A stretch of 64,000 nt of DNA. Source: Desulfuromusa sp. (GTDB taxonomy: Bacteria; Desulfobacterota; Desulfuromonadia; Desulfuromonadales; Geopsychrobacteraceae). Each line of letters starts with the position of its first letter. Position 1 is the first letter of the stretch. Position numbers and translations under genes: made by a program. The notes under the pieces were generated by a model that was given only the letters and a program-made list of their open reading frames with translations, had not been told where the DNA came from and did no database searches. Shown here piece after piece: positions 1-64,000 of the stretch. The stretch is taken from contig JADGEB010000014.1 in the NCBI GenBank assembly GCA_016744595.1, forward strand, positions 1 to 64,000, written 5' to 3'.

Positions 1-105
1 GGCTGCAGACAGGACCGCCGATTCGAGAGCGTCTACCAGCACGTCACGATCAATCCCTTTATCTTTAACCACCTGATCGATGATGTGATTGAGGTTACCC
101 ACCAT
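1..105 (-). CDS. nusA: Transcription termination/antitermination factor NusA, N-terminal fragment
   Basis: The reverse strand from an ATG at 105 encodes 35 residues beginning [18 protein letters not shown] and runs off the window start. This matches the beginning of the NusA N-terminal RNA polymerase-binding domain. NusA modulates pausing, intrinsic termination and antitermination. An AAGGGG Shine-Dalgarno-like sequence lies about 9 bases before the ATG. It follows rimP by about 65 bases in the same direction, the classical rimP-nusA-infB order. Only the first 35 codons are visible, so the call rests on the short N-terminus plus context. Confidence 0.85.
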
Positions 106-170
106 CTTGCATACCCCTTATTTAGTGTTTTTGCTGACAGCCAATGTCAGCTAGTGATAGTCCAATGAAC

Positions 171-656
171 CTAACTAAAAAACTCAAATTTTAAATTTGC
201 TTTATCTATCTGACGCAATGGAATACGAATGTCTTCTGTACTCTTTTTAATTTTCAAAAGGACGCTATCTTCATCAAAACCAGACAAAATGCCAACAAAT
301 GTCTTCTTGTTTTTTCCAGAAGCATCAGGATCAATTGCATCAAGTGTCTTAATCTTAACAACTTGTCCAGCAAAGCGCTCAAAATCCTTCGCTTTCTTCA
401 GTGGTCTTTCAACTCCTGGCGAAGAAACCTCAAGATTGTAAGCGGTACTGATTATGTTCTCAACATCAAGAAGAGAACTTATTTCACGACTGGCGGCGGC
501 ACAGTCGTCCAAATTAATACCACCTTCTTTATCCAGAAAAAATCTTAAAATCCAGCCACGCTGCTCACGTTGATACTCTAGATCAACTAATTCACAACCG
601 AGATCTTCCAGTATCGGTTGAACCAGATTTTCAATTTGTTCCGTAAGCTGAGCCAC
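171..656 (-). CDS. rimP: Ribosome maturation factor RimP
   Basis: 161 residues, normal RimP length. RimP assists maturation of the 30S subunit in the cytoplasm. The N-terminal alpha/beta domain carries the typical G-C-E-L-V-D-L-E-Y stretch (about residues 20-28) and the L-E-V-S-S-P-G-V-E-R-P-L motif (about 75-86), followed by the C-terminal SH3-like barrel. The start is GTG at 656, preceded by a GGGG-type ribosome site. nusA follows on the same strand. A terminator-like hairpin sits only about 18 bases before the start, within the probable leader, which suggests attenuation of the rimP-nusA operon. Confidence 0.95.
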   Translation of the reverse strand: MAQLTEQIENLVQPILEDLGCELVDLEYQREQRGWILRFFLDKEGGINLDDCAAASREISSLLDVENIISTAYNLEVSSPGVERPLKKAKDFERFAGQVVKIKTLDAIDPDASGKNKKTFVGILSGFDEDSVLLKIKKSTEDIRIPLRQIDKANLKFEFFS

Positions 657-673
657 AGTATCCCCTGGATAAT

Positions 674-696
674 AAAAAAAGCGAGCCGGAGCTCAC
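674..696 (-). terminator. Terminator-like hairpin in the rimP-nusA leader
   Basis: On the minus strand GTGAGC and GCTCGC pair around a TCCG loop and are followed by seven T. It could end transcripts from the upstream minus-strand genes, or, because a TATAAT-like -10 (733-738) lies upstream of it, act as an attenuator in the rimP-nusA leader. Confidence 0.65.
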
Positions 697-732
697 TTTC
701 AAAGTACAACATTAAAACCGGTACTACTTATC

Positions 733-738
733 ATTATA
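733..738 (-). promoter_or_regulatory. Putative -10 element for the rimP-nusA transcript
   Basis: A perfect TATAAT on the minus strand, upstream of the leader hairpin. No convincing -35 is seen at 17 bases, so this is tentative. A start near 726 would give a leader of about 70 nt containing the hairpin. Confidence 0.35.
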
Positions 739-768
739 GAAGCTTGAAAGCAAGTAAAATTTTAATTA

Positions 769-1140
769 TTACAAGCTGAAGCGGTTTCGCTGAGGTTTAA
801 CATCCCTGTTTTTTCTGAGTAAACCTTCGACAAAACTTTTCTTGACCAGATAGCAACCAACTGTCTGGATAAAATCATCAATCAGGGTTTGAATAACTGT
901 TTCTACATTGTCGGTTGTAACCCCCATCCTTTCTAACGTTTTTTCATACTTGACAGACCTGGGACAAGCAGCAACAGCTTCTTGTAAATTGGCAGGTAAC
1001 GATTCAACAACCAATGGTATTGTCGCAATTGCAACAATCTTCACCCGGTGAAAATCACCAAAATACCGATTTCCTTCAGAGAAAAAATCAACCGTTACGC
1101 CATTATCCAGTCCAACCGATTTAAACGGCTTATTCATCAT
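769..1140 (-). CDS. Conserved-looking hypothetical protein (about 123 aa)
   Basis: No function is recognised. The reading frame is open from 1179, but the likely start is the MMNKPF pair at 1140/1137, which overlaps the end of trmJ by 8-11 bases and so suggests translational coupling. The protein has an N-terminal half rich in beta-type residues (V-G-L-D-N-G-V-T-V-D-F-F) and an alpha-helical C-terminal half with a basic tail. No signal peptide or membrane segment is visible. It is the last gene of the mutS-trmJ series before the 674-696 hairpin. Confidence 0.6.
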   Translation of the reverse strand: MMNKPFKSVGLDNGVTVDFFSEGNRYFGDFHRVKIVAIATIPLVVESLPANLQEAVAACPRSVKYEKTLERMGVTTDNVETVIQTLIDDFIQTVGCYLVKKSFVEGLLRKNRDVKPQRNRFSL

Positions 1141-1930
1141 TTTCTCGCAAGGATTTTTGAGAAAACTTATGTCCAGCATAGAGGTCTATTTGATTAAACA
1201 GCCCACGTAAAATTCTGACTTCACGGTCATTAAGGCCGGAACGGTTTAATATCCGGCGAAAGGCACGTAATATGTGATCTGGATTTTGCGGATCAAGATA
1301 ACCAATATCAAGCAATGACTGACGCATATGCTGATACATAGATTCCAGAGTCTCATTATTGGCGAGTTTTTTACAGCCTGAGACATGATCTTTTTGGCGC
1401 CCTTTTGCCTGACTGACTTCATAAAGACAAAGAGAAACAGCTTGAGCTAGATTCATTGACGGTAAATTTTCGTCTGTCGGTATCGTAATGAAATGCTGGC
1501 AGAGATCCAGCTCTGAGGTAAACAATCCCCTATCCTCACGACCAAAAACCAAAGCAACAGGGTTATCCTGAACAACAGGTGACAAGCGATTTGCCGCCTC
1601 AGTTGGATGCAACAACCCCTCACGATAACGGCCAAAACGGCGGGTTGTGCCAAAACTCAACACGCAACCAACTAATGCATCCTCAAGAGTTTGAAAGACC
1701 TGCGCACTCTCCAAGACAGATGCAGCCTTAACCGCCATCAATCTGGCATCTTGCGATAGATGATCAACCTGAGGGTTAACCAGGCGCAAGTCGGTAAAAC
1801 CAAAATTCAACATTGCCCGACAAACTGAACCAATATTCAGAGCGCCCTGCGATTCAACCAAGACAACAGCAAGTTGCGACTTCACCCGATTCTCAGTCTC
1901 TGCCACCTCAACTATCGTCACGGTAATCAA
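1130..1930 (-). CDS. trmJ: tRNA (cytidine/uridine-2'-O-)-methyltransferase TrmJ-like, SPOUT family
   Basis: SPOUT-class SAM-dependent 2'-O-methyltransferase predicted to modify position 32 of tRNAs. Visible motifs are V-L-V-E-S-Q-G-A-L-N-I-G-S-V-C-R-A-M near the N-terminus, the V-F-G-R-E-D-R-G-L segment (about residues 128-136) and the knot motif I-P-T-D-E-N-L-P-S-M-N-L-A-Q-A-V. A C-terminal helical extension matches TrmJ rather than short TrmL. The open frame begins with TTG at 1930 inside the end of apgM; a GTG at 1885 (reading V-K-S-Q-L) is a good alternative start. It overlaps apgM by up to 23 bases and the next small gene by 8-11 bases. Confidence 0.85.
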   Translation of the reverse strand: MITVTIVEVAETENRVKSQLAVVLVESQGALNIGSVCRAMLNFGFTDLRLVNPQVDHLSQDARLMAVKAASVLESAQVFQTLEDALVGCVLSFGTTRRFGRYREGLLHPTEAANRLSPVVQDNPVALVFGREDRGLFTSELDLCQHFITIPTDENLPSMNLAQAVSLCLYEVSQAKGRQKDHVSGCKKLANNETLESMYQHMRQSLLDIGYLDPQNPDHILRAFRRILNRSGLNDREVRILRGLFNQIDLYAGHKFSQKSLRENDE

Positions 1931-3116
1931 TCAACAGAGAAAGGAGTTGATGACCTGGCACAACTTCCCCACATCGCTTGGCCTCGGCTTCGGAGTAACC
2001 ATTTGCCTCGGTATCAACATCCTGACGAGAATCAAACAAAATATAGGGAACCGGATCAGAAGTGTGGGTTCTTTTTTCCACAGGAGTCGGATGATCGGGG
2101 GTAATCAAAATACGACAATCACCAATTTTCGGGATGCTCTCAATTACCGTTCCAACAACTTCACGATCAAAACTTTCAATTGCCTCAATTTTTTCTTTTA
2201 GCAGGCCGCCATGTCCAGCCTCATCTGGTGCCTCAACATGGACATAAACAAAATCCGTTTTTTTTAGTGCATTGACAGCGTACTCTGCCTTACCGCGATA
2301 GTTGGTGTCGAGATAACCAGTCGCCCCGGGGACTTCTATAATATCCAAGCCGGCATTAACACCAATGCCACGAATTAAATCTACTGCCGATATAACAGCT
2401 CCGGTCAACCCATAACGCTGCTCATAAGTCTCCATAAGTGGTTTACGACCATGCCCCCAGAACCAGATAGAATTGGCTGGAAGTTTTTTCTCAGCAACAC
2501 GCTGATTATTGACCGGGTGGGTATTTAATAACATCTGTGCCGAGTTGGTCAGGTCAAGAAGAAGATCTGCCCCATCCCCCTGGGGAAGATGACCTTCGAT
2601 GCTATGGGTAGAGATATCGTGCGGTGGAGTAAAAATCAGCTGATCCTTACCATTTTTCCAAACCATCAGATGACGATAAGAAACTCCAGGATAGAAGTTA
2701 AACTCACCCCCCCCCAACTCTTCCTGGAGCGTTTCTATTAACAAGCTCGCTTCTGCAGTAGAAATATGTCCAGCAGAAAAATCTCCCATATAAAGCTTGC
2801 CATAGTGAGCTTCTAGCCAAATAAAGTTCATACGAAAAGCAACATCATTCGGACCAAGATCAACCCCCATGCTGGCAGCTTCTAAAGGTGAACGACCAGA
2901 GTAACAGTCTGCCGGATTATAACCAAAGACAGAAAGGTTAGCGACATCACTGCCTGGAGGGTAACCTTCAGGGACGGTTGCTGCCAAACCAATCTTTCCA
3001 GTTTGACTGAGGCGATCCATATTTGGAGTTTTTGCAACCTCCAGAGGAGTCTTACCACCTAGTTCAGCAATAGGCTCGTCTGACATACCATCACCGAGCA
3101 AAATAATGTATTTCAT
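1908..3116 (-). CDS. apgM: Cofactor-independent phosphoglycerate mutase, archaeal (ApgM) type
   Basis: 402 residues, alkaline-phosphatase superfamily. It interconverts 3- and 2-phosphoglycerate in glycolysis/gluconeogenesis. The N-terminus I-I-L-L-G-D-G-M-S-D supplies the first metal-binding Asp, A-N-L-S-V-F-G-Y contains the catalytic Ser, and later H-V-E-A-P-D-E-A-G-H and T-P-D-H-P-T-P supply the remaining metal ligands. These features separate it from the longer GpmI. The start is ATG at 3116. It lies downstream of xerD and overlaps trmJ, so the three are probably cotranscribed. Confidence 0.92.
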   Translation of the reverse strand: MKYIILLGDGMSDEPIAELGGKTPLEVAKTPNMDRLSQTGKIGLAATVPEGYPPGSDVANLSVFGYNPADCYSGRSPLEAASMGVDLGPNDVAFRMNFIWLEAHYGKLYMGDFSAGHISTAEASLLIETLQEELGGGEFNFYPGVSYRHLMVWKNGKDQLIFTPPHDISTHSIEGHLPQGDGADLLLDLTNSAQMLLNTHPVNNQRVAEKKLPANSIWFWGHGRKPLMETYEQRYGLTGAVISAVDLIRGIGVNAGLDIIEVPGATGYLDTNYRGKAEYAVNALKKTDFVYVHVEAPDEAGHGGLLKEKIEAIESFDREVVGTVIESIPKIGDCRILITPDHPTPVEKRTHTSDPVPYILFDSRQDVDTEANGYSEAEAKRCGEVVPGHQLLSLLIDYRDDS

Positions 3117-3170
3117 TTATCCCTCTATCAATAAATCCATATTAATGTTTTAAGATTTTAGCTACCACTA

Positions 3171-4061
3171 CTATCCGCGTGGATGATATTGCTGATGTAC
3201 TTTCTTTAACCGTTCTTGAATCACATGTGTATATATTTGGGTTGTTGAAATATCCGCATGTCCTAGCATTGTCTGGACAGAACGTAGATCCGCACCGTTT
3301 TCAAGCAAATGAGTTGCGAACGAATGGCGCAGTATATGTGGATAAACCTTCTGCTTAATCTCAGCTTTAATTGCATAAGCTCGCAAGTTCTTCCAGAAAC
3401 CCTGCCGACTAAGCTTCTTCCCACGTGAGTTAAGAAAGACCTCTTCGCTAGTTAAACTTTTAAGCAATTTCAAACGGCCATCTTGCAGGTATTCTCTCAG
3501 AATTTCAATAGCATCTTCACCGAGGGGAATCAGTCGCTGCTTTGAGCCTTTTCCAAACGCATTTAGACATCCAATATCAAGTTTCAAATCACCAAGACGC
3601 AAGCTGATCAGCTCAGAAACACGCATACCAGTTGCATAAAGAACTTCAAGCATCGCACGATCTCTCATAGCAATCGAACTATTTCCAGCCGGAGATTGCA
3701 GTAAGCGTTCAACATCTTTTTGCGATAGTAACTTTGGTAATGCTGACAGTGACCGGGGAGACTCAACCTGCACAGTGGGATCGTGCTCTGTGTAATTTTC
3801 CTGGATTAAAAAACGATGAAAACTACGCAAAGCACTTAACACGCGTGCCCTGCTCCGCGGAGAGAGTCCTCTTTTTTTTAAAAAGTTTAAATAACCAAGG
3901 AGCATCATTTGGCTGATATCAGCTGGGTTATCTACTTTTTCACGTTCCCTCAAGTATCCAGCATAGGAAACAAGATCTCGACTGTATGCGTTCAGAGTAT
4001 TATCTGCGAGACCTTTTTCTACAGACAAGTAATTAAAATAATAATCGAGATAAAGATCCAT
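3171..4061 (-). CDS. xerD: Tyrosine recombinase XerD
   Basis: 296 residues, standard XerC/D length. It resolves chromosome dimers at dif together with a partner Xer protein. The N-terminal SAM-like core-binding domain (1-90) is followed by the catalytic domain with Arg in T-G-M-R-V-S-E-L, Lys in G-K-G-S-K-Q-R, the H-I-L-R-H-S-F-A-T-H-L-L box, His in L-G-H-A-D-I-S-T-T-Q and the nucleophile Tyr in I-Y-T-H-V. It sits 12 bases downstream of glnD. It is 26 kb from the ssrA island, and its housekeeping features argue against its being the island integrase. Confidence 0.93.
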   Translation of the reverse strand: MDLYLDYYFNYLSVEKGLADNTLNAYSRDLVSYAGYLREREKVDNPADISQMMLLGYLNFLKKRGLSPRSRARVLSALRSFHRFLIQENYTEHDPTVQVESPRSLSALPKLLSQKDVERLLQSPAGNSSIAMRDRAMLEVLYATGMRVSELISLRLGDLKLDIGCLNAFGKGSKQRLIPLGEDAIEILREYLQDGRLKLLKSLTSEEVFLNSRGKKLSRQGFWKNLRAYAIKAEIKQKVYPHILRHSFATHLLENGADLRSVQTMLGHADISTTQIYTHVIQERLKKVHQQYHPRG

Positions 4062-4073
4062 ACTAACCCATAA

Positions 4074-6767
4074 CTACGCTAGTCGTTCCAACATAACCGT
4101 ACGTATTTCATCCAGTTTCACTAAGTCAGTAATTTTCTGACCAAAGATATCACACACATAAAAAACATCCGCAGCTTGATCCACTTTGGTTGCAATTTTG
4201 GATACAGCAATATATAGACCTAACTCATTTAGTGTGCGGGTGATTTCATAAAGCAAACCAACCTTATCGTTGGCAAAAATATCAATAACTGTATAGCGGT
4301 CAGAAACGTCATTATCGATCTCAACTTTGTTTGATTTTGTCGGTTGTGCACTAGACGTTTTTAAATAGTCAGGCTCATGACATTTTTCAAACAAGCTCTC
4401 GACAAAAACTCGACCCTCAAGCACTTCACACAGATCCGCCTCAACCCGCTCCCATTTTTGTTTTTTGTCGACTATACCGCCGATTGGACTATTCACCTGA
4501 AGAATATCTAAAACAGCTCCGGTTTTTCGGGTGTGAATTTGGGCACCAAGAATATTAATTGAATGAGCGGCCATAACTCCAGCAAGCTGAGAAAAAAGAC
4601 CAGGGCTATCAATAGTTGCCAGTGTGACCTCGGTATATTCAGCATCTGACATATGTTCAACCTGCATCACCAAAGTTTTCTTCCCACGAGCTAAGGCCAA
4701 ACGCAGATGGGGAACAATTTCTCGAGAACGATAACTCATCAGATAACGGGTATTGAGACTGTTTAGCGCTTTGTTAATGCGGCTTTCAGGAAAATCATCT
4801 GAAAGAGCTTTACGAATCTTCCGCTTTCTGTTGCGAACTTTCTCTGAACGTTTTTCTTGATAAAATTCATTTTTCTCCAAAACATCATAAGTTTTCTCGT
4901 AAAGTTCCCGCAGCAAACTCCCTTTCCACTCAGACCATACGTCAGGTCCAACAGCTTTGATATCGGCAAAAGTGAGCAGATAAAGCATTTTCAAATTCTC
5001 ACTCATCCCCATCAACTCGGCAAACAGGAAGATCATTTTGTCGTCCTGCAAATCCCTTCGTTGTGAAATATGTGCCATCTGCAAATGGTTTAAAACCAAA
5101 AATTGGAGTCTCTGACTATCTTCACGATTTAGACGCATCCTACGAGCTATCGTTGGAATCATTTCTGCACCACGAATACTATGATTCTTACCACTTCCCT
5201 TACCGATATCGTGGAAAAGTATCGACAGCAACAAAAGCTCACGTTTTTCAATATGACTGGCAACTTCTGTCAAAAGAGGATGATTGGAGCAATAGTCACC
5301 CTGCCATAGTTTTTCCATTTCCCCTACAGCAAATAGCGTATGAATATCAACTGTATAGATATGATATAAGTCAAACTGAACCTGGCAATAGATTTTTTCA
5401 AACTCGGGGATAAAAGCATTTAAAAATTGTAGATGGTGCATTTTCCGTAAAATTCTGCCAACCCCCTTATGGTGACGCAAAATTCGCATAAAAGAATCGT
5501 TAATTCTTTTCGAGCGACGAATTTTATCATTTATCAAATGTGAATTATCCCGTACCAGCTGTTTTAACTCTAAGCACAATTGAACACCATGCTTTTGTGC
5601 CAGTTCAAAAGCTATCATCATCAGAACCGGATCATCCAATAACAACTGATCGACTTTCGCACGTAACTCATCACGAATAATGTAAAATCCGTCGTCAAGG
5701 TTCCTTCTTCCAAAAAAATTAAAAACTTTTTTCATTGCCAAAGGTGTCGGCTGAGTGGCATTGAGGATCATTTTTGTCGAGAGATGTTCTACATTTATTG
5801 CTTGGGCATAATACTCTTGCATGAATTGTTCAACAGCAGAGGTTCGCCGCTTTTTCTTATAACCCAGACAATCAGCCAGCATCTGTTGTTGTTCAAAGAT
5901 CAACTGGTCACTCTTACGTTGTCCTTTAAAATGGAGAAAATTACGAATTTTCCAAAGGAAATCGAGTGCATGATTGTACTCCTGACAATCTTGTTCATTG
6001 ACGATACCTTTTTTGAGCAAGTCCTTTAAGCTAGTAGCCTTGAACTTGACCCGTGCAATCCATAACGCTTCCTGCAACTCCCTCAGGCCGCCCTCCCCCT
6101 CTTTTAAGTTGGGCTCAAGCAAGTAAACAGATGATCCATATTTCAATTTACGCTCAGCTCTCTCAGCAAGCTTCACCTTTAGAAAATTTTGTGTATCATG
6201 GTTCAGCATTGAACGACCAACAGAATTATAAAATGATTCAAACAGTTCCTGACCTCCAGAAATGAGCCTCGCATCCAACAATGATGACCTCACGGTACTA
6301 TCATGTGCCTCCTCAAGGCATTCTTCACTCGAGCGAACGCTATAACCAACATCCAGACGTAAATCCCACAATAAATAAAGCATTCTGTCGGAGAGAATTC
6401 TTGCAGTATCTCTCGAAGAAGGCTCATAAAAAAACATCAGATCAAGATCAGAACGTGGGTTCATTTCGCCCCGGCCATACCCACCAAGCGCAATCAAAGC
6501 GCACCCCGCAACGGCTTCCGGATCCAGACCGTTACAAACAGCCCCATAGATTGCTATGTTTAGCTGATCAAAAATAGCTGTCAACATAACAACAACATCT
6601 TGTCCAGAAGCGCCACTATCATTCAGCTGCTCAGCAATGATTAATTGACTCTCTAAAAATTGACGCGCAGCCTCTAGCAACGATTCACGACTGGAGTCAA
6701 AATCGACCTGTCCACTGCAGGACTCAGGTGAAAAAACTGCTGGAAGATCTACTTCTATATAACTCAT
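4074..6767 (-). CDS. glnD: Bifunctional [protein-PII] uridylyltransferase / uridylyl-removing enzyme
   Basis: 897 residues, full GlnD length. It uridylylates PII (GlnB) when glutamine is low and removes the group when glutamine is high. Domains in order: nucleotidyltransferase with G-G-Y-G-R-G-E and S-D-L-D-L (about 93-112); PII uridylyltransferase helical domain; HD phosphohydrolase with H-D-I-G-K-G (about 517); and two C-terminal ACT domains (V-T-L-A-T-I-D-S-P-G and Y-T-V-I-D-I-F-A-N-D). The start overlaps the end of the amidase gene by four bases (ATGA). Its presumed target glnB lies at 21.3-21.6 kb. Confidence 0.95.
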   Translation of the reverse strand: MSYIEVDLPAVFSPESCSGQVDFDSSRESLLEAARQFLESQLIIAEQLNDSGASGQDVVVMLTAIFDQLNIAIYGAVCNGLDPEAVAGCALIALGGYGRGEMNPRSDLDLMFFYEPSSRDTARILSDRMLYLLWDLRLDVGYSVRSSEECLEEAHDSTVRSSLLDARLISGGQELFESFYNSVGRSMLNHDTQNFLKVKLAERAERKLKYGSSVYLLEPNLKEGEGGLRELQEALWIARVKFKATSLKDLLKKGIVNEQDCQEYNHALDFLWKIRNFLHFKGQRKSDQLIFEQQQMLADCLGYKKKRRTSAVEQFMQEYYAQAINVEHLSTKMILNATQPTPLAMKKVFNFFGRRNLDDGFYIIRDELRAKVDQLLLDDPVLMMIAFELAQKHGVQLCLELKQLVRDNSHLINDKIRRSKRINDSFMRILRHHKGVGRILRKMHHLQFLNAFIPEFEKIYCQVQFDLYHIYTVDIHTLFAVGEMEKLWQGDYCSNHPLLTEVASHIEKRELLLLSILFHDIGKGSGKNHSIRGAEMIPTIARRMRLNREDSQRLQFLVLNHLQMAHISQRRDLQDDKMIFLFAELMGMSENLKMLYLLTFADIKAVGPDVWSEWKGSLLRELYEKTYDVLEKNEFYQEKRSEKVRNRKRKIRKALSDDFPESRINKALNSLNTRYLMSYRSREIVPHLRLALARGKKTLVMQVEHMSDAEYTEVTLATIDSPGLFSQLAGVMAAHSINILGAQIHTRKTGAVLDILQVNSPIGGIVDKKQKWERVEADLCEVLEGRVFVESLFEKCHEPDYLKTSSAQPTKSNKVEIDNDVSDRYTVIDIFANDKVGLLYEITRTLNELGLYIAVSKIATKVDQAADVFYVCDIFGQKITDLVKLDEIRTVMLERLA

Positions 6768-8473
6768 CTTTTAACCACCTGATTTATCGTAGCTGAATAA
6801 TTTTTGACCCCTTTTACGATCGCAGCAGCAACCCTTTTCTGATAATTTACAGAATTCAAACGCTTTTCTTCGCGTGAATTACTGATAAACCCCGCCTCAA
6901 TTAAAACGGAAGGCATTGTTGCGCCAAGAAGTACGTGAAATGGACCCTGCTTGACACCATGATCTTTGATTCGGCTGTAGTGAGAGCTTAACCCAGCGAC
7001 CAGAGATTGTTGAACCTCAGCAGCCAAGCGGCTGGATTCATTAATTTTTGCATTTGCCATCAAATCAAACAGGATTGCTTCCAGATGACCAACCTCTTGC
7101 AAGGTGGTGCCATTTTCTCGAGCAGCAACTTCCGCAGCCTGATTATTTTTTGACAGATTTAAAAAATAGGTTTCAACACCATACGCTTTACCATTAGCAG
7201 TAGCATTGGCATGCAAAGAAATAAACAGGTCAGCACCAACCTGATTTGCGTATTCTGTTCGTTCCCGCAGCTTAAGAAAGCGATCATCAGAACGAGTCAA
7301 GAGGACTTTTACCCCTAATTCTTGACGCAGCGCCTTAGCAAGAGCTTTGGCCATTTTGAGGACAACATCTTTTTCATAAATCTTATGAGGTCCAATTGCC
7401 CCAGGATCTTTTCCACCATGTCCGGCATCAACAACAATCAAGTGTATACCTTCATCGTGTTTATTTTGGGGAACATGAAGAACAGCCTGTCGATCAGAAG
7501 CACTATTGAGAATTGATGCAATTGAATCATCTGCAGCAACAGGAGTCTTTGGCATTTCAGGCCGTTGTGCACTTAAACCAACAGTAAGTGGCTGGCCTTT
7601 AATATCGATAACCAGCCGATGTGGGTTTTCAAGAGTCGCCAGGTTATATTCTGCAACTCGATTAAGATCCAAAACAACCCGAGTGCGCTGAGTATCAAAA
7701 TGGCTGGCTCGAACCTGTTTTACCAAACCATTACCGATTGAAATGCTGGCCGGCAAATCAACCGCTGGCTTGGTATATAGAAGATCAAAATAAAGGCGTG
7801 GATTTTCACCTTTCAAGTAATTTGGTTTAGCAACAACTGGAGCAGAAAGATCAAGGACAACCCGCGTATATTCAGGACCACTCCAATAGCGAATTTTCTC
7901 CAGACGGGGGGAGTCACCAACAGCATGGTAATTGTGCTGGTTCTGATCCGTAACAACAGGAATCACTTTCTTGGCCGGAGGTGGCAATAAGGCTAGTTTT
8001 TTTTTCGCTTCACCTGCCATATCCCCTGCGGACATTTGTGTCACCAGTTGTTGATAATAATTATAAGCAGCTGATTTGTCCTTAAGAATGATTTCTGAGC
8101 TTTGGGCAGCAAGGAACAGGGCATCATCAGCGAGCCGGCTTTGCGGAAATTGCTCCGCCAAATCAACGTAATGATCAACTGCTTGTTTCGCATCACTACG
8201 GCTGCCAGACGCCTTGGAAAGACCATCCCAGGTTCTTGCTAACAAAAAAAGAGCTTTTTCGACATGCTTGCTGTGTGGATACTGGGTTAAATATAGGTCA
8301 AAACGCTTAATCAATCTCTCCCAATTTACCCTTTGACGCTGTAATTGCGAGGATTTGACCAGCTGTTGATAATCGTATCGCAGAGCATCGTAATTCTCTG
8401 CAAGAGCACTAACAGAAACAGTCAACAAAGTTAACAATATGATAACGGGGAAGTAATATTTAACTTTCATCAT
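6764..8473 (-). CDS. N-acetylmuramoyl-L-alanine amidase with AMIN domain, AmiC type
   Basis: 569 residues, periplasmic. The N-terminus is a signal peptide (M-M-K-V-K-Y-Y followed by a hydrophobic run to A-L-A). It is followed by a tetratricopeptide-like helical region (about 30-160), an AMIN domain (about 190-300) that would target septal peptidoglycan or membrane, and an Amidase_3 zinc domain from about 345. Zinc ligands are visible in D-A-G-H-G-G-K-D-P-G, Y-E-K-D-V and S-L-H-A-N-A, and the catalytic Glu in L-I-E-A-G-F-I-S-N. The TPR extension is unlike E. coli AmiC. It abuts mutS directly and overlaps glnD. Confidence 0.92.
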   Translation of the reverse strand: MMKVKYYFPVIILLTLLTVSVSALAENYDALRYDYQQLVKSSQLQRQRVNWERLIKRFDLYLTQYPHSKHVEKALFLLARTWDGLSKASGSRSDAKQAVDHYVDLAEQFPQSRLADDALFLAAQSSEIILKDKSAAYNYYQQLVTQMSAGDMAGEAKKKLALLPPPAKKVIPVVTDQNQHNYHAVGDSPRLEKIRYWSGPEYTRVVLDLSAPVVAKPNYLKGENPRLYFDLLYTKPAVDLPASISIGNGLVKQVRASHFDTQRTRVVLDLNRVAEYNLATLENPHRLVIDIKGQPLTVGLSAQRPEMPKTPVAADDSIASILNSASDRQAVLHVPQNKHDEGIHLIVVDAGHGGKDPGAIGPHKIYEKDVVLKMAKALAKALRQELGVKVLLTRSDDRFLKLRERTEYANQVGADLFISLHANATANGKAYGVETYFLNLSKNNQAAEVAARENGTTLQEVGHLEAILFDLMANAKINESSRLAAEVQQSLVAGLSSHYSRIKDHGVKQGPFHVLLGATMPSVLIEAGFISNSREEKRLNSVNYQKRVAAAIVKGVKNYSATINQVVKR

Positions 8474-11089
8474 TTAGAGCATCTTTTTCAATTCATCAAG
8501 CAAGGTCAACGCTTCAATTGGTGTAGTACATCTCACATCAATTGATTCAAGGCGCATACGAATTTTATCTACCTGTTCTGAATGAAACAAAGAAAGTTGT
8601 GCTACAGGTTGTTTTGTTTGTTTGTTTTTGCTCTCACCCAGTCGCGGCTCTCCAGAACGAACAAATTCTCCGGTTTCAAGATTGCGTAGTATCTCTTTAG
8701 CGCGATTGATGACAGTTTCCGGTAGACCTGCCAAACGGCCAACCTGGATTCCATAAGAGCGACTGGCACTACCACTTATAATCTTTCTCAGGAAAATAAT
8801 CTGATCGTTCCATTCTTTAACCGCAACATTGTAATTCTTGATCCGTCCACGAGTCAGCGGCAAATCAGTTAGTTCATGATAGTGTGTCGCAAATAAAGTT
8901 TTAGCAGCAACAGCTTCATTATCATGAAGATATTCCGCAACAGCCCAGGCGATACTGACGCCATCAAAGGTAGACGTGCCACGCCCTATTTCATCCAAAA
9001 TAAGTAAGCTGCGTTGTGTTGCATGGCGTAAGATATTGGCCGTCTCGTTCATCTCGACCATGAATGTTGATTCACCTTTAGCCAGATTATCACTTGCACC
9101 AACCCGAGTAAAGATACGGTCAACCACACCAATCCTTGCAGCTTCGGCGGGGACAAAACTGCCCATCTGTGCCATCAAGGTAATCAAAGCAACTTGTCGC
9201 ATGAAGGTTGATTTGCCTGCCATGTTCGGACCAGTAATTATCAACAGTTGGTTTTTTAGCGTATCGAGCTCGACATCGTTGGGAACAAAAGCTTCCTTCA
9301 GAGGCATGCCTTCAACGACTGGATGTCGTCCAGCATCGATCTTAACCACACCTGAATCATCAATCTGCGGACAAACATAATTCCGCTCATGAGCTAAATC
9401 AGCCAGAGAAAGTAATGCATCGAGAATAGCAAGAACATCAGCACTCTGTTGAATTCTGCGCCCTTCGCCTGATACCTGTAATCTAATCTGTTGAAATAAA
9501 TTATACTCTAACTCGACAATACGATCTTCAGCACCCAGTACTTTATCTTCATAGTCCTTTAGCTGTGGAGTAATAAATCGCTCGGCATTCGTCAGGGTCT
9601 GTTTACGTTGATAGTCTTCAGGAACACGATCGAGATTGCGAAGTGTTACCTCAATAAAATAACCAAAAATTTTATTATATTTAACTTTCAGGGAAGAAAT
9701 ACCAGTCCGTTCACGCTCCTGTTGTTCCAAAGCCGCAATCCAGCCCTTACCGTCACGGCTGATTGCTCTCAACTCATCTAATTCTTCGCTAAAACCATCC
9801 TCGATAATACCGCCGTCACGCAAAACGAACGGTGGGTCATCAACAATGCCCCGATCAAGTAAAGAGACCAACTCAGGCATAAGGTCAATCTGCTGACGTA
9901 AGTCTTTTAGGTAATCACTTTGCAGTGGACTGAGTAAATCAACAACCTGAGGAAGTTTCTCCAAAGAAGCACGTAAAGCTGCAAGATCTTTACCATTTGC
10001 GCTAGCCATAGCGATTTTGCTGTTTAGTCGCTCCAGATCATAGACCCCATCAAGCGCCTCAATCAGTTCGATTCGCTGCAAGCTATCATCCACCAACTCG
10101 GCAACAGCAGATTGCCGTTGCTTGATCTGTCCCTGATCAACCAAGGGATAGTGCACCCAATGGCGTAGAGTCCGTCCACCCATGGCAGTCACGGTTCTAT
10201 CTAGCACACCCAGCAACGAACCGCGCTTTTTCCCATCTTGTAGCGTTGCTGTGAGTTCAAGATTTCGCCGGGTCGAGTCATCCAGAACCATAAAATTTTG
10301 CGTGTGGTAGGTCTGCAGCGGTCGTATATGTCGAAGTTCATCCTTCTGGGTCTGCTGAAGGTAATAAAGGACTGCAGAAGCTGCCTGTTGTGCAACAATC
10401 AATTCGTGACAGCCAAAAGATTGCAAGCCGGAAACACCAAAGAAGGTACAAAGTTGCTCCCTAGCGTAATCAGCTTCACAGACCCACTCAGGAAGAAAAT
10501 TACACATAACCCCTTCAAGAGGAGAGCCAATCTGTTGTTTTAATTCCCGACTATGATCAGAATCGCAGAAAAGAACCTCACGTGGGCGCAACGACCCAAG
10601 CTCACTTTCTACCTGCGACAGACTATCAACCTGAGCAACTCGAAATTCCCCGGTCGTAATATCAATATGGGCAACGCCAAAGCAGTTATTGTTCTCGATA
10701 ATAGAGAGAAGATAGTTGTTCTCTTTTGCTTCCAGGGTTTCCGTATCGGTCACGAGTCCGGGCGTCACAACCCGTACGACCTCACGCTTAACAATCCCTT
10801 TGGCTTTTTTCGGGTCTTCAACCTGTTCGCAGATTGCAACTTTATGCCCGGCTGAAATTAGCTTGGCAATATATCCTTGGCTACTATGATAAGGGATGCC
10901 ACAGAGCGGGACAGCATCTTCGACCCCCTTATTTCTGGATGTCAGCGTAATGCCCAATACTCGTGACGCAAGGATAGCATCATCCATAAACATCTCATAA
11001 AAATCCCCCAGCCTGAAAAACAGGACCGCATCCTGATAATCAGCTTTTATTTCCAGATACTGGCGCATCACCGGCGTTGCTGTTGACAT
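8474..11089 (-). CDS. mutS: DNA mismatch repair ATPase MutS
   Basis: 871 residues. It recognises mismatches and recruits MutL. The N-terminal mismatch-binding domain has the F-F-R-L-G-D-F-Y-E-M-F motif with the Phe-X-Glu wedge. The C-terminal ATPase shows Walker A T-G-P-N-M-A-G-K-S-T, Walker B L-L-I-L-D-E-I-G-R-G-T-S-T and the F-A-T-H-Y-H-E-L signature. A basic C-terminal tail precedes a helix-turn-helix dimer segment. It is the first gene of the minus-strand series; the amidase start codon follows its stop with no spacer. mutL is not in the window. Confidence 0.97.
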   Translation of the reverse strand: MSTATPVMRQYLEIKADYQDAVLFFRLGDFYEMFMDDAILASRVLGITLTSRNKGVEDAVPLCGIPYHSSQGYIAKLISAGHKVAICEQVEDPKKAKGIVKREVVRVVTPGLVTDTETLEAKENNYLLSIIENNNCFGVAHIDITTGEFRVAQVDSLSQVESELGSLRPREVLFCDSDHSRELKQQIGSPLEGVMCNFLPEWVCEADYAREQLCTFFGVSGLQSFGCHELIVAQQAASAVLYYLQQTQKDELRHIRPLQTYHTQNFMVLDDSTRRNLELTATLQDGKKRGSLLGVLDRTVTAMGGRTLRHWVHYPLVDQGQIKQRQSAVAELVDDSLQRIELIEALDGVYDLERLNSKIAMASANGKDLAALRASLEKLPQVVDLLSPLQSDYLKDLRQQIDLMPELVSLLDRGIVDDPPFVLRDGGIIEDGFSEELDELRAISRDGKGWIAALEQQERERTGISSLKVKYNKIFGYFIEVTLRNLDRVPEDYQRKQTLTNAERFITPQLKDYEDKVLGAEDRIVELEYNLFQQIRLQVSGEGRRIQQSADVLAILDALLSLADLAHERNYVCPQIDDSGVVKIDAGRHPVVEGMPLKEAFVPNDVELDTLKNQLLIITGPNMAGKSTFMRQVALITLMAQMGSFVPAEAARIGVVDRIFTRVGASDNLAKGESTFMVEMNETANILRHATQRSLLILDEIGRGTSTFDGVSIAWAVAEYLHDNEAVAAKTLFATHYHELTDLPLTRGRIKNYNVAVKEWNDQIIFLRKIISGSASRSYGIQVGRLAGLPETVINRAKEILRNLETGEFVRSGEPRLGESKNKQTKQPVAQLSLFHSEQVDKIRMRLESIDVRCTTPIEALTLLDELKKML

Positions 11090-11310
11090 GCTAACTTCCT
11101 GATATCATAAATGTAAGTAAAGTTAAAACGGTTATTACACAAGGCTGGGTATCCTAACAAAGCCATCCATGTAAGTAAATAGAGGGATGCCAATATCGGC
11201 AATACCACATCTTGACCCCTAATCATTGCGATGCTAACAATCACACTTCGTAACTATCGCAAGAGCAACACGTTCACCCTGCGGCACTAAACTTACAATG
11301 GGATCTTTTT

Positions 11311-11820
11311 ATGACTACGACAAAATCACAATCAATGCAGACCAACCTTTTCAATCAGCAAGAATATGCGATAGAAACCCTTGAGGATGAAATCAGAGTT
11401 GATCAGAGTTGCAAACTGCTCTTACTGGAATATCATCAGTATTTATTAAAAAATATGGAAATAGCTCCACTGGTAGCTGGATCAATGGCGAGTGGTGCAG
11501 ACTATTATTTACGTGATTTCATGATCGATAATCGACGCACAAATATTTTCCATATATCCCCCGAACTGATCCAGAGTTTTGCTGGAAACTGGTATATAAT
11601 CAATACGCTTGAGCCGAACATGGTAGAACTTGAAAGAATCTTAATTGGCACAAGTCATTTTTATAACTACTGTGTTAAAAAAAATCTGGTCACTTCGGCA
11701 ACTGCTGAGAAAGTTGAGCGAGCCTGCTCCCAATTATGTTATTACCAACAGCGCATTGAAAGCTTTCACAACCTCTCTGGCGATGGTTTCACTGCTTGGG
11801 ATAAAAGTTGTCCGCTATAA
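11311..11820 (+). CDS. Hypothetical protein, 169 aa
   Basis: Not recognised. An open frame from ATG 11311 with a GGGATC-like ribosome site encodes a soluble, mostly helical protein with an acidic first third and three Cys near the C-terminus (A-C-S-Q-L-C and K-S-C-P-L). No membrane segment or signal peptide is seen. It is divergent from mutS, with 221 bases between them, and is followed within 14 bases by the cation efflux gene, so the two are probably cotranscribed. Coding appearance is reasonable, but the function is unknown. Confidence 0.65.
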   Translation: MTTTKSQSMQTNLFNQQEYAIETLEDEIRVDQSCKLLLLEYHQYLLKNMEIAPLVAGSMASGADYYLRDFMIDNRRTNIFHISPELIQSFAGNWYIINTLEPNMVELERILIGTSHFYNYCVKKNLVTSATAEKVERACSQLCYYQQRIESFHNLSGDGFTAWDKSCPL

Positions 11821-11834
11821 ATAGAGGATCAATC

Positions 11835-12782
11835 GTGCCACAGGCTAAAAATCCAAAATTAAGGGCGGCAGCACTCTCTATCTGTGGAGCGCTAGCTCTT
11901 GCCATAATTAAATTGATCACCGCTCTGCTGAGTGGTTCAATGGCGGTGATGGCATCAGCCGTCGACTCGTTGCTTGACATATTAATGTCAGGGGTTAACT
12001 TCATGGCGATTCGACAAGCTGAACAACCCCCCGATCAATCCCACCCCTTTGGTCATGGAAAATTTGAAACTCTAGCCACGCTGTTTCAAGCTTTGGTTAT
12101 CACTGCCTCAGGTGGCTGGATTATCTATGAGTCAGTAATTCGTTTAGGCCAGAATACTCGCTTAGAAAATATCAATCAGGGGATTGGCGTTCTTGCGTTC
12201 AGTGCTGTCGTTTCCTGGTTTATAGCCAGCTATTTAAGTAAAGTTGCTAAACAGACAGACTCATCAGCGCTTGAAGCCGATTCACTTCACTTCAGGATGG
12301 ACATCTACAGCAATCTAGGATTAATGGCTGGATTGCTAATGGTACGTTGGTTTGATGTTCACTGGCTTGATGCCGCGCTGTCAATATTGGTTGCCTCCTA
12401 TATTCTTCATGAGGCACTTCAGTTGATCAAGCGGAGCCTGACTGACATTCTCGACCACGAATTGCCTGAAGAGATACAGCAACACGTTCATCAGCTGATC
12501 AGTTCTCATGAGGGGCCTTTAGCCGGTTACCATGGCCTGCGTACTCGGCGCGCCGGATCTCTCAAAATCATGGATTTCCATCTTGAAGTTTGTAAAGATA
12601 TGACTGTTTTTGAAGCGCACAAATTGACCGACAGCCTGGAAAGAAGAATAGAAAGAGAAATACCGGGGGCAAATGTGATTATCCACGTTGATCCCTGCAC
12701 TGCTGATGATTGTCCGGGAAAAGAAAACTGTGAAATCAATAAAAGTCGGATTCCGACCAGATTTCAAAATTTTGGAGACTAG
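11835..12782 (+). CDS. Cation diffusion facilitator (CDF) family metal efflux protein
   Basis: About 315 residues, inner membrane, exporting divalent metals (Zn2+/Fe2+/Cd2+/Co2+) in exchange for protons. Several hydrophobic segments occupy the first 200 residues. Transport-site residues are visible as S-A-V-D-S-L-L-D (Asp pair in helix 2) and H-F-R-M-D (His/Asp in helix 5), with the family signature H-P-F-G-H-G-K-F-E. The C-terminal domain (about 210-290) is the metal-sensing ferredoxin-like fold, ending in a Cys-rich tail (D-P-C-T-A-D-D-C-P). GTG at 11835 with AGAGGA eight bases upstream is preferred to the TTG at 11808 that overlaps the previous gene. Confidence 0.9.
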   Translation: MPQAKNPKLRAAALSICGALALAIIKLITALLSGSMAVMASAVDSLLDILMSGVNFMAIRQAEQPPDQSHPFGHGKFETLATLFQALVITASGGWIIYESVIRLGQNTRLENINQGIGVLAFSAVVSWFIASYLSKVAKQTDSSALEADSLHFRMDIYSNLGLMAGLLMVRWFDVHWLDAALSILVASYILHEALQLIKRSLTDILDHELPEEIQQHVHQLISSHEGPLAGYHGLRTRRAGSLKIMDFHLEVCKDMTVFEAHKLTDSLERRIEREIPGANVIIHVDPCTADDCPGKENCEINKSRIPTRFQNFGD

Positions 12783-12812
12783 GAAGGGGTCTTGCTCTTT
12801 AGTTCTCGAAGA

Positions 12813-13229
12813 TTATTGACTTTCTTTTTTTTTATCAGTCGCAATAGCAAGATTCCCGAAACCCGCTTTTTTTGCAACATCCATCAACTGCACAACATTA
12901 CCGTGCAAAGCAGCCTTGTCAGCCATCAATAAAAAAGTCATCTTCTCTGTTGTCATTCGATCAAAATCCATTAAGTGTTGCAGCAATTCTTCTCGGCTCA
13001 CTTTTTCTCGATGCAAATAGATATCTCCGTTTTCAGACAAATATACCTGGACTTCTTTCTTGCTCTGCTTAATCTGTTCAGAACTCGATGCAGGAAGATT
13101 GATACTTAGCCCAGGACGCTCAATAAAGGTTGTTGAAATCATAAAAAAAATCAACAACAGAAAAACGACATCAATCATTGGAGTTAGATCGACTTTGGGG
13201 GATTCTTGGATGCGACGGCGAAAACCCAT
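12813..13229 (-). CDS. exbD: ExbD/TolR family biopolymer transport protein
   Basis: 138 residues from ATG 13229. It has one N-terminal membrane helix with the essential Asp (V-D-L-T-P-M-I-D-V-V-F-L-L-L-I-F-F-M) and a periplasmic domain. With ExbB it forms a proton-driven motor that energises TonB or Tol systems. The ATG lies one base after the exbB stop codon, so the genes are translationally coupled. Whether the pair serves TonB, Tol or another function cannot be told here because no tonB/tolA is adjacent. It is convergent with the cation efflux gene. Confidence 0.92.
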   Translation of the reverse strand: MGFRRRIQESPKVDLTPMIDVVFLLLIFFMISTTFIERPGLSINLPASSSEQIKQSKKEVQVYLSENGDIYLHREKVSREELLQHLMDFDRMTTEKMTFLLMADKAALHGNVVQLMDVAKKAGFGNLAIATDKKKESQ

Positions 13230-13230
13230 A

Positions 13231-13830
13231 TTAATTCTCAACCAAATCAACAACCTGCATCGTTGCTTCTTCCAGTTCAAGAACCAGACGTTCAGAGCGA
13301 CTCGACAGATAACGATGCAATAAAATCATCGGAACTGCAACTGTCAACCCAGCGGCAGTTGTGATTAAAGCTTCAGAAATACCACCGCCCAAAGTTGCCG
13401 GGGTTCCCATCCCTTCGGTTGCAATAACGTTGAACGCCTTAATCATCCCCAACACGGTTCCCAACAAACCAAGTAGAGGAGTGATATTAGCAATAGTCCC
13501 AAGCAAGCCGAGATAACGCTGAAGGAAAACAGCTTCTCGTTCACCTACTTCTTCTGCGAGTGACTTCAAGTAACTCCGTTGGCAACCGCGATTTTTAAGG
13601 ACTACAATCAGAATTCTAGCCAACGGTGATTTATTTTGCGTGCAGAGGTCTAACGCTTCCTTGGCCTTATCTTTATGTAATAAATCTTTGACCGCGTTTT
13701 GCAATGGCCTCAGTTTGCGTCGCACCTTGATAAACGCAAAAATACGTTCCATAAATATTGCCCACCCAATCACCGAACAGAGTAGAATCGGGTACATCAG
13801 CGGGCCACCCCGGGTAAAAAAATCAATCAT
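13231..13830 (-). CDS. exbB: ExbB/TolQ/MotA family proton channel protein
   Basis: 199 residues with three membrane segments: an N-terminal one (P-I-L-L-C-S-V-I-G-W-A-I-F) and a pair flanking the conserved L-G-L-L-G-T-V-L-G-M-I-K-A-F motif and the G-I-S-E-A-L-I-T-T-A-A-G-L-T-V-A-V-P segment, whose Thr residues line the proton path. It partners ExbD encoded immediately downstream. Both lie on the minus strand, separated from the phosphodiesterase gene by 52 bases. Confidence 0.93.
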   Translation of the reverse strand: MIDFFTRGGPLMYPILLCSVIGWAIFMERIFAFIKVRRKLRPLQNAVKDLLHKDKAKEALDLCTQNKSPLARILIVVLKNRGCQRSYLKSLAEEVGEREAVFLQRYLGLLGTIANITPLLGLLGTVLGMIKAFNVIATEGMGTPATLGGGISEALITTAAGLTVAVPMILLHRYLSSRSERLVLELEEATMQVVDLVEN

Positions 13831-13882
13831 CTATCAGAACCTTTAGTGTTTCCAGAAAAACAATACAACAGTTGAAAGAATG

Positions 13883-14371
13883 TCAATCGATTCGAATAAT
13901 CTCACCCGTCACCTCGGAACCAAGATTTAAAATACCGACGGTATGATATGGAGCCGACCGACGGTCTGTCGGGCTACCAGGATTAATCAATAACACAGAG
14001 CCAACCTTACGACAAAGGGGTTGGTGACTATGTCCAAAGACCAATACGTCAATATCATTAGCAGGAAAGCAACTCAAAACCCGTTTTTCTATTCCATTCG
14101 GACTTCCCCAACCATGAACCATCCCTATTCGCGTTTCTCCTAGAGTCACGACCCTTTGTGTTGGCAACCCAGCACACGATAAATCCATATTTCCGCGAAC
14201 AGAATACCAAGGGGTTGGATAGAAGCAACTATCCAGTTCCCCGTGCACGTGATCACCAGCATGGAGAATCGCCTCAATGTCAGAAAAAGGGTCGTTCAGT
14301 AATTTTTCAGCTAAAATAAGTCCAGCTTCAAGAGAATGTACATGAGTATCTGATATAATACCTACTTGCAT
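13883..14371 (-). CDS. YfcE/MJ0936-type metallophosphoesterase
   Basis: 162 residues, small calcineurin-like phosphodiesterase. Metal-binding motifs in order: I-I-S-D-T-H (start), H-A-G-D (about 40), R-G-N-M-D (about 60), M-V-H-G-W (about 84) and F-G-H-S-H (about 115). L-L-I-N-P-G-S-P-T-D-R-R near the end is typical of the YfcE family. Such proteins hydrolyse phosphodiester model substrates; the physiological substrate is not known. It stands alone on the minus strand upstream of exbB. Confidence 0.9.
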   Translation of the reverse strand: MQVGIISDTHVHSLEAGLILAEKLLNDPFSDIEAILHAGDHVHGELDSCFYPTPWYSVRGNMDLSCAGLPTQRVVTLGETRIGMVHGWGSPNGIEKRVLSCFPANDIDVLVFGHSHQPLCRKVGSVLLINPGSPTDRRSAPYHTVGILNLGSEVTGEIIRID

Positions 14372-14414
14372 TTATTACCCAATCCCTGAACTTGATCCAG
14401 TAGAGTGTCAGACG

Positions 14415-14518
14415 CTAGCAGCCTGCCGAACTATCTGGACTGAAACGAAAAAGAGTTGAAATATGAGCCAAATGTACGAATTTGCAGTCAGCTTATTAAT
14501 AGTACTACAGGCTGCTAG
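14415..14518. repeat. Dispersed intergenic repeat with inverted ends, copy A
   Basis: About 104 bp bounded by a perfect 11-bp inverted repeat (CTAGCAGCCTG ... CAGGCTGCTAG). A second copy lies at 53829-53921 in the opposite orientation. They share ACTGAA-CGAAAAA, GTT-AAAT, ACGAATTTGCAG and the ends. It looks like a MITE or structured palindromic intergenic element. No ORF lies inside. It is in the 567-base gap before maeB. Confidence 0.75.
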
Positions 14519-14729
14519 TAACATAGGTTAATAAGTTTGCAAGTGCCAGTGCCAGCATAGCACTTTTCACCCTGACTTTACTTACCGTTAAGGGTTAAGA
14601 CCTACGTGAAACGGCGAGTTTTGGCCAATAAACACTATTTTTATAAAAAAAATACTCCCTGATATAAGAAATAAACAGGCGAAGCAAGCTAACCTGCTGT
14701 TTTAGTGTTATCTTTTAAAGTACTTATAC

Positions 14730-14746
14730 TTGGCATTAGCATTGCG
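14730..14746 (+). promoter_or_regulatory. Putative sigma54 (-24/-12) promoter for maeB
   Basis: TTGGCATTAGCATTGCG fits the TGGC-N7-TTGC consensus with exact GG-N10-GC spacing. A TTGTAT...ATACAA inverted repeat follows at 14762-14783. A sigma70-like alternative (TTGACT 14790, TATAAT 14811, spacing 15) lies downstream. The rest of 14519-14938 shows no gene. Confidence 0.55.
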
Positions 14747-14938
14747 ACACTAGCATAAGGGTTGTATCACGCTATAGATACAAATGAACTTGACTTTATT
14801 TTAGTATAACTATAATTTTTTAGTTTAAATAATCATCATCAAACGACTAAACCACTTGCTTATTCGCATCATAAGAGGTAAAACGCTCAGGAAAATACCT
14901 CATCTTGGAAACTTCTCTCTACAGGAGGACAAAATCAC

Positions 14939-17197
14939 ATGTCAATGCGTCAAGAAGCCCTCGATTATCACAGTTCAGGGCGAAAAGGTAAAATCGAAGT
15001 TATCACAACTAAACCCTGTGCTACCAGCCATGATCTTGCTCTAGCCTATAGCCCTGGGGTCGCAGAGCCTTGCCTGGATATCGAAAAAGATCCAAACGAT
15101 GCTTATAAATATACAGCGAAAGGGAACTTGGTTGCCGTAGTTTCTAACGGTACTGCAGTTCTCGGACTCGGCGATATTGGCGCTCTGGCCGGCAAGCCGG
15201 TTATGGAAGGAAAAGGCATCCTATTTAAAAGCTTTGCCGATGTTGATGTGTTTGATATTGAACTAAACACAAAGGATTCAGATGAAATCATCCGAACGGT
15301 TAAACTTCTAGAACCAACTTTTGGAGGAATTAACCTGGAAGACATTAAAGGTCCAGAGTGTTTTTATATTGAAGAAGAACTCAATAAAATCATGGACATT
15401 CCAGTCTTTCATGATGACCAGCATGGCACAGCAATCATTTCAGCGGCAGGAATGCTGAACGCCCTGGAAATTGTCGGCAAGGATGTGGGTAAATGTAAAA
15501 TAGTTGTTAATGGTGCCGGTGCTGCAGGTATTGCATGTGCCAATCTTGCTATCACCATGGGGATCGATAAAAATAACGTCATCCTCTGTGACACTAAAGG
15601 GGTCATTTATAAAGGCAGAACCAATGGCATGAATGAGTACAAGGAGCGTCTAGCGGCAGAAACAGAAGCCAGAACCCTAGCTGACGCCATGGTTGGTGCT
15701 GATATTTTCTTTGGTGTTTCAGCAAAAGGAGCGCTGTCAGCTGACATGCTAAGAAGCATGGCAAAAGATCCTGTCGTCTTTGCCATGGCCAACCCTGATC
15801 CAGAAATCACACCACCTGAAGCTCTAGAGGTTCGCGGTGATGTTATAATCGGAACTGGCCGATCTGACTATATGAACCAGGTCAACAATGTCCTCTGCTT
15901 TCCATTTCTATTCCGTGGTGCTCTCGATGTTCATGCAAGTGCCATTAACGATGAAATGAAGCTCGCTGCGGTTAAAGCTTTGGCCGATCTGGCCAAACTT
16001 GACGTTCCCGATTCTGTGCGTAAGGCTTATGCTGGTGAAGATATCCAGTTTGGTCGTGAATATATCATTCCAAAACCGTTTGACCCTCGGGTTCTCCTTC
16101 ATGTTGCACCAGCAGTTGCACAGGCGGCAATGGATTCTGGTGTAGCAAGACGCCCAATCGAAGACATGGAAAAATATCGCGAATCTCTAGAAGCGATACA
16201 AAGCCGTTCAAAAGAGATCATGCGTACGTTGATCAACAAAGCCAAAGCAAATCCGAAGCGAATCGTTTTCCCTGAGGGTGAAGAAGATAAAATCTTACGA
16301 GCCGCTCAGATTTTGATAAAAGAAAATATTGCTACCCCGGTTCTATTGGGCGACGAAAATGAAATTCGTAACCGAATTACAGAACTGAAACTGGATCTTG
16401 GTGATGTTGAAATTCTTAATCCGATGACTTGTGATAAGCGTGGAGATTATATCGATGCCATGTTTGAAAAACGCCAACGCAAGGGTGTCACCCGCGCTGG
16501 GGCGAAAAGACAAATAAAGGTTAACAACAACTATTTTGGTGCCATGATGGTAGAAAAGGGTGATGCTGATTCGATGCTTTCAGGTATTAATCATCACTAT
16601 CCTGAAACTATCCAACCAGCACTAGATATTATTGGCAAACAGCCTCAACTGTCGAAGGTTCATGGTATGTACATGCTGGTGTTCAAGAAGAAAGTTGTCT
16701 TCTTTGCCGATACCACTGTAACAATTGAACCAACTGCTGAAGAATTGGCAGAAACTGCTATCCTTGCAGCAGCAGAGGTTCGCAAATTTGATATCGAACC
16801 TAAGATTGCGATGCTTTCTTTCTCTAACTTTGGTAGTACCAATCATCCATCCACCACTAAGGTCAAGAGAGCAACCGCTTTGGTTAAGGAACAGGCACCT
16901 GATTTGATCGTTGATGGTGAGATTCAGGCAAATGTTGCCTTAGATCCAGAGTTGACTGAACTTCAATATCCTTTCTCAGCGCTTAAAGGTGATGCAAATG
17001 TCTTCATTTTCCCAGATCTTCAGTCGGGCAATATCAGCTATAAATTGCTCAATAAGTTAGGTGGGGCCGAAACGATTGGTCCAATCCTATTGGGAATGAG
17101 AAAACCAGTTCACGTATTGCAACGGGGTGACGATGTTGCTGACATTATCAATATGGCAGCAGTTGCTGTAGTTGATGCTCAAGAAACTGCTAAATAA
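14939..17197 (+). CDS. maeB: NADP-dependent malic enzyme with C-terminal phosphotransacetylase-like domain
   Basis: 752 residues. It oxidatively decarboxylates malate to pyruvate. The malic enzyme domain (about 20-155) contains Y-S-P-G-V-A-E-P-C, the NAD(P)-binding domain (about 165-410) shows [13 protein letters not shown], and from about 430 a phosphate acetyltransferase-like domain begins with [11 protein letters not shown]. In MaeB proteins this last domain is regulatory, binding acetyl-CoA, rather than clearly catalytic. The ATG is preceded by AGGAGG at a good distance. A strong terminator follows at 17229. Confidence 0.95.
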
Positions 17198-17228
17198 TGT
17201 AGAATATTTCAACAAACACGAAATATCG

Positions 17229-17265
17229 AGCGGGAATTTCTTTATCGAAATTCCCGCTTTTTTTT
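17229..17265 (+). terminator. Intrinsic terminator of maeB
   Basis: A perfect 12-bp stem, AGCGGGAATTTC paired with GAAATTCCCGCT around a TTTATC loop, followed by eight T. It separates maeB from thrC. Confidence 0.93.
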
Positions 17266-17360
17266 GTGCACAAACTTCCAATCAAATTTATTTATTGATA
17301 TGATGCCGCGCGTTAAAAATAAATTTAAGGAAGCATTTTCATTAAGAAAAGAGATTTTTT

Positions 17361-18749
17361 ATGAAATATTGTAGCACTAGAGGAAAAGTTAGTGGTTTAG
17401 ATTTCACTGAAGCAGTTATGATGGGTCTGGCAGATGATGGAGGGTTGCTCCTACCTGAATCAATCCCTGAATTATCACCTAATGACCTACAACAGCTCAG
17501 CAAGCTACCCTACCCTGAACTAGCTTTTCAGGTTATATCCAAATATGCCACAGACGTCCCTGAATCCGATCTAAAAGAGCTCATTGACCGATCTTATGCA
17601 GAGTTTGAGCATCCACAAATCACACCAGTTGTTAAACAGGATGGTTTGTATATTCTCGAACTGTTTCACGGACCAACCCTTGCGTTTAAAGATGTAGCGC
17701 TACAGTTTCTCGGTAATCTATTTGAATACGTTTTGGCTAAAAGTGATCAACGGATGAATATTCTCGGTGCAACCAGCGGGGACACTGGTAGTGCAGCAAT
17801 CTATGGTGTCAGAGGAAAAGATAATATCAACATCTTCATCCTTCATCCAAAAGGAAGAGTATCGCCAATCCAAGAGCTGCAGATGACCACAGTAACTGAT
17901 AAAAATGTTTACAATCTGGCGGTTGAAGGGACTTTTGACGATGCTCAAGCTATCGTTAAGGAAATATTTGGCGATCTTGAGTTCAAAGAGCTACATTCTC
18001 TAGGTGCGGTCAATTCAATCAACTGGGCACGTATTCTTGCTCAGGTTGTTTATTACTTCTACGCCTGGTTCCAGGTAAGCAGTAAAACCGGAGCAGAACA
18101 AATCAATGTAGCTGTCCCAACCGGTAATTTTGGTGATATTTTTGCGGGATACATTGCTAAACGAATGGGGGTTCCAATCAATCAGCTCATTTTAGCAACC
18201 AATTCCAATAACATTCTCAGTCGTTGCATCAACACCGGAGACTATTCCATAGCTGACGTTCACCACTCACTCTCACCTTCTATGGATATCCAGATTGCCA
18301 GTAACTTTGAACGTTACCTTTACTACCTGCTTGATTGCAATGCAAAAAAAGTTGTTCTAGCGATGGACAGCTTTAAAAATAATGGAAATCTTGAGTTTAC
18401 TGATGCACAAAAAGAGAGATTAAGGAAAGATTTCTCCTCTTCTTCAATCGATGACAATGAGACTTTAGAAACCATTCGTTCTTTCCATAAGAAAACCGGA
18501 TATATTCTTGATCCTCACACAGCGACCGGCATCGCTGTGGGTGAAAAAAACAGTGATTCTTCCTGTCCATTAGTTTGCCTAGCGACAGCACACCCTGCAA
18601 AGTTTGGTGATGCGGTGCAAAAAGCTATCGGACTAGACCCTGAACTTCCAGCCGCATTTGTCGGTCTTGAGAAGCGCAAGAAAAAAGTTATCACTATCTC
18701 CGCAGATAAGGAGAAAATTAAAAAATACATTTCAAGTAATTCTATCTAA
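17361..18749 (+). CDS. thrC: Threonine synthase
   Basis: 462 residues, the long (E. coli/fungal-like) class. It is PLP-dependent and converts O-phosphohomoserine to threonine. N-terminal Y-C-S-T-R-G is typical. The PLP lysine lies in H-G-P-T-L-A-F-K-D-V-A (about residue 110), the phosphate-binding loop in G-A-T-S-G-D-T-G-S-A, and P-T-G-N-F-G-D-I-F-A-G-Y marks the second half. It is flanked by terminators on both sides, so it is probably monocistronic. Confidence 0.96.
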   Translation: MKYCSTRGKVSGLDFTEAVMMGLADDGGLLLPESIPELSPNDLQQLSKLPYPELAFQVISKYATDVPESDLKELIDRSYAEFEHPQITPVVKQDGLYILELFHGPTLAFKDVALQFLGNLFEYVLAKSDQRMNILGATSGDTGSAAIYGVRGKDNINIFILHPKGRVSPIQELQMTTVTDKNVYNLAVEGTFDDAQAIVKEIFGDLEFKELHSLGAVNSINWARILAQVVYYFYAWFQVSSKTGAEQINVAVPTGNFGDIFAGYIAKRMGVPINQLILATNSNNILSRCINTGDYSIADVHHSLSPSMDIQIASNFERYLYYLLDCNAKKVVLAMDSFKNNGNLEFTDAQKERLRKDFSSSSIDDNETLETIRSFHKKTGYILDPHTATGIAVGEKNSDSSCPLVCLATAHPAKFGDAVQKAIGLDPELPAAFVGLEKRKKKVITISADKEKIKKYISSNSI

Positions 18750-18805
18750 AGTTGTCATATTTTAGTTGTTATATTTGTTAACTCTGCTAATGTTTCTAAT
18801 CAGGA

Positions 18806-18841
18806 TATCAATCATCAGCGTGATGATTGATAGTTTCTTTA
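18806..18841 (+). terminator. Hairpin downstream of thrC, possible terminator
   Basis: A 12-bp AT-rich perfect stem (TATCAATCATCA/TGATGATTGATA) with GCG loop followed by a T-rich stretch interrupted by G and C. It would be a weak terminator. Confidence 0.5.
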
Positions 18842-18869
18842 AAATCATAACAGACAGCAGGAGGGCAAA

Positions 18870-19691
18870 ATGGGTTCAATCTCTTCAGACAAAGTAATAG
18901 AACTTGTTCAAAGTTATGGTCTACCAATCGTTTGGGCCATCATCATTTTTATCGTTGGACGGATGGTCGCACGTATAATCACAAATGTCGTCGTCAAGAT
19001 GATGAAAAAGAGCAACATTGACGAAACTCTAGTCAAATTCACTAAAACAGTTGTGTACGTTGCGTTGATGATTTTTGTCATTCTAGCAGCTCTTGGAAAG
19101 TTGGGAATTGAAACAACATCCTTCGCAGCTATTCTTGCAGCAGCAGGTTTAGCCATTGGCCTATCATTACAGGGCACATTGGGGAACTTTGCTGCCGGAT
19201 TTATGCTAATTCTGTTTCGCCCCTTTAAGGTTGGAGATTTTGTCGAGGCCGGTGGTGTTTCCGGCGTTGTCGAAGAAATTCAAATTTTCAGCACAAAAAT
19301 GAAATCTGGTGATAATAAGGAAATCACTGTTCCAAACGGACAGATTGTTGGTAGCACTATTACCAACTACTCGGCGAAAGAAACCCGTCGGGTCGATCTG
19401 GTTATTGGAGTTGGTTACAATGATGACCTAAAAAAAGTCCGGGCGGTACTTGAAGATATCCTTGCCAAAGATGAGCGTGTTTTGAAAAATCCAGCACCAA
19501 CAATCGGCGTATCAGAGCTTGCAGACAGCAGTGTCAATTTTGTTGTTCGCCCATGGGTTAAAAGTGGCGACTATTGGCCCGTTCTTTTTGACACACAAGA
19601 AAACGTCAAATTACGTTTCGATGCTGAGGGAATTTCAATTCCATACCCACAACAAGATCTGCATATTGTTAAAGAAGAATCAGCGGCATAA
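18870..19691 (+). CDS. mscS: Small-conductance mechanosensitive channel MscS
   Basis: 273 residues, close to E. coli MscS (286). It opens under membrane tension to release solutes on osmotic downshock. There are three membrane segments in the first 115 residues. The pore-lining TM3 is recognised by A-A-G-L-A-I-G-L-S-L-Q-G-T-L-G-N-F-A-A-G, followed by the F-R-P-F-K-V-G-D-F-V beta-domain and the cytoplasmic cage. The start ATG has GGAGGG eight bases upstream. It ends at a bidirectional terminator shared with glnA. Confidence 0.95.
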   Translation: MGSISSDKVIELVQSYGLPIVWAIIIFIVGRMVARIITNVVVKMMKKSNIDETLVKFTKTVVYVALMIFVILAALGKLGIETTSFAAILAAAGLAIGLSLQGTLGNFAAGFMLILFRPFKVGDFVEAGGVSGVVEEIQIFSTKMKSGDNKEITVPNGQIVGSTITNYSAKETRRVDLVIGVGYNDDLKKVRAVLEDILAKDERVLKNPAPTIGVSELADSSVNFVVRPWVKSGDYWPVLFDTQENVKLRFDAEGISIPYPQQDLHIVKEESAA

Positions 19692-19710
19692 TTTTTTCTA
19701 TATAAGTAAA

Positions 19711-19751
19711 CGCAAAAAAGCCTCCGGAATTAATCCAGAGGCTTTTTTGCG
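19711..19751. terminator. Bidirectional terminator between mscS and glnA
   Basis: A 17-bp stem with one mismatch and a 7-base loop. A-runs on the left arm and T-runs on the right give a U-tract in either direction, serving the convergent mscS (+) and glnA (-). Confidence 0.92.
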
Positions 19752-19774
19752 TTGAGTCATGGAATGGCTAAATC

Positions 19775-21184
19775 TTAGCAATCAAAATAGAGAGCAAACT
19801 CCTCTGGACAAGGACGCATCCGTACTGGATCAACTTCTGCTTCCCTTTTATAACTGATCCACATATCAATAACATCTTCAGTAAAGACATCGCCTTTAAG
19901 TAAGAAAGCATGATCTTTCTCAAGATTATCCAGAGCATTTTCAAGGGAAGTTGCAACGGTCGGGATATCTTTTAACTCTTCTGGTGACAAACCATAGATA
20001 TCTTTATCAAGAGGTTGACCCGGGTCAATTTTGTTCTCAATGCCATCAAGTCCTGCCATCATCTGAGCAGCAAAGGCCATGTAACCGTTAGCAGATGCAT
20101 CAGGGGTACGATATTCGATCCGCCTGCCATTGTCGCTGCTAGCAACTGGAATACGCAATGAAGCAGAACGATTACGGTTGGAGTATGCAAGATTGATCGG
20201 CGCCTCAAATCCTGGAACCAAACGCTTGTAAGAGTTGGTTGTCGGGTTGGTAAATGCGCACAGTGCTTTAGCATGCTTTATTATGCCACCAATGTAATAC
20301 ATTGCCGTTTTTGATAATCCACCATAACCGTCACCGGCAAACAGATTCTTGCCATCTTTCCAAAGCGACTGGTGACAATGCATTCCTGAACCGTTGTCAT
20401 TAAAAATTGGTTTAGGCATAAAAGTGACTGTTTTTCCATTACGATGAGCAACATTCTTAACAATATACTTGAACCATTTAAGAGTATCCCCCATCATCAG
20501 CAGAGAATTGAACCTGATGCCGATTTCATTTTGGCCACCAGTAGAAACTTCGTGGTGAACTACTTCGACCACGATACCAACACTTTTTAACACCTGTACA
20601 ATCTCGTTACGAAGATCAACATGGGAGTCAGTAGGAGCACAAGGGAAGTAGCCCTCTTTGTGGCGTGGTTTGTAGCCAAGGTTTGGAAATTCCTCACGCC
20701 CAGTGTTCCAGGCACCTTCAATTGAATCAACTGAATAGAATGATTCGTTAGCGCTAGAGGCATATCTTACATCATCAAAAACAAAGAATTCAGCTTCTGG
20801 ACCAAAATAAGCGGTATCAGCAATTCCAGTAGATTTGAGGTATGCTTCTGCCTTTTTAGCAATAAAACGTGGATCACGACTGTAACCTTCACGGGTAATT
20901 GGATCCATAATGTCACAGATAAGACTTAGGGTTGTCACCTTAATAAAAGGATCAACCTTGGCAGTCGTTGGATCGGGAACTAAAAGCATGTCAGAATTGT
21001 GGATTGGCTGCCAACCACGGATTGAAGACCCGTCAAAACCGATACCATCCTCAAAGGTGTCTTCACTAAACTGATCAACTGGTGCGCTGAAATGTTGCCA
21101 GATACCGATAAAGTCGAGAAACTTGAAATCAACCATCTCACAACCATTTTCTTCTGCAAATTTGACTACATCACTTGGGGTCAT
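19775..21184 (-). CDS. glnA: Glutamine synthetase type I
   Basis: 469 residues, dodecameric GSI-beta size. It condenses ammonium and glutamate. Landmarks: [10 protein letters not shown] (about 50), G-P-E-A-E-F-F-V-F, metal and ATP residues near H-C-H-Q-S-L-W, and [11 protein letters not shown]. The Tyr in D-I-Y-G-L-S-P-E-E (about 400) corresponds to the adenylylation site, so control by GlnE is likely, though glnE is not in the window. A ribosome site AAAGGAG precedes the ATG. It is 101 bases downstream of glnB and probably read from the sigma54 promoter there. Confidence 0.97.
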
Positions 21185-21285
21185 TTTCTACGGCTCCTTT
21201 AAAAGTTTATTCCTTGATTATAACTATTCAGCAAAAGCAGGGTACTCCAAAGCTTTTGCAGCACAATCCGGTACAAATTCAAATA

Positions 21286-21639
<354 letters not shown>

Positions 21640-21676
21640 TTATTAACTATAGACTTTAAGTAATCCCAGACACTCT

Positions 21677-21692
21677 AGCAAGGAGCAAGCCA
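21677..21692 (-). promoter_or_regulatory. Sigma54 promoter of glnB-glnA
   Basis: On the minus strand TGGCTTGCTCCTTGCT matches the 16-base TGGCACG-N4-TTGCW consensus at GG and GC, with exact spacing. The predicted start is near 21665, giving a leader of about 40 nt to glnB. Sigma54 (NtrC) control of glnBA is well known in proteobacteria. Confidence 0.8.
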
Positions 21693-21846
21693 GCACAGCA
21701 ATAAAGAAATATTTCTTTTTTTTCAGCTAGATAGGATTTTCTTCTTTGGGCTCAGTGCTTACCCAGCACTTCGTTCTGCACAAAATCCAGGCAAATCAAT
21801 ACTGGAATGCATAGAAATAATGCACTTTTCTTTAAAATCGTAATCC

Positions 21847-23163
21847 TCACGAAGAATAACGTAACAGAGTAACACTCTCACAGTGATGTGTTTGTGGGAA
21901 CATATCAACAGGCTGACTTGAGATCAATTCATAACCACCATCCACCAACAGCTTTAAATCACGAACCAGAGTTTGCGGGTCACAAGAAATATATATGACA
22001 CTTTTGACAGGCGTTTTTAATAACTCTCTCATCGTCTCAATCGCACCGCTACGAGGAGGATCCAAGAGGAGCAAATCTATAGACTCCTGCTGTATAAAAC
22101 GACTCAATGCACCTTCTGCTGTCTGACTATAAAATTCAGCATTAGTGATATCATTCAAAGATCCGTTTGACCGAGCCATCTTAATAGAAGCCAATGATTC
22201 CTCAACTCCAATAACCTGACCACAGCGACGAGCAAGTGGTAAAGAAAAGTTACCCATTCCGCAGTAGAGATCTAAAACCCGTTCACTACCTGTCAGGTCA
22301 GCCAGCGTTAAAACCATTTCCACCAGAGATCGGTTTTGTTCCAGATAAATCTGAACGAAACCACCAATCGCATAGCGTAAATTAATTGAAGGGCGATCAA
22401 CGGTTATTTGCAATTCACCGTCTCCCTGAATATTCGATAATTGCTTACTCGATCCAGTTTGGATAAAAAGATCTGCGACAAGACTTTCTGCACGAAGCAA
22501 ATCAGCAAGGAGATCAATGTCACGACCAGAATAATGGATAACCGCAGAACACTTCCTTCTATCATCAACAGCAAGATCAAGCTGCGAAATATGCTTGGCA
22601 AAAATGGTGCCACTGATGATGCTGCGCAATTGAACTAGAAGGGAGTTCAGGGCATGTGCAATAATAGGACATTGGTCAATAGAGACAACATGATGGCTTT
22701 TCGGTCGATAAAAACCAGTCACAAACCCTGCACTGGTATTACAACATTTTACCTGAACACGGCTACGGTAATTCCACTCGTCCGGCGCAGGGACAATCGG
22801 CAAGACCTTAGCTTGATTAATTCCACATTGTCGAACCAGAGAATCCCGATACAATGATTCCTTCCATTGCAGTTGCTCCTGATATGGAAGATGCTGCCAC
22901 TGACAGCCACCACAATCTCCAGCAACTGGGCACTCAGATTGTCGGCGCAACGGAGATGATTGGAGTATTTCATCTATTTCAGCTTCGAGAAAATTCTTTT
23001 TAACTTTCGTCACCCTGCAACTGACGATGTCACCAACAGCCGTATGAGTAATAAAAACAACCCGCCCCTCATGGCGTGCCAACCCAGAGCCACCGTTAAC
23101 CATGGTTTCCACGGTTAACGGTGAAAGGATTTTATCAGCCTTAAGTTGATTCTTTGGGGGCAA
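21847..23163 (-). CDS. rlmD: 23S rRNA (uracil-C5)-methyltransferase, RumA/RlmD-like
   Basis: 438 residues. It has an N-terminal TRAM domain (about 10-70), then an iron-sulfur motif C-P-V-A-G-D-C-G-G-C-Q-W-Q-H (about 77-90) with a further Cys in D-Q-C-P-I-I, then the SAM-binding domain with V-L-D-L-Y-C-G-M-G-N-F-S-L. The catalytic region is L-L-L-D-P-P-R-S-G and the nucleophile Cys is in Y-I-S-C-D-P-Q-T-L. Family members make m5U in 23S rRNA or tRNA; the exact target (1939 or 747) cannot be assigned from sequence alone. It follows lysA by 14 bases. Confidence 0.88.
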   Translation of the reverse strand: MPPKNQLKADKILSPLTVETMVNGGSGLARHEGRVVFITHTAVGDIVSCRVTKVKKNFLEAEIDEILQSSPLRRQSECPVAGDCGGCQWQHLPYQEQLQWKESLYRDSLVRQCGINQAKVLPIVPAPDEWNYRSRVQVKCCNTSAGFVTGFYRPKSHHVVSIDQCPIIAHALNSLLVQLRSIISGTIFAKHISQLDLAVDDRRKCSAVIHYSGRDIDLLADLLRAESLVADLFIQTGSSKQLSNIQGDGELQITVDRPSINLRYAIGGFVQIYLEQNRSLVEMVLTLADLTGSERVLDLYCGMGNFSLPLARRCGQVIGVEESLASIKMARSNGSLNDITNAEFYSQTAEGALSRFIQQESIDLLLLDPPRSGAIETMRELLKTPVKSVIYISCDPQTLVRDLKLLVDGGYELISSQPVDMFPQTHHCESVTLLRYSS

Positions 23164-23177
23164 AGCTACTCCTCGAT

Positions 23178-24440
23178 CTATTTTGGCGAAAAATGATTTT
23201 CAGTAAATTTCAAAGTGGCAAAATAGTCATCAAGCGTTTCTTCACGCCGAATCAACTCTACCGATCCATCAGCACGCAGCAACAACTCCTTGGTGCGTAA
23301 TTTAGCATTGTACTGGAACCCCATTGCGTGACCATGTGCTCCGGTATCGTGAATAACCAGGATATCTCCGTCGTCAATCTTCGGCAACTCACGCTGAACT
23401 GCAAACTTATCATTGTTTTCACAGAGAGAACCAGCTACATCATAAACCTGGTCTTTGGGAGAACCATCTTTGCCAATCACATCAATATGATGATAAGCAT
23501 CATAAAGTGCCGGACGCATCAATGCAGACATACAAGCATCCACACCGATATAGTTTCGGTAAATATTCTTATGATTGATTGCAGAGGTCACCAGGCATCC
23601 ATGCGGGCCAGTCATGAAACGGCCACTTTCCATATACATACGTGGAACATAATTATGCTTCTCACGGAAAGCATTAAATAAGACTTCTATTTCAGCTGCC
23701 ATCGAATCAATATCCAGAGGCGCTTGATCAGGGTGATATGGGATGCCGACACCGCCTCCTATATTGACGAATTCAAACTGAATTCCCAGCTCAGATTCAA
23801 CTAGCTCAGAGATTTCCAAAACCATCTTCGCAGTCTCAACCATATAAGTGTAGTCAAGTTCATTCGAAGCCACCATTGTATGCAAACCGAACCGCTTTGC
23901 GCCACGCTTTTGAGCCAGACGATAAGCCTCGACAACTTGCTCATGGCTCAGTCCATACTTGGCTTCTACAGGATTACCAATAATCACATTACCGGTACGC
24001 CGAGGTCCAGGGTTGTAACGAAAGCAGATTAATTCTGGAAATTCAGGAACCTTTTCAATCAACGATATATCATCCAGATTAAGGACACAGCCACCCTCTT
24101 CCGCTGCAACCTTAAACTCTGCCTGATCAGTATTATTCGAGGTAAACATAATATCCTCACCGCGCGCACCAACCTGACGACTCAGGACAAGTTCTCCAAT
24201 GGAACTACAATCGAAACCAAATCCCATATCAGACATCAATTTAAGGATGCTTGGATTAGGTAAAGCCTTGACTGCATAGTATTCACGAAAACCTTCTACA
24301 CCAGAAAAGAGTTTTTTCAAATTCTCTCCCGTGTCACGAACACCAACCTCATCATAAATATGAAAAGGGCTACCGTAGTGTTCAACTAACTGTTCCGTAA
24401 TAGGAAAAAGACGTTCTTTGAAACTTTGTGACATGGGCAT
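23178..24440 (-). CDS. lysA: Diaminopimelate decarboxylase
   Basis: 420 residues, fold-III PLP enzyme catalysing the last step of lysine synthesis. The PLP lysine is in Y-Y-A-V-K-A-L-P-N-P. The glycine-rich phosphate loop is V-N-I-G-G-G-V-G-I-P-Y. The substrate-binding region has E-S-G-R-F-M-T-G-P and the active-site Cys region is C-E-N-N-D-K. The family also contains carboxynorspermidine and other decarboxylases, so the substrate is inferred. It lies downstream of an Lrp/AsnC regulator gene and upstream of rlmD with very short spacers. Confidence 0.85.
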   Translation of the reverse strand: MPMSQSFKERLFPITEQLVEHYGSPFHIYDEVGVRDTGENLKKLFSGVEGFREYYAVKALPNPSILKLMSDMGFGFDCSSIGELVLSRQVGARGEDIMFTSNNTDQAEFKVAAEEGGCVLNLDDISLIEKVPEFPELICFRYNPGPRRTGNVIIGNPVEAKYGLSHEQVVEAYRLAQKRGAKRFGLHTMVASNELDYTYMVETAKMVLEISELVESELGIQFEFVNIGGGVGIPYHPDQAPLDIDSMAAEIEVLFNAFREKHNYVPRMYMESGRFMTGPHGCLVTSAINHKNIYRNYIGVDACMSALMRPALYDAYHHIDVIGKDGSPKDQVYDVAGSLCENNDKFAVQRELPKIDDGDILVIHDTGAHGHAMGFQYNAKLRTKELLLRADGSVELIRREETLDDYFATLKFTENHFSPK

Positions 24441-24456
24441 AAAGAGACTCCTTGAG

Positions 24457-24933
24457 CTATAGTGATAAGCGGTTTAGATCTATTTTTCTGGTTTCTTTGA
24501 TTGTATTCAGAACGATACTGGTTTTTGTCAAATGCACGCCATCCAGAGGGTAAATTTCTTCGGCAATGACTCTTCCTAATTCAGCGTTATCAGCGACCCG
24601 CAACTTGAGCAAATAACCGTCTTCGCCAGCAACTTGATGGACATCCTGAACTCCCGTAACCGTAGATAACGCAATCGCCAGATCAGCATGACAGGATGAT
24701 TGAACGCTGACTTGCACAAATGCCATTAAGCCCTGGTTGAAGGGCTGAGGATTTAAACGAACCTCATATCCCTCGATAATGCCACGATCTTCAAGTTTAC
24801 GAATCCGCTCCAAAACTGCCGAAGGAGCCATTCCAACTTGACGAGACACTTCAGCATTCGGAATTCGCGCTTTTTCCTGAAGAATCACCAGTATCTGATA
24901 GTCAATATCGTCTATTGTTCTTTTATTATCCAT
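24457..24933 (-). CDS. Lrp/AsnC family transcriptional regulator
   Basis: About 158 residues. It has an N-terminal winged HTH (I-D-Y-Q-I-L-V-I-L-Q-E-K-A-R-I-P ... V-S-R-Q-V-G-M-A-P-S-A-V-L-E-R-I-R-K-L) and a C-terminal RAM/AsnC ligand-binding domain (V-H-Q-V-A-G-E-D-G-Y-L-L-K-L-R). Such regulators sense amino acids. It is directly upstream of lysA in the same direction (16 bases), so control of lysine synthesis is a reasonable guess. ATG 24933 is preferred to the TTG two codons earlier. No clear Shine-Dalgarno sequence is seen. Confidence 0.9.
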   Translation of the reverse strand: MDNKRTIDDIDYQILVILQEKARIPNAEVSRQVGMAPSAVLERIRKLEDRGIIEGYEVRLNPQPFNQGLMAFVQVSVQSSCHADLAIALSTVTGVQDVHQVAGEDGYLLKLRVADNAELGRVIAEEIYPLDGVHLTKTSIVLNTIKETRKIDLNRLSL

Positions 24934-25141
24934 ATTCAAAGAATATCATTCATCCAACTACAAATGTCAACCCAGTCGGCAGTTTTTCTTGAATTAATAC
25001 CCACTAGGCATGAAACACCTTTAAACAACAAAATAATGAATATAGATTGGAAGGAGAAAAGCTTTTTTATGCTGACAGGAAAAAGAACAGACATCCAAGG
25101 GAAATTATTACGGTAAGAGGAATAGATAATACCTATGCTAT

Positions 25142-26122
25142 TTAAACAAAACCGAGAACTTTGGAAATAAGATAACCGGAATAGCCAATGTAAATAGTTA
25201 CGAGAAGAAGGCCCTGTCCACGAGAAATTTGCCTTTGTCCGTTGCTCCCAACTCGCACCAAAAATAAAGCCATAGTCAATAGCCCCATGAGCAGGCAATC
25301 ACGATAGAGAACCTCAGAACCAATATCTAACGGGTTGATTGCTCCAGCAATCCCCACGACTGCCAATGTATTGAAAAGGTTAGATCCAATCACGTTACCT
25401 ATAGCCAAATCGTGCTCACCTTTACGAACTGCCGCCAATGAAGATGCTAATTCAGGCAAAGATGTTCCAATTGCAACTACAGTCAAACCAATGATCAGAT
25501 CGCTGACCCCGAAACCACGAGCAATTTCAACAGCTCCCCAGACCAGAATTCGCGAACTGATGACCAACAGAACCATACCGATCAACAGCCATGATAGGGC
25601 TGACTTCAATGACATTGGGTTATCTTCCAACATATCGCCAACATCAACCGCCAGACTATCTTGACGCTGCCGCAGCGCAAGCCAGATCGACCAACCCATG
25701 AGACAGGAAAAAACAATCAACAAAATCCAGGCGTCAACTCGACTCAGATGAAGGTCAAACAAGAGCCCTGCACCAAGAAACGTCACTGCAAGCAGAACCG
25801 GCAATTCTTTACGCAACACACTCGACTTTAGTGTTATAGGGCTGATCAATGCGGTCACCCCAAGAATCAGGGCAATATTGGAGATATTTGAACCGTAAGC
25901 ATTCCCAAGCGCTAATCCTGGGTTGCCCTGCGAAGCAGAAATGGCAGACACAACCATTTCTGGAGCGGATGTGCCGAAGCCGATGACCACCATTCCGATA
26001 AGTAAAGGGGGCATTCCAGCATACCGGGCAGAAGCAGCAGCCCCGTCAACAAAGCGATCTGCACTCCAGACCAGCAGGATCAACCCACAGATAAGAGCAA
26101 TTGCAGGTAGTGTCATTGACAT
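25142..26122 (-). CDS. Calcium/sodium (CaCA family) antiporter
   Basis: About 326 residues, inner membrane, 10-11 hydrophobic segments. The two inverted alpha-repeats are clear: G-F-G-T-S-A-P-E-M (with G-N-A-Y-G-S-N-I-S-N) in the first half and A-I-G-T-S-L-P-E-L (with G-N-V-I-G-S-N-L-F-N) in the second. This is the YrbG/NCX-like arrangement in which the two Glu bind cation. The frame is open to an ATG at 26153-26155 abutting a GGGGAC palindrome, but the M-S-M-T-L-P start at 26122 fits the family better. Confidence 0.9.
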   Translation of the reverse strand: MSMTLPAIALICGLILLVWSADRFVDGAAASARYAGMPPLLIGMVVIGFGTSAPEMVVSAISASQGNPGLALGNAYGSNISNIALILGVTALISPITLKSSVLRKELPVLLAVTFLGAGLLFDLHLSRVDAWILLIVFSCLMGWSIWLALRQRQDSLAVDVGDMLEDNPMSLKSALSWLLIGMVLLVISSRILVWGAVEIARGFGVSDLIIGLTVVAIGTSLPELASSLAAVRKGEHDLAIGNVIGSNLFNTLAVVGIAGAINPLDIGSEVLYRDCLLMGLLTMALFLVRVGSNGQRQISRGQGLLLVTIYIGYSGYLISKVLGFV

Positions 26123-26155
26123 AGAAGGCCCATACTTAAAGAAATAAAATAACAT

Positions 26156-26180
26156 GGGGACAGAATTTGATTCCGTCCCC
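26156..26180. repeat. Imperfect palindrome of GGGGACAGAAT type
   Basis: GGGGACAGAAT and ATTCCGTCCCC form 11-bp arms with one mismatch around TTG. There is no U-tract, so it is unlikely to be a terminator. The look is that of REP-like palindromes associated with Y1 transposases; no such transposase is in the window. A half-site-like GGGACAGAATT also occurs near 48780. Confidence 0.5.
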
Positions 26181-26252
26181 AGTAGAAAATACTTTTAACG
26201 CGTATTGAGATGCTGAACATAAAACCCAAACCGGGTTTCAGCGCCTAGGGCT

Positions 26253-26474
26253 TCAACCGAAAATCGGGCTACAAGCCTTCTTTGCCGCAAATTCTTTCAA
26301 CCTCTGATTTTCGAGATACACCCGATCCTGTTCAAGGTGACATTTTTTATATTTAAGACCACTATCACACCAGCACAAGTCATTTCTCAGGGGTAATACC
26401 TCTGGTGGAACTTGTCCTTTATCTTCCTTAACTTTATTATTTTCTTTTTTAATAAAACGACTAAAAAAGCCCAT
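26253..26474 (-). CDS. SEC-C zinc-binding motif protein, 73 aa
   Basis: Small basic protein with the SEC-C signature R-N-D-L-C-W-C-D-S-G-L-K-Y-K-K-C-H at residues 30-46, the zinc knuckle found at the SecA C-terminus and in many short proteins. The zinc-binding motif is the only domain. The last ligand is His, as in other SEC-C proteins. The role is unknown; such motifs often mediate SecB or ribosome contacts. A hairpin with AAACCC/GGGTTT arms lies downstream near 26221-26238. Confidence 0.8.
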   Translation of the reverse strand: MGFFSRFIKKENNKVKEDKGQVPPEVLPLRNDLCWCDSGLKYKKCHLEQDRVYLENQRLKEFAAKKACSPIFG

Positions 26475-26575
26475 TTAAATACTCCCGTTAATTTTGTGTC
26501 AACAGATTCTGGGAATATATAGAAAACTCCATAATTAGACAAGGGGCATTGCTGCCACATCATCACCACTAAAAA

Positions 26576-27076
26576 TCAGTATGATTTCCGATAAATAGTC
26601 TGATGGCATTTTGGACACGGAGGAATTTTTGCAGTATTTTTCATATGAATTGCCTCCCCACAGTTTTTACAAGTCAAAGCTCCAGGACTGGTCACTTCAC
26701 CAGTTTTAAACTCCAGATGTTGCTCCGACTTCTTCGCCCAATCACTCAATGTTTCTGCAGTATTCGATAAAATTTTAGAGAAGAGACTATGTGCACCCAC
26801 AGCAACACGTTTAGGATCAACTGCTCCCTTGACGGTTTCTCTGCCCCTGTCAGTACTATCGATAGCATGCTGAATATCGCGTTTTACAAAAATTGAGATT
26901 TTTTCAGCCTGTTCACGAGTAAAGCTTCCTGCAGAAGAAAGATCATCCCCTGCCCGTTTCAATGCTTCATCCAGATTTTTACGACCACTTCCCAAAAGTT
27001 CTTCGGTACGTGCAATAATTTTTTCGTATAGACCAATTTCTTCCTGCTCGTTTTTCTCTTCATTATTTTCTGCCAT
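26576..27076 (-). CDS. YbeL-like (DUF1451) zinc ribbon protein
   Basis: 166 residues from ATG 27076, chosen because AAGGAG lies eight bases upstream; the open frame extends to 27124. A charged helical N-terminal region contains E-E-L-L-G-S-G-R-K-N-L-D-E-A-L and later F-T-R-E-Q-A-E-K-I-S. The C-terminal zinc ribbon is T-C-K-N-C-G (about 138) paired with P-P-C-P-K-C-H. The order helical region, G-E-V-x-x-x-G, then Cys4 ribbon matches E. coli YbeL. Function is not established. Confidence 0.75.
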   Translation of the reverse strand: MAENNEEKNEQEEIGLYEKIIARTEELLGSGRKNLDEALKRAGDDLSSAGSFTREQAEKISIFVKRDIQHAIDSTDRGRETVKGAVDPKRVAVGAHSLFSKILSNTAETLSDWAKKSEQHLEFKTGEVTSPGALTCKNCGEAIHMKNTAKIPPCPKCHQTIYRKSY

Positions 27077-27184
27077 AGCTCCGCTCCTTTTCAATTTTGG
27101 ACGAAGAAAATTACAATCGGTCACCTACATATAAGATTATCAAAAAAATTACAGAAAGATGAAACAATCAAAGAATAAAAAAAA

Positions 27185-27373
27185 CTACTTAATTTCTTCT
27201 CCAGGCAAACTCCCAAGAATAAAACCGACGATAAGACCAAAAAGGGCACCTGACCAGGGGCTAGATGTCGCACCTCAAGTACTGCCAACACATTGTCCCA
27301 AATAACCGAGCAGTGCTCCCAACAAAGTACCTGCCGAGGTCACAATGACAATTTTTAAAAACCGTTTTTCCAT
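27185..27373 (-). CDS. Probable selenoprotein: small DUF6132-like membrane protein with in-frame UGA
   Basis: 62 codons from ATG 27373 to TAG 27185-27187, with a UGA at codon 33 (27275-27277). The sequence before the UGA is a hydrophobic segment ending G-Y-L-G-Q-C-V-G-S-T. After it come G-A-T-S-S-P-W and a second hydrophobic segment, in the same frame. From memory, small DUF6132-type membrane proteins have a C-x4-C-P-I-T-S-x-P-(W/Y) motif between two helices. The UGA falls exactly where the second Cys belongs, and T-S-S-P-W aligns after it. Selenocysteine is therefore more likely than decay. The ribosome site is weak, and a convincing bSECIS was not found by eye: only a 5-bp CAUCU/AGGUG stem with G at loop position 2, closer to the UGA than usual. 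Standard ORF calling misses this gene. Confidence 0.65.
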
Positions 27374-27434
27374 ATGACATCAATCCATTCACACTCAAAA
27401 AGATAACTGAATTTAAAAATATGAACCCACCATG

Positions 27435-27462
27435 TTGAACAAAAACTCAACAGCGCTATAAT
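27435..27462 (+). promoter_or_regulatory. Sigma70-type promoter for candidate small RNA 1
   Basis: TTGAAC (27435-27440), a 16-base spacer and a perfect TATAAT (27457-27462). The predicted start is about 27469. Confidence 0.65.
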
Positions 27463-27468
27463 AAAGAC

Positions 27469-27631
27469 AGCAGGAAAGGAGGAACGCCTATCGAAGATGA
27501 CACAGAGCAGTTGAGTAGGTTTTCCATTGATCCGGAACTGCGAAGTCCCGGATAATCCCAGGTACAGGGAAATTTACAATTCAGACAGAGGGCTCACGCA
27601 ATGAGTGGTGAGCCCTTCACTGATTCTTACA
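27469..27631 (+). ncRNA. Candidate structured small RNA 1 (family not recognised)
   Basis: No ORF fits this segment, yet it follows a good promoter. It contains a 10-bp stem with one A-C mismatch capped by a GCGA (GNRA) tetraloop (27530-27553), several GGA motifs near its 5' end, a short TCCC/GGGA stem (about 27556-27570) and a terminal 9-bp hairpin AGGGCTCAC/GTGAGCCCT (27589-27616) followed by a mixed U-rich stretch. I could not match it to tmRNA, 6S, SRP RNA, RNase P or common riboswitches. The 3' end is uncertain because the U-tract is poor. Confidence 0.5.
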
Positions 27632-27649
27632 CAAGCTCAACTCATATAA

Positions 27650-27862
27650 TCAGCGAAACAAACCAAAAGCCAGAGAGAGAAATCCCATAAAAATAGCGAT
27701 TAAAGCAATAAAGAATAATGTCCTGGCAATTAGTTTAGCGATAAATTCTCTTACTGTCGGTGGTTTCTGTTTATCCAGAACAAACGACCAGATTAAAGCC
27801 AAAACAACCGCAACAGAAATACCAATAATATAAATATGTTCAGGGTTCATCAATAAATCCAT
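27650..27862 (-). CDS. Small membrane protein, 70 aa
   Basis: Not recognised. There are two predicted membrane helices, I-Y-I-I-G-I-S-V-A-V-V-L-A-L-I-W-S-F and T-L-F-F-I-A-L-I-A-I-F-M-G-F-L-S-L, joined by a basic linker with K-Q-K-P-P-T-V-R-E-F-I-A-K. The short frame has coherent membrane-protein composition. It is convergent with candidate small RNA 1. The remaining bases to the next promoter (27863-28027) show nothing recognisable. Confidence 0.6.
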   Translation of the reverse strand: MDLLMNPEHIYIIGISVAVVLALIWSFVLDKQKPPTVREFIAKLIARTLFFIALIAIFMGFLSLAFGLFR

Positions 27863-28027
27863 ATCGCCCGTTCTAAAAAAATAAACTGGGCACCAATAAT
27901 ACTGTTACTTACAACTTGAAACCGACAGTTATTCAAAATACGGCACAACCTTACATACGATTTAGATCATTTCAAGAATGATTTTCAACATTTCTTCTTA
28001 CACAAGTCCATAATTGCTCAGTGCTAG

Positions 28028-28056
28028 TTGACAGCCGGACTCAAGAGCTTTAATAT
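28028..28056 (+). promoter_or_regulatory. Sigma70-type promoter for candidate small RNA 2
   Basis: Perfect TTGACA (28028-28033), a 17-base spacer and TAATAT (28051-28056). It lies immediately upstream of two tandem perfect hairpins ending in a T-run. Confidence 0.65.
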
Positions 28057-28062
28057 TAGATT

Positions 28063-28134
28063 AAGAAGAGTCGTAAGACTCTTCCAGGTTCCAGAGCAGC
28101 ACCCCCCTCCGCTGCTCTGGAACTGTTTTTTTTT
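28063..28134 (+). ncRNA. Candidate small RNA 2 with C-rich terminator loop
   Basis: About 72 nt made of a perfect 8-bp hairpin with a GTAA (GNRA) tetraloop (28065-28084) and a perfect 13-bp terminator hairpin (28088-28123) whose 10-base loop is ACCCCCCTCC, followed by TG and nine T. The C-rich loop is complementary to G-rich and Shine-Dalgarno sequences. Helicobacter RepG is a known sRNA that pairs through a C/U-rich terminator loop. No protein gene lies upstream on this strand for the terminator to serve, which supports an independent transcript. Confidence 0.68.
28088..28134 (+). terminator. Strong intrinsic terminator (3' end of small RNA 2)
   Basis: GTTCCAGAGCAGC pairs perfectly with GCTGCTCTGGAAC, followed by TGTTTTTTTTT. 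Confidence 0.92.
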
Positions 28135-28234
28135 CATATCTTCATATCTTATTTATCCAGATTTCAAGAATAGTTTTTGTTGCACAAGTCGGCTCATATC
28201 TACATGAATACGCTGTGTTAAGCCAAGTACCATT

Positions 28235-29179
28235 TCAACTGCAATCCTTCACCCACCGATTGATCAAGTGCCGGGCAATGGCATCTTTCCTCGGTATCAG
28301 CAAGCCGTTTGCTGTTTCGTTGCTCCAATCTCCAGCTGCTTGAACCTCTTCGACAGAAAACCAGCGGGCATCAACAATTTCTTTTTCATCAATCACAATT
28401 TTATCTGTCACCGCTGTGGCACGAAAACCAATCATAAGCGACGCTGGAAACGGCCAGGGTTGGGAAGCTTCATAGCGAATGTTATTCACCCGTATCCCTG
28501 CCTCTTCAAAGACTTCTCGGGTAACAGCTTCCTCTAATGATTCTCCCGGATCGACGAAACCAGCCAAGGTTGAATAACGATTTTTGGAAAAATTGCCACT
28601 GTTACCCAACAGGCAAAAATGGTTGCCATCATCATCCAGTCGTTCGACCAGCATGATTACCACCGGATCTGTTCGTGGGAACGTTTCATGACCGCAATCT
28701 TTATTTGAGCATCTACGCATATGACCTGCATGTAAAAATATGGTTTCAGCGCCACATAAGCCGCAAAACCGGTTGTGTTGATGCCAGTACACCATCCCTT
28801 TGGCATAAGATGCCAATGCCGCATCTTCATGACTTAATTTTGGCATAAATGATCGCAAATCAATGTATCGATCTGTCTCAGCGCGAGAAACAGTCTTTAA
28901 CTCTGACTCCACTAAGCTAGATAGATCCATCGCAAAAAACGGACGATCATCCTGTAATCCCAAAAAGACCTGCTCACCAGCCTTGTAGGAACGCGTCATC
29001 GGATGATCACTGCAGAGGGCTTGAAGCATCAGTTCATCATCGTTATCATCAAACAACACCAGATCATTCCACACCGATATGAATCGGGCATCAGGACTCT
29101 GCTGTGCTGCATCCAGCCAATCAGTATTTTCTCTGAGATTGCCTGCTCGATCGAGTGGGACACCTGTAAACTTCATCAT
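28235..29179 (-). CDS. nudC: NAD(H) pyrophosphatase / RNA deNADding hydrolase NudC
   Basis: 314 residues. It hydrolyses NADH to NMNH and AMP and, in E. coli, removes NAD caps from RNA. Four zinc-binding Cys are visible: C-G-L-C and C-S-N-K-D-C-G. The Nudix box is G-F-V-D-P-G-E-S-L-E-E-A-V-x-x-E-V-x-E-E-A-G, followed by the NudC-specific S-Q-P-W-P-F-P-A-S-L-M. The N-terminal domain (1-125) is longer and more divergent, as usual. The HxlR regulator gene lies 30 bases upstream in the same direction. Confidence 0.95.
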   Translation of the reverse strand: MMKFTGVPLDRAGNLRENTDWLDAAQQSPDARFISVWNDLVLFDDNDDELMLQALCSDHPMTRSYKAGEQVFLGLQDDRPFFAMDLSSLVESELKTVSRAETDRYIDLRSFMPKLSHEDAALASYAKGMVYWHQHNRFCGLCGAETIFLHAGHMRRCSNKDCGHETFPRTDPVVIMLVERLDDDGNHFCLLGNSGNFSKNRYSTLAGFVDPGESLEEAVTREVFEEAGIRVNNIRYEASQPWPFPASLMIGFRATAVTDKIVIDEKEIVDARWFSVEEVQAAGDWSNETANGLLIPRKDAIARHLINRWVKDCS

Positions 29180-29209
29180 TCTTCACCTTTATTCTAAAAT
29201 CGTTATTTT

Positions 29210-29548
29210 TTATTCGGTAATATGGAACATCTCTTTTGCCCATTCCCTTGACCAATCGCCAAAAGGGCGTATGAGTGTAATAAGTTTATCGCCTCGTTTT
29301 GTCAGCTGATAACCATCAAGCGTCCGCTCTGCAATGTCAGCTTCTCTTAAATCCTTGATGCGACTGTTTAGAATAGACGGTGAAATCGATTCACACTTTT
29401 CCTGCAATTCTCTGAAGGTATAAGGACCTTCCTGTAACTGCCAGATGACACCCATCGCCCAACTTCTGCCGAGCAAATCAAATAGAGCCATAATTGGCAC
29501 TCCGGTTTTAGAACCTCTGACTGGTTTACCTGGCGTTGGAATTGACAT
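29210..29548 (-). CDS. HxlR-family transcriptional regulator
   Basis: 112 residues from ATG 29548 (GGAG seven bases upstream); an earlier in-frame start at 29575 is less likely. It has the winged HTH of the HxlR type: L-L-G-R-S-W-A-M-G-V-I-W-Q-L, F-R-E-L-Q-E-K-C-E-S-I-S-P-S-I-L-N-S-R-I-K-D-L and Y-Q-L-T-K-R-G. The usual N-terminal HxlR Cys is not obvious. It precedes nudC and may be cotranscribed. Effectors cannot be inferred. Confidence 0.88.
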   Translation of the reverse strand: MSIPTPGKPVRGSKTGVPIMALFDLLGRSWAMGVIWQLQEGPYTFRELQEKCESISPSILNSRIKDLREADIAERTLDGYQLTKRGDKLITLIRPFGDWSREWAKEMFHITE

Positions 29549-29937
29549 TTTTGCTCCATTACTGATTACAATCAAGTTGACTGTTTAAAGAAAGTAGACC
29601 AGTTACTTGCGTTCTTTATACAGATCATTTAAAGCACTGCTGCATCTATGAGTTGTCCTGCTTTTATCGTTCTGGCAGTTTATAGGTAGGTCTTGATACA
29701 AGCACAACAGGTGATATATTTTTCCTGATCAATTAAACGATTATTTCCAGAATGTTTTTCGAGTTAGTTTTCATTTGATATCATCACCGGCTCTTAGAGA
29801 CAACAGCTCTTGCGTTGAACTGGCCAATAGCTATCCAGTTGATAGCATGCTATTGAATTAGTAGCAAGAGACGGAAGATCGACAACTGCACTAGAAACAT
29901 CATGTTACTCAATTACGCAGTTACAACTCAGAATGCG
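29549..29937. other. Non-coding stretch left of the island, with a palindrome-rich segment
   Basis: No gene is seen. Between 29807 and 29870 a 7-bp inverted repeat CTCTTGC/GCAAGAG encloses a second one (ACTGG/CCAGT) and the palindrome ATAGCATGCTAT. GACGGAAGATCG just after it (near 29870) recurs at the other island boundary (near 37925). Confidence 0.5.
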
Positions 29938-29971
29938 ATAAGGGATGACCTCTAGTGAGATCATCCCTTAT
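29938..29971 (-). terminator. Hairpin next to the displaced ssrA end, probably the original ssrA terminator
   Basis: 15-bp arms with one mismatch around TAGT, directly after the duplicated CCA end of ssrA on the minus strand. A similar hairpin follows intact ssrA. The U-tract is short. Confidence 0.6.
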
Positions 29972-29972
29972 T

Positions 29973-29996
29973 TGGTGGAGGTGGCGGGCATCGAAC
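29973..29996. other. Attachment-site direct repeat (displaced 3' end of ssrA)
   Basis: 24 bases that match 38112-38135, the 3' CCA end and T-arm of tmRNA, at 23 of 24 positions and in the same orientation. After it the tmRNA similarity stops. This is the typical scar of an element integrated into the 3' end of ssrA. Confidence 0.85.
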
Positions 29997-30139
29997 AACA
30001 CAATTCATTTAATGATTTCAGTGATTTGAAAATTCTCAACAGAATGTTACCCATACTGTTACCCACTTGTTTTTTCAGTAAAATGGTTCGATTCCGAAAT
30101 ACAGAAACTATCAACTAACTTAGCCTGGAATGAAGTTAG

Positions 30140-30688
30140 TTATTTTTTTTTCACAACCATTTTCAGCATGCCCTTTATCTGATTAAATTTTTCCTGCATC
30201 CTCTCGTGTCGTGACCAACGGTCAACCTCTGCGAGATCGATCTTATTATCAGTGGCAACCAGAATAGCCTGTTCCAAGCACTGCTGGTCTTGCCAATGGT
30301 AATAGGCCGCAAGGCGATCTTTTATACAGTCCGTCGGGGATATAAGGCGCAACTTCCCTGTAGGAAAGTCTAATTCAACAATTTCCTTAACTGATTCACT
30401 TCCCACGGCCAATGGCCCGGTGGGAAATTCAACAAACCACTCAGATTCGGGATTGGTAAAATATTTGTTATTTTCGGAAAAACCAAGCTTCAAAAGAGCG
30501 GATTTGATGTTTTTGAGCTCTACTTCGTAGCCGCCAATAAAATCAAGATCAAAAAACTGATAACGATTGCTGCTATAGATCGTCACGCAACTACCACCAC
30601 TTAATACGACATCGATTCCTTGGTCTCTTAAATAGTTAGAAACAAAGGCACCAAATTCACCTATAGTCATTTCTTGAATCGGCTTCAT
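30140..30688 (-). CDS. Nucleotidyltransferase-fold protein (possible toxin-antitoxin component)
   Basis: 182 residues. The minimal nucleotidyltransferase motif is visible: L-S-G-G-S (about 32) followed 14 residues later by D-L-D-F (about 48). The rest is helical, with C-I-K-D-R-L-A-A-Y-Y-H-W-Q-D-Q-Q-C in the C-terminal half, typical of small DUF6036/AbiEii-like nucleotidyltransferases. Its ATG overlaps the stop of the upstream winged-helix gene (ATGA), so the two are coupled. This arrangement is common in type II/IV-like toxin-antitoxin or abortive-infection modules. The C-terminal third is duplicated at 37648-37863. Activity is not proven by sequence. Confidence 0.7.
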   Translation of the reverse strand: MKPIQEMTIGEFGAFVSNYLRDQGIDVVLSGGSCVTIYSSNRYQFFDLDFIGGYEVELKNIKSALLKLGFSENNKYFTNPESEWFVEFPTGPLAVGSESVKEIVELDFPTGKLRLISPTDCIKDRLAAYYHWQDQQCLEQAILVATDNKIDLAEVDRWSRHERMQEKFNQIKGMLKMVVKKK

Positions 30689-31014
30689 AGCGGTTTACCA
30701 GAACGTCTCGGTCGGCGTCTGTTCATAAGCAGTTGCTCTTTCATCTCTTCGGGATAAAAAACAAGAACCTTTTCTATAAGGGTTTTGAGTTCCTGGAGGA
30801 ATGGGTAACGAGGATCAAAAGCATAGACACGTGTGCGCCCTACCTGTTTGCAGTAAACAACACCACCGTTCTCAAGCTTTTCCAGTTGTTTTTGAATTGG
30901 ATCAAGTCCAACCTTGAAAAATCTTGCGATTTCTCTAGCATATCCATCATCGCGGGCAACAAGATAGATCATGACCCGTTCACGGTTGAGTGATCCCAAT
31001 ATTGACTCAAGCAT
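30685..31014 (-). CDS. Winged-helix DNA-binding protein, partner of the nucleotidyltransferase
   Basis: 109 residues from ATG 31014, chosen because GGAGG lies seven bases upstream; the frame extends further without a ribosome site. The fold is ArsR/MarR-like: R-E-I-A-R-F-F-K-V-G-L-D-P-I-Q-K-Q-L-E-K-L-E-N-G-G-V-V-Y-C-K-Q-V-G-R-T-R-V-Y is a recognition helix plus wing. A basic C-terminal tail (R-R-R-P-R-R-S-G-K) follows. A perfect palindrome GTCATGTGAC at 31033-31042 next to a TATTAT box may be its own operator. It probably represses the two-gene operon. Confidence 0.75.
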   Translation of the reverse strand: MLESILGSLNRERVMIYLVARDDGYAREIARFFKVGLDPIQKQLEKLENGGVVYCKQVGRTRVYAFDPRYPFLQELKTLIEKVLVFYPEEMKEQLLMNRRRPRRSGKPL

Positions 31015-31032
31015 TATCGACCTCCATAATAT

Positions 31033-31042
31033 GTCATGTGAC
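31033..31042. promoter_or_regulatory. Palindrome upstream of the wHTH/nucleotidyltransferase operon
   Basis: GTCATGTGAC, a perfect 10-bp inverted repeat, is 19 bases from the wHTH start codon and adjacent to a TATTAT -10-like box (31026-31031). It is a candidate autoregulatory operator. The remaining bases to 31474 hold no visible gene. Confidence 0.4.
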
Positions 31043-31474
31043 CTACAATAGATGTCAGTATGCTTCTTAGCAACAACCCTGGCAAGAAAAAAAGTAGCCC
31101 CGATACTCAGGATCTCAGACAATCTAATGCTCATCAAGCTGCCGTGCAATTAGCTGCAACACTCTAAAAATATAATTTGGTCCCCCTGGCAGCCATCCAA
31201 CTCAGTGAATAATAAACTTAAGCAGGAAAAACTACTTCCACGTTTTTTCTGTGATTACTATGGGGACTATTGTATATAGAATATTATCCTAATAAATTGC
31301 AACATGCGGTCTACCAAGTTCATCGTGCGGTACGAGGCAATTTCCTAAACAAAAGAAAAATTGATCAACAAAGATACTACTGCAAGGATGATTAAACAGG
31401 TAGTTAAGACTGAATTTCTGAATTAGTTCACTAACCGCAAATCATAATAGTGCACACACTCAAACGGAGGGGCC

Positions 31475-33589
31475 ATGAATATTAACCTAAGTGAAAAACC
31501 TGATAACTTCAACATTAGTATACAAGGCGGCATGCTGGAAGCTCTTGGCATCAACATGTATTCAACCTTAGGGAAATGCATTGTGGAATTTGTGGCTAAT
31601 TCTTACGATGCTGATGCGTGCCGTATAGATATTTCAATCCCCTTTGAAACAATAAATCAAGAGCGTCAAAAAGTTCGTGAAGCAGTAAAAAAAGAAGTTG
31701 AAATGGGCCTTAAAAAAACCTTTACCCTGCTAACATTGCCGCTCCCTGAAAACATTGAAGTTGTTCTAAGGGATGATGGTCACGGTATGGCTCCAGTCGA
31801 GATTGAAAAAAAGTTTCTCCCATTCAACAGAAATAGAAGACTCGACGAGACAACCCATGAAGAAACAAACACCACATCGGAAAGTAAAAAACGCAAGGTC
31901 ATGGGGCGTAAAGGGCTTGGAAAATTAGCAGGTTTCGGAGCCGCAGAGCTCGTTATAATACGAACAAAAAGGGAAAATGCAGATTTCTTCACTGAATTCA
32001 GGCTAGACTATGAAGATCTTAAGGCCAATGATAACATCTCCGAGGCGTCAATTATTCCTACCTACCACGCGGATCCAAATCTCAACACTCACTGGACAGA
32101 AATCACACTAGCAAAGTTAAAATGCGATGCAGTCAAGTATGGAGAGTCGTCATTTAAGACCACACTGCTATCTAATTTTTTTGGCGTACGTCCTGAAGAC
32201 TTTTCGATGTTTTTAAATGATGAACTCATCAGTGAAAAGCCTCCAGTCTACGAATATAACTACCCTGAAACGGCAGACCACAGTAACTTGGCTGAGCATT
32301 TAATAGCAATTGATGGCATCGGAAATATTCCCTTCAAATACCTCGTGCAGTTCAGGCAAAGAGGCGACCATCTGGCGGCAACAAAAAGAGGAGCACGCAT
32401 CTATTGTAATAACCGTTTAGCTGGCGGCCCGTCACTATTTAACATGCCCACCGGGATGCATGGCTTTCACAACCTCTCCTACATGGAGTGTATTGTACAA
32501 GCAGATGAATTTGACCGCATGGGCGTAGATCTTATTAATACAAACCGTACGCAGTTAAAAGAAGACAACGAGGCAGTGTCAATTTTTTTGGATGAAATTG
32601 GTGAGTTGATGAAAGCCGGAGTTGCAGGCTATTCGAAGTTTCGTGACAATATTGCCGAAGAAGAAATCAAACAATCACCGACGGGTGCCCCAATCTTCAA
32701 AATTCTTGACAATATGCCATCGAAAACAAGGACACCCGCTAAGTCCATCATTAAAAAGTTGGCAGCAGATCATGGAACAGAAAGCGACGCATTCCGTGAA
32801 ATAGCTCCGCTGGTTATTAATTCCATGAACTCTGGGGAAGTTCTGATTCGCCTTATAGAATTAGGCACTAATCCGGAGGATTTTAGTGAAATTGCTGATA
32901 CGTTAAAGGAACTTGCAGATATTGAAAAAAACGATGCGTTAAAACTATACCGAGGCAGAAAAAATGGAATCAAGGCACTCACAAACTTGAAAAATAAGGG
33001 TAAAGACCTCTGGAATAAGAAAGGAATTGAATCAGAGCTACAAGCTCTACTTAAGGATGCACCCTGGCTTATCAGACCGGAGTTTGGACAATACGCTTGC
33101 TCTGATGATGATCTCGAAAAGGTCTACTCTAGAATCGCCATTGATTTGAAAATTGATGAATACGCTAAAGACAAGAGTGAACAAAAAAAAGAAGAGCTCA
33201 GAAAACGACCTGACTTGGTTTTTGTTGCAGGCCCAGCTCACTCTGCGTTAGGAGGTGTAGTTGTTGTAGAATTGAAAAGTCCATCAATTCCACTAACAGA
33301 TGAACATCTACAACAGTTAGAGCATTATGTGAATCGCGTAGAAGATTGGCTAACCAATGAGCTTAAAGTTAAGGCCCCGCCAGTTAAGGGGTACTTGATC
33401 GGAAAACGGGGTGAAGCCAAGTCGCAAGCCACGGGAGTCTACAACTTAAGAAAGAGAGAAGAAAAAGCCGGACCTGAGACGATGTGGGTTGTCAAGGACA
33501 TGGAGCAGCTTCTTGACGAGGCGAAACAAATCCACCTAGAAGAAATCAAGGCACTTGAAAAATATCTTGAAGAAGAAGACGAAGCTTAA
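31475..33589 (+). CDS. GHKL (MORC/MutL-like) ATPase fused to a PD-(D/E)xK nuclease, predicted restriction enzyme
   Basis: 704 residues. The N-terminal GHKL ATPase shows the N box E-F-V-A-N-S-Y-D-A-D-A (about 44-54), D-D-G-H-G-M (about 97-102) and the lid G-R-K-G-L-G-K-L-A-G-F-G (about 145-156), then an S5-like transducer domain with T-K-R-G-A-R-I-Y. A charged helical linker (about 380-510) leads to E-S-E-L-Q-A-L-L-K-D-A-P-W-L, R-P-D-L-V-F-V and V-V-V-V-E-L-K-S-P. These give the Asp and Glu-x-Lys of a PD-(D/E)xK nuclease of the DUF4263 kind. GGAGGGG precedes the ATG. The gene is convergent with a C5-methyltransferase gene and their stop codons overlap in CTTAAG. Prokaryotic MORC/MutL-like ATPases beside cytosine methylases are known from comparative genomics as restriction components. 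Confidence 0.82.
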   Translation: MNINLSEKPDNFNISIQGGMLEALGINMYSTLGKCIVEFVANSYDADACRIDISIPFETINQERQKVREAVKKEVEMGLKKTFTLLTLPLPENIEVVLRDDGHGMAPVEIEKKFLPFNRNRRLDETTHEETNTTSESKKRKVMGRKGLGKLAGFGAAELVIIRTKRENADFFTEFRLDYEDLKANDNISEASIIPTYHADPNLNTHWTEITLAKLKCDAVKYGESSFKTTLLSNFFGVRPEDFSMFLNDELISEKPPVYEYNYPETADHSNLAEHLIAIDGIGNIPFKYLVQFRQRGDHLAATKRGARIYCNNRLAGGPSLFNMPTGMHGFHNLSYMECIVQADEFDRMGVDLINTNRTQLKEDNEAVSIFLDEIGELMKAGVAGYSKFRDNIAEEEIKQSPTGAPIFKILDNMPSKTRTPAKSIIKKLAADHGTESDAFREIAPLVINSMNSGEVLIRLIELGTNPEDFSEIADTLKELADIEKNDALKLYRGRKNGIKALTNLKNKGKDLWNKKGIESELQALLKDAPWLIRPEFGQYACSDDDLEKVYSRIAIDLKIDEYAKDKSEQKKEELRKRPDLVFVAGPAHSALGGVVVVELKSPSIPLTDEHLQQLEHYVNRVEDWLTNELKVKAPPVKGYLIGKRGEAKSQATGVYNLRKREEKAGPETMWVVKDMEQLLDEAKQIHLEEIKALEKYLEEEDEA

Positions 33590-34548
33590 GCAACACTTCG
33601 AAAATCAGCTTTAGCTACTGCATCGGCTATGACTTCTGCGAGAGGCACAGGAACACCATTTCCAATCTGCCTAGCGACTGAAGTTCTAGAGCCCTCAAAT
33701 TCCCACGAATCGGGGATACCTTGAATGCGTGCGCCTTCGCGCAAGGAGATCGCTCTATTTTTGCTGGGATGCAAATAACGCCCCTTTGACGGATTTTGGA
33801 AACAACATCGTAACGTGTTAGAGGGAACACTAGGATTCATACGCCCCCAAACGTCCGTAGCCTGCGTACCAAGCCTGAACCAAGACTCCGGACACAGCCC
33901 GGGATAACCAAGCATTAAATCCCTCTTGCCCCCGTTCGCAGGTATTCTTTTAATTCTCTTCTCCGCAATGCCTGTCGGTTCCGGCCATATATGCATGGAA
34001 TCGGAAACGGCAATAGGCGTGTCGAAAACAGAAGAAGCAGCCACTCGCGGTCGAGCCAATGGCTTAACCGGCATTTCCCCCTTAACTGCAATTGTAAATG
34101 CACGTAACCGCTTCTGCGGGACACCGTAATCAGCCGAATTCAAAACCCAAGTATCGATTACAAACCCATCTTTTTTCAACCGGCCGGTCATCTCTTTCCA
34201 GTAGGGACTCTTAAGGAACTGCGGAACGTTTTCCACAATAACAGTTGATACTCCCAGAGAACTGGCCCAATCCGGGATAAGCAAAGAAAGCTCGTTTCTT
34301 TTATCGCGAGGATCACGACGGCCCAATGTACTGAACCCCTGGCAAGGGGGTCCTGCAAGCAAAACATCGGCCGATATTCCCTTCTTTATTTTTGCAACAT
34401 CAGCAACTTCAGCAACTTCAGCAATATTACGTCGATAACTCTTAATGGCATCCGCATCCATATCCAAGGCCAAAACAGGCTCAAAACCAGCACGAAGAAA
34501 GCCCTCACTCAACAATCCAGCTCCGCAAAAGATGTCAGCAACACGCAT
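33586..34548 (-). CDS. DNA (cytosine-5-)-methyltransferase
   Basis: 320 residues from ATG 34548 (AGGGAG upstream); the frame is open to 34602 without a ribosome site. Conserved m5C motifs in order: I A-D-I-F-C-G-A-G-L-L-S-E-G-F; IV G-P-P-C-Q-G-F-S with the catalytic Cys; VI V-E-N-V-P; VIII Y-G-V-P-Q-K-R-L-R; X R-Q-I-G-N-G-V-P. The target-recognition region (about 170-260) is short. It is convergent with the GHKL-nuclease and divergent from the HTH gene by 48 bases, so the three form a self-contained restriction-modification unit. Its recognition site is unknown. Confidence 0.93.
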   Translation of the reverse strand: MRVADIFCGAGLLSEGFLRAGFEPVLALDMDADAIKSYRRNIAEVAEVADVAKIKKGISADVLLAGPPCQGFSTLGRRDPRDKRNELSLLIPDWASSLGVSTVIVENVPQFLKSPYWKEMTGRLKKDGFVIDTWVLNSADYGVPQKRLRAFTIAVKGEMPVKPLARPRVAASSVFDTPIAVSDSMHIWPEPTGIAEKRIKRIPANGGKRDLMLGYPGLCPESWFRLGTQATDVWGRMNPSVPSNTLRCCFQNPSKGRYLHPSKNRAISLREGARIQGIPDSWEFEGSRTSVARQIGNGVPVPLAEVIADAVAKADFRSVA

Positions 34549-34580
34549 AATAATCTCCCTCTTGTTAAACAAAAGAATAT

Positions 34581-34604
34581 ATGCAATTATGCAACTATGC
34601 AAGC
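34581..34604. repeat. Three tandem 8-bp ATGCAANN repeats at the HTH gene start
   Basis: ATGCAATT, ATGCAACT and ATGCAAGC in direct succession. The third contains the start codon of the HTH gene. They lie between the divergent methyltransferase and HTH genes and could be an operator of the controller protein. Confidence 0.6.
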
Positions 34605-34953
34605 ATTAAAAGACGACGAAATAAAAAAGATCTCGGCTCGTACTCGCCATTTTCTAAAAAGTTCAAATATGAGTCAAAACGCTCTATCTGGCGCCATAGG
34701 AGTCGATCAGCCTTTTGTATCCAGAGTATTAAATATGAATTTCAAAAGGCAAAGTCCTAAATTACTTCTCCTCATCAAATACATAAATATGCATTTAAAA
34801 ATTGTAAAAATCCCGGACGAACTAAACTCATCGATTTCCAACTATTTGGCCATAGGAGGGGATTCTTCGGTTATTACCGTTTTCGTAGAAACGCTGATCA
34901 AATCAAACATTTATGGAGGTGAGATAGAACAATCCAGCCACGACCAAACCTAA
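34597..34953 (+). CDS. HTH (XRE-like) regulator of the restriction-modification unit
   Basis: 118 residues. The N-terminal helix-turn-helix has M-S-Q-N-A-L-S-G-A-I-G-V-D-Q-P-F-V-S-R-V-L-N, typical of Cro/C1-type DNA binding. The C-terminal part (about 65-110) is not recognised. No Shine-Dalgarno sequence is visible and the ATG lies in the third ATGCAANN repeat, so the transcript may be leaderless or the start may differ. Position between a divergent methyltransferase and the rest of the island suggests a controller (C) protein, though it is longer than classical C proteins (about 80 aa). Confidence 0.75.
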   Translation: MQALKDDEIKKISARTRHFLKSSNMSQNALSGAIGVDQPFVSRVLNMNFKRQSPKLLLLIKYINMHLKIVKIPDELNSSISNYLAIGGDSSVITVFVETLIKSNIYGGEIEQSSHDQT

Positions 34954-35399
34954 TGCTATATAAAGCCTTGAGAATTTCCCGACACAGACCAGTCAACCTG
35001 GCCATAGCATAAAGGTCCATAACGGCACCACTAAGTCACACCCTAACTCCCACGATTTCACGTACAACAATTTCGTGACACTCAGAAACATCGCAACAAA
35101 ACATCCAGGGAAGTCATATCTCAACTCAACACGATTGCTGAGTATGACTGACCCACTGAATAGCTTAACCAAATAGGACAGCAGCACCCATACCTTCCTA
35201 ACTCACCCTTCCGTCCCAGCCTGTCCGTACCCAAGAAAAACAACCGCCGATGGTCTAACTAAATTATTTTCTACAACAATTAAGTAGTCAGATATTTTTT
35301 TTGAAAAAACTAGGAGAGTTGTTACTGCAATATCCTCAAATTTGATATGTTGCTACTGTTCAGATCCGGTGCATTATTTAATTGAGCTAATGAGGGCAT
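34954..35399. other. Intergenic stretch within the island, nothing recognised
   Basis: 446 bases with no convincing ORF, RNA or terminator seen on either strand. It separates the restriction-modification unit from the next gene. Confidence 0.6.
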
Positions 35400-36893
35400 A
35401 TGAAATCTTCGAAAAGAAAAAAAAGAGAAAACAAATTAAAAGAAAAGAAGAAAAAGATCCTCACTAGGCAGCAACAGAAAAATTATTTACTTAACAAGGG
35501 TATTCTTCCAGGGGGATGGATTAAAGGCATAACAAAAAGGCAATTTGATGCTTTCTGCTATTCAAGGCTCCCATATGCACGGTTTATGACAACTGAAATT
35601 GAATGGTTTGAAATTTGCAATATTAAGTTGATTGCAGTGATCCTTCTAGATCATACCGATATGGATTATGGCTACATTCTCCTCGGAAGAGACACTAGAA
35701 ATGTTTTTAGGTGTATTTCCGTCTGTAAGGAATTTTATTCTTCTATTGAAGTGGCTAGAAAAAATTTAATACTTCATGCTCAAAAATATTCAAATGATGG
35801 TTGTGATAACTATCCTCAACTAGATGAAAAGCTGATCACAAATGAATTATTTGAAGTTGTCGTTGAAAAAAATAAAATTCATCAGCACTTCGATGTACTT
35901 TCAAACGAATCACGGTATGAACCAGCAAGAAACCTTATAAAGGAAATTGTTTATAGTTTTGAGGATCCAGATGGTAATTACATTAAGGATTTTCAGTCTA
36001 CCGGTTTTGATGGGCGATTATGGGAATTGTATCTTCATGTTTATCTCCACACTGCCGGATTTACACTTAAGAGAGATAAGCCTGCACCAGATTTCCATGC
36101 CGATTTTTTGGGAGATGAGGTCTTCATTGAAGCAGTAACCGTAAATCCAAGTCAGGACAAAGCTAGGCCAGATGAGCCCTCAAATCCAACACCTGAGCGA
36201 GCAATAGAACTAACAAAGGATTATATGCCAATCAAGTTTGGGAGTCCTTTATTTTCTAAGTTAAATAGGGAAAAAAAATATTGGGAGATGTCACATGTTA
36301 AGGGAAAGCCATTTGTGCTGGCAATCCATGATTTTCACTCCGCAGGATCGATGACTTGGTCGAGAATAGCACTATCCGACTATCTATATGGCAAAAGAGT
36401 ACAGCTCAACAAAGATGAAGCTGGAAATCTATCTCCTTCAATTGAACACATTGAAGAGCACAAGTGGAATGGAAAAACAATACCATCTGGATTTTTCAAT
36501 CTCCCGGATGCTGAAAACATCAGTGGCGTGCTCTTCAGTAACGCTGCAACTATTACTAAATTCAATCGAATGGGAAGAATTGCCGGCCTTGGAGGTGACG
36601 ATGTTAAAATGATTCGTCGCGGTTCTTTATATAACCCAGATCCTGAGGCGATGGAGCCTATTCCATTCGTGGTAGATCTGGACGATCCGAACTATGAAGA
36701 ATCATGGTCTGATAGCTTGGCAATGTTTCATAACCCTAACGCTAAACACCCTATTCCTGAACAGTTATTTAGTGATATATCCAATATTCATTATAGTGAA
36801 GAGGAAGGTTTTTTTGGCTACCATCAGCCGTATGACGTACTTGAGTCTATTACGTTAATATTCTCCACAGATAAGCAGAAATATCATGACTAA
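35400..36893 (+). CDS. Hypothetical protein, possible PD-(D/E)xK-like nuclease
   Basis: 497 residues, no family recognised. It starts with a strongly basic segment (about residues 3-25) without hydrophobic runs. A nuclease-like patch is visible at about 205-250: G-R-L-W-E-L-Y-L-H-V-Y-L, then A-P-D-F-H-A-D-F and E-V-F-I-E-A-V-T-V. This gives the E...PD...E-x-V pattern seen in some divergent PD-(D/E)xK enzymes, with the usual Lys replaced. The remaining 250 residues are acidic and unassigned. AT-rich composition and location in the island suggest recent acquisition and a defence role. It stands alone on the plus strand, and the 204 bases after it hold no gene. Confidence 0.55.
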   Translation: MKSSKRKKRENKLKEKKKKILTRQQQKNYLLNKGILPGGWIKGITKRQFDAFCYSRLPYARFMTTEIEWFEICNIKLIAVILLDHTDMDYGYILLGRDTRNVFRCISVCKEFYSSIEVARKNLILHAQKYSNDGCDNYPQLDEKLITNELFEVVVEKNKIHQHFDVLSNESRYEPARNLIKEIVYSFEDPDGNYIKDFQSTGFDGRLWELYLHVYLHTAGFTLKRDKPAPDFHADFLGDEVFIEAVTVNPSQDKARPDEPSNPTPERAIELTKDYMPIKFGSPLFSKLNREKKYWEMSHVKGKPFVLAIHDFHSAGSMTWSRIALSDYLYGKRVQLNKDEAGNLSPSIEHIEEHKWNGKTIPSGFFNLPDAENISGVLFSNAATITKFNRMGRIAGLGGDDVKMIRRGSLYNPDPEAMEPIPFVVDLDDPNYEESWSDSLAMFHNPNAKHPIPEQLFSDISNIHYSEEEGFFGYHQPYDVLESITLIFSTDKQKYHD

Positions 36894-37037
36894 GCTCATC
36901 TCCCACCCCACTACCCCTTGCACAAGCGTTGCTACCAGACCCCTAGAATTTAGCAAACTAATGTGTGATGGACGATCAGGGAATACAATACAGCGTTAAC
37001 CATATAAAATTATAGATTTAATCAATGCAACTTAAAA

Positions 37038-37047
37038 TGTTACCCAC
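37038..37047. repeat. TGTTACCCAC motif, right-hand copy
   Basis: Matches the two motifs at 30045-30054 (TGTTACCCAT) and 30057-30066 (TGTTACCCAC). It could be a remnant of integrase arm-type sites. Confidence 0.35.
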
Positions 37048-37097
37048 TTTTTTACACTTTTTCATGCACCTCCACCTGTTTTTGGTTAATACCTGGA

Positions 37098-37466
37098 TCA
37101 AAAATCGTCTTTTTTCTTTCCCTGTATCACACCACGAAACCAATCAGGTTTCAGCTTTTTTGGCTCATCATCCGGACCCACAGATAGTTGCTGTATTAAT
37201 AGTTTACAGCCAGCACCGATAGCCTCTTTGTGCATGTACTCCGGAGGTTCACTTGCCATAAGAAGCGTAAGTCGTTCAATCAATGTTTCTTTCAAATGTG
37301 AATATGACTCAATTAAGACATACATTGAAAAGAAAATCAGGGTATCGTTGATTTCTCTATACTCAAGGTGTTGCTGTGACTCAAGGGCCTCAACTCTTTT
37401 AAAGAGTTGCGCTGTGACCTCAGCATGTCTAGTCAGGATATCCGCCAATCCATTAAGCTCTTTCAT
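37098..37466 (-). CDS. Hypothetical protein, 122 aa
   Basis: Not recognised. It is largely helical with an N-terminal segment that may form a coiled coil (I-L-T-R-H-A-E-V-T-A-Q-L-F-K-R-V-E-A-L-E-S), a central moderately hydrophobic helix (L-I-F-F-S-M-Y-V-L-I-E-S-Y) and a basic C-terminus (K-K-L-K-P-D-W-F). It lies on the minus strand between the possible nuclease gene and the truncated nucleotidyltransferase. Gene reality is moderately supported by length and composition only. Confidence 0.5.
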   Translation of the reverse strand: MKELNGLADILTRHAEVTAQLFKRVEALESQQHLEYREINDTLIFFSMYVLIESYSHLKETLIERLTLLMASEPPEYMHKEAIGAGCKLLIQQLSVGPDDEPKKLKPDWFRGVIQGKKKDDF

Positions 37467-37647
37467 AAAAAGGTATGGGGGTCAAGTCTGCTGTTGACTG
37501 TTCTTGCTTTTGTTTAATTCAATTCGCACAACAACTTATTTCTTGTTTCTTGTTTGTTAATTTCGATAAAAAATCACTGCCTTATTACCCATCAAAACAA
37601 CTGTTCAGCGGGTTCGTTTTCGAGAAACAAAATGGTGCTTTTGCCCC

Positions 37648-37863
37648 TCAAACAATATTGTCTCCATTTTTCAGCTGACTCTCAATCTGTCTAAATTCTT
37701 CCAACATGCCCTCATGCTCTGACCAACTTTCAACCTCAGCAAGATCAACCTGATTATCGGTAGCAACTAAAATTGCCTGCACCAAACACTGCTGATCTTG
37801 CCAATGGTAATAGGCAGCAAGGTGATCTTTTATGCAGTCTGTCGGCAATATAAGGTGCAACTT
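37648..37863 (-). pseudogene. Truncated second copy of the island nucleotidyltransferase gene
   Basis: About 70 codons corresponding to the C-terminal part of the gene at 30140-30688. Shared runs include P-T-D-C-I-K-D, L-A-A-Y-Y-H-W-Q-D-Q-Q-C-L and Q-A-I-L-V-A-T-D-N; about three quarters of residues are identical by eye. Similarity stops abruptly at 37863 (after K-L-H-L), so the nucleotidyltransferase motif and N-terminus are missing and no wHTH partner is present. Both copies have the same orientation, so they form a direct repeat near the two ends of the island. Confidence 0.82.
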
Positions 37864-37950
37864 TCAAAAATAACTAGTGCAAGGTAATATCTGTGAGTGA
37901 AACTATGGTTCTTAGCAGAACCAGTGACGGAAGATCGCCTACTACGTTCA

Positions 37951-38060
37951 GGACTTCCTGTCCTTCTCTGCGTAGACTCCCCTCGCCTCACTTCCGTGGC
38001 CATCATTGGCCACTCTTCTGACATTAAGTCAGCGTTCGGCTCCCTTCGATTCCCACGACG
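37951..38060. repeat. Dispersed ~110-bp repeat downstream of ssrA, copy 1
   Basis: Clearly similar to 62739-62848. Shared blocks include GGACTTC-TGTCCT, GACTCCCC, and CTGACAT-AAGTCAGCGTTC, the last being a near-palindrome. Both copies lie about 50-160 bases beyond the 3' end of a structural RNA gene (ssrA or tRNA-Arg) and in the same orientation relative to it. No credible protein is encoded. Confidence 0.7.
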
Positions 38061-38070
38061 ACATCTCACA

Positions 38071-38111
38071 ATTAAAAAGGGTCACCCCGATATGGGATGA
38101 CCCTTTTTAAT
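38071..38111 (-). terminator. Terminator of ssrA
   Basis: Long inverted repeat of ATTAAAAAGGGTCA type around a CCCCGATATGGGA top. Flanking A and T runs make it usable in both directions. It starts one base after the tmRNA CCA end. Confidence 0.88.
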
Positions 38112-38462
38112 TGGTGGAGGTGGCGGGAATCGAACCCGCGTCCGAAAGCTTTCCACGTAAGGCTTCTACATGCGTAGTCTGTGTTTTAAATTAACCGGAT
38201 GAGGCTCCCACAGACAGGATATCCACCAGGCGAGTCTGCTTTAATTTCGCTTCGGCGCCACAGACACTCGCTGAAACTAGCCTGCTAAATTAACGTCTCA
38301 CCACCCACACAGGCAATAAATGAAAAGACGTAACAGCCTTAGGCTGCTAGTGCGTAACTAACGTCAGTATCTGCGTTTAGTTAAGTTGGGCTTGTTACGG
38401 AGCCAGCCCACTCCGGCATGCGACACTTCGCTTCTGTCCCCCGTCGAAACCTTGACACCCCC
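38112..38462 (-). ncRNA. ssrA: tmRNA (trans-translation RNA)
   Basis: The 5' end GGGGGTGTC pairs with the 3' CACCTCC as acceptor stem, and the RNA ends in encoded CCA (38112-38114). The T-arm GGTTCGATTCC is intact. The tag reading frame translates to A-D-T-D-V-S-Y-A-L-A-A followed by TAA, giving the typical Y-A-L-A-A degradation signal. With SmpB, encoded 74 bases upstream, it rescues stalled ribosomes. The 3' end is the integration site of the adjacent island and is duplicated at 29973-29996. Confidence 0.96.
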
Positions 38463-38536
38463 AATCGAAAGTTGTTGATTTTCAACCAGTTAAAAACTGA
38501 TATGTGATGTATTGTCTCATATTTTTACAATAAAAT

Positions 38537-38992
38537 CTACCGCTGCGCACTCTTAAGTGCCTTGGCCATTTCGCGATCAGCCTCTTTGCGTTTGAGAGTT
38601 TCCCGCTTGTCGTGCAGTTTCTTCCCTCGTCCAATACCGATTTCAAGCTTAACATAGTTCTTCTTGAAATAGATCTTGGTCGGCACCATGGCCAACCCCT
38701 TCTGTTCAGTCAGGCGGATCAACTTGTCGATCTCAGCGTGGTGAAGAAGCAGTTTGCGCATTCGAGTGGGATCATGGTTTTCCCGGTTACCAAAGTCGTA
38801 AGCTGCAATATTCATATTATTGATGAATACCTCACCATCCTTGATTCGGCAGAACGATTCTTTAAGGTTCACCTTACCTGCCCGAATCGATTTCACTTCG
38901 GTGCCGGTCAGGGAAATTCCTGCCTCAAAGGTCTCATCGATATAATAATCGTGATAGGCTTTTTTGTTAGTAGCAACTATTTTGATTCCCAT
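38537..38992 (-). CDS. smpB: SsrA-binding protein SmpB
   Basis: 151 residues. It binds the tRNA-like part of tmRNA and delivers it to stalled ribosomes. The OB-fold core has E-A-G-I-S-L-T-G-T-E-V-K-S-I-R and N-I-A-A-Y-D-F-G-N, and the basic tail G-R-G-K-K-L-H-D-K-R-E-T-L-K is the part that enters the mRNA channel. It lies directly upstream of ssrA on the same strand, a common pairing. Confidence 0.97.
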   Translation of the reverse strand: MGIKIVATNKKAYHDYYIDETFEAGISLTGTEVKSIRAGKVNLKESFCRIKDGEVFINNMNIAAYDFGNRENHDPTRMRKLLLHHAEIDKLIRLTEQKGLAMVPTKIYFKKNYVKLEIGIGRGKKLHDKRETLKRKEADREMAKALKSAQR

Positions 38993-39035
38993 AATTCAAC
39001 CGATACTTGCCAAAGGTGCTTCCTTGTTTCCACAA

Positions 39036-40304
39036 TCACTGCAACTGGCCACGATGATATATGTGGATGATGTCATCTGTGCAGCCGGACGAGATAAAAT
39101 AATCGAAAACGTCAGGAACCGCAACTATTGTTTTGGGTCTTAAAACCTGAAAACTGGCTGCTTTGCCAATTGCCAAAGATCCCAGTTCATTTTCTACGCC
39201 CAGAGCTTCAGCTCCACCCAGCGTTGCCATATTGAATAGAGTTGGTGCATCCAGTTCACCATTAAACCAGCTGTGGGCAAAAGCCATCTCGTCCCAGACA
39301 GAGAGGCTATCACAACTGGCAAGACTATCAGTTCCCAACGCGAGACGAACCCCAGCCTGAAATAACCGACCTGCCGCAGCCCTGCCAACGTTGAGTTTGG
39401 CATTAGAACGTGGGCACAGAGCCAGGAACATCTTCTTTCGAGCTAGTATTTCGATGTCAGAAGAACTCAAGTGAACCCCGTGAACCAGAAGGTTTTCAGG
39501 AAACAAACCTCCCTGTTGTTGTAAATATTCAACGGGTCGTAATCGCGAAGGGTCTGGAGTGAATCTCTCCCAGCCAACAAAAGGATAAAACCGGGTTACC
39601 AGATCCCCACAGCCCCGCTCAATAAATTCGACTTCGGCAGCAGATTCTGCCAAATGAGTCGAACAACGCAACTGCCCCTGCTGGCAAAATGAATAAATCT
39701 GCTGCAAATAATCACGACTGATTGTATAGGGAGAATGGGGAGAGATTGCCAATGTAACTGATCCGGCAACTTCATCATCTAATGCTTCATCAAGGCCATT
39801 TTTGATTTTTCTAACTCGGACAGGATCATGTCCCAGCGTTTCTAGAAACAATGAACCGATTAACGGACTGCCCTGATAAACACTACGTGCGGCATGCTGA
39901 GCAAGGATATCTCCAACAGCACCGGTTCCTGCTGCCACAGATTGAGTCATTCCATTTTTTATGGAAGCTTGGTAATGGCCAGCCTGCAATTTTTGTTTGA
40001 CTCGAATTAAACGCAATATCCAGTCGACAAAATTCTTCGGGGTCTCCCCTTCCCGATTTTGTTTTGCCCATTGCGGAAAATCGGTCAACTCAAGGTGAGT
40101 ATGGGCATTAACCAGCAAAGGAACCAACAATGCATCAGCAAAATCAACAACCTTGACATCAGGGAAATGTCGCTTCACCTCGCTTAGAGTTCCAATGGAG
40201 GCAATTCTACCCCCATGAACCAACAACGCCCCACCCTCAACAGGTGGAGCGTTGCTTGTAATCAGACATTTTGCTGTATAGATACAATTCAAAATATTAA
40301 CCAA
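39036..40304 (-). CDS. Amidohydrolase family protein (possible aminodeoxyfutalosine deaminase MqnX)
   Basis: 422 residues, metal-dependent hydrolase of the deaminase/chlorohydrolase branch. Metal ligands: N-A-H-T-H-L-E-L (about 66), S-T-H-L-A-E-S (about 217), V-H-G-V-H-L (about 271) and L-G-T-D-S-L-A-S (about 330). Relatives deaminate S-adenosylhomocysteine, guanine-like purines or, in futalosine-pathway bacteria, aminodeoxyfutalosine for menaquinone synthesis. The last fits a respiratory deltaproteobacterium, but no mqn genes are adjacent. The frame begins with TTG at 40304 and the true start is uncertain. It follows panP by seven bases. Confidence 0.8.
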   Translation of the reverse strand: MVNILNCIYTAKCLITSNAPPVEGGALLVHGGRIASIGTLSEVKRHFPDVKVVDFADALLVPLLVNAHTHLELTDFPQWAKQNREGETPKNFVDWILRLIRVKQKLQAGHYQASIKNGMTQSVAAGTGAVGDILAQHAARSVYQGSPLIGSLFLETLGHDPVRVRKIKNGLDEALDDEVAGSVTLAISPHSPYTISRDYLQQIYSFCQQGQLRCSTHLAESAAEVEFIERGCGDLVTRFYPFVGWERFTPDPSRLRPVEYLQQQGGLFPENLLVHGVHLSSSDIEILARKKMFLALCPRSNAKLNVGRAAAGRLFQAGVRLALGTDSLASCDSLSVWDEMAFAHSWFNGELDAPTLFNMATLGGAEALGVENELGSLAIGKAASFQVLRPKTIVAVPDVFDYFISSGCTDDIIHIYHRGQLQ

Positions 40305-40311
40305 ATTGGTG

Positions 40312-41940
40312 TCAAACGATAATTTGTTTGATCTTTTCTATAAAACTCTGCACCTGAGTCTGTTTGACAATAGCACATTGTTCTTCAAGAACTGCAGTTA
40401 AAATCTCCGTTGTTGTCAGGGGATTTGCCAACACCGACCGGAAAACTGAAATTTGTTCTCCATGATAGCGTGCTAAGCGTAACCGTGTTCGTGAGACAAA
40501 AGTCTTTCCCGCTTCTCGTTGACGTTTCTGTACTTCCTGGGTAATAAAATCCAAAAGTAAATTAATTTGCTGCAACTGTTCCTTATCCAATCGTGCCATT
40601 TTTTCCTGCAACCAGGCAGGGTTATAGCGATAGGTAAGGATGTTTAACTCGGGTGCGGTTATGAGTTCAAAATTAGGATGTGTATTGATCAGATCTGCAA
40701 AACTAAGTGCTTTTTCAATCCCAAGATCAATCAATAGTTCGTACCCTTTTCGACCGATGATTGACAGCCCAGCATGTACCAGCATCGCCTTGCCGGGACG
40801 TGACCCTTCCAAAGTATGACTACCAAGATCTTTAGAACCATGACGTAAGATATAATTAGCGTGATGCTCAATAGCCGAAAGTGAATGTGGATCTTTAAAC
40901 AACACCATGCCTGCCCCCATCGGCACGTAGAGTTGTTTATGTGCGTCGATAGTCACCGAATCTGCTCTATTTATTCCGTTAAGTAGATGACGGTGGGTTC
41001 TGGAGAAAAGCGTCGGCCCTCCCCAGGCCGCATCAACGTGGAAATAGCAACCTACTTCAGCGGCAAAATCTGCCAGTTCATCCAGCGGATCAACATGCCC
41101 AGTTTCAGTGGTTCCGGCAATTCCGACCAGCGCCAGCGGGCGAATATTTTTCTCACATAATTTAGAATATTCTTCCCTAAGAGCATCGACATCGATTCTG
41201 TTATCATCATCAGTATCCACCAAAACCAGATTATCACGGCCGATACCAAGGAGATCAACCGCCTTCCCAAGTGAATAGTGTGCCCGTTGTGATGCTAGAA
41301 TTGCGAGACCATTGCAATTGAGATGTTGCAGAGATTTAAAGAGTCCCTCTTGGGCAATCCCGGCAAAAGAACCCTCCGGCCGACAAAGCTGATTTCTGGC
41401 AACCCACAGTGCGGTTGCGTTGGCGATAGTTCCACCGGAGCAGAAAGCGCCTAATGCATGTTGACTATCATGAATCCATTGTTCATAAAAACTGTCATCC
41501 TGACGATAAATCAGGTGGTGTAACATTGCGAGAACCTGACGTTCCATTGGCGTAAACGCCTTCGAGGTTTCTACTTTAACCAGATTCTGATTCAAAGCAG
41601 TCATAATTCTCGAAAGTGGCAACATAAAGTAAGGTAAAGCCGAAGTCATATGGCCGACAAATCCCGGAGCTGCGGTATGAACCGACTGGGCAACCAGTTT
41701 TTGTTTTACAAATTCAGTATAGGCTGAAACAAAAGATGGTTCTTCCGGGATTTTCGAGGTGGAAAAATCTTTTTCAATATCTTCCAGACTCCGTTCCAGC
41801 GCAACGATATGTTTCTGTAAAAAATCGGCTACATTTTCACTGATAGCATGATCAACACTCCCCAGAGTTGAGTCGGGAGCTTCCGGAACGGTAAAAATTC
41901 GATATAGATTCTGTAGATTAGCAAGAGCGGTTTCAGTCAT
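40312..41940 (-). CDS. panP: PLP-dependent aspartate 1-decarboxylase, PanP type
   Basis: 542 residues from ATG 41940 (reading M-T-E-T-A), overlapping the end of panC by eight bases; the frame extends to 41961. It is a group II PLP decarboxylase: F-C-S-G-G-T-I-A-N (phosphate binding), H-V-D-A-A-W-G-G, and S-V-T-I-D-A-H-K-Q-L-Y with the PLP lysine. Glutamate/tyrosine decarboxylases share this fold, but placement in an operon with panB and panC points to beta-alanine formation from aspartate. It thus replaces the unrelated pyruvoyl enzyme PanD, which is absent here. Confidence 0.85.
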   Translation of the reverse strand: MTETALANLQNLYRIFTVPEAPDSTLGSVDHAISENVADFLQKHIVALERSLEDIEKDFSTSKIPEEPSFVSAYTEFVKQKLVAQSVHTAAPGFVGHMTSALPYFMLPLSRIMTALNQNLVKVETSKAFTPMERQVLAMLHHLIYRQDDSFYEQWIHDSQHALGAFCSGGTIANATALWVARNQLCRPEGSFAGIAQEGLFKSLQHLNCNGLAILASQRAHYSLGKAVDLLGIGRDNLVLVDTDDDNRIDVDALREEYSKLCEKNIRPLALVGIAGTTETGHVDPLDELADFAAEVGCYFHVDAAWGGPTLFSRTHRHLLNGINRADSVTIDAHKQLYVPMGAGMVLFKDPHSLSAIEHHANYILRHGSKDLGSHTLEGSRPGKAMLVHAGLSIIGRKGYELLIDLGIEKALSFADLINTHPNFELITAPELNILTYRYNPAWLQEKMARLDKEQLQQINLLLDFITQEVQKRQREAGKTFVSRTRLRLARYHGEQISVFRSVLANPLTTTEILTAVLEEQCAIVKQTQVQSFIEKIKQIIV

Positions 41941-42787
41941 GATTTTGCACCAGATAACCATTATCTATCAAACGTGTATTACCGACATAGACTGCCAGCA
42001 GAAGGACTGAATCTATATCAATATGGTCTTGGTCTGCCAATGTTGACTGGTGGCAGATTTGGACATAATCGATACGAGCATCGGGTTGACAAGCTATGCT
42101 TTCTCTCAACCTGGAGATAACAGTGGCACAATCGGTTTCACCTGATTCAACCAACGCCTTTGCCTTTAGCAACGATTGTGACAAAACTAATGCCTGCTTG
42201 CGCAACTCCGGAGTCAGGTAAACATTCCGTGAACTCATCGCCAAACCATCAGACTCACGGAAAATCGACATCCCGACAATCTCGACAGGCATGTTCATAT
42301 CCAGAGTAATCCGTCGAATGACAGCCAACTGCTGAAAATCTTTATTGCCAAATATTGCGACCTGCGGCTGAACGATATTAAAAAGCTTACTGACGACTGT
42401 ACATACTCCACGAAAATGTCCAGGACGGCTGCGACCACAAAGGTTATCAGTTATCCCTTCCACATCGACGTAGGTTGCATACCCATCTGGGTACATATCA
42501 GAGGCTTCTGGGGCAAAGATAATATCAACACCCGCCTCTTGAGCCAGGTCACTATCCTGCTGCAAACCACGAGGGTAATCCTCAAAATCTTCCCCTTGCC
42601 CAAACTGAGTTGGATTGACAAAAATGGAGAGAACCAGGAGATCCCCCTTTTTACGTCCTTCTTCAATAAGAGACAAATGACCTTGATGGAGAAACCCCAT
42701 GGTTGGTACAAAGGAAATAGTTTGGCCTGCTGCTTGTGCAGAAATGGCTCTCTGCTGCATCTCACTAACTAATCTGATAATATCCAT
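41933..42787 (-). CDS. panC: Pantoate-beta-alanine ligase (pantothenate synthetase)
   Basis: 284 residues. It joins pantoate and beta-alanine with ATP to give pantothenate. Visible motifs: F-V-P-T-M-G-F-L-H-Q-G-H (ATP-binding HIGH-like), F-V-N-P-T-Q-F-G, E-D-F-x-x-Y-P-R, F-G-N-K-D-F-Q-Q-L and the KMSKS-equivalent M-S-S-R-N. The start follows panB by five bases; panP overlaps its end. The three genes form a complete panB-panC-panP operon. Confidence 0.97.
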   Translation of the reverse strand: MDIIRLVSEMQQRAISAQAAGQTISFVPTMGFLHQGHLSLIEEGRKKGDLLVLSIFVNPTQFGQGEDFEDYPRGLQQDSDLAQEAGVDIIFAPEASDMYPDGYATYVDVEGITDNLCGRSRPGHFRGVCTVVSKLFNIVQPQVAIFGNKDFQQLAVIRRITLDMNMPVEIVGMSIFRESDGLAMSSRNVYLTPELRKQALVLSQSLLKAKALVESGETDCATVISRLRESIACQPDARIDYVQICHQSTLADQDHIDIDSVLLLAVYVGNTRLIDNGYLVQNHD

Positions 42788-42792
42788 AATAT

Positions 42793-43596
42793 CTACTCAA
42801 ATGAATGTGCGGTGGTTGGGAAATCGCCATTCTTGACTTCCTTGATATATTGTTCGATTCCCGTGGAAATTGTGGCGGAAACATCTGCGTAGCGTTTTAC
42901 AAATTTCGGCGAATACTTATCACAGAGGCCGAGAATATCGTGAATTACCAGAACCTGTCCATCACAACCGGCACCGGCACCGATACCAATGGTCGGTATA
43001 CCAACAGACTCAGTAATCTTCTTTGCCAATCCACTCGGGATTCCCTCCAAAACCATAGCAAAAGCTCCAGCATCCTCCACGGCTCTGGCATCGGCAAGAA
43101 TTTCCCTGGCCTGCTCTTCTTCACGCCCTTGAACTTTGAACCCCCCCATACGGTGTATTGATTGAGGTGTTAAACCAATATGTCCAACGACCGGTATATC
43201 CATATCAACAATCGTACGAATAGTGCTCGCCATATGTTCCCCCCCTTCGAGCTTAACCGCCTGGGCACCCCCTTCTTTGATTAAGCGACCAGCATTCAGA
43301 CGTGCATCTCGTTTATCAATCTGATAGGACATAAACGGCATGTCTGTCACAATCAGTGCTTGTTGGCTGCCACGCACCACTGCTTTAGTGTGATAGAGCA
43401 TTTCATCCAGAGTGACTGGTAACGTATTGTCATATCCAGAAAAAACTGATCCGACTGAATCACCAACCAAGATAATATCAATGCCTACATTATCCATTAT
43501 TTGCGCAAAAGGATAATCGTAAGCAGTCAGAACAGAAATTTTATCTTGCTGTTCTTTCATCAGGCCAATATCAAGAATTGTTTTACGCTTTTTCAC
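42793..43596 (-). CDS. panB: 3-methyl-2-oxobutanoate hydroxymethyltransferase
   Basis: 267 residues, TIM-barrel enzyme that makes ketopantoate from alpha-ketoisovalerate with methylene-tetrahydrofolate. Motifs: T-A-Y-D-Y-P-F-A, V-G-D-S-V-G (magnesium-binding Asp), D-M-P-F-M-S-Y, V-K-L-E-G-G, G-H-I-G-L-T-P-Q-S and G-I-G-A-G. It is the first gene of the pan operon and lies behind a structured leader (43597-43800) with two bulged-A hairpins. Confidence 0.97.
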   Translation of the reverse strand: MKKRKTILDIGLMKEQQDKISVLTAYDYPFAQIMDNVGIDIILVGDSVGSVFSGYDNTLPVTLDEMLYHTKAVVRGSQQALIVTDMPFMSYQIDKRDARLNAGRLIKEGGAQAVKLEGGEHMASTIRTIVDMDIPVVGHIGLTPQSIHRMGGFKVQGREEEQAREILADARAVEDAGAFAMVLEGIPSGLAKKITESVGIPTIGIGAGAGCDGQVLVIHDILGLCDKYSPKFVKRYADVSATISTGIEQYIKEVKNGDFPTTAHSFE

Positions 43597-43685
43597 AGTT
43601 CTTCCTCACTAGCAGCCAATGACTGATAGACAGACTGGCGACTAAAAACAGAAAATGCCCATCGTCGAAACGAAAGGCACCGTCA

Positions 43686-43699
43686 GGGCACTAGTGCCC
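43686..43699 (-). promoter_or_regulatory. Short perfect hairpin in the panB leader
   Basis: GGGCA-CTAG-TGCCC between the pan-like hairpins and panB. It may be part of the regulatory fold. There is no U-tract after it. Confidence 0.4.
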
Positions 43700-43719
43700 C
43701 GTGTCAAACAAATCACCTT

Positions 43720-43800
43720 CCGTCCCAGTCCGTAGATCCAGGCGGTATTTAAGTCTTCCGTAATAACAGTTTGGGTGACTCCGGTACCTGTCCCGGGTCA
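43720..43800 (-). ncRNA. Tandem hairpins resembling the pan RNA motif, leader of panB-panC-panP
   Basis: Hairpin 1 (43776-43800): UGAC and GUCA plus CCGG and CCGG pair around GACAGGUA with a single bulged A on the 3' side. Hairpin 2 (43720-43745): CCGCC pairs with GG-A-CGG, again with one bulged A on the 3' side, then three further pairs. The published pan motif (Weinberg and colleagues 2010) is described as one or two stem-loops with conserved bulged A residues in leaders of pan operons, including in deltaproteobacteria. A TATGAT -10-like box just upstream would start the RNA near hairpin 1. I compared with the description, not with the covariance model. Confidence 0.65.
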
Positions 43801-43904
43801 ACTATCATATTCAGAAAACGAAATGGATATAACACAGTTATTTTTTTGTGTCCATCCAGAAACACACATATTTTCAGAGAAAAAGTCTGGGGGCGAATTC
43901 AAAC

Positions 43905-43931
43905 AAAAAAGGGGCGGGATTTACCCGCCCC
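43905..43931 (-). terminator. Intrinsic terminator of gdh
   Basis: On the minus strand GGGGCGGG pairs with CCCGCCCC around a 5-base loop and is followed by six T. It ends the gdh transcript. The bases between it and the pan leader show nothing else. Confidence 0.93.
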
Positions 43932-43963
43932 AAATCAATTAAGCTAACAACATTACATCAATT

Positions 43964-46900
43964 TCATACTGACAATAAACTTTCTAGAGATCGCAGCAAA
44001 ACGGTGAACGGATGAAAGTTGCGAGGTGTTTCACTGATTAAAGACTGTCGCAATCCTTCAAATGTCCGCATTTTTTGCCGCCGTTGAGAAAAATATTTCT
44101 GCGGGCGATCAACAGACTCAAATGCGACTTGCTGTACGAGTTTTACATTAACAGCATGAAGCGAGCTAAGTAGTGACTCACGAGCACGGCGATCCCAACT
44201 ATCCAACACCGAAACATTCTCCAGTGATTCATAAATAGCCACACTATTAATTTTTTCCTCAACCAGAACCTTTACCTGTGCTAGTTGTTCAAGGTTCTGA
44301 CCTGACGATTCAACCATACAAATCAGTGGCAAGAAATCAACTAAGAAATCGAGTACAGCATACTTATAGGAAACGTCTTTACTTAAGCCTTCTGCCTGCA
44401 GTTGCACCTGCAACTGCTTACATTCTTGCCAAGAATCATCAGGTAAAACTTTAGGCAGCAGTTCTGCATATTGCTGCAATTGTTGGCTGATCCGCTTCAA
44501 ATCCTGTTCTGAGGTTGGAATAGCCATATTGTTACTTAAAGCATAAGAGCAAAATGAACTAAGGACATCTTCAAGCTTCAGCAATAGTGTATATTGCCGA
44601 TTTGCAGTCATCTTATTGTCTAGAGCAAACACTGCCTGTCGGAGTTCAGATCCAGTGAGCAAATTATCAAAAATAAGATAGGCATTCGCAACATCAACTT
44701 GCGAAGAACCAGTCATGCGACTGATCGTCTGGAGGAAGGTACTACCCGCCTGGTCAATGACTCGATTGGTTAAAATGGTTGCAGAAATTTCTTTGGCCAA
44801 AGGATGGCGTGGTAATGAGTCACTGTAACGATCAATTGCCTGCTGTGGGAAATAATCAAAAAGAAGCTGTGATACGACCATATTGTCCGGCAAATCAGAA
44901 TCGAGTAAAGCTTTGAACAAGAACATTTTACTATAGGCCAGTAGAACCGAGAGTTCCGGGCGCAGCAGACGGCTTGGCTGGCGTAAAGAAACCTCCTTAC
45001 GGCTGGGCAAAAACTCTCCACGTCGATCAAGAAGTCCAGAACGACCTAAACGATCCATCAATTCCAGATACGGTTCTACATCATTATCACAACGGATTTC
45101 ATCTAATGAAAGAGAGAGCGTTTGGGTATAGTTGTTAGCAAGAACATCCTGACAAACGGTTTCTTCCATTTCTTCCAGAAAGGCATATCCTTCTTCTAGA
45201 TCCTTAACGTGTCCTTCCTGTCGCAGCAGTCGTAACAGAATTTTCAAATTGACTTCATGGTCAGAACTGTCAACACCGGCTGAATTATCGATTGCATCGG
45301 TATTGATATGACCACCATGCAAGGCGTATTCAATTCTCCCTAACTGTGTCAAGCCGAGGTTTCCACCTTCACCAACAACCTTGGCTCGCAACTCAGTAGC
45401 GTCGATACGAACTGCGTCGTTGGCGCGGTCGCCAGCATCCTCATTACTTTGTGTTGACGCCTTAACGTAGGTTCCAATACCACCATTCCAGAGGAGATCA
45501 ACCTCAGATGTCAGTAACAATTTAATCAGACCAGGAACATCAATACTCCCCTGCCGAACTCCGAGCCACTCAGCAACCTGCGCTGAAATCGGAATTTCTT
45601 TCAATTGTCGAGAGAAGACACCGCCACCTTCAGAAATGAGGCTTTTGCCATAATCCTCCCAGCTGGAACGGGGAAGCTTAAACATTCGCTCTCGTTCGAC
45701 ATATGACTTTTCTGGGTCAGGATTTGGATCAAGGAAAATATGGCGATGATCAAATGCCGCAAAAAGTTTAATTTTTCGTGACAACAACATCCCATTACCG
45801 AACACGTCACCACTCATATCACCAACACCAACTACGGTAAAATCTTTAGTCTGAATATCATGATCCATTTCACGGAACAAGCGCTTGACACTTTCCCAAG
45901 CTCCGCGTGCGGTAATTCCCAGTTTTTTATGATCGTAACCATGTGAACCACCACTGGCAAAAGCGTCACCAAGCCAGAAATCATACGACTCACTGACAGC
46001 ATTTGCAGTGTCGGGTAAGTGGGCAGTTCCTTTGTCAGCTGCAACAACCAAATAGGGATCGAGATCATCGTAAGTAATAATTCCAGCGGGTTGAACGATA
46101 TCATCGCCGACCCGATTATCAGTCAGATCAAGTAAACCGCGCATCAAAGTCTGATAGGCTTCCTTTACAATTTCACCCATTACTTCCCTATCAGAGCTGA
46201 AGTGTTTGGTAATAAACCCGCCTTTTGACCCTTCTGGAACAATCACTGCATTCTTCGTCATCTGTGCTTTAACCAATCCAAGGACTTCAGTTCTGAAATC
46301 ATCGGGTCGATCCGACCAACGAATACCGCCACGAGCGACTTTGCCCCCGCGCAGATGTAAACCTTCCATTTTTGCCGAGTGGACATACACTTCATAAAGT
46401 GGTCGTGGCGATGGCATATCGATGACACCGAGTGTATTGATTTTAAAAGAGAAGAAATAATCATCTTGCTGATAGCGGAGAAAGAAGTTTGTTCTGATGG
46501 TTGAATCAATCAGATTGAACAAGGTACGCAAGATTTTATCTTCATTCGGATCACTGACAACTTCTAGTGCCGTTACAAGTTCTTGACGAATCGGCGATAG
46601 AACTTCAAGCTCACGAGTCATCGCATCTGCAAACTTCGCGGATGGTTTGAAACGCCCCTCAAAATAACGATAAAGAAGATGTGTCACCTTGGCATTATTG
46701 ACCAATGCATCAGCAACACGTTTTTTGGAAAAAGGGCTCCCTAACTGAAAATAGTAGCTACGATAACCGCGAAATACATCAATTTCACGCCAGGAAAGTC
46801 CGGTCAGTGGTTGCAACCGATGCAAATAGTCATTTTCTACTTCCTTGTTTTGCAGTGCCAGCAAGGTGTCCAACAATAGAGGCTTGATCTGCTTAAACGG

Positions 46901-48730
46901 TAAACTGTTTTCCGCAGTAGGTTTAATAGCAAAACTTTTGATGAAAACCTGCTCAGAATCTACCTCAAGATCTGAATCAACTTCGTGAAGCACACAAAGA
47001 TCCAAATTTTGTAAAAACGGCATTAGATCATTCAGATAACTCCGTTTAAAGCTATAATACTGCAGCCGGTAATAATTATCCTCTTCATGAAAGGGGCCCC
47101 AAAGATCAAAGGAATCCTGCCTGTCGCGCAACAGTTGCTCAATATTAAACACATCCCGCACAGCAAAACGTGGATGAGTTCGGGTACGATAATCTTTATT
47201 AAACGCCTTGCTGTAGCGCTCCCAGGTTGAAAAAGAGTCCTCTGCAAAGTTTTTCTCAAGCAAGGCTCTGAACTTCAATTTCCAGGGCATTGTAATCCGG
47301 GTTAACCCCTGCTCCAATTGAACAAGATCAATCTTCACTTCTTTTTCTTGCAGCTGTAGATTTGCATGTAAACTCAGATAATCAGAGGCCATATGAATCA
47401 ATCTTGACTCAACAGAATCAGCCCGGAAATAACGCCTTAAGTAGATCTCCATCCGCTCAATATGTTCGGGGAGATAATAATCATTCGGCATAATCAACAT
47501 CAAGGTTAAAGCCGATTCAGAAGCACTTGGGGCAACAACTACTTTAATCCCTGCCTGACGATGCATCTGGGTAAAAGAACGCAGCATTCGCCGCAACTCA
47601 ACATCCCCCATCAGGAATAATTCAATTTTTGGAAAACTATTGATGATCTGTATCGCCTTGCGATAGTTGTGACTATGATGCGGGATTTTCAGTTGCTTCA
47701 GTACCGGCTCGATCCGTCGTTTCAGTGCCGGAATGGAGAAGGAACTTTCATCAGCACTTTTCTGAGTATAAAAACCCAAAAAACAATGTTCCCGATAACG
47801 ATCACCTGCCAGCTCTTCACGTAATCCGATATAAGTTAAGCGCTCAAACCGGTGTAAAGAACAGCGAAATTCGGTTTTTTCCAGGTCAACATTTTTGCCA
47901 TGTCCTAGCAGTGAAAAAACTTTCTCAGGAGTTAAAGTGACTGGTTGTGCTCCCTTATAAAATGCACCATCATAGAACGTATTCAGCCCTAATGACTTTT
48001 CAGTCTCTTCAAAAAACTCAGTTACAGCAGCACCCTTTTTATAGGTATAGCTGCGGGTTGTCATCGGGATGAAGTTTTCCTGTTGTAACCATTCATATAG
48101 ATCATGATATTGACTCAAGCTGTCTATTTTCTGAAGGTCAGCAATCTTCTGAAACATTTGCGGTCGATCTTTATAAATTGCAACAGCAGAAGAGATGATT
48201 GTTTCTATCGCCTGCTCCAAATCATCAATCATACGGGCTGGAAAACGTTCTAACTCCATCCAGACAAATGATTCCTGAGAAAGATCGTTGTCTCCCTCGC
48301 CTACCTGTCTCAGCGTACCATTTTCGCGTAAGACCGAAAGAATTGGATGACAAATAACTCGAAAGTGGAGCGAACGTCGGTGTAAGTATTCCTGAAGTGA
48401 GAAGAATATATGGTTTGCATCTGGAGCGTTGGTAAAAAGATAATAATGACCGGGTCTTTCTTGTGCCTGTAATTTAACCTTGATCTCGTCGGTGCTACGC
48501 TGAGAGAGAAATTCACTTGCCTGAAGTAGATTTTCGATCAACTCCGGCAAAGAAAGTGGAGATAAGAAGTTCTCCGGTATTTCTAAACGCAAAATATTTG
48601 CCAAATCCAGATAAGCAGATAAACCTGCTGTCTGACCCTGACGGATCAACTCCTGTTCAATTGTTTCACGTTGATAGAGTTGATCTCGCTCCTCTGACGT
48701 TCGACCACCACGGGCCACAGTCACTTTCAT
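43964..48730 (-). CDS. gdhB: NAD-specific glutamate dehydrogenase, large (about 180 kDa) class
   Basis: 1588 residues, matching the very long bacterial NAD-GDH family. It interconverts glutamate and 2-oxoglutarate plus ammonium, mainly in catabolism. The N-terminal half carries ACT-like regulatory domains. The catalytic domain begins near residue 790: H-L-R-G-G-K-V-A-R-G-G-I-R-W-S-D-R contains substrate contacts and V-P-E-G-S-K-G-G-F the active-site Lys. V-G-V-G-D-M-S-G-D-V-F-G-N-G-M (about 985) is the nucleotide-binding turn. A long helical C-terminus follows. It appears monocistronic with its own terminator. Confidence 0.95.
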   Translation of the reverse strand: MKVTVARGGRTSEERDQLYQRETIEQELIRQGQTAGLSAYLDLANILRLEIPENFLSPLSLPELIENLLQASEFLSQRSTDEIKVKLQAQERPGHYYLFTNAPDANHIFFSLQEYLHRRSLHFRVICHPILSVLRENGTLRQVGEGDNDLSQESFVWMELERFPARMIDDLEQAIETIISSAVAIYKDRPQMFQKIADLQKIDSLSQYHDLYEWLQQENFIPMTTRSYTYKKGAAVTEFFEETEKSLGLNTFYDGAFYKGAQPVTLTPEKVFSLLGHGKNVDLEKTEFRCSLHRFERLTYIGLREELAGDRYREHCFLGFYTQKSADESSFSIPALKRRIEPVLKQLKIPHHSHNYRKAIQIINSFPKIELFLMGDVELRRMLRSFTQMHRQAGIKVVVAPSASESALTLMLIMPNDYYLPEHIERMEIYLRRYFRADSVESRLIHMASDYLSLHANLQLQEKEVKIDLVQLEQGLTRITMPWKLKFRALLEKNFAEDSFSTWERYSKAFNKDYRTRTHPRFAVRDVFNIEQLLRDRQDSFDLWGPFHEEDNYYRLQYYSFKRSYLNDLMPFLQNLDLCVLHEVDSDLEVDSEQVFIKSFAIKPTAENSLPFKQIKPLLLDTLLALQNKEVENDYLHRLQPLTGLSWREIDVFRGYRSYYFQLGSPFSKKRVADALVNNAKVTHLLYRYFEGRFKPSAKFADAMTRELEVLSPIRQELVTALEVVSDPNEDKILRTLFNLIDSTIRTNFFLRYQQDDYFFSFKINTLGVIDMPSPRPLYEVYVHSAKMEGLHLRGGKVARGGIRWSDRPDDFRTEVLGLVKAQMTKNAVIVPEGSKGGFITKHFSSDREVMGEIVKEAYQTLMRGLLDLTDNRVGDDIVQPAGIITYDDLDPYLVVAADKGTAHLPDTANAVSESYDFWLGDAFASGGSHGYDHKKLGITARGAWESVKRLFREMDHDIQTKDFTVVGVGDMSGDVFGNGMLLSRKIKLFAAFDHRHIFLDPNPDPEKSYVERERMFKLPRSSWEDYGKSLISEGGGVFSRQLKEIPISAQVAEWLGVRQGSIDVPGLIKLLLTSEVDLLWNGGIGTYVKASTQSNEDAGDRANDAVRIDATELRAKVVGEGGNLGLTQLGRIEYALHGGHINTDAIDNSAGVDSSDHEVNLKILLRLLRQEGHVKDLEEGYAFLEEMEETVCQDVLANNYTQTLSLSLDEIRCDNDVEPYLELMDRLGRSGLLDRRGEFLPSRKEVSLRQPSRLLRPELSVLLAYSKMFLFKALLDSDLPDNMVVSQLLFDYFPQQAIDRYSDSLPRHPLAKEISATILTNRVIDQAGSTFLQTISRMTGSSQVDVANAYLIFDNLLTGSELRQAVFALDNKMTANRQYTLLLKLEDVLSSFCSYALSNNMAIPTSEQDLKRISQQLQQYAELLPKVLPDDSWQECKQLQVQLQAEGLSKDVSYKYAVLDFLVDFLPLICMVESSGQNLEQLAQVKVLVEEKINSVAIYESLENVSVLDSWDRRARESLLSSLHAVNVKLVQQVAFESVDRPQKYFSQRRQKMRTFEGLRQSLISETPRNFHPFTVLLRSLESLLSV

Positions 48731-48861
48731 GTTTGTCTCCCTAATTCACCAAAAAGGGGCATTAATTCGTACTCAACCAGGGACAGAATTATCTATGGCA
48801 GCACAGCAAAAGAATAAACCAGAGATTCCCACTTTTCAAGAGTATTTTATAAAATTTTAAT

Positions 48862-49650
48862 TTATTTTTTTAAAAAATATTTGGTGAGATCAGAGAAATT
48901 CTGTAGTGCAAGTGTCTCACCTCTACAGCCGGGAGAAACCCCCGCCTGCTCAAGTGAATAATCGATACTTTCAGCAGAAAAACCACTGGCTAAAAGACTA
49001 TTACGCAAGGTTTTACGTCGTTGGGTAAAAGCTCCTTTAACAACTATCTTAAACAAACCTTCGTCCATTGGATCAACTCGAGGATTTAGCAGCGGTTGAA
49101 AATTGAGGACAATTGAATCAACTTTAGGTGGAGGAGTAAATGCCCCCGGTTTAACCAGGGTCACTTTTTTAACATCGTACCAAAGCTGACAAAGAACAGA
49201 GAGAATTCCATAGTCTTTTCCACCGGGGGTGGCGACCAGGCGCTCCCCTACTTCACGCTGAAACATCAATACCATCTGCTGAAATAAATCACGATGTTCA
49301 ATAAGGCGAAAAACAATTTGACTGGAAATGTTGTAGGGAAGGTTAGCAACTAAAGTATAGGGTGGCTGCGTGAAAAGATCCCGCCAAGGCAATTTAAGGA
49401 CGTCACCTGAGTGTACGGTTAAACGCGGATCGTTGCGTGCCTCTAACCGTTCTATCAAATCCCTATCAATTTCCATGACCTGAACATGGGCAGCACGGGG
49501 CAACAATTGATCAGTCAAAACACCAAGACCAGGGCCGATCTCGATGACTGGCTTTTGTAAGTCGAGACGTGCAGCAGTTACAATTTTATCAATAACGGCT
49601 CGATCATGCAGAAAGTGTTGGCCAAAGCGCTTTTTAGTCCGATAAGTCAT
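48862..49650 (-). CDS. ksgA: 16S rRNA adenine dimethyltransferase KsgA
   Basis: 262 residues from ATG 49650 (reading M-T-Y-R-T-K-K-R-F-G-Q-H-F-L); the upstream open frame lies within the preceding gene. It dimethylates the two adenines in helix 45. SAM motif I is I-E-I-G-P-G-L-G-V-L-T, then M-E-I-D-R-D, and the catalytic motif IV is N-L-P-Y-N-I-S. The C-terminal domain has F-T-Q-R-R-K-T-L-R-N-S-L. The start overlaps the end of the DUF2062 gene by 17 bases, so the two are coupled. No strong ribosome site is seen. Confidence 0.95.
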   Translation of the reverse strand: MTYRTKKRFGQHFLHDRAVIDKIVTAARLDLQKPVIEIGPGLGVLTDQLLPRAAHVQVMEIDRDLIERLEARNDPRLTVHSGDVLKLPWRDLFTQPPYTLVANLPYNISSQIVFRLIEHRDLFQQMVLMFQREVGERLVATPGGKDYGILSVLCQLWYDVKKVTLVKPGAFTPPPKVDSIVLNFQPLLNPRVDPMDEGLFKIVVKGAFTQRRKTLRNSLLASGFSAESIDYSLEQAGVSPGCRGETLALQNFSDLTKYFLKK

Positions 49651-50140
49651 TTTTCTTATACTTTCTGGAAATAATATTTCGCGGCCAACGTGGTATCTTC
49701 CATTGCCGCAAGCTGGGAACAAAACGAACCATCATCGAATAACCAATAATCGCAGCCGGAATTCCCAGGACCAGACTACCGAGTAACATGGGAGCCCCAA
49801 CTTGAACCCCCATCTCCCAGTTAAATTCATATTTAAATTGAGCTAAGCCGAGAGGAGGAAATCCCAGCAACATCCGACCAATTTGATATTCCAGACCATA
49901 GATCAAAGGAGCGGTCAAAGGATTAGTGATCCAAACACCAACAAAAGTTGCAATTTTGTTCTGACGCAGTAAAAAAGCAAAAAAAATGGCCAGGAAAATC
50001 TGTGCACCAAAAGTCGGTGAAAAGCCGATAAAAATGCCAAGAGCCATGCCGCGGCCTACAGCATCAGGTTCAGAACGAAGTCGCGCCAAGCGGATTATAT
50101 TCAACTTAAACTGTCTGAAAAAACCCCAGCGACGCCACAT
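49634..50140 (-). CDS. DUF2062 family membrane protein
   Basis: 168 residues. The DUF2062 signature is present: A-V-G-R-G-M-A-L-G-I-F-I-G-F-S-P-T-F-G-A-Q followed by W-I-T-N-P-L-T-A-P-L-I-Y. There are three to four hydrophobic segments, a basic N-terminus and a basic C-terminal tail. Function is not established; members are often near cell-envelope or rRNA-modification genes. It lies 12 bases downstream of tsaD and overlaps ksgA. Confidence 0.85.
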   Translation of the reverse strand: MWRRWGFFRQFKLNIIRLARLRSEPDAVGRGMALGIFIGFSPTFGAQIFLAIFFAFLLRQNKIATFVGVWITNPLTAPLIYGLEYQIGRMLLGFPPLGLAQFKYEFNWEMGVQVGAPMLLGSLVLGIPAAIIGYSMMVRFVPSLRQWKIPRWPRNIISRKYKKNDLSD

Positions 50141-50152
50141 AAAGACTCTACT

Positions 50153-51169
50153 CTACTTGCAACAAACCTGTTCCAACGGCCAGTTGGAAACAGCATTCAA
50201 ATCAAGGGAAGACGAAAGTCCCTTCGATAAATAATAATCACCAGCGACAGCCAACATAGCAGCATTATCGGCACAAAGAAGTGGCGAAGGAAAGAACACT
50301 TCTAAAACTGAAAGTGCAGACAACTCCGCAAACCTTTTTCTTAAACCAGAATTGCAGGCAACTCCACCAGCGACAACAATACGACTTAAACCTTCTGATT
50401 CAGCAGCACGTATTGCTTTCTGCGTAACAACATCAACAACAGCAGTCTGGAAAGCACAGGAAATCTGACTAATTTGAGCGTCATCTAGAGGCTCTTCAAG
50501 GCGGTGCAAATAGTTCAAAACTGATGTTTTCACCCCGGAAAAGCTGAAATTAAAATTATTTTTTTTCAACATCGGCCGGGGAAAAACAATTCCGCCATCA
50601 TCACCGGAACTAGCCAATTTATCGATAATTGGGCCTCCCGGATATCCGAGACCCAACATTTTAGCAACTTTATCAAAAGCTTCACCTGCCGCATCATCAA
50701 CAGTTCGTCCAAGTAAGCGGTAACGACCGATTCCGTCAACACGAAACAAATGGGTGTGCCCCCCTGAAACAGCAACAGCAAGAAAAGGATATTCTACTTT
50801 TTCTTCTAATTGGATCGCCTGAATATGACCCTCAATATGATGAACACCAATTAACGGGATATTCAAGGCGTATGCATACGCCTTGGCAAACGAAACCCCC
50901 ACCAGAAGAGCGCCAACCAAACCCGGCCCACGCGTGACCACAACCCCTTCCAAATCGCTTTGTTTAACACCTGCGGTACTTAGTGCTTCTTCAACCAAAG
51001 GATTAATTACTTCAAGATGGCGCCGTGATGCCAACTCTGGCACGACCCCACCGTAAACAGCATGCAGATCAACCTGAGAAGCGATCAAATTGGACAATAC
51101 ATGTTGACCGTCACGGACAACCGCAGCTGCCGTTTCGTCACATGAGCTTTCAAGAGCAAGTAACAACAT
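50153..51169 (-). CDS. tsaD: tRNA N6-adenosine threonylcarbamoyltransferase TsaD
   Basis: 338 residues. It transfers threonylcarbamoyl to A37 of ANN-decoding tRNAs. The ASKHA fold shows A-L-E-S-S-C-D-E-T-A at the N-terminus, the metal-binding H-H-I-E-G-H (about 110), V-S-G-G-H-T-H, V-D-D-A-A-G-E-A-F-D-K and V-V-A-G-G-V-A-C-N-S-G-L-R. All key residues are intact. Partners TsaB, TsaC and TsaE are not in the window. It is upstream of DUF2062-ksgA in the same direction. Confidence 0.97.
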   Translation of the reverse strand: MLLLALESSCDETAAAVVRDGQHVLSNLIASQVDLHAVYGGVVPELASRRHLEVINPLVEEALSTAGVKQSDLEGVVVTRGPGLVGALLVGVSFAKAYAYALNIPLIGVHHIEGHIQAIQLEEKVEYPFLAVAVSGGHTHLFRVDGIGRYRLLGRTVDDAAGEAFDKVAKMLGLGYPGGPIIDKLASSGDDGGIVFPRPMLKKNNFNFSFSGVKTSVLNYLHRLEEPLDDAQISQISCAFQTAVVDVVTQKAIRAAESEGLSRIVVAGGVACNSGLRKRFAELSALSVLEVFFPSPLLCADNAAMLAVAGDYYLSKGLSSSLDLNAVSNWPLEQVCCK

Positions 51170-51207
51170 AAATAATCATCATATCGGTTAAAGAGAATAG
51201 CGCAGCA

Positions 51208-52524
51208 TTAAAGCAGGTTTGCTGCAAGCTCAGCAAGCAAAGAACGTTCACCCTTACTCAGGGTCGTATGTCCGGTTATCTCCTGCCCTTTCAGACGTTC
51301 AACAGAAAACGACAAACCGTTACTGGCAGAATCCACATAGGGGTTGTCAATCTGATACGGATCGCCAGTGAGGACTATCTTTGTCCCTTCACCAGCCCGG
51401 GTAATAATTGTTTTAATTTCGTGAGGGGTCAGATTTTGTGCCTCATCGACAATCATATATTGCTTTGGAATTGAACGACCACGAATGTAGGTCAGAGGTT
51501 CTATCTCCATCAAGCCAAGATCAATCAGCTCCCGATAACCACGTTTTCGATTTCCCCCCTCATCATACGATGACAATAACAGCTCAACATTATCAAAGAT
51601 CGGTTGCATCCAGGGAGCAAGTTTATCCTCAATATCTCCCGGTAAAAAACCTAGATCGCGCCCCATAGGATAAACTGGTCGTGAAACAAGCAACCTGTTG
51701 TAGGCGCTTTCATCAGCCGTTTTCACCAAGCCCGCAGCAATTGCCAGAAGGGTTTTCCCTGTCCCAGCCTTACCAACCAGGGAAACCAGTTGAATTTCAT
51801 CATTAAGAAGGAGGTCAAATGCAAATTGCTGCTCACGATTTCGAGGATGTATCCCCCAAATCCCTTCTTTTTGAACTTTGATTAAACCGACAACTGACTT
51901 TTTAATTTTGTCATAGCGACCAATTGCTGTGTGAGACGGGTTGGTATCATCGATTAAGGTGAAACCCTGATTTGCAAAATAATCACCCTCAAGCTTCAAG
52001 TAGCCCTGATCAAAAAATTGGTCTATCTGCTCTTTGGACAAAAACAATTCACTAGAGCCGGTATAGAGGTCTTCAATCGGAACCTTGTCACTCTGATAAT
52101 CTTCTGCATAGAGACCAATAGTATCCGCTTTAATTCGCAGATTAATATCTTTAGTAACGAAAAAAACAGTCCCTTGTGGGAGGCTTTCTTGCAGATCTTG
52201 GGCAACGGCAAGAATTCGGTTATCGCCTTGATCATTTCTTAGTTCTGGGGGTAACTTAAGTAGAAATTCCTGTTTATAGATTGCGACTTTAAGTATTCCT
52301 CCATTATCCAATGGAACACCATCGACCAATTTTGCCTGAAAACGAAATTCATCAATCATGCGTGAAATCTGACGCGCATTACGCCCTGTTTCACTTTGAT
52401 CTTTCTTGAACCGATCAATCTCTTCAATTACGGTTAAGGGCAGTATCACTGTATTATCGGAGAATTTAAATATTGCCTGCGGATCATGCAGTAGAACATT
52501 CGTATCAAGAATATAATTTTTCAT
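51208..52524 (-). CDS. PIN-PhoH family ATPase (PhoH2/YlaK type)
   Basis: 438 residues. An N-terminal PIN nuclease domain begins Y-I-L-D-T-N-V-L-L-H-D-P (catalytic Asp) and includes D-Q-G-D-N-R-I-L. The C-terminal PhoH helicase/ATPase has Walker A V-G-K-A-G-T-G-K-T-L and Walker B I-V-D-E-A-Q-N-L-T, and L-T-G-D-P-Y-Q-I-D-N-P-Y. PhoH2 proteins are described as sequence-dependent RNA helicase/RNases. It starts with ATG at 52524, 38 bases downstream of the aminotransferase gene. Confidence 0.93.
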   Translation of the reverse strand: MKNYILDTNVLLHDPQAIFKFSDNTVILPLTVIEEIDRFKKDQSETGRNARQISRMIDEFRFQAKLVDGVPLDNGGILKVAIYKQEFLLKLPPELRNDQGDNRILAVAQDLQESLPQGTVFFVTKDINLRIKADTIGLYAEDYQSDKVPIEDLYTGSSELFLSKEQIDQFFDQGYLKLEGDYFANQGFTLIDDTNPSHTAIGRYDKIKKSVVGLIKVQKEGIWGIHPRNREQQFAFDLLLNDEIQLVSLVGKAGTGKTLLAIAAGLVKTADESAYNRLLVSRPVYPMGRDLGFLPGDIEDKLAPWMQPIFDNVELLLSSYDEGGNRKRGYRELIDLGLMEIEPLTYIRGRSIPKQYMIVDEAQNLTPHEIKTIITRAGEGTKIVLTGDPYQIDNPYVDSASNGLSFSVERLKGQEITGHTTLSKGERSLLAELAANLL

Positions 52525-52562
52525 CAGATGTAATCCTTGCTAAGAATTGATAGCAAAAAAGT

Positions 52563-53726
52563 TTATAGGCTCTTCAACTTATTTTCAGCAAACCGTTGAA
52601 TAGCCAACAGAAAACAATCAATTTCTGTTTCAGTTGTAAAATAGCCTGGACTAACACGAATGGTGCCGTGTGGATAAGTTCCAATGGTTCTATGTGCATC
52701 AGGAGCGCAGTGTAAACCAACCCGAACTGAAATTTTCTCCTGTTGATCCAAAAGAAACCCAACTTCAGAAGGGTCATATTTCATAAGGTTAAATGAGATT
52801 GCTCCAGCTCTCAGCATAGCATCATCAGGCCCATAAAGCTTGACGGTTTCTATATTTCTAAGCCCGGAGAGGATTTTCTCTATTAATTCAGTTTCCCGTG
52901 CACGAATCTGTTCAATACCTGTTTGTTGGAGAAATTGCAGAGCAGCATACAATCCAGCCAGTCCAGGAAGATTGAAAGTTCCTGATTCCAAACGTTCTGG
53001 TAAAAATTCTGGCTGAACATCTGAATGAGAATTGGCTCCCGTCCCTCCGTAGAGTAATGGAGTCAGTTCAATTCCTTCATTAACATAAAGGAATCCTGTT
53101 CCTTGGGGACCCAGCAGCCCTTTATGTCCCGGGGCGGCAAAAAGATCGACCTCAAGAGCTTTTAAGTCAATCGGTATCGAGCCTGCACTTTGAGCGCCAT
53201 CAAGCATAAATAAAACATCATGTTCTTTACACCAGCGACCCAAGCCTGTTAGTGGCTGAATTGAACCAATGACGTTAGAGCAATGATTCACTAACAACAA
53301 TCGAGTTGTTTTGCAAAGACAAGCATCTTGCAATGCTGATTTTGTAACGATACCAGTGGCTGGGTCAGCAGCAACCTTTACCACTTCAACTCCCCGATTT
53401 TGCAACTCCCGCAGAGGCCGAACAACAGCATTATGCTCTATCGTTGTTGTCACAACACGATCACCGGGTAGCAACAGACCAAATAAAGCCTGATTGATTG
53501 CAGTGGTCGCATTTGAGGTAAAAACAAAACGATCAGAACTTTCAACATTAAAGAGCTTGGCTAAAGCTTCCCGTGTGGCAAAAATTAAATGTTCTGCAGC
53601 AATAGCTTGATAGTGACTGCCCCGCCCCGGACTGCCACCAGTACGCAAAGCTTCCTGCACCGCCAGATAAACCGAGTCCGGTTTCGGATGACTGGTAGCA
53701 GCATTATCTAAATATATCGAATTCAT
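52563..53726 (-). CDS. Class V aminotransferase, cysteine desulfurase/selenocysteine lyase-like
   Basis: 387 residues, PLP-dependent. N-terminal Y-L-D-N-A-A-T-S-H-P-K-P is typical. The PLP Lys is in A-A-P-G-H-K-G-L-L-G-P-Q-G-T (about 205) and the Asp in M-L-D-G-A-Q-S-A-G. The mobile-loop Cys is in G-L-H-C-A-P-D-A-H-R-T-I-G-T. The short N-terminus and loop resemble the EF2568 subfamily, which is often found with selenium-metabolism genes. That fits the presence of a probable selenoprotein in this genome. It could otherwise be a general sulfur donor. No iscU or sufU is adjacent. Confidence 0.85.
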   Translation of the reverse strand: MNSIYLDNAATSHPKPDSVYLAVQEALRTGGSPGRGSHYQAIAAEHLIFATREALAKLFNVESSDRFVFTSNATTAINQALFGLLLPGDRVVTTTIEHNAVVRPLRELQNRGVEVVKVAADPATGIVTKSALQDACLCKTTRLLLVNHCSNVIGSIQPLTGLGRWCKEHDVLFMLDGAQSAGSIPIDLKALEVDLFAAPGHKGLLGPQGTGFLYVNEGIELTPLLYGGTGANSHSDVQPEFLPERLESGTFNLPGLAGLYAALQFLQQTGIEQIRARETELIEKILSGLRNIETVKLYGPDDAMLRAGAISFNLMKYDPSEVGFLLDQQEKISVRVGLHCAPDAHRTIGTYPHGTIRVSPGYFTTETEIDCFLLAIQRFAENKLKSL

Positions 53727-53828
53727 TGCAGATCAACTCATAAAAAAATGTAAAGAATGCGAAGCAAATTAATCACCCGTCAGAGATCAGAGATCGCCAA
53801 AGGTGAAGATGCCCAAGATAGTCTAACT

Positions 53829-53921
53829 CTAGCAACCTGTCGGACAATCAGTGAACTGGCTGCAAATTCGTCCATTTAACCCAATTTTTCGCTTCAGTTC
53901 AGATGCCTGACAAACTGCTAG
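53829..53921. repeat. Dispersed intergenic repeat with inverted ends, copy B
   Basis: 93 bp, reverse orientation relative to copy A at 14415-14518. Ends are CTAGCAACCTG and CTGACAAACTGCTAG-type imperfect inverted repeats; internal ACGAATTTGCAGCCAG (on the minus strand) matches copy A. It sits in the 517-base gap upstream of nrdJ, in which no gene is seen. Confidence 0.72.
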
Positions 53922-54093
53922 AAGTAAGATGCGGCAGAATACTCAATATTCTACTTCGCGACAAGTAGAACTCACAGAGTAGAGAAAAGAACGTTTTATT
54001 CAAGTAAATAAAATTGTAAAAACATATCTAATCCATTCATCATTACGGCAGTTATTCTATTTTTCATTAAGCAACTATATTATATTTTTCATC

Positions 54094-54124
54094 TTGACAG
54101 ATACTAGATGTAGTGGTCTATATT
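54094..54124 (+). promoter_or_regulatory. Putative nrdJ promoter
   Basis: Perfect TTGACA at 54094-54099. A -10 candidate TATATT lies at 54119-54124 (spacer 19). The first NrdR-like box falls between the two elements. Confidence 0.5.
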
Positions 54125-54148
54125 CACGCTCTACACAATATAAGCAAC
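54101..54148 (+). promoter_or_regulatory. Pair of NrdR-like boxes upstream of nrdJ
   Basis: Box 1 (54101-54116, best on the minus strand) matches the ACACWATATATWGTGT consensus at 12 of 16 positions; box 2 (54133-54148) matches the first 10 positions exactly. The 16-base gap equals the usual NrdR pair spacing. This predicts repression of nrdJ when dATP/ATP levels are high. Confidence 0.55.
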
Positions 54149-54243
54149 AATCAAATACAAATCTGGTTATATTTCACAGGCTTGACACCGCAGCATGTTT
54201 TGTGGCTCAGGGGGATAAAAATAAACCAGGGAAGGAACCACAA

Positions 54244-56469
54244 ATGTCTAATAAGAAAACAGCTGCAAAACTAAAACTCTCCAAAAATGCGTTGACAGTT
54301 CTGACAAAGCGCTACTTGAAACGTGAAGGCGATGGGACCCCTACTGAAACCCCCGAAGATATGTTCCGTCGGGTCGCTCAGACAATTAATGGTGCAGAGC
54401 CAGGTGATAAGAAAAATGGTAATTATGAGCAACAATATTACCAAACCATGACGAATCTTGATTTTTTACCTAATTCTCCGACACTGATGAACGCAGGACG
54501 TGAGTTGGGACAGCTATCAGCCTGCTTTGTCCTACCGGTTGGTGACTCAATGGAAAGCATTTTTGAAGCTATCAAAAACACAGCATTGATTCACAAAAGT
54601 GGTGGCGGAACTGGATTTTCTTTTTCTCGCATCCGCCCGGCCAATGATGAAGTGCGTTCAACCAGTGGAGTTTCTTCTGGGCCAATCTCTTTTATGCAGG
54701 TTTTTGATGCCGCAACCGAAACCATCAAACAAGGTGGCACTCGGCGTGGCGCCAATATGGGAATTCTGCGAGTTGACCATCCTGATATTATGAGTTTTAT
54801 CATGGCCAAGAGAGATCTGACCATTCTAACCAACTTCAATATTTCAGTTGGTGTAACAGAAGCCTTTATGGAAGCGGTTGAAAAAGGTCAGGACTACGAC
54901 ATTATCAACCCACGTGATGGCAAGGTCATGAAACAGCTCAATGCAAGCAAGGTTTTTAACCAGATAATTGATATGGCTTGGGCTAACGGTGAACCAGGAA
55001 TTGTCTTTCTTGATCGCCTTAACCGTGACAATCCTACCCCACTCGTCGGAGAATACGAAAGTACCAATCCGTGCGGAGAACAACCGCTGCTCCCCTATGA
55101 ATCATGCAATCTCGGTTCTATCAACCTGGCAAATATGGTTGTTGATGGGAAAATTGTCTGGGACAAACTTGAACAGACAACAAAACTGGCAACCCGTTTC
55201 CTTGATAATGTCATCGAAGCAAACAAGTACCCTCTGCCAGAAATTGATGAAATGACTCGAGCCAACCGGAAGATTGGTCTCGGGGTCATGGGCTGGGCCG
55301 ACATGCTGATTCTGCTTGAAACTCCCTATAACAGTCAGGAAGGTATTGCCCTGGGGGGAAAAGTCATGCAGTTTATCAATGAAAAATCGCATGAAGAATC
55401 CAAACAATTGGCCAAAGAGCGCGGTGCTTTCCCAAATTTCAAAGGAAGCCTCTTTGACAATCCCGGGTTGGGTCCAATTCGCAACTCTACTTGCACGACG
55501 ATTGCCCCGACGGGTACGATTTCGATTATTGCTAACTGCTCCAGTGGCGTCGAACCACTGTTTGCTGTTTCATATATTCGTCAGGTTTTAGATAAAAACA
55601 AACTTATTGAAGTCCATCCGCTGTTTGAAAAAATTGCTAAACAGCGCGGTTTTTACTCTGAAGTTCTCATGCAGGAAATTGCCGAAAAAGGGACTATTCA
55701 GGATATTGAAGCAATCCCTGCAGATATCCGCAGGATCTTTGTCACGTCACATGACATTACGCCCAAGGATCACGTTCTGATGCAGGCAGCGTTCCAGAAA
55801 CACACTGATAATGCAGTCTCTAAGACAGTCAACTTTTGTCAAGATGCAACGAGGGAAGACGTATCAACCGTCTATCGCCTGGCCTACAAAGAAGGATGCA
55901 AAGGTGTCACTATTTACCGCGATGGATCACGCGATATGCAGGTTCTTTCTGTCGCAGGAAAAGACGGTGAAGAAAGAAAAGTAGACACTACGGTGCCAAT
56001 TGAGAGCAAAAAAGCATCTCGTAAAAGAGAACGGCCGCGCGCATTGACTGGATCAACTTATCAAATGGAAACTGGCTGTGGTCCGCTCTATATCACTATC
56101 AATGAAGATGAAAATGGTCTTTTTGAACTATTCACCACCATGGGCAAAGCTGGCGGCTGTGCAGCATCTCAATGTGAGGCAATCGGCCGTCTGGTCTCCC
56201 TTGCCTGGCGCAGCGGTGGACAAGCCAGACAAACGGTAAAACAACTTATCGGTATCACCTGTCATAAACCTGCTGGGTTTGGAGAAAACAGGATAACTTC
56301 CTGTGCCGATGCTGTCGCCAAAGCAATTGAACTACACATGCTAAATGAGGAAGACAGTCCAACCCTTTTCACAAATAACGGTGGAGCCTGCCCAGACTGT
56401 GGAGGCCCGGTCGAACATGAAGGAGGCTGCTGTGTCTGTCATTCCTGTGGCTATTCTGAATGTGCGTAG
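54244..56469 (+). CDS. nrdJ: Adenosylcobalamin-dependent ribonucleoside-diphosphate reductase (class II)
   Basis: 741 residues from ATG 54244 (AAGGAACC upstream); the frame is open to 54094 but that part covers the promoter. It reduces ribonucleotides to deoxyribonucleotides with coenzyme B12. N-terminal N-S-P-T-L-M-N-A-G, the disulfide Cys in L-S-A-C-F-V-L-P, S-G-G-G-T-G-F-S-F-S-R-I-R, the radical-site N-P-C-G-E-Q-P-L and the P-T-G-T-I-S motif are all present. The C-terminus carries a zinc-ribbon-like C-P-D-C-G-G ... C-C-V-C-H-S-C-G. No B12 riboswitch is seen in the leader. YkgJ-like gene follows after three bases. Confidence 0.96.
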   Translation: MSNKKTAAKLKLSKNALTVLTKRYLKREGDGTPTETPEDMFRRVAQTINGAEPGDKKNGNYEQQYYQTMTNLDFLPNSPTLMNAGRELGQLSACFVLPVGDSMESIFEAIKNTALIHKSGGGTGFSFSRIRPANDEVRSTSGVSSGPISFMQVFDAATETIKQGGTRRGANMGILRVDHPDIMSFIMAKRDLTILTNFNISVGVTEAFMEAVEKGQDYDIINPRDGKVMKQLNASKVFNQIIDMAWANGEPGIVFLDRLNRDNPTPLVGEYESTNPCGEQPLLPYESCNLGSINLANMVVDGKIVWDKLEQTTKLATRFLDNVIEANKYPLPEIDEMTRANRKIGLGVMGWADMLILLETPYNSQEGIALGGKVMQFINEKSHEESKQLAKERGAFPNFKGSLFDNPGLGPIRNSTCTTIAPTGTISIIANCSSGVEPLFAVSYIRQVLDKNKLIEVHPLFEKIAKQRGFYSEVLMQEIAEKGTIQDIEAIPADIRRIFVTSHDITPKDHVLMQAAFQKHTDNAVSKTVNFCQDATREDVSTVYRLAYKEGCKGVTIYRDGSRDMQVLSVAGKDGEERKVDTTVPIESKKASRKRERPRALTGSTYQMETGCGPLYITINEDENGLFELFTTMGKAGGCAASQCEAIGRLVSLAWRSGGQARQTVKQLIGITCHKPAGFGENRITSCADAVAKAIELHMLNEEDSPTLFTNNGGACPDCGGPVEHEGGCCVCHSCGYSECA

Positions 56470-56472
56470 GAG

Positions 56473-56724
56473 ATGACTCAAGCTGAATGGGAAGCAATCT
56501 GTCAGCGTTGTGGCACTTGCTGCTTCGAGAAAAAGATTGATAAGCAGGGAATAGTTCATACTACGGCGATTCCCTGTCGCTTTCTGGATATTCACAACCG
56601 TTCGTGCCGTATCTATTCACAGCGCTTACAGGCTGAAGAAGACTGTATTAAATTGACTCCAGAACTAATTACTGACCTGAAATGGCTACCTGATGGTTGT
56701 GCATATAGAGATTATATAAAGTGA
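56473..56724 (+). CDS. YkgJ-family cysteine cluster protein, 83 aa
   Basis: Small soluble protein with C-x-x-C-G-T-C-C (residues 10-16), a P-C-R-F-L-D segment, C-R-I-Y-S-Q-R and a last Cys in G-C-A-Y-R, the spacing of YkgJ/UPF0153 proteins thought to bind zinc or an iron-sulfur cluster. Start ATG lies three bases after the nrdJ stop, with AGGAG overlapping that stop, so the genes are cotranscribed. The role is unknown. Confidence 0.85.
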   Translation: MTQAEWEAICQRCGTCCFEKKIDKQGIVHTTAIPCRFLDIHNRSCRIYSQRLQAEEDCIKLTPELITDLKWLPDGCAYRDYIK

Positions 56725-56735
56725 ATGAAATCAAA

Positions 56736-56777
56736 TAAAACAAACAGAAGCTCTTTTAGGGGCTTTTGTTTGTTTTA
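56736..56777. terminator. Terminator after nrdJ-ykgJ, possibly bidirectional
   Basis: A 13-bp stem with G-T pairs (CAAACAGAAGCTC/GGGCTTTTGTTTG), extended by flanking A and T runs. It serves the plus-strand operon and probably the convergent HDOD gene. Confidence 0.85.
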
Positions 56778-56781
56778 TCGA

Positions 56782-57642
56782 TTAACTTATAAATGAATCA
56801 CGATTTTCAGTAAAAACTTCTTCTACTTCAATAAGTGCATTCTGAATTTCATCCTCTGTCAAATCAAGAGCTTTAGCCCCAAGACATAGAGTCAAATCCA
56901 ACTCATCATTTGGCTCACGTTGGCCAATCCCCAGTTTCATACAAATATGCCCCGCAAGATTCACTGTTGCGGTTAAACGCATTAATGCTTCACCATTCTC
57001 CTCTTCATCAACCGAAATGACCAGATCTTCGTGATGTAATGTTGACATCACTAGAGAACGGGCAAAATTCCACTTATCCAATACGGCTGCACCAACAACC
57101 GCATGCGCATAAGGGAAAAATCTCCCTTCCAATTCAGAGGAACTGCCCCCCTCAGAATAAACCATTTCGACCAGAGAACGATAGACATCAGGGTCACTGT
57201 AATTCATAACAATCTTACCAAGGTGTCGAAACAACCCTGCCAGAAAAGCTTCTTCTGGGTCTGCCGAAGCAAACCGACGTGCTAGAATTCGGCATCCAAT
57301 GGCACAACCCATGGAATCTTCCCAGAGCATTTTTTCCAGTAGTCCATAAGATTTATTCATCCCCTCGAGACTGGCGGCCAGAACCAAACTTCGTAGAGTC
57401 CGTTCTCCAACAATGGCAATAGCGTGCTCAAGGGTCTTTATTTGACGTTTCATACTATAAAAGGCTGAATTTGAAACTTTCAACATGCGTGCAGATACTG
57501 CAGCATCATTGGAAATGGTCGCACCTAATTTTTCATAATTCACATTGGGGTCATTCAGTAACTCAAGCACCTTAACTGCAACGACTGGCATCGGTGGCAA
57601 ATCACGGATAGAACTGACGACTGTCTTAAAATCTGTAGACAT
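56782..57642 (-). CDS. HDOD domain protein
   Basis: 286 residues. The HDOD domain spans about 10-210 with L-P-P-M-P-V-V-A-V-K-V-L-E-L-L, I-S-N-D-A-A-V-S-A-R-M-L-K-V-S-N-S-A-F-Y and L-F-R-H-L-G-K-I-V-M. The His-Asp pair of true HD phosphohydrolases is replaced (R-H-L-G), as is typical of HDOD proteins, so catalysis is not expected. Such proteins act in signalling and cell-cycle or motility control, often with c-di-GMP networks. There is no second output domain here. It is probably monocistronic. Confidence 0.9.
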   Translation of the reverse strand: MSTDFKTVVSSIRDLPPMPVVAVKVLELLNDPNVNYEKLGATISNDAAVSARMLKVSNSAFYSMKRQIKTLEHAIAIVGERTLRSLVLAASLEGMNKSYGLLEKMLWEDSMGCAIGCRILARRFASADPEEAFLAGLFRHLGKIVMNYSDPDVYRSLVEMVYSEGGSSSELEGRFFPYAHAVVGAAVLDKWNFARSLVMSTLHHEDLVISVDEEENGEALMRLTATVNLAGHICMKLGIGQREPNDELDLTLCLGAKALDLTEDEIQNALIEVEEVFTENRDSFIS

Positions 57643-57716
57643 GAACCTCTCCTCAATAATAATTTAAAATAATTAAACAATCATAACAAATTTAAACAAA
57701 GGAATCATGTAAAAAA

Positions 57717-58538
57717 TCAATCAATAAACAAATCTTGAAAAAGCGGTTCACCGGCAGTGACCGCATACGGGGAAAAGTCGGAGATACCAGATTTACGCAA
57801 GACATCTTCATCGATATAAAATTTTCCTGAGGATTTACGACTATCTTGGCAAAGTATAGCACAGGCGGCATCTGCCATAATTTGTGGAGTGCGGCAATTC
57901 TTTGGATCAACCATCCCACCCAGCATTGCTAATGCAGCAGTATGAATAACAGTTTTCGGCCAGAGAGCATTCACCGCAACCCCTTGATCAGAGAACTCAG
58001 CAGCCAGTCCCAAGACTGTCATACTCATACCATATTTAGCCATCGTATAAGCAGTATGATTCTTGAACCAAAGAGGGTTTAAATTAAGTGGTGGTGAAAA
58101 AGTCAAAATATGTGGATTGGTTGATTTCAACAAGTATGGGAGACAAACTTGGCTCGCCAAGAACGTTCCCCGGACGTTTACCTGATTCATTAAATCAAAG
58201 CGCTTCATCGGGGTATTCAAGGTACTTGATAAAAATATAGCGCTGGCATTATTGATCAATATATCGATCCCGCCAAATGTTTCTGCGGCCTGATCTGTTG
58301 CTGCAATTAATTGTGACTCTTCACGAATATCCACCTGAAGAGGAAGAGCCTTCCCCCCAAGTTCTTCAATTTGTTGTGCTGCAGTATAAATGGTTCCTGG
58401 CAGTTTTGGGTGAGGATCAGCTGTCTTGGCAGCAATAACAATATTTGCACCTTCAGAGGCAGCTTTTAACGCGACGGCTAATCCAATTCCTCGACTTGCA
58501 CCGGTAATAAACAGTGTTTTTCCAGACAAACGACTCAT
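57717..58538 (-). CDS. Short-chain dehydrogenase/reductase, HSDL2-like
   Basis: 273 residues. The Rossmann motif is T-G-A-S-R-G-I-G-L-A (NAD(P) binding) and N-N-A-S-A follows at about 97. The active-site Tyr and Lys are in Y-T-M-A-K-Y-G, but the usual catalytic Ser position reads T-F-S-P-P-L. The wording of the mid-region (R-F-D-L-M-N-Q-V-N-V-R-G-T) resembles hydroxysteroid dehydrogenase-like 2 proteins acting on lipids. The substrate is unknown. The AIM24-family gene lies 22 bases upstream in the same direction. Confidence 0.85.
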   Translation of the reverse strand: MSRLSGKTLFITGASRGIGLAVALKAASEGANIVIAAKTADPHPKLPGTIYTAAQQIEELGGKALPLQVDIREESQLIAATDQAAETFGGIDILINNASAIFLSSTLNTPMKRFDLMNQVNVRGTFLASQVCLPYLLKSTNPHILTFSPPLNLNPLWFKNHTAYTMAKYGMSMTVLGLAAEFSDQGVAVNALWPKTVIHTAALAMLGGMVDPKNCRTPQIMADAACAILCQDSRKSSGKFYIDEDVLRKSGISDFSPYAVTAGEPLFQDLFID

Positions 58539-58560
58539 ATTAAATATCCTTTATATATCT

Positions 58561-59352
58561 CTAATCACCATCCAGCATGCGACCGATTCCACCTAACAAC
58601 GAACCTTCACCTTTTTGCGAACCGCCGGCCTTGGGTGCATGAGCTATAATGCGATCTGCTAGACGACTAAACGGCAAACTTTGTAGCCAGACACGGCCGG
58701 TACCGCGTAACGTGGCCAAGAACAACCCTTCACCACCAAAAAACATACTCTTCAGATTCCCGGCACGTTCGATACTATACTCAACACCAGGTTCAAAAGC
58801 GACCAGACAGCCAGTATCAACCCGCAAGGTTTCTCCCTGTAGTTGACGCTCCATAATTGTTCCACAAGCATGCATAAAAGACATTCCATCACCGTTGAGG
58901 CGCTGCAGAATAAAACCTTCGCCACCAAAAAAGCCTGTTCCTAATCGACGTTGGAAAGCAATACCAATCTGGGTTCCATGCGCAGCACAAAGAAAAGAAT
59001 CTTTCTGACAAAGGACTTCGCCCCCGGCAACCGTTGCAAGATCGAGAGGAATTATTTTCCCTGGATATGGTGCTGCAAAAGCGACATGCTGCTTCCCCTG
59101 CCCTTGATTGGTAAAATGGGTCATAAAGATTGATTCTCCGGTAAGAGCACGCTTTCCAGCACCGAGTAGTTTACCAAATAACCCCTGATCCGGCTCAGAA
59201 CCATCACCCATTCGGGCTTCAAAACTAATTCCTTCTTCCATATAAGTCATAGCGCCAGCTTCAGCGACAACAGTTTCTCCTGGATCAAGCTCAACTTGAA
59301 CCATCTGCATATCATCACCTATAATTTTATAATCAACTTCGTGGCATTGCAT
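58561..59352 (-). CDS. AIM24/TIGR00266 family protein
   Basis: 263 residues from ATG 59352, preferred to 59364 because GGAGG lies five bases upstream of it. It is a beta-sandwich protein of the TIGR00266 group: [19 protein letters not shown], repeated F-F-G-G-E-G and A-F-E-P-G-V-E-Y. Glycine-rich F-F-G-G-E-G occurs twice, consistent with internal duplication. Function is unknown in bacteria. It overlaps the end of lipB by 20 bases, so expression may be coupled. Confidence 0.85.
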
Positions 59353-60046
59353 GGCAACCTCCATTCAAAATGATATTACTAACTTTTCCCCGTGTATGAT
59401 AATCGAATGTAGTACAAAAATGTTCAACAAAGCGTAATTTTGCTTCAACCATATTTACAGGTCGCCGCAACTCACGGCTTAAAGATGTCACCACCTCATC
59501 AGGTCGACCACACGGAACTATCATATTAAAAGTATCGAGTGAATTATTCAAATTCATGGCAATTCCATGTGAAGAAACCCATTTTTTCAGAGCAATTCCA
59601 AAGCTGCAGATCTTTCGCCCCTCAACCCAGACACCGGGCTCCCCGTCCTTTAAATATCCGTCGATATCATAATCACCCAGTAAATCGACAATAACCTTCA
59701 AAAAATGGTCGGCAAACCAACGTAAATCTTTTTTCTTTAACTCTATAAGAGGATAAACAACCAGTTGCCCTGGCTCATGGGCTGTAGCTAAACCACCACG
59801 ATTGATTTTTTGCAGAGATATTCCATATTCGGAGTATGTTTCTTCGGGAAAATGTAAATCTGTCTGGGTCGCACGACGACCAAGAGTGATCGTTGTCGGG
59901 TGCTCCACAAAGACTAGAGTATCAGTACCTTGTCCTTCAAGGTGTGATTGAACCAACTTTGCCTGACGGTCAAAAGCAAATTGATAATCAATCAGCCCCC
60001 AGTCTTCAATTGCTAAGAGTGTTGTCTCTTGGTCGTTCAAACTCAT
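59333..60046 (-). CDS. lipB: Octanoyl-[acyl carrier protein]-protein N-octanoyltransferase LipB
   Basis: 237 residues. It transfers octanoate to lipoyl domains, the first step of lipoate synthesis. Motifs: [24 protein letters not shown] (with the conserved His), [15 protein letters not shown] (catalytic Lys), S-S-H-G-I-A-M-N and V-P-C-G (catalytic Cys). All key residues are present. It lies eight bases downstream of the aldehyde dehydrogenase gene. lipA is not visible. Confidence 0.95.
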
Positions 60047-60053
60047 GATGATA

Positions 60054-61595
60054 TTATTCCTGATTCTTCTGTAGTTCTAAAGGAAGAAGATCTTTACTAA
60101 AGTTTTGATAACATACTGGCCGCAGAAAACGTTTAATTGCCGAAGTTCCGACAGAAGAGAAACGGCTATCAGTGGTTGCCGGATACGGCCCTCCATGATG
60201 CATTGCACCACAAACTTCAACACCGGTTGGAAAGTCATTAAAAATTAATCGACCCGCCTTTTTCTCTAGAATAGTGAATAGCCGACGACAGAAATCTTCT
60301 TCACCGATTGCTGCATGAACCGTCGCAGACAATTGTCCTTGTAAGTTTTCTGCCAAAAGTAACATTTGCTCTTGTGATTCACATTGGACAACAATAGATG
60401 ATGGACCAAAAACCTCTTCACTGAGACTCGGATCACACAAAAAATCGTCTGCCGTAAGGAATAATAAAGCGGGCGAAGCAAAACAATCCAGGGATGATTG
60501 TGCTTCACTACCAACAATTAGATTCACACCCTTTGTATCTGTCAGTTGCTTCAACCTGTCATTAAAGTTCTTCTTTATTCCGAAATGCAACATGGGTAGA
60601 GGTTTCAACTGACCGAGAGAATCTTTCACATCAGCGACAAAAGCATTTAACTCACTTCCCTTAACCACAAATAACAAGCCCGGTTTGGTACAAAACTGAC
60701 CTACCCCTAAAGTCATTGATTCAATATACTTTGTAGCCAATGCTTGAGATCTTTCTTTAAGAGCTTGTGGCAATATAAATATCGGGTTAACGCTGCCCAT
60801 TTCGGCAAAAACTGGAATTGGATCTGGGCGTGCAGCAGCTGAATCGAACAGGCTACGACCACCTGCTTGCGATCCGGTAAAAGCAACTGCTTTGATTTGT
60901 GGATGCATAACCAAAGCTGTTCCTACGCTATAATCACGACCCTGAATCAAAGAAAAAACGTTACCTGGCAAGCCTGTTTTTTTGACTGCTCTCTGGATTG
61001 CCAACCCAGCCAATTCAGAAGTTCCTGGGTGTGCAGGGTGTCCTTTAACAACAACCGGACAACCAACCGCCAATGCTGAAGAGGTATCACCACCTGCTAC
61101 AGAAAATGCCAACGGGAAGTTACTCGCACCAAAGATGGCAACTGGTCCAATAGGGACTTGAGTCAAGCTTAAATCTGGTTTGGCAAGAGGCTGCCGTTCA
61201 GAAAGGGCTTGTTCAACTCGTGTCGATCTATATTTATCGTTTTTTACTAATTGTGAAAACATTATTAACTGATTAATAGTACGTCCGAATTCACCCTCCA
61301 AACGAGGCAACGGCAAGCCAGTTTCAAGATGTGCTCTTTGTATTATGGGATCTTTCAGTGTCAGTAATTCAGTTGCAATAGTATCAAGCAATTCACTTCT
61401 TACTAAATGACTAGTTTGCCTGAACTCATCAAAACATTTTCCAGCCAAATTAGCTGCAGCTGAAACCTCTTGTCTACCACCTTCGGAGAACGCACATTCC
61501 AATGGTTCACCTGTTGCGGGGTTCACTGCTCTGAACTTATTTTTAGTGGTAACAAGAAGGTAATCAAAGATAAGATGTTGACCAGTCAGTTGCAT
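60054..61595 (-). CDS. Aldehyde dehydrogenase, 2-oxoglutarate semialdehyde dehydrogenase-like
   Basis: 513 residues from ATG 61595 (GGAGG eight bases upstream); earlier codons in frame overlap the tRNA terminator. The ALDH fold shows F-G-A-S-N-F-P-L-A-F-S-V-A-G-G-D, V-K-G-H-P-A-H-P-G-T, A-F-T-G-S, the general base in A-E-M-G-S-V-N-P and the catalytic Cys in G-V-G-Q-F-C-T-K-P-G. The wording A-S-N-F-P-L-A-F and K-G-H-x-x-H-P is typical of the KGSADH branch used in pentose or hexarate catabolism. The substrate is inferred. Confidence 0.88.
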   Translation of the reverse strand: MQLTGQHLIFDYLLVTTKNKFRAVNPATGEPLECAFSEGGRQEVSAAANLAGKCFDEFRQTSHLVRSELLDTIATELLTLKDPIIQRAHLETGLPLPRLEGEFGRTINQLIMFSQLVKNDKYRSTRVEQALSERQPLAKPDLSLTQVPIGPVAIFGASNFPLAFSVAGGDTSSALAVGCPVVVKGHPAHPGTSELAGLAIQRAVKKTGLPGNVFSLIQGRDYSVGTALVMHPQIKAVAFTGSQAGGRSLFDSAAARPDPIPVFAEMGSVNPIFILPQALKERSQALATKYIESMTLGVGQFCTKPGLLFVVKGSELNAFVADVKDSLGQLKPLPMLHFGIKKNFNDRLKQLTDTKGVNLIVGSEAQSSLDCFASPALLFLTADDFLCDPSLSEEVFGPSSIVVQCESQEQMLLLAENLQGQLSATVHAAIGEEDFCRRLFTILEKKAGRLIFNDFPTGVEVCGAMHHGGPYPATTDSRFSSVGTSAIKRFLRPVCYQNFSKDLLPLELQKNQE

Positions 61596-61636
61596 GTTTT
61601 GACCTCCACTGAGTTTGGTTAAAACTTGTTCAAACG

Positions 61637-61669
61637 AAAAGAGGCTAACCATCTCAGGGTTAACCTCTT
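61637..61669 (-). terminator. Terminator of tRNA-Val
   Basis: AAGAGGTTAACC and GGTTAGCCTCTT pair with one mismatch and are followed by TTTT on the minus strand. It lies between tRNA-Val and the aldehyde dehydrogenase start. Confidence 0.8.
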
Positions 61670-61677
61670 GTTTTTAT

Positions 61678-61752
61678 TGGTGGGCGGTACTGGGATCGAA
61701 CCAGTGACCCTTCGCGTGTGAGGCGAATGCTCTCCCGCTGAGCTAACCGCCC
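61678..61752 (-). tRNA. tRNA-Val (anticodon CAC)
   Basis: GGGCGGT acceptor arm pairs with ACCGCCC. D-arm GCTC/GAGC, anticodon arm TTCGC/GCGAA with loop CTCACAC, and T-arm ACTGG/CCAGT with TTCGATC are all intact. The encoded CCA occupies 61678-61680. The anticodon CAC decodes GUG. Confidence 0.97.
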
Positions 61753-61826
61753 TTATGTAAAATATATAACAACATCAAGCTGACGTGTCAATTAGTGTGT
61801 CTTCAATAACAGAAGTGGAATAGCTC

Positions 61827-62579
61827 TTAAATTGATTTCTTTTTGAAAAATCCGGCGATGGTTTCACGCACTTCTGGAGTTTCCATCCTGTCATTAAATA
61901 AATCGAGTTCTCTCGCCATAGCGGTACTTACAGCATCATCCATTCCATGTTTAAGTAACGCTTTAGTAGCTATAATTGCATCTGAATCCTTGTGAGCTAA
62001 CTTTTCAGCAACTTCCAGTGCACGTTCCATCAAATCACTGGCAGAAACGATTCCATTCACCAGCCCAATTCGCTCTGCTAACTCAGCTCCAAACGGTTCA
62101 CCAAGTAAAATGATTTCAGCCGCCTTCTGATAACCGATCAGGTGTGGCAAGATATAACTGGTCCCACCCTCTGGAGAAAGGCCAAGATTTAGAAATGGCA
62201 GAGAAAAACGGGTTTTGGGGCCGGCATAAACAAAATCACAATGAAATAACATGATAGTGCCAATCCCTAAACAATATCCATCAACGGCAGCGATAACTGG
62301 TTTCCGTGCATGCCGCAAGGCATCAATATAAATATTGTGTGGATATATTCTGTCAGGTGATGGTCCATTACGGAAACCAGATAGATCATTACCACTAGTA
62401 AAACACCCTTCCAAACCATGAAGAATAATTGCGCTGATACTATCATCAGCGTCTCCACTTTTGATACCCTCAGCTATTTCTTTATACATTTCAGAGGTGA
62501 GAGCGTTTTTCTTCTCAGGTCGATGTATTTGAATGCAAAATGCGCTATCAATTTTTGTGGTAATAATATATCCAGACAT
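61827..62579 (-). CDS. Enoyl-CoA hydratase/isomerase family protein
   Basis: 250 residues, crotonase fold. Acyl-CoA/oxyanion motifs: R-P-E-K-K-N-A-L-T, S-G-N-D-L-S-G-F and D-G-Y-C-L-G-I-G. The active-site region L-S-P-E-G-G-T-S-Y retains one Glu while the first catalytic Glu position is less clear, so hydratase versus isomerase (ECI-like) activity is open; F-F-K-K-K-S-I at the C-terminus is basic. It probably serves fatty-acid or aromatic acid oxidation. It stands alone on the minus strand. Confidence 0.88.
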   Translation of the reverse strand: MSGYIITTKIDSAFCIQIHRPEKKNALTSEMYKEIAEGIKSGDADDSISAIILHGLEGCFTSGNDLSGFRNGPSPDRIYPHNIYIDALRHARKPVIAAVDGYCLGIGTIMLFHCDFVYAGPKTRFSLPFLNLGLSPEGGTSYILPHLIGYQKAAEIILLGEPFGAELAERIGLVNGIVSASDLMERALEVAEKLAHKDSDAIIATKALLKHGMDDAVSTAMARELDLFNDRMETPEVRETIAGFFKKKSI

Positions 62580-62738
62580 GGTGACTTAACTTTCTCTTTT
62601 GCAATTAACAGCCATTTAGACGAAATGCAAAGCGCATTCAGTACACAACGATATAAAAAAGGCCATATCAGGATCGCCTCAAATGACCAATTTACTAGTA
62701 TTATTCGCAACCCTAGAAGGATTCTTCAACTTCATCTC

Positions 62739-62848
62739 GGACTTCATGTCCTCGCTTACGCTGACTCCCCTTCTCTCGTTGTCGCAACCATCCATGGCTG
62801 CTTTTCTGACATCAAGTCAGCGTTCATTCTGCTTCGAACTCTACGTTT
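62739..62848. repeat. Dispersed ~110-bp repeat downstream of tRNA-Arg, copy 2
   Basis: Similar to 37951-38060 downstream of ssrA. Blocks GGACTTC-TGTCCT, GACTCCCC, CCAT and CTGACAT-AAGTCAGCGTTC are shared. It occupies most of the 308-base gap between the enoyl-CoA hydratase and tRNA-Arg, where no protein gene is credible. Confidence 0.7.
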
Positions 62849-62887
62849 CTATTTGTCGAGGTCAGGGTGACCTTCTTCTTTTAATTT

Positions 62888-62964
62888 TGGCGACCCCGGG
62901 AGGATTCGAACCTCCGACAATCACCTTAGGAGGGTGCCGCTCTATCCAGCTGAGCTACGGGGCC
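62888..62964 (-). tRNA. tRNA-Arg (anticodon CCT)
   Basis: Acceptor GGCCCCG pairs with CGGGGTC (one G-T). D-arm GCTC/GAGC, T-arm GGAGG/CCTCC with TTCGAAT, and encoded CCA at 62888-62890 are present. The anticodon loop is CTCCTAA, giving CCT (reads AGG). The first anticodon-stem pair is a G-A mismatch. Confidence 0.95.
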
Positions 62965-63033
62965 GTGGGATGCTTATAACTTAGAGTGTTGTATTTGACA
63001 AGTTCTTTAGATGCACTTATCGAAATAGAATAA

Positions 63034-63549
63034 TTAAAATTTCAACAAACTGTAAACCTTACCTTCAGGGAGTTTACTTCGCCCATCGAGAAACTCTAAT
63101 TCCGCCATAAATGCACACTCATGGATCTCTGCCCCAAGCTTTTCTATCAGCTCAACCACCGCGGTCATAGTGCCACCAGTTGCCAGCAGGTCATCGGCTA
63201 TAATGACTCGATCTCCTTTTTGAAACGCATCTTCATGAATCTCCAGAGAATCACTACCATATTCGAGCTCATAATTGATACTACAAGTATTGTAGGGAAG
63301 TTTTCCGGGCTTCCGCACCAAAGTAATACCGGTTCCAAGTTTGTACGCTAAAGCTGCACCCAAGATAAATCCACGAGCTTCAATTCCAACAATTTGATCA
63401 ATTTTTTCACCAACATATCGATGGGCCAAAAGGTCGACCATACGATTGAAACTTTTGGCATCAGACAACAAGGTGGTAATATCTTTAAAGACAATCCCTT
63501 TTTTAGGAAAATCGTGTATATCGCGGATAATCTGCTTTAACTGATCCAT
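63034..63549 (-). CDS. apt: Adenine phosphoribosyltransferase
   Basis: 171 residues, standard Apt length. It salvages adenine to AMP with PRPP. N-terminal [18 protein letters not shown] is typical. [10 protein letters not shown] and R-K-P-G-K-L-P are substrate loops, and the PRPP motif is [13 protein letters not shown]. It lies 21 bases downstream of the sigma-factor gene, so the two are probably cotranscribed. Confidence 0.97.
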
Positions 63550-63570
63550 TTATAGGCTCCAGATTGAAAG

Positions 63571-64000
63571 TTATTGGTGATCTTCATCAGTGAGACAATT
63601 CTCCATTGACTTTTTTAACTTAATTAGGCTTTTTGCTTCTATTTGACGAATTCTTTCGCGGGTTACTCCAAATTTTTTCCCGATTGTATCAAGAGTTTGC
63701 GGTTCACGATCATCAAGACCGAAACGTAGCGCAAGAATCTCACGCTCATTCTCATTTAATTCAGTCATCCACTCTTGTACGTGGGCAAAACGATCCAGAT
63801 CCTCAATTTTACTTGCTGGATCGACAAGCTTCTTATCTTCGATGGTATCAATCAGACTATAGTCGTCTCCTTCGCCCATAGGGTGCTCAATAGAATACGT
63901 TTTCTTAACCAGAATCATCATTCGACGAACGTAACTGGCATCAACCCCCATCACCTCGGCAATCTCTTCCACCTCTGGATCACGCTTTAAACGTTGTATC
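63571..64000 (-). CDS. rpoS: Sigma-70 family RNA polymerase sigma factor, RpoS-like (C-terminal part)
   Basis: The frame continues past the window edge; about 142 residues are visible. Region 3 (V-E-E-I-A-E-V-M-G-V-D-A-S-Y-V-R-R) precedes region 4 with L-R-F-G-L-D-D-R-E-P-Q-T-L-D-T-I-G and the -35-binding helix V-T-R-E-R-I-R-Q-I-E-A-K-S-L-I-K-L-K. The short tail after region 4 and the adjacent apt gene fit RpoS of Geobacter-like bacteria better than RpoD, but the diagnostic N-terminal part is outside the window. Confidence 0.8.
   Translation of the reverse strand, partial: IQRLKRDPEVEEIAEVMGVDASYVRRMMILVKKTYSIEHPMGEGDDYSLIDTIEDKKLVDPASKIEDLDRFAHVQEWMTELNENEREILALRFGLDDREPQTLDTIGKKFGVTRERIRQIEAKSLIKLKKSMENCLTDEDHQ

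What the first reader, a model, noticed from the sequence alone, without database searches (positions are those of the whole stretch)
31475..34953. Three-gene restriction system built on a MORC/MutL-like ATPase-nuclease
A 704-residue GHKL ATPase with an S5-like domain and a C-terminal PD-(D/E)xK nuclease is convergent with a C5 cytosine methyltransferase, and an HTH gene is divergent from the methyltransferase. The set is self-contained and lies in a mobile island. MORC-like ATPases in restriction loci have been described by comparative genomics, but the use of ATP-driven clamping with a DUF4263-like nuclease and a single m5C methylase is poorly characterised experimentally. Mechanistically it could be a clamp that loads on unmethylated DNA.
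Basis: partly seen in the sequence, partly recalled or inferred. Interest (0 to 1): 0.78.

Follow-up and report, generated by a model that had tools for sequence, protein, structure and literature searches.

The report
ATPase-nuclease restriction-modification system with regulator
A mobile bacterial DNA island carries a three-gene restriction-modification system: a cytosine methylase that marks the cell's own DNA, a gyrase/MutL-like ATPase fused to a Shedu-type nuclease that probably cuts unmarked DNA, and a small repressor-like protein with its own conserved DNA-repeat operator; the general kind is known, but this branch, its target sequence and its regulator are not described.

Summary
At 31475-33589 there is a 704-aa GHKL-S5 ATPase with a C-terminal PD-(D/E)xK nuclease (E519-D580-E599xK601). 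It is convergent with a complete C5 cytosine methyltransferase, which is divergent from a small HTH gene; all three lie in an 8.2-kb island at the ssrA 3' end.

Homologue surveys support a restriction-modification (RM) system: 30 of 31 close homologues have a C5 methyltransferase next door (the exception is cut by its contig end), and the two proteins co-vary (r=0.62, p=0.0002). The predicted nuclease fold matches solved Shedu nucleases best. The kind is known: all homologues hit the BbrUII/HgiDII restriction-enzyme model, and the architecture is paraMORC3/Shedu I-D. However, this protein belongs to a separate, well-supported sister clade with its own conserved methyltransferase recognition region (target unknown).

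New here: the HTH is dedicated to RM loci and, in this clade, always divergent from the methyltransferase. It co-occurs with a tandem ATGCR operator in their shared promoter (7 of 9 loci with the HTH, 0 of 18 without; Fisher 4e-5), and it turns up at other RM loci with N4- or N6-type methyltransferases.

ATP-driven clamping is plausible but unproven.

The parts
31475..33589 (+). Restriction subunit: GHKL ATPase + S5-like domain + C-terminal Shedu-like PD-(D/E)xK nuclease, 704 aa
   Evidence: ORF; HATPase_c_3 2e-15; NF050001 BbrUII/HgiDII E=3.8e-46 (158 bits, cut-off 550); fold; tree
31571..32038 (+). GHKL ATP-binding domain (residues 33-188): N-box E38/N42/D45, D100-G-x-GM105, G144RKGxGK150
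   Evidence: boundaries; column counts in 46 homologues (E38 45/46, D45, D100, G147 and K150 46/46)
32963..33586 (+). C-terminal PD-(D/E)xK nuclease region (residues 497-704), E519 - D580 - E599xK601
   Evidence: columns; SduA_C in 23/34 homologous C-termini (best 1e-5; window itself 0.017, below cut-off); top 8 PDB fold matches are Shedu
33586..34548 (-). C5 cytosine DNA methyltransferase, 320 aa from ATG 34548
   Evidence: DNA_methylase 4e-50; translation; M.HhaI, M.HaeIII and DNMT1 in the PDB; Shine-Dalgarno-like stretch
34549..34604 (.). Divergent promoter/operator region: three direct ATGCAANN repeats at 34581-34604, shared by methyltransferase and HTH gene
   Evidence: conserved as tandem ATGCR repeats in homologous loci
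34597..34953 (+). Small HTH protein, probable repressor of the methyltransferase and of itself
   Evidence: weak HTH_3; conserved in 9 of 31 close loci, always divergent from the methyltransferase; one copy per genome
29968..29996 (.). Distal att-like copy of the ssrA 3' end (island boundary)
   Evidence: repeat D2, 93% identity to 38107-38135
38107..38135 (.). ssrA (tmRNA) 3' end, proximal att-like copy (island boundary)
35400..36893 (+). Neighbouring defence gene of the PD-T7-1 type, same island (not part of the RM system)
   Evidence: PADLOC PD-T7-1 E=8.6e-168

Best explanation
This is a type II-like restriction-modification system. The C5 methyltransferase marks one short DNA sequence on the host genome. 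The 704-aa protein is the cognate restriction enzyme: its GHKL-S5 part most likely dimerises and closes on ATP, as in other GHKL enzymes, and gates a Shedu-type PD-(D/E)xK nuclease that cuts DNA in which that sequence is unmethylated. The HTH protein most likely binds tandem ATGCR repeats in the shared divergent promoter and represses the methyltransferase gene and its own gene, setting methylase dosage after the island enters a new host. Shown here: domain content, intact catalytic motifs, conserved linkage and co-variation of ATPase and methyltransferase, and co-occurrence of HTH and operator repeats. Inferred: cutting, target identity, ATP gating, and the direction of regulation. Confidence given is for the restriction-modification reading; I put the ATP-gated clamp step at about 0.45.
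For: C5 methyltransferase adjacent in 30/31 close and 72/85 distant homologues found by ATPase sequence alone; the one close exception ends at its contig edge. ATPase and methyltransferase distances correlate, r=0.62, 1/5001 permutations. All 46 homologues match the BbrUII/HgiDII restriction-enzyme model, and L113 is a true member at 728 bits. Catalytic motifs of both ATPase and nuclease are conserved. Hsp90 and MORC folds for the N-terminus, Shedu nucleases for the C-terminus. Vsr genes in 11/31 close loci fit in-vivo 5mC. HTH always divergent from the methyltransferase whichever way the ATPase lies; repeats in 7/9 loci with the HTH, 0/18 without it, 0/21 ATPase upstream regions. Precedent: VcSduA ATPase (E27A) and nuclease (K557A) mutants both lose phage protection (PMC12137116).
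Against: The 158-bit score is far below the BbrUII/HgiDII equivalog cut-off (550). The Shedu fold match is modest (E 1.8e-3, TM about 0.45-0.5), and the window's own SduA_C Pfam hit is sub-threshold. The HTH is found in only 9 of 31 close loci, so it is not essential to the system. No cleavage, methylation or phage data exist for this clade. The operator pattern was defined after looking at some of the loci.
Confidence: 0.8

Rival explanations
1. A Shedu-like, methylation-independent phage nuclease (type I-D, as VcSduA) that senses DNA ends or another phage signal; the methyltransferase is a protective or regulatory passenger rather than a site-matched partner.
For: GHKL + SduA_C-like architecture and fold; VcSduA works as a single gene; Shedu nucleases sense DNA ends (PMC12904381).
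Against: Near-universal C5 methyltransferase linkage and co-variation; a recognition region conserved within the clade; related enzymes HgiDII/BbrUII are restriction enzymes.
Confidence: 0.12
2. A decayed or silent system on a degenerate island: genes intact by sequence but no longer expressed or active.
For: No integrase in the island; a truncated second copy of a nucleotidyltransferase gene beside ssrA shows rearrangement.
Against: All three ORFs are full length with intact catalytic motifs, a good ribosome-binding site before the ATPase and an SD-like stretch before the methyltransferase.
Confidence: 0.06
3. The HTH is a classical RM controller (C protein) that activates the restriction gene to delay its expression.
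For: Small HTH proteins in RM loci are often C proteins (general knowledge).
Against: The HTH tracks the methyltransferase, not the ATPase; the ATPase upstream region has no repeats in any of 21 loci. Only where methyltransferase and ATPase are in tandem could one operator control both (e.g. L011, L012, L026).
Confidence: 0.15

Closest known systems
BbrUII/HgiDII family type II restriction enzymes (NCBIfam NF050001) with M.HgiDII (GTCGAC)
   Same: GHKL ATPase fused to a C-terminal E-D-ExK nuclease, C5 methyltransferase next door; all 46 homologues match the model.
   Different: Scores 158 versus cut-off 550; separate 27-member clade, 100/99 support; methyltransferase recognition region only 28-30% identical to the HgiDII-type loci versus 53-63% to the proteobacterial clade members compared, so probably another target.
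paraMORC3 GHKL proteins (Iyer, Abhiman and Aravind 2008, PMC2292703)
   Same: GHKL + S5 + C-terminal RE-fold domain with E-D-ExK, in RM neighbourhoods, with Vsr.
   Different: No SFII helicase was found among the window's neighbouring genes; residues 306-316 (GARIYCNNRLA) fit the MORC signature GhXhhpXXRhl at 10 of 11 positions, which paraMORCs are said to lack.
Shedu type I-D, VcSduA (PMC12137116)
   Same: N-terminal GHKL ATPase and C-terminal Shedu-type PD-(D/E)xK nuclease; predicted nuclease fold matches Shedu structures best.
   Different: VcSduA is described as acting alone; this clade comes with a C5 methyltransferase. The window's own SduA_C Pfam score is below the cut-off.
Controller (C) proteins of type II RM systems
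   Same: Small HTH protein encoded in the RM locus with operator repeats close by.
   Different: Divergent from the methyltransferase; direct ATGCR repeats lie in the methyltransferase/HTH promoter and not before the restriction gene.

Membership tests
Type II restriction-modification system | DNA methyltransferase with complete catalytic motifs | tested here: met
Type II restriction-modification system | Linked nuclease with intact active-site motif | tested here: met
   E519-D580-E599xK601; fold
Type II restriction-modification system | Nuclease and methyltransferase act on the same DNA sequence; methylation blocks cutting | not testable with these tools
   Only indirect: linkage and co-variation
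BbrUII/HgiDII restriction enzyme (NF050001) | Score above the curated equivalog cut-off | tested here: not met
   158 vs 550 bits; sister clade in the tree
BbrUII/HgiDII restriction enzyme (NF050001) | Target GTCGAC | tested here: inconclusive
   Recognition regions differ strongly; no motif avoidance specific to these loci
paraMORC3 | GHKL + S5 + C-terminal RE-fold domain with E-D-ExK | tested here: met
   definition from PMC2292703
paraMORC3 | Lacks the MORC-specific S5 motif GhXhhpXXRhl | tested here: inconclusive
   Residues 306-316 GARIYCNNRLA fit 10 of 11 positions (alignment)
Shedu type I-D | SduA_C (DUF4263) nuclease domain | tested here: inconclusive
   23 of 34 homologous C-termini match (best 1e-5), window 0.017 below cut-off; top fold matches are Shedu
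Shedu type I-D | Acts as a single-gene system | not testable with these tools
   C5 methyltransferase adjacent in 30/31 close homologues argues against
RM controller (C) protein | Operator lies before the restriction gene (or its operon) that the protein activates or times | tested here: not met
   Repeats at methyltransferase/HTH promoter only, 0/21 ATPase upstream regions; binding itself not tested

The most novel reading that the evidence does not exclude
This clade is a sequence-specific, ATP-gated Shedu-type nuclease in which methylation licensing replaces DNA-end sensing: the GHKL dimer closes around DNA at an unmethylated site and switches on the nuclease. It is controlled by a previously undescribed HTH regulator with ATGCR operators that moves between RM systems with C5, N4- and N6-type methyltransferases.
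Probability: 0.3. Interest if true: 0.65.

Novelty: new variant of a known kind. Interest (0 to 1): 0.45.

Why it matters
It links three things usually treated apart: type II restriction enzymes (HgiDII/BbrUII), Shedu phage nucleases, and MORC/MutL-type ATPases. With a methyltransferase that names its own target, the system would let the role of the GHKL ATPase in nuclease gating be tested on defined DNA substrates, which stand-alone VcSduA does not offer. The HTH-operator module is a concrete, easily tested proposal for how such an RM system controls its methylase.

Tried and rejected
Single-sequence search of GTDB contigs found nothing; the three-sequence alignment did. Single-sequence PDB search of the ATPase gave no hit. 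Palindrome avoidance in about 358 kb of clade loci versus controls gave no clade-specific motif, so the target could not be predicted. No phage record matched the ATPase by tblastn, although IMG/VR contigs do carry homologues. HTH searches of plasmids gave nothing, and an HTH search of 385 genomes drawn from the wider class found no new locus. Promoter and terminator scans were at chance level. Searches for an ATP-dependence study of HgiDII/BbrUII found none in the held library; the BbrUII paper is not held.

Full report
Observation. The three ORFs exist at the stated coordinates. The ATPase has a GHKL domain (HATPase_c_3, 2e-15). The methyltransferase is a complete C5 enzyme with motif C in GPPCQG, and it matches M.HhaI, M.HaeIII and DNMT1 in the PDB. 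Its better start is ATG 34548, because the minus strand carries AGAGGGAGA just upstream. The HTH gene is weak by Pfam (0.0065) but conserved. ATPase and methyltransferase stop codons overlap by 4 bp.

Anatomy of the ATPase-nuclease. In 46 homologues (A3) the GHKL residues are almost invariant (E38 45/46; D45, D100, G102, G104, M105, G147, G149 and K150 46/46). R314 in the S5 region is always basic (R 34, K 12), a candidate for the catalytic basic residue (inference). The nuclease motif E519-D580-E599xK601 is intact here; K601 is replaced by M in 10 of 46, all outside the close clade. The full-length model (mean pLDDT 82) matches Hsp90/TRAP1 and MORC2/MORC3 ATPases. A separate model of residues 497-704 (pLDDT 81.5) gives eight Shedu chains as its first eight PDB matches, best E 1.8e-3, TM about 0.45-0.5. 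SduA_C matches 23 of 34 homologous C-termini, best 1e-5. The C-terminal nuclease fold is therefore supported, at moderate strength.

Partnership. The ATPase alignment, which knows nothing of the methyltransferase, gathered 80 genome loci and 33 viral contigs. Among 31 close homologues, 30 have a C5 methyltransferase within 1.5 kb (23 convergent, 6 methyltransferase-first tandem, 1 ATPase-first tandem); the exception, L035, ends at its contig edge. Among 85 distant homologues, 72 do; of the 13 that do not, several lie near contig ends or have one about 2 kb away, and seven have enough flank and none. Pairwise distances of the two proteins correlate (r=0.62; no permutation of 5000 as high). Vsr genes, expected where 5mC deaminates, occur in 11 of 31 close loci.

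Kinship. All 46 proteins match NF050001, the BbrUII/HgiDII restriction-enzyme family. L113 is a full member (728 bits); the window protein is not (158 bits, cut-off 550). A maximum-likelihood tree puts the window in a 27-member clade (100/99) separate from L113/L109/L104 (100/100), with a viral contig, L090 (58% identity), as nearest relative. In the clade the region between methyltransferase motifs VIII and IX, where the target-recognition domain lies, is as conserved as or more conserved than the whole enzyme (53-63% versus 46-54% in the proteobacterial members compared), and only 28-30% identical to HgiDII-type loci. The simplest reading is one shared, still unknown target for the clade. 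M.HgiDII methylates GTCGAC (PMC5867850). Motif avoidance gave no answer.

The HTH and its operator. HTH homologues occur in 9 of 31 close loci and are divergent from the methyltransferase in all nine, whether the ATPase is convergent with or downstream of it. Reading the shared promoter regions showed tandem repeats of the form AATGCGAATATGCGATATATGCAAGC; the window has ATGCAATT-ATGCAACT-ATGCAAGC at 34581-34604. The pattern ATGCR-N2-4-ATGCR occurs upstream of the methyltransferase in 7 of 9 loci with the HTH and 0 of 18 without it (Fisher 4e-5; 1.2e-4 without a near-duplicate), against 0.27 expected by shuffling, and in 0 of 21 ATPase upstream regions. The pattern was chosen after seeing those loci, so loci found later matter more. 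An HTH search of 399 genomes gave four further loci, and all four have the pattern: L168 and L169 are the same trio; L170 has an N4/N6-type methyltransferase divergent from the HTH, followed by another GHKL ATPase; L171 has D12-class N6 methyltransferase genes on the same strand as the HTH. L169 is related to L011/L012, so it is not fully independent. Four RM-bearing genomes examined have one copy of the HTH each. A 24-bp form of the operator, written after the HTH loci of L019 and L168 had been seen, is found with up to two mismatches in 2 of 399 genomes, only at those HTH loci, with no reversed-control match. This points to an RM-dedicated regulator without a wider regulon.

Island. The ssrA 3' end (38107-38135) is repeated at 29968-29996 with 27 of 29 bases identical, enclosing the RM genes, a PD-T7-1 defence gene, a winged-helix/nucleotidyltransferase pair and a truncated second copy of the latter. 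Congeners carry other cargo at the same spot: integrases at L150 and L152, transporter genes at L148. It is an ssrA integration hotspot; this copy has no integrase.

Mechanism and literature. Iyer et al. 2008 (PMC2292703) described GHKL proteins of RM loci and paraMORC3 with an E-D-ExK C-terminal domain. In 2025 VcSduA, a GHKL-Shedu protein, was shown to need both its ATPase (E27A) and its nuclease (K557A) for phage protection without loss of host viability (PMC12137116). EcSduA, with a different N-terminus, binds DNA ends (PMC12904381). The best reading here is an RM system in which ATP-driven closure gates a Shedu-type nuclease, and methylation of the target prevents activation or cutting. 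Only the parts list, conservation and linkage are shown; cutting, ATP need, target and direction of regulation are inferred.

Verdict. The finding is real and mostly well read. It is a new branch of a known kind rather than a new mechanism; the regulator-operator module is the freshest element.

Noticed in passing
35400-36893 (+): Full-length PD-T7-1 anti-phage defence gene (PADLOC 8.6e-168) beside the RM system; no Pfam or NCBIfam match.
   Followed up: partly
29968-29996 and 38107-38135: att-like duplication of the ssrA 3' end bounding an 8.2-kb island; the same site holds integrases or other cargo in congeners.
   Followed up: yes
30140-31149 (-) and 37668-37863: Winged-helix + nucleotidyltransferase-like pair (PADLOC PDC-M05A 5e-11 for the winged-helix gene) with a 196-nt, 80% identical second copy of the nucleotidyltransferase 3' part beside ssrA; in congener L155 a piece of the same module's upstream region lies next to ssrA.
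   Followed up: partly
L170:6848-11343: The same HTH family and operator, divergent from an N4/N6-type methyltransferase followed by an 880-aa GHKL ATPase: a different GHKL-RM system under the same regulator.
   Followed up: partly
L171:3303-7280: HTH of the same family on the same strand as D12-class N6 methyltransferase and N6_Mtase-like genes, with an IS1595-like transposase gene (judged by eye) upstream.
   Followed up: partly
L090 (IMG/VR 3300031673_016569): Nearest relative of the ATPase (58%) lies on a 67-kb predicted viral contig, convergent with a C5 methyltransferase and preceded by a Vsr gene.
   Followed up: no
window residues 306-316 of the ATPase (nt 32390-32422): GARIYCNNRLA fits the MORC signature GhXhhpXXRhl at 10 of 11 positions although the architecture is paraMORC3 (motif from PMC2292703).
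   Followed up: no
L034:5968-8001: A Bacteroidota homologue with the ATPase and methyltransferase reading frames broken into several pieces: probable pseudogenes.
   Followed up: no
L037, L038, L041, L043, L044, L046, L047, L055, L075, L079: Distant homologues have ExM in place of ExK in the nuclease motif, so the catalytic lysine may have moved or been lost there.
   Followed up: no
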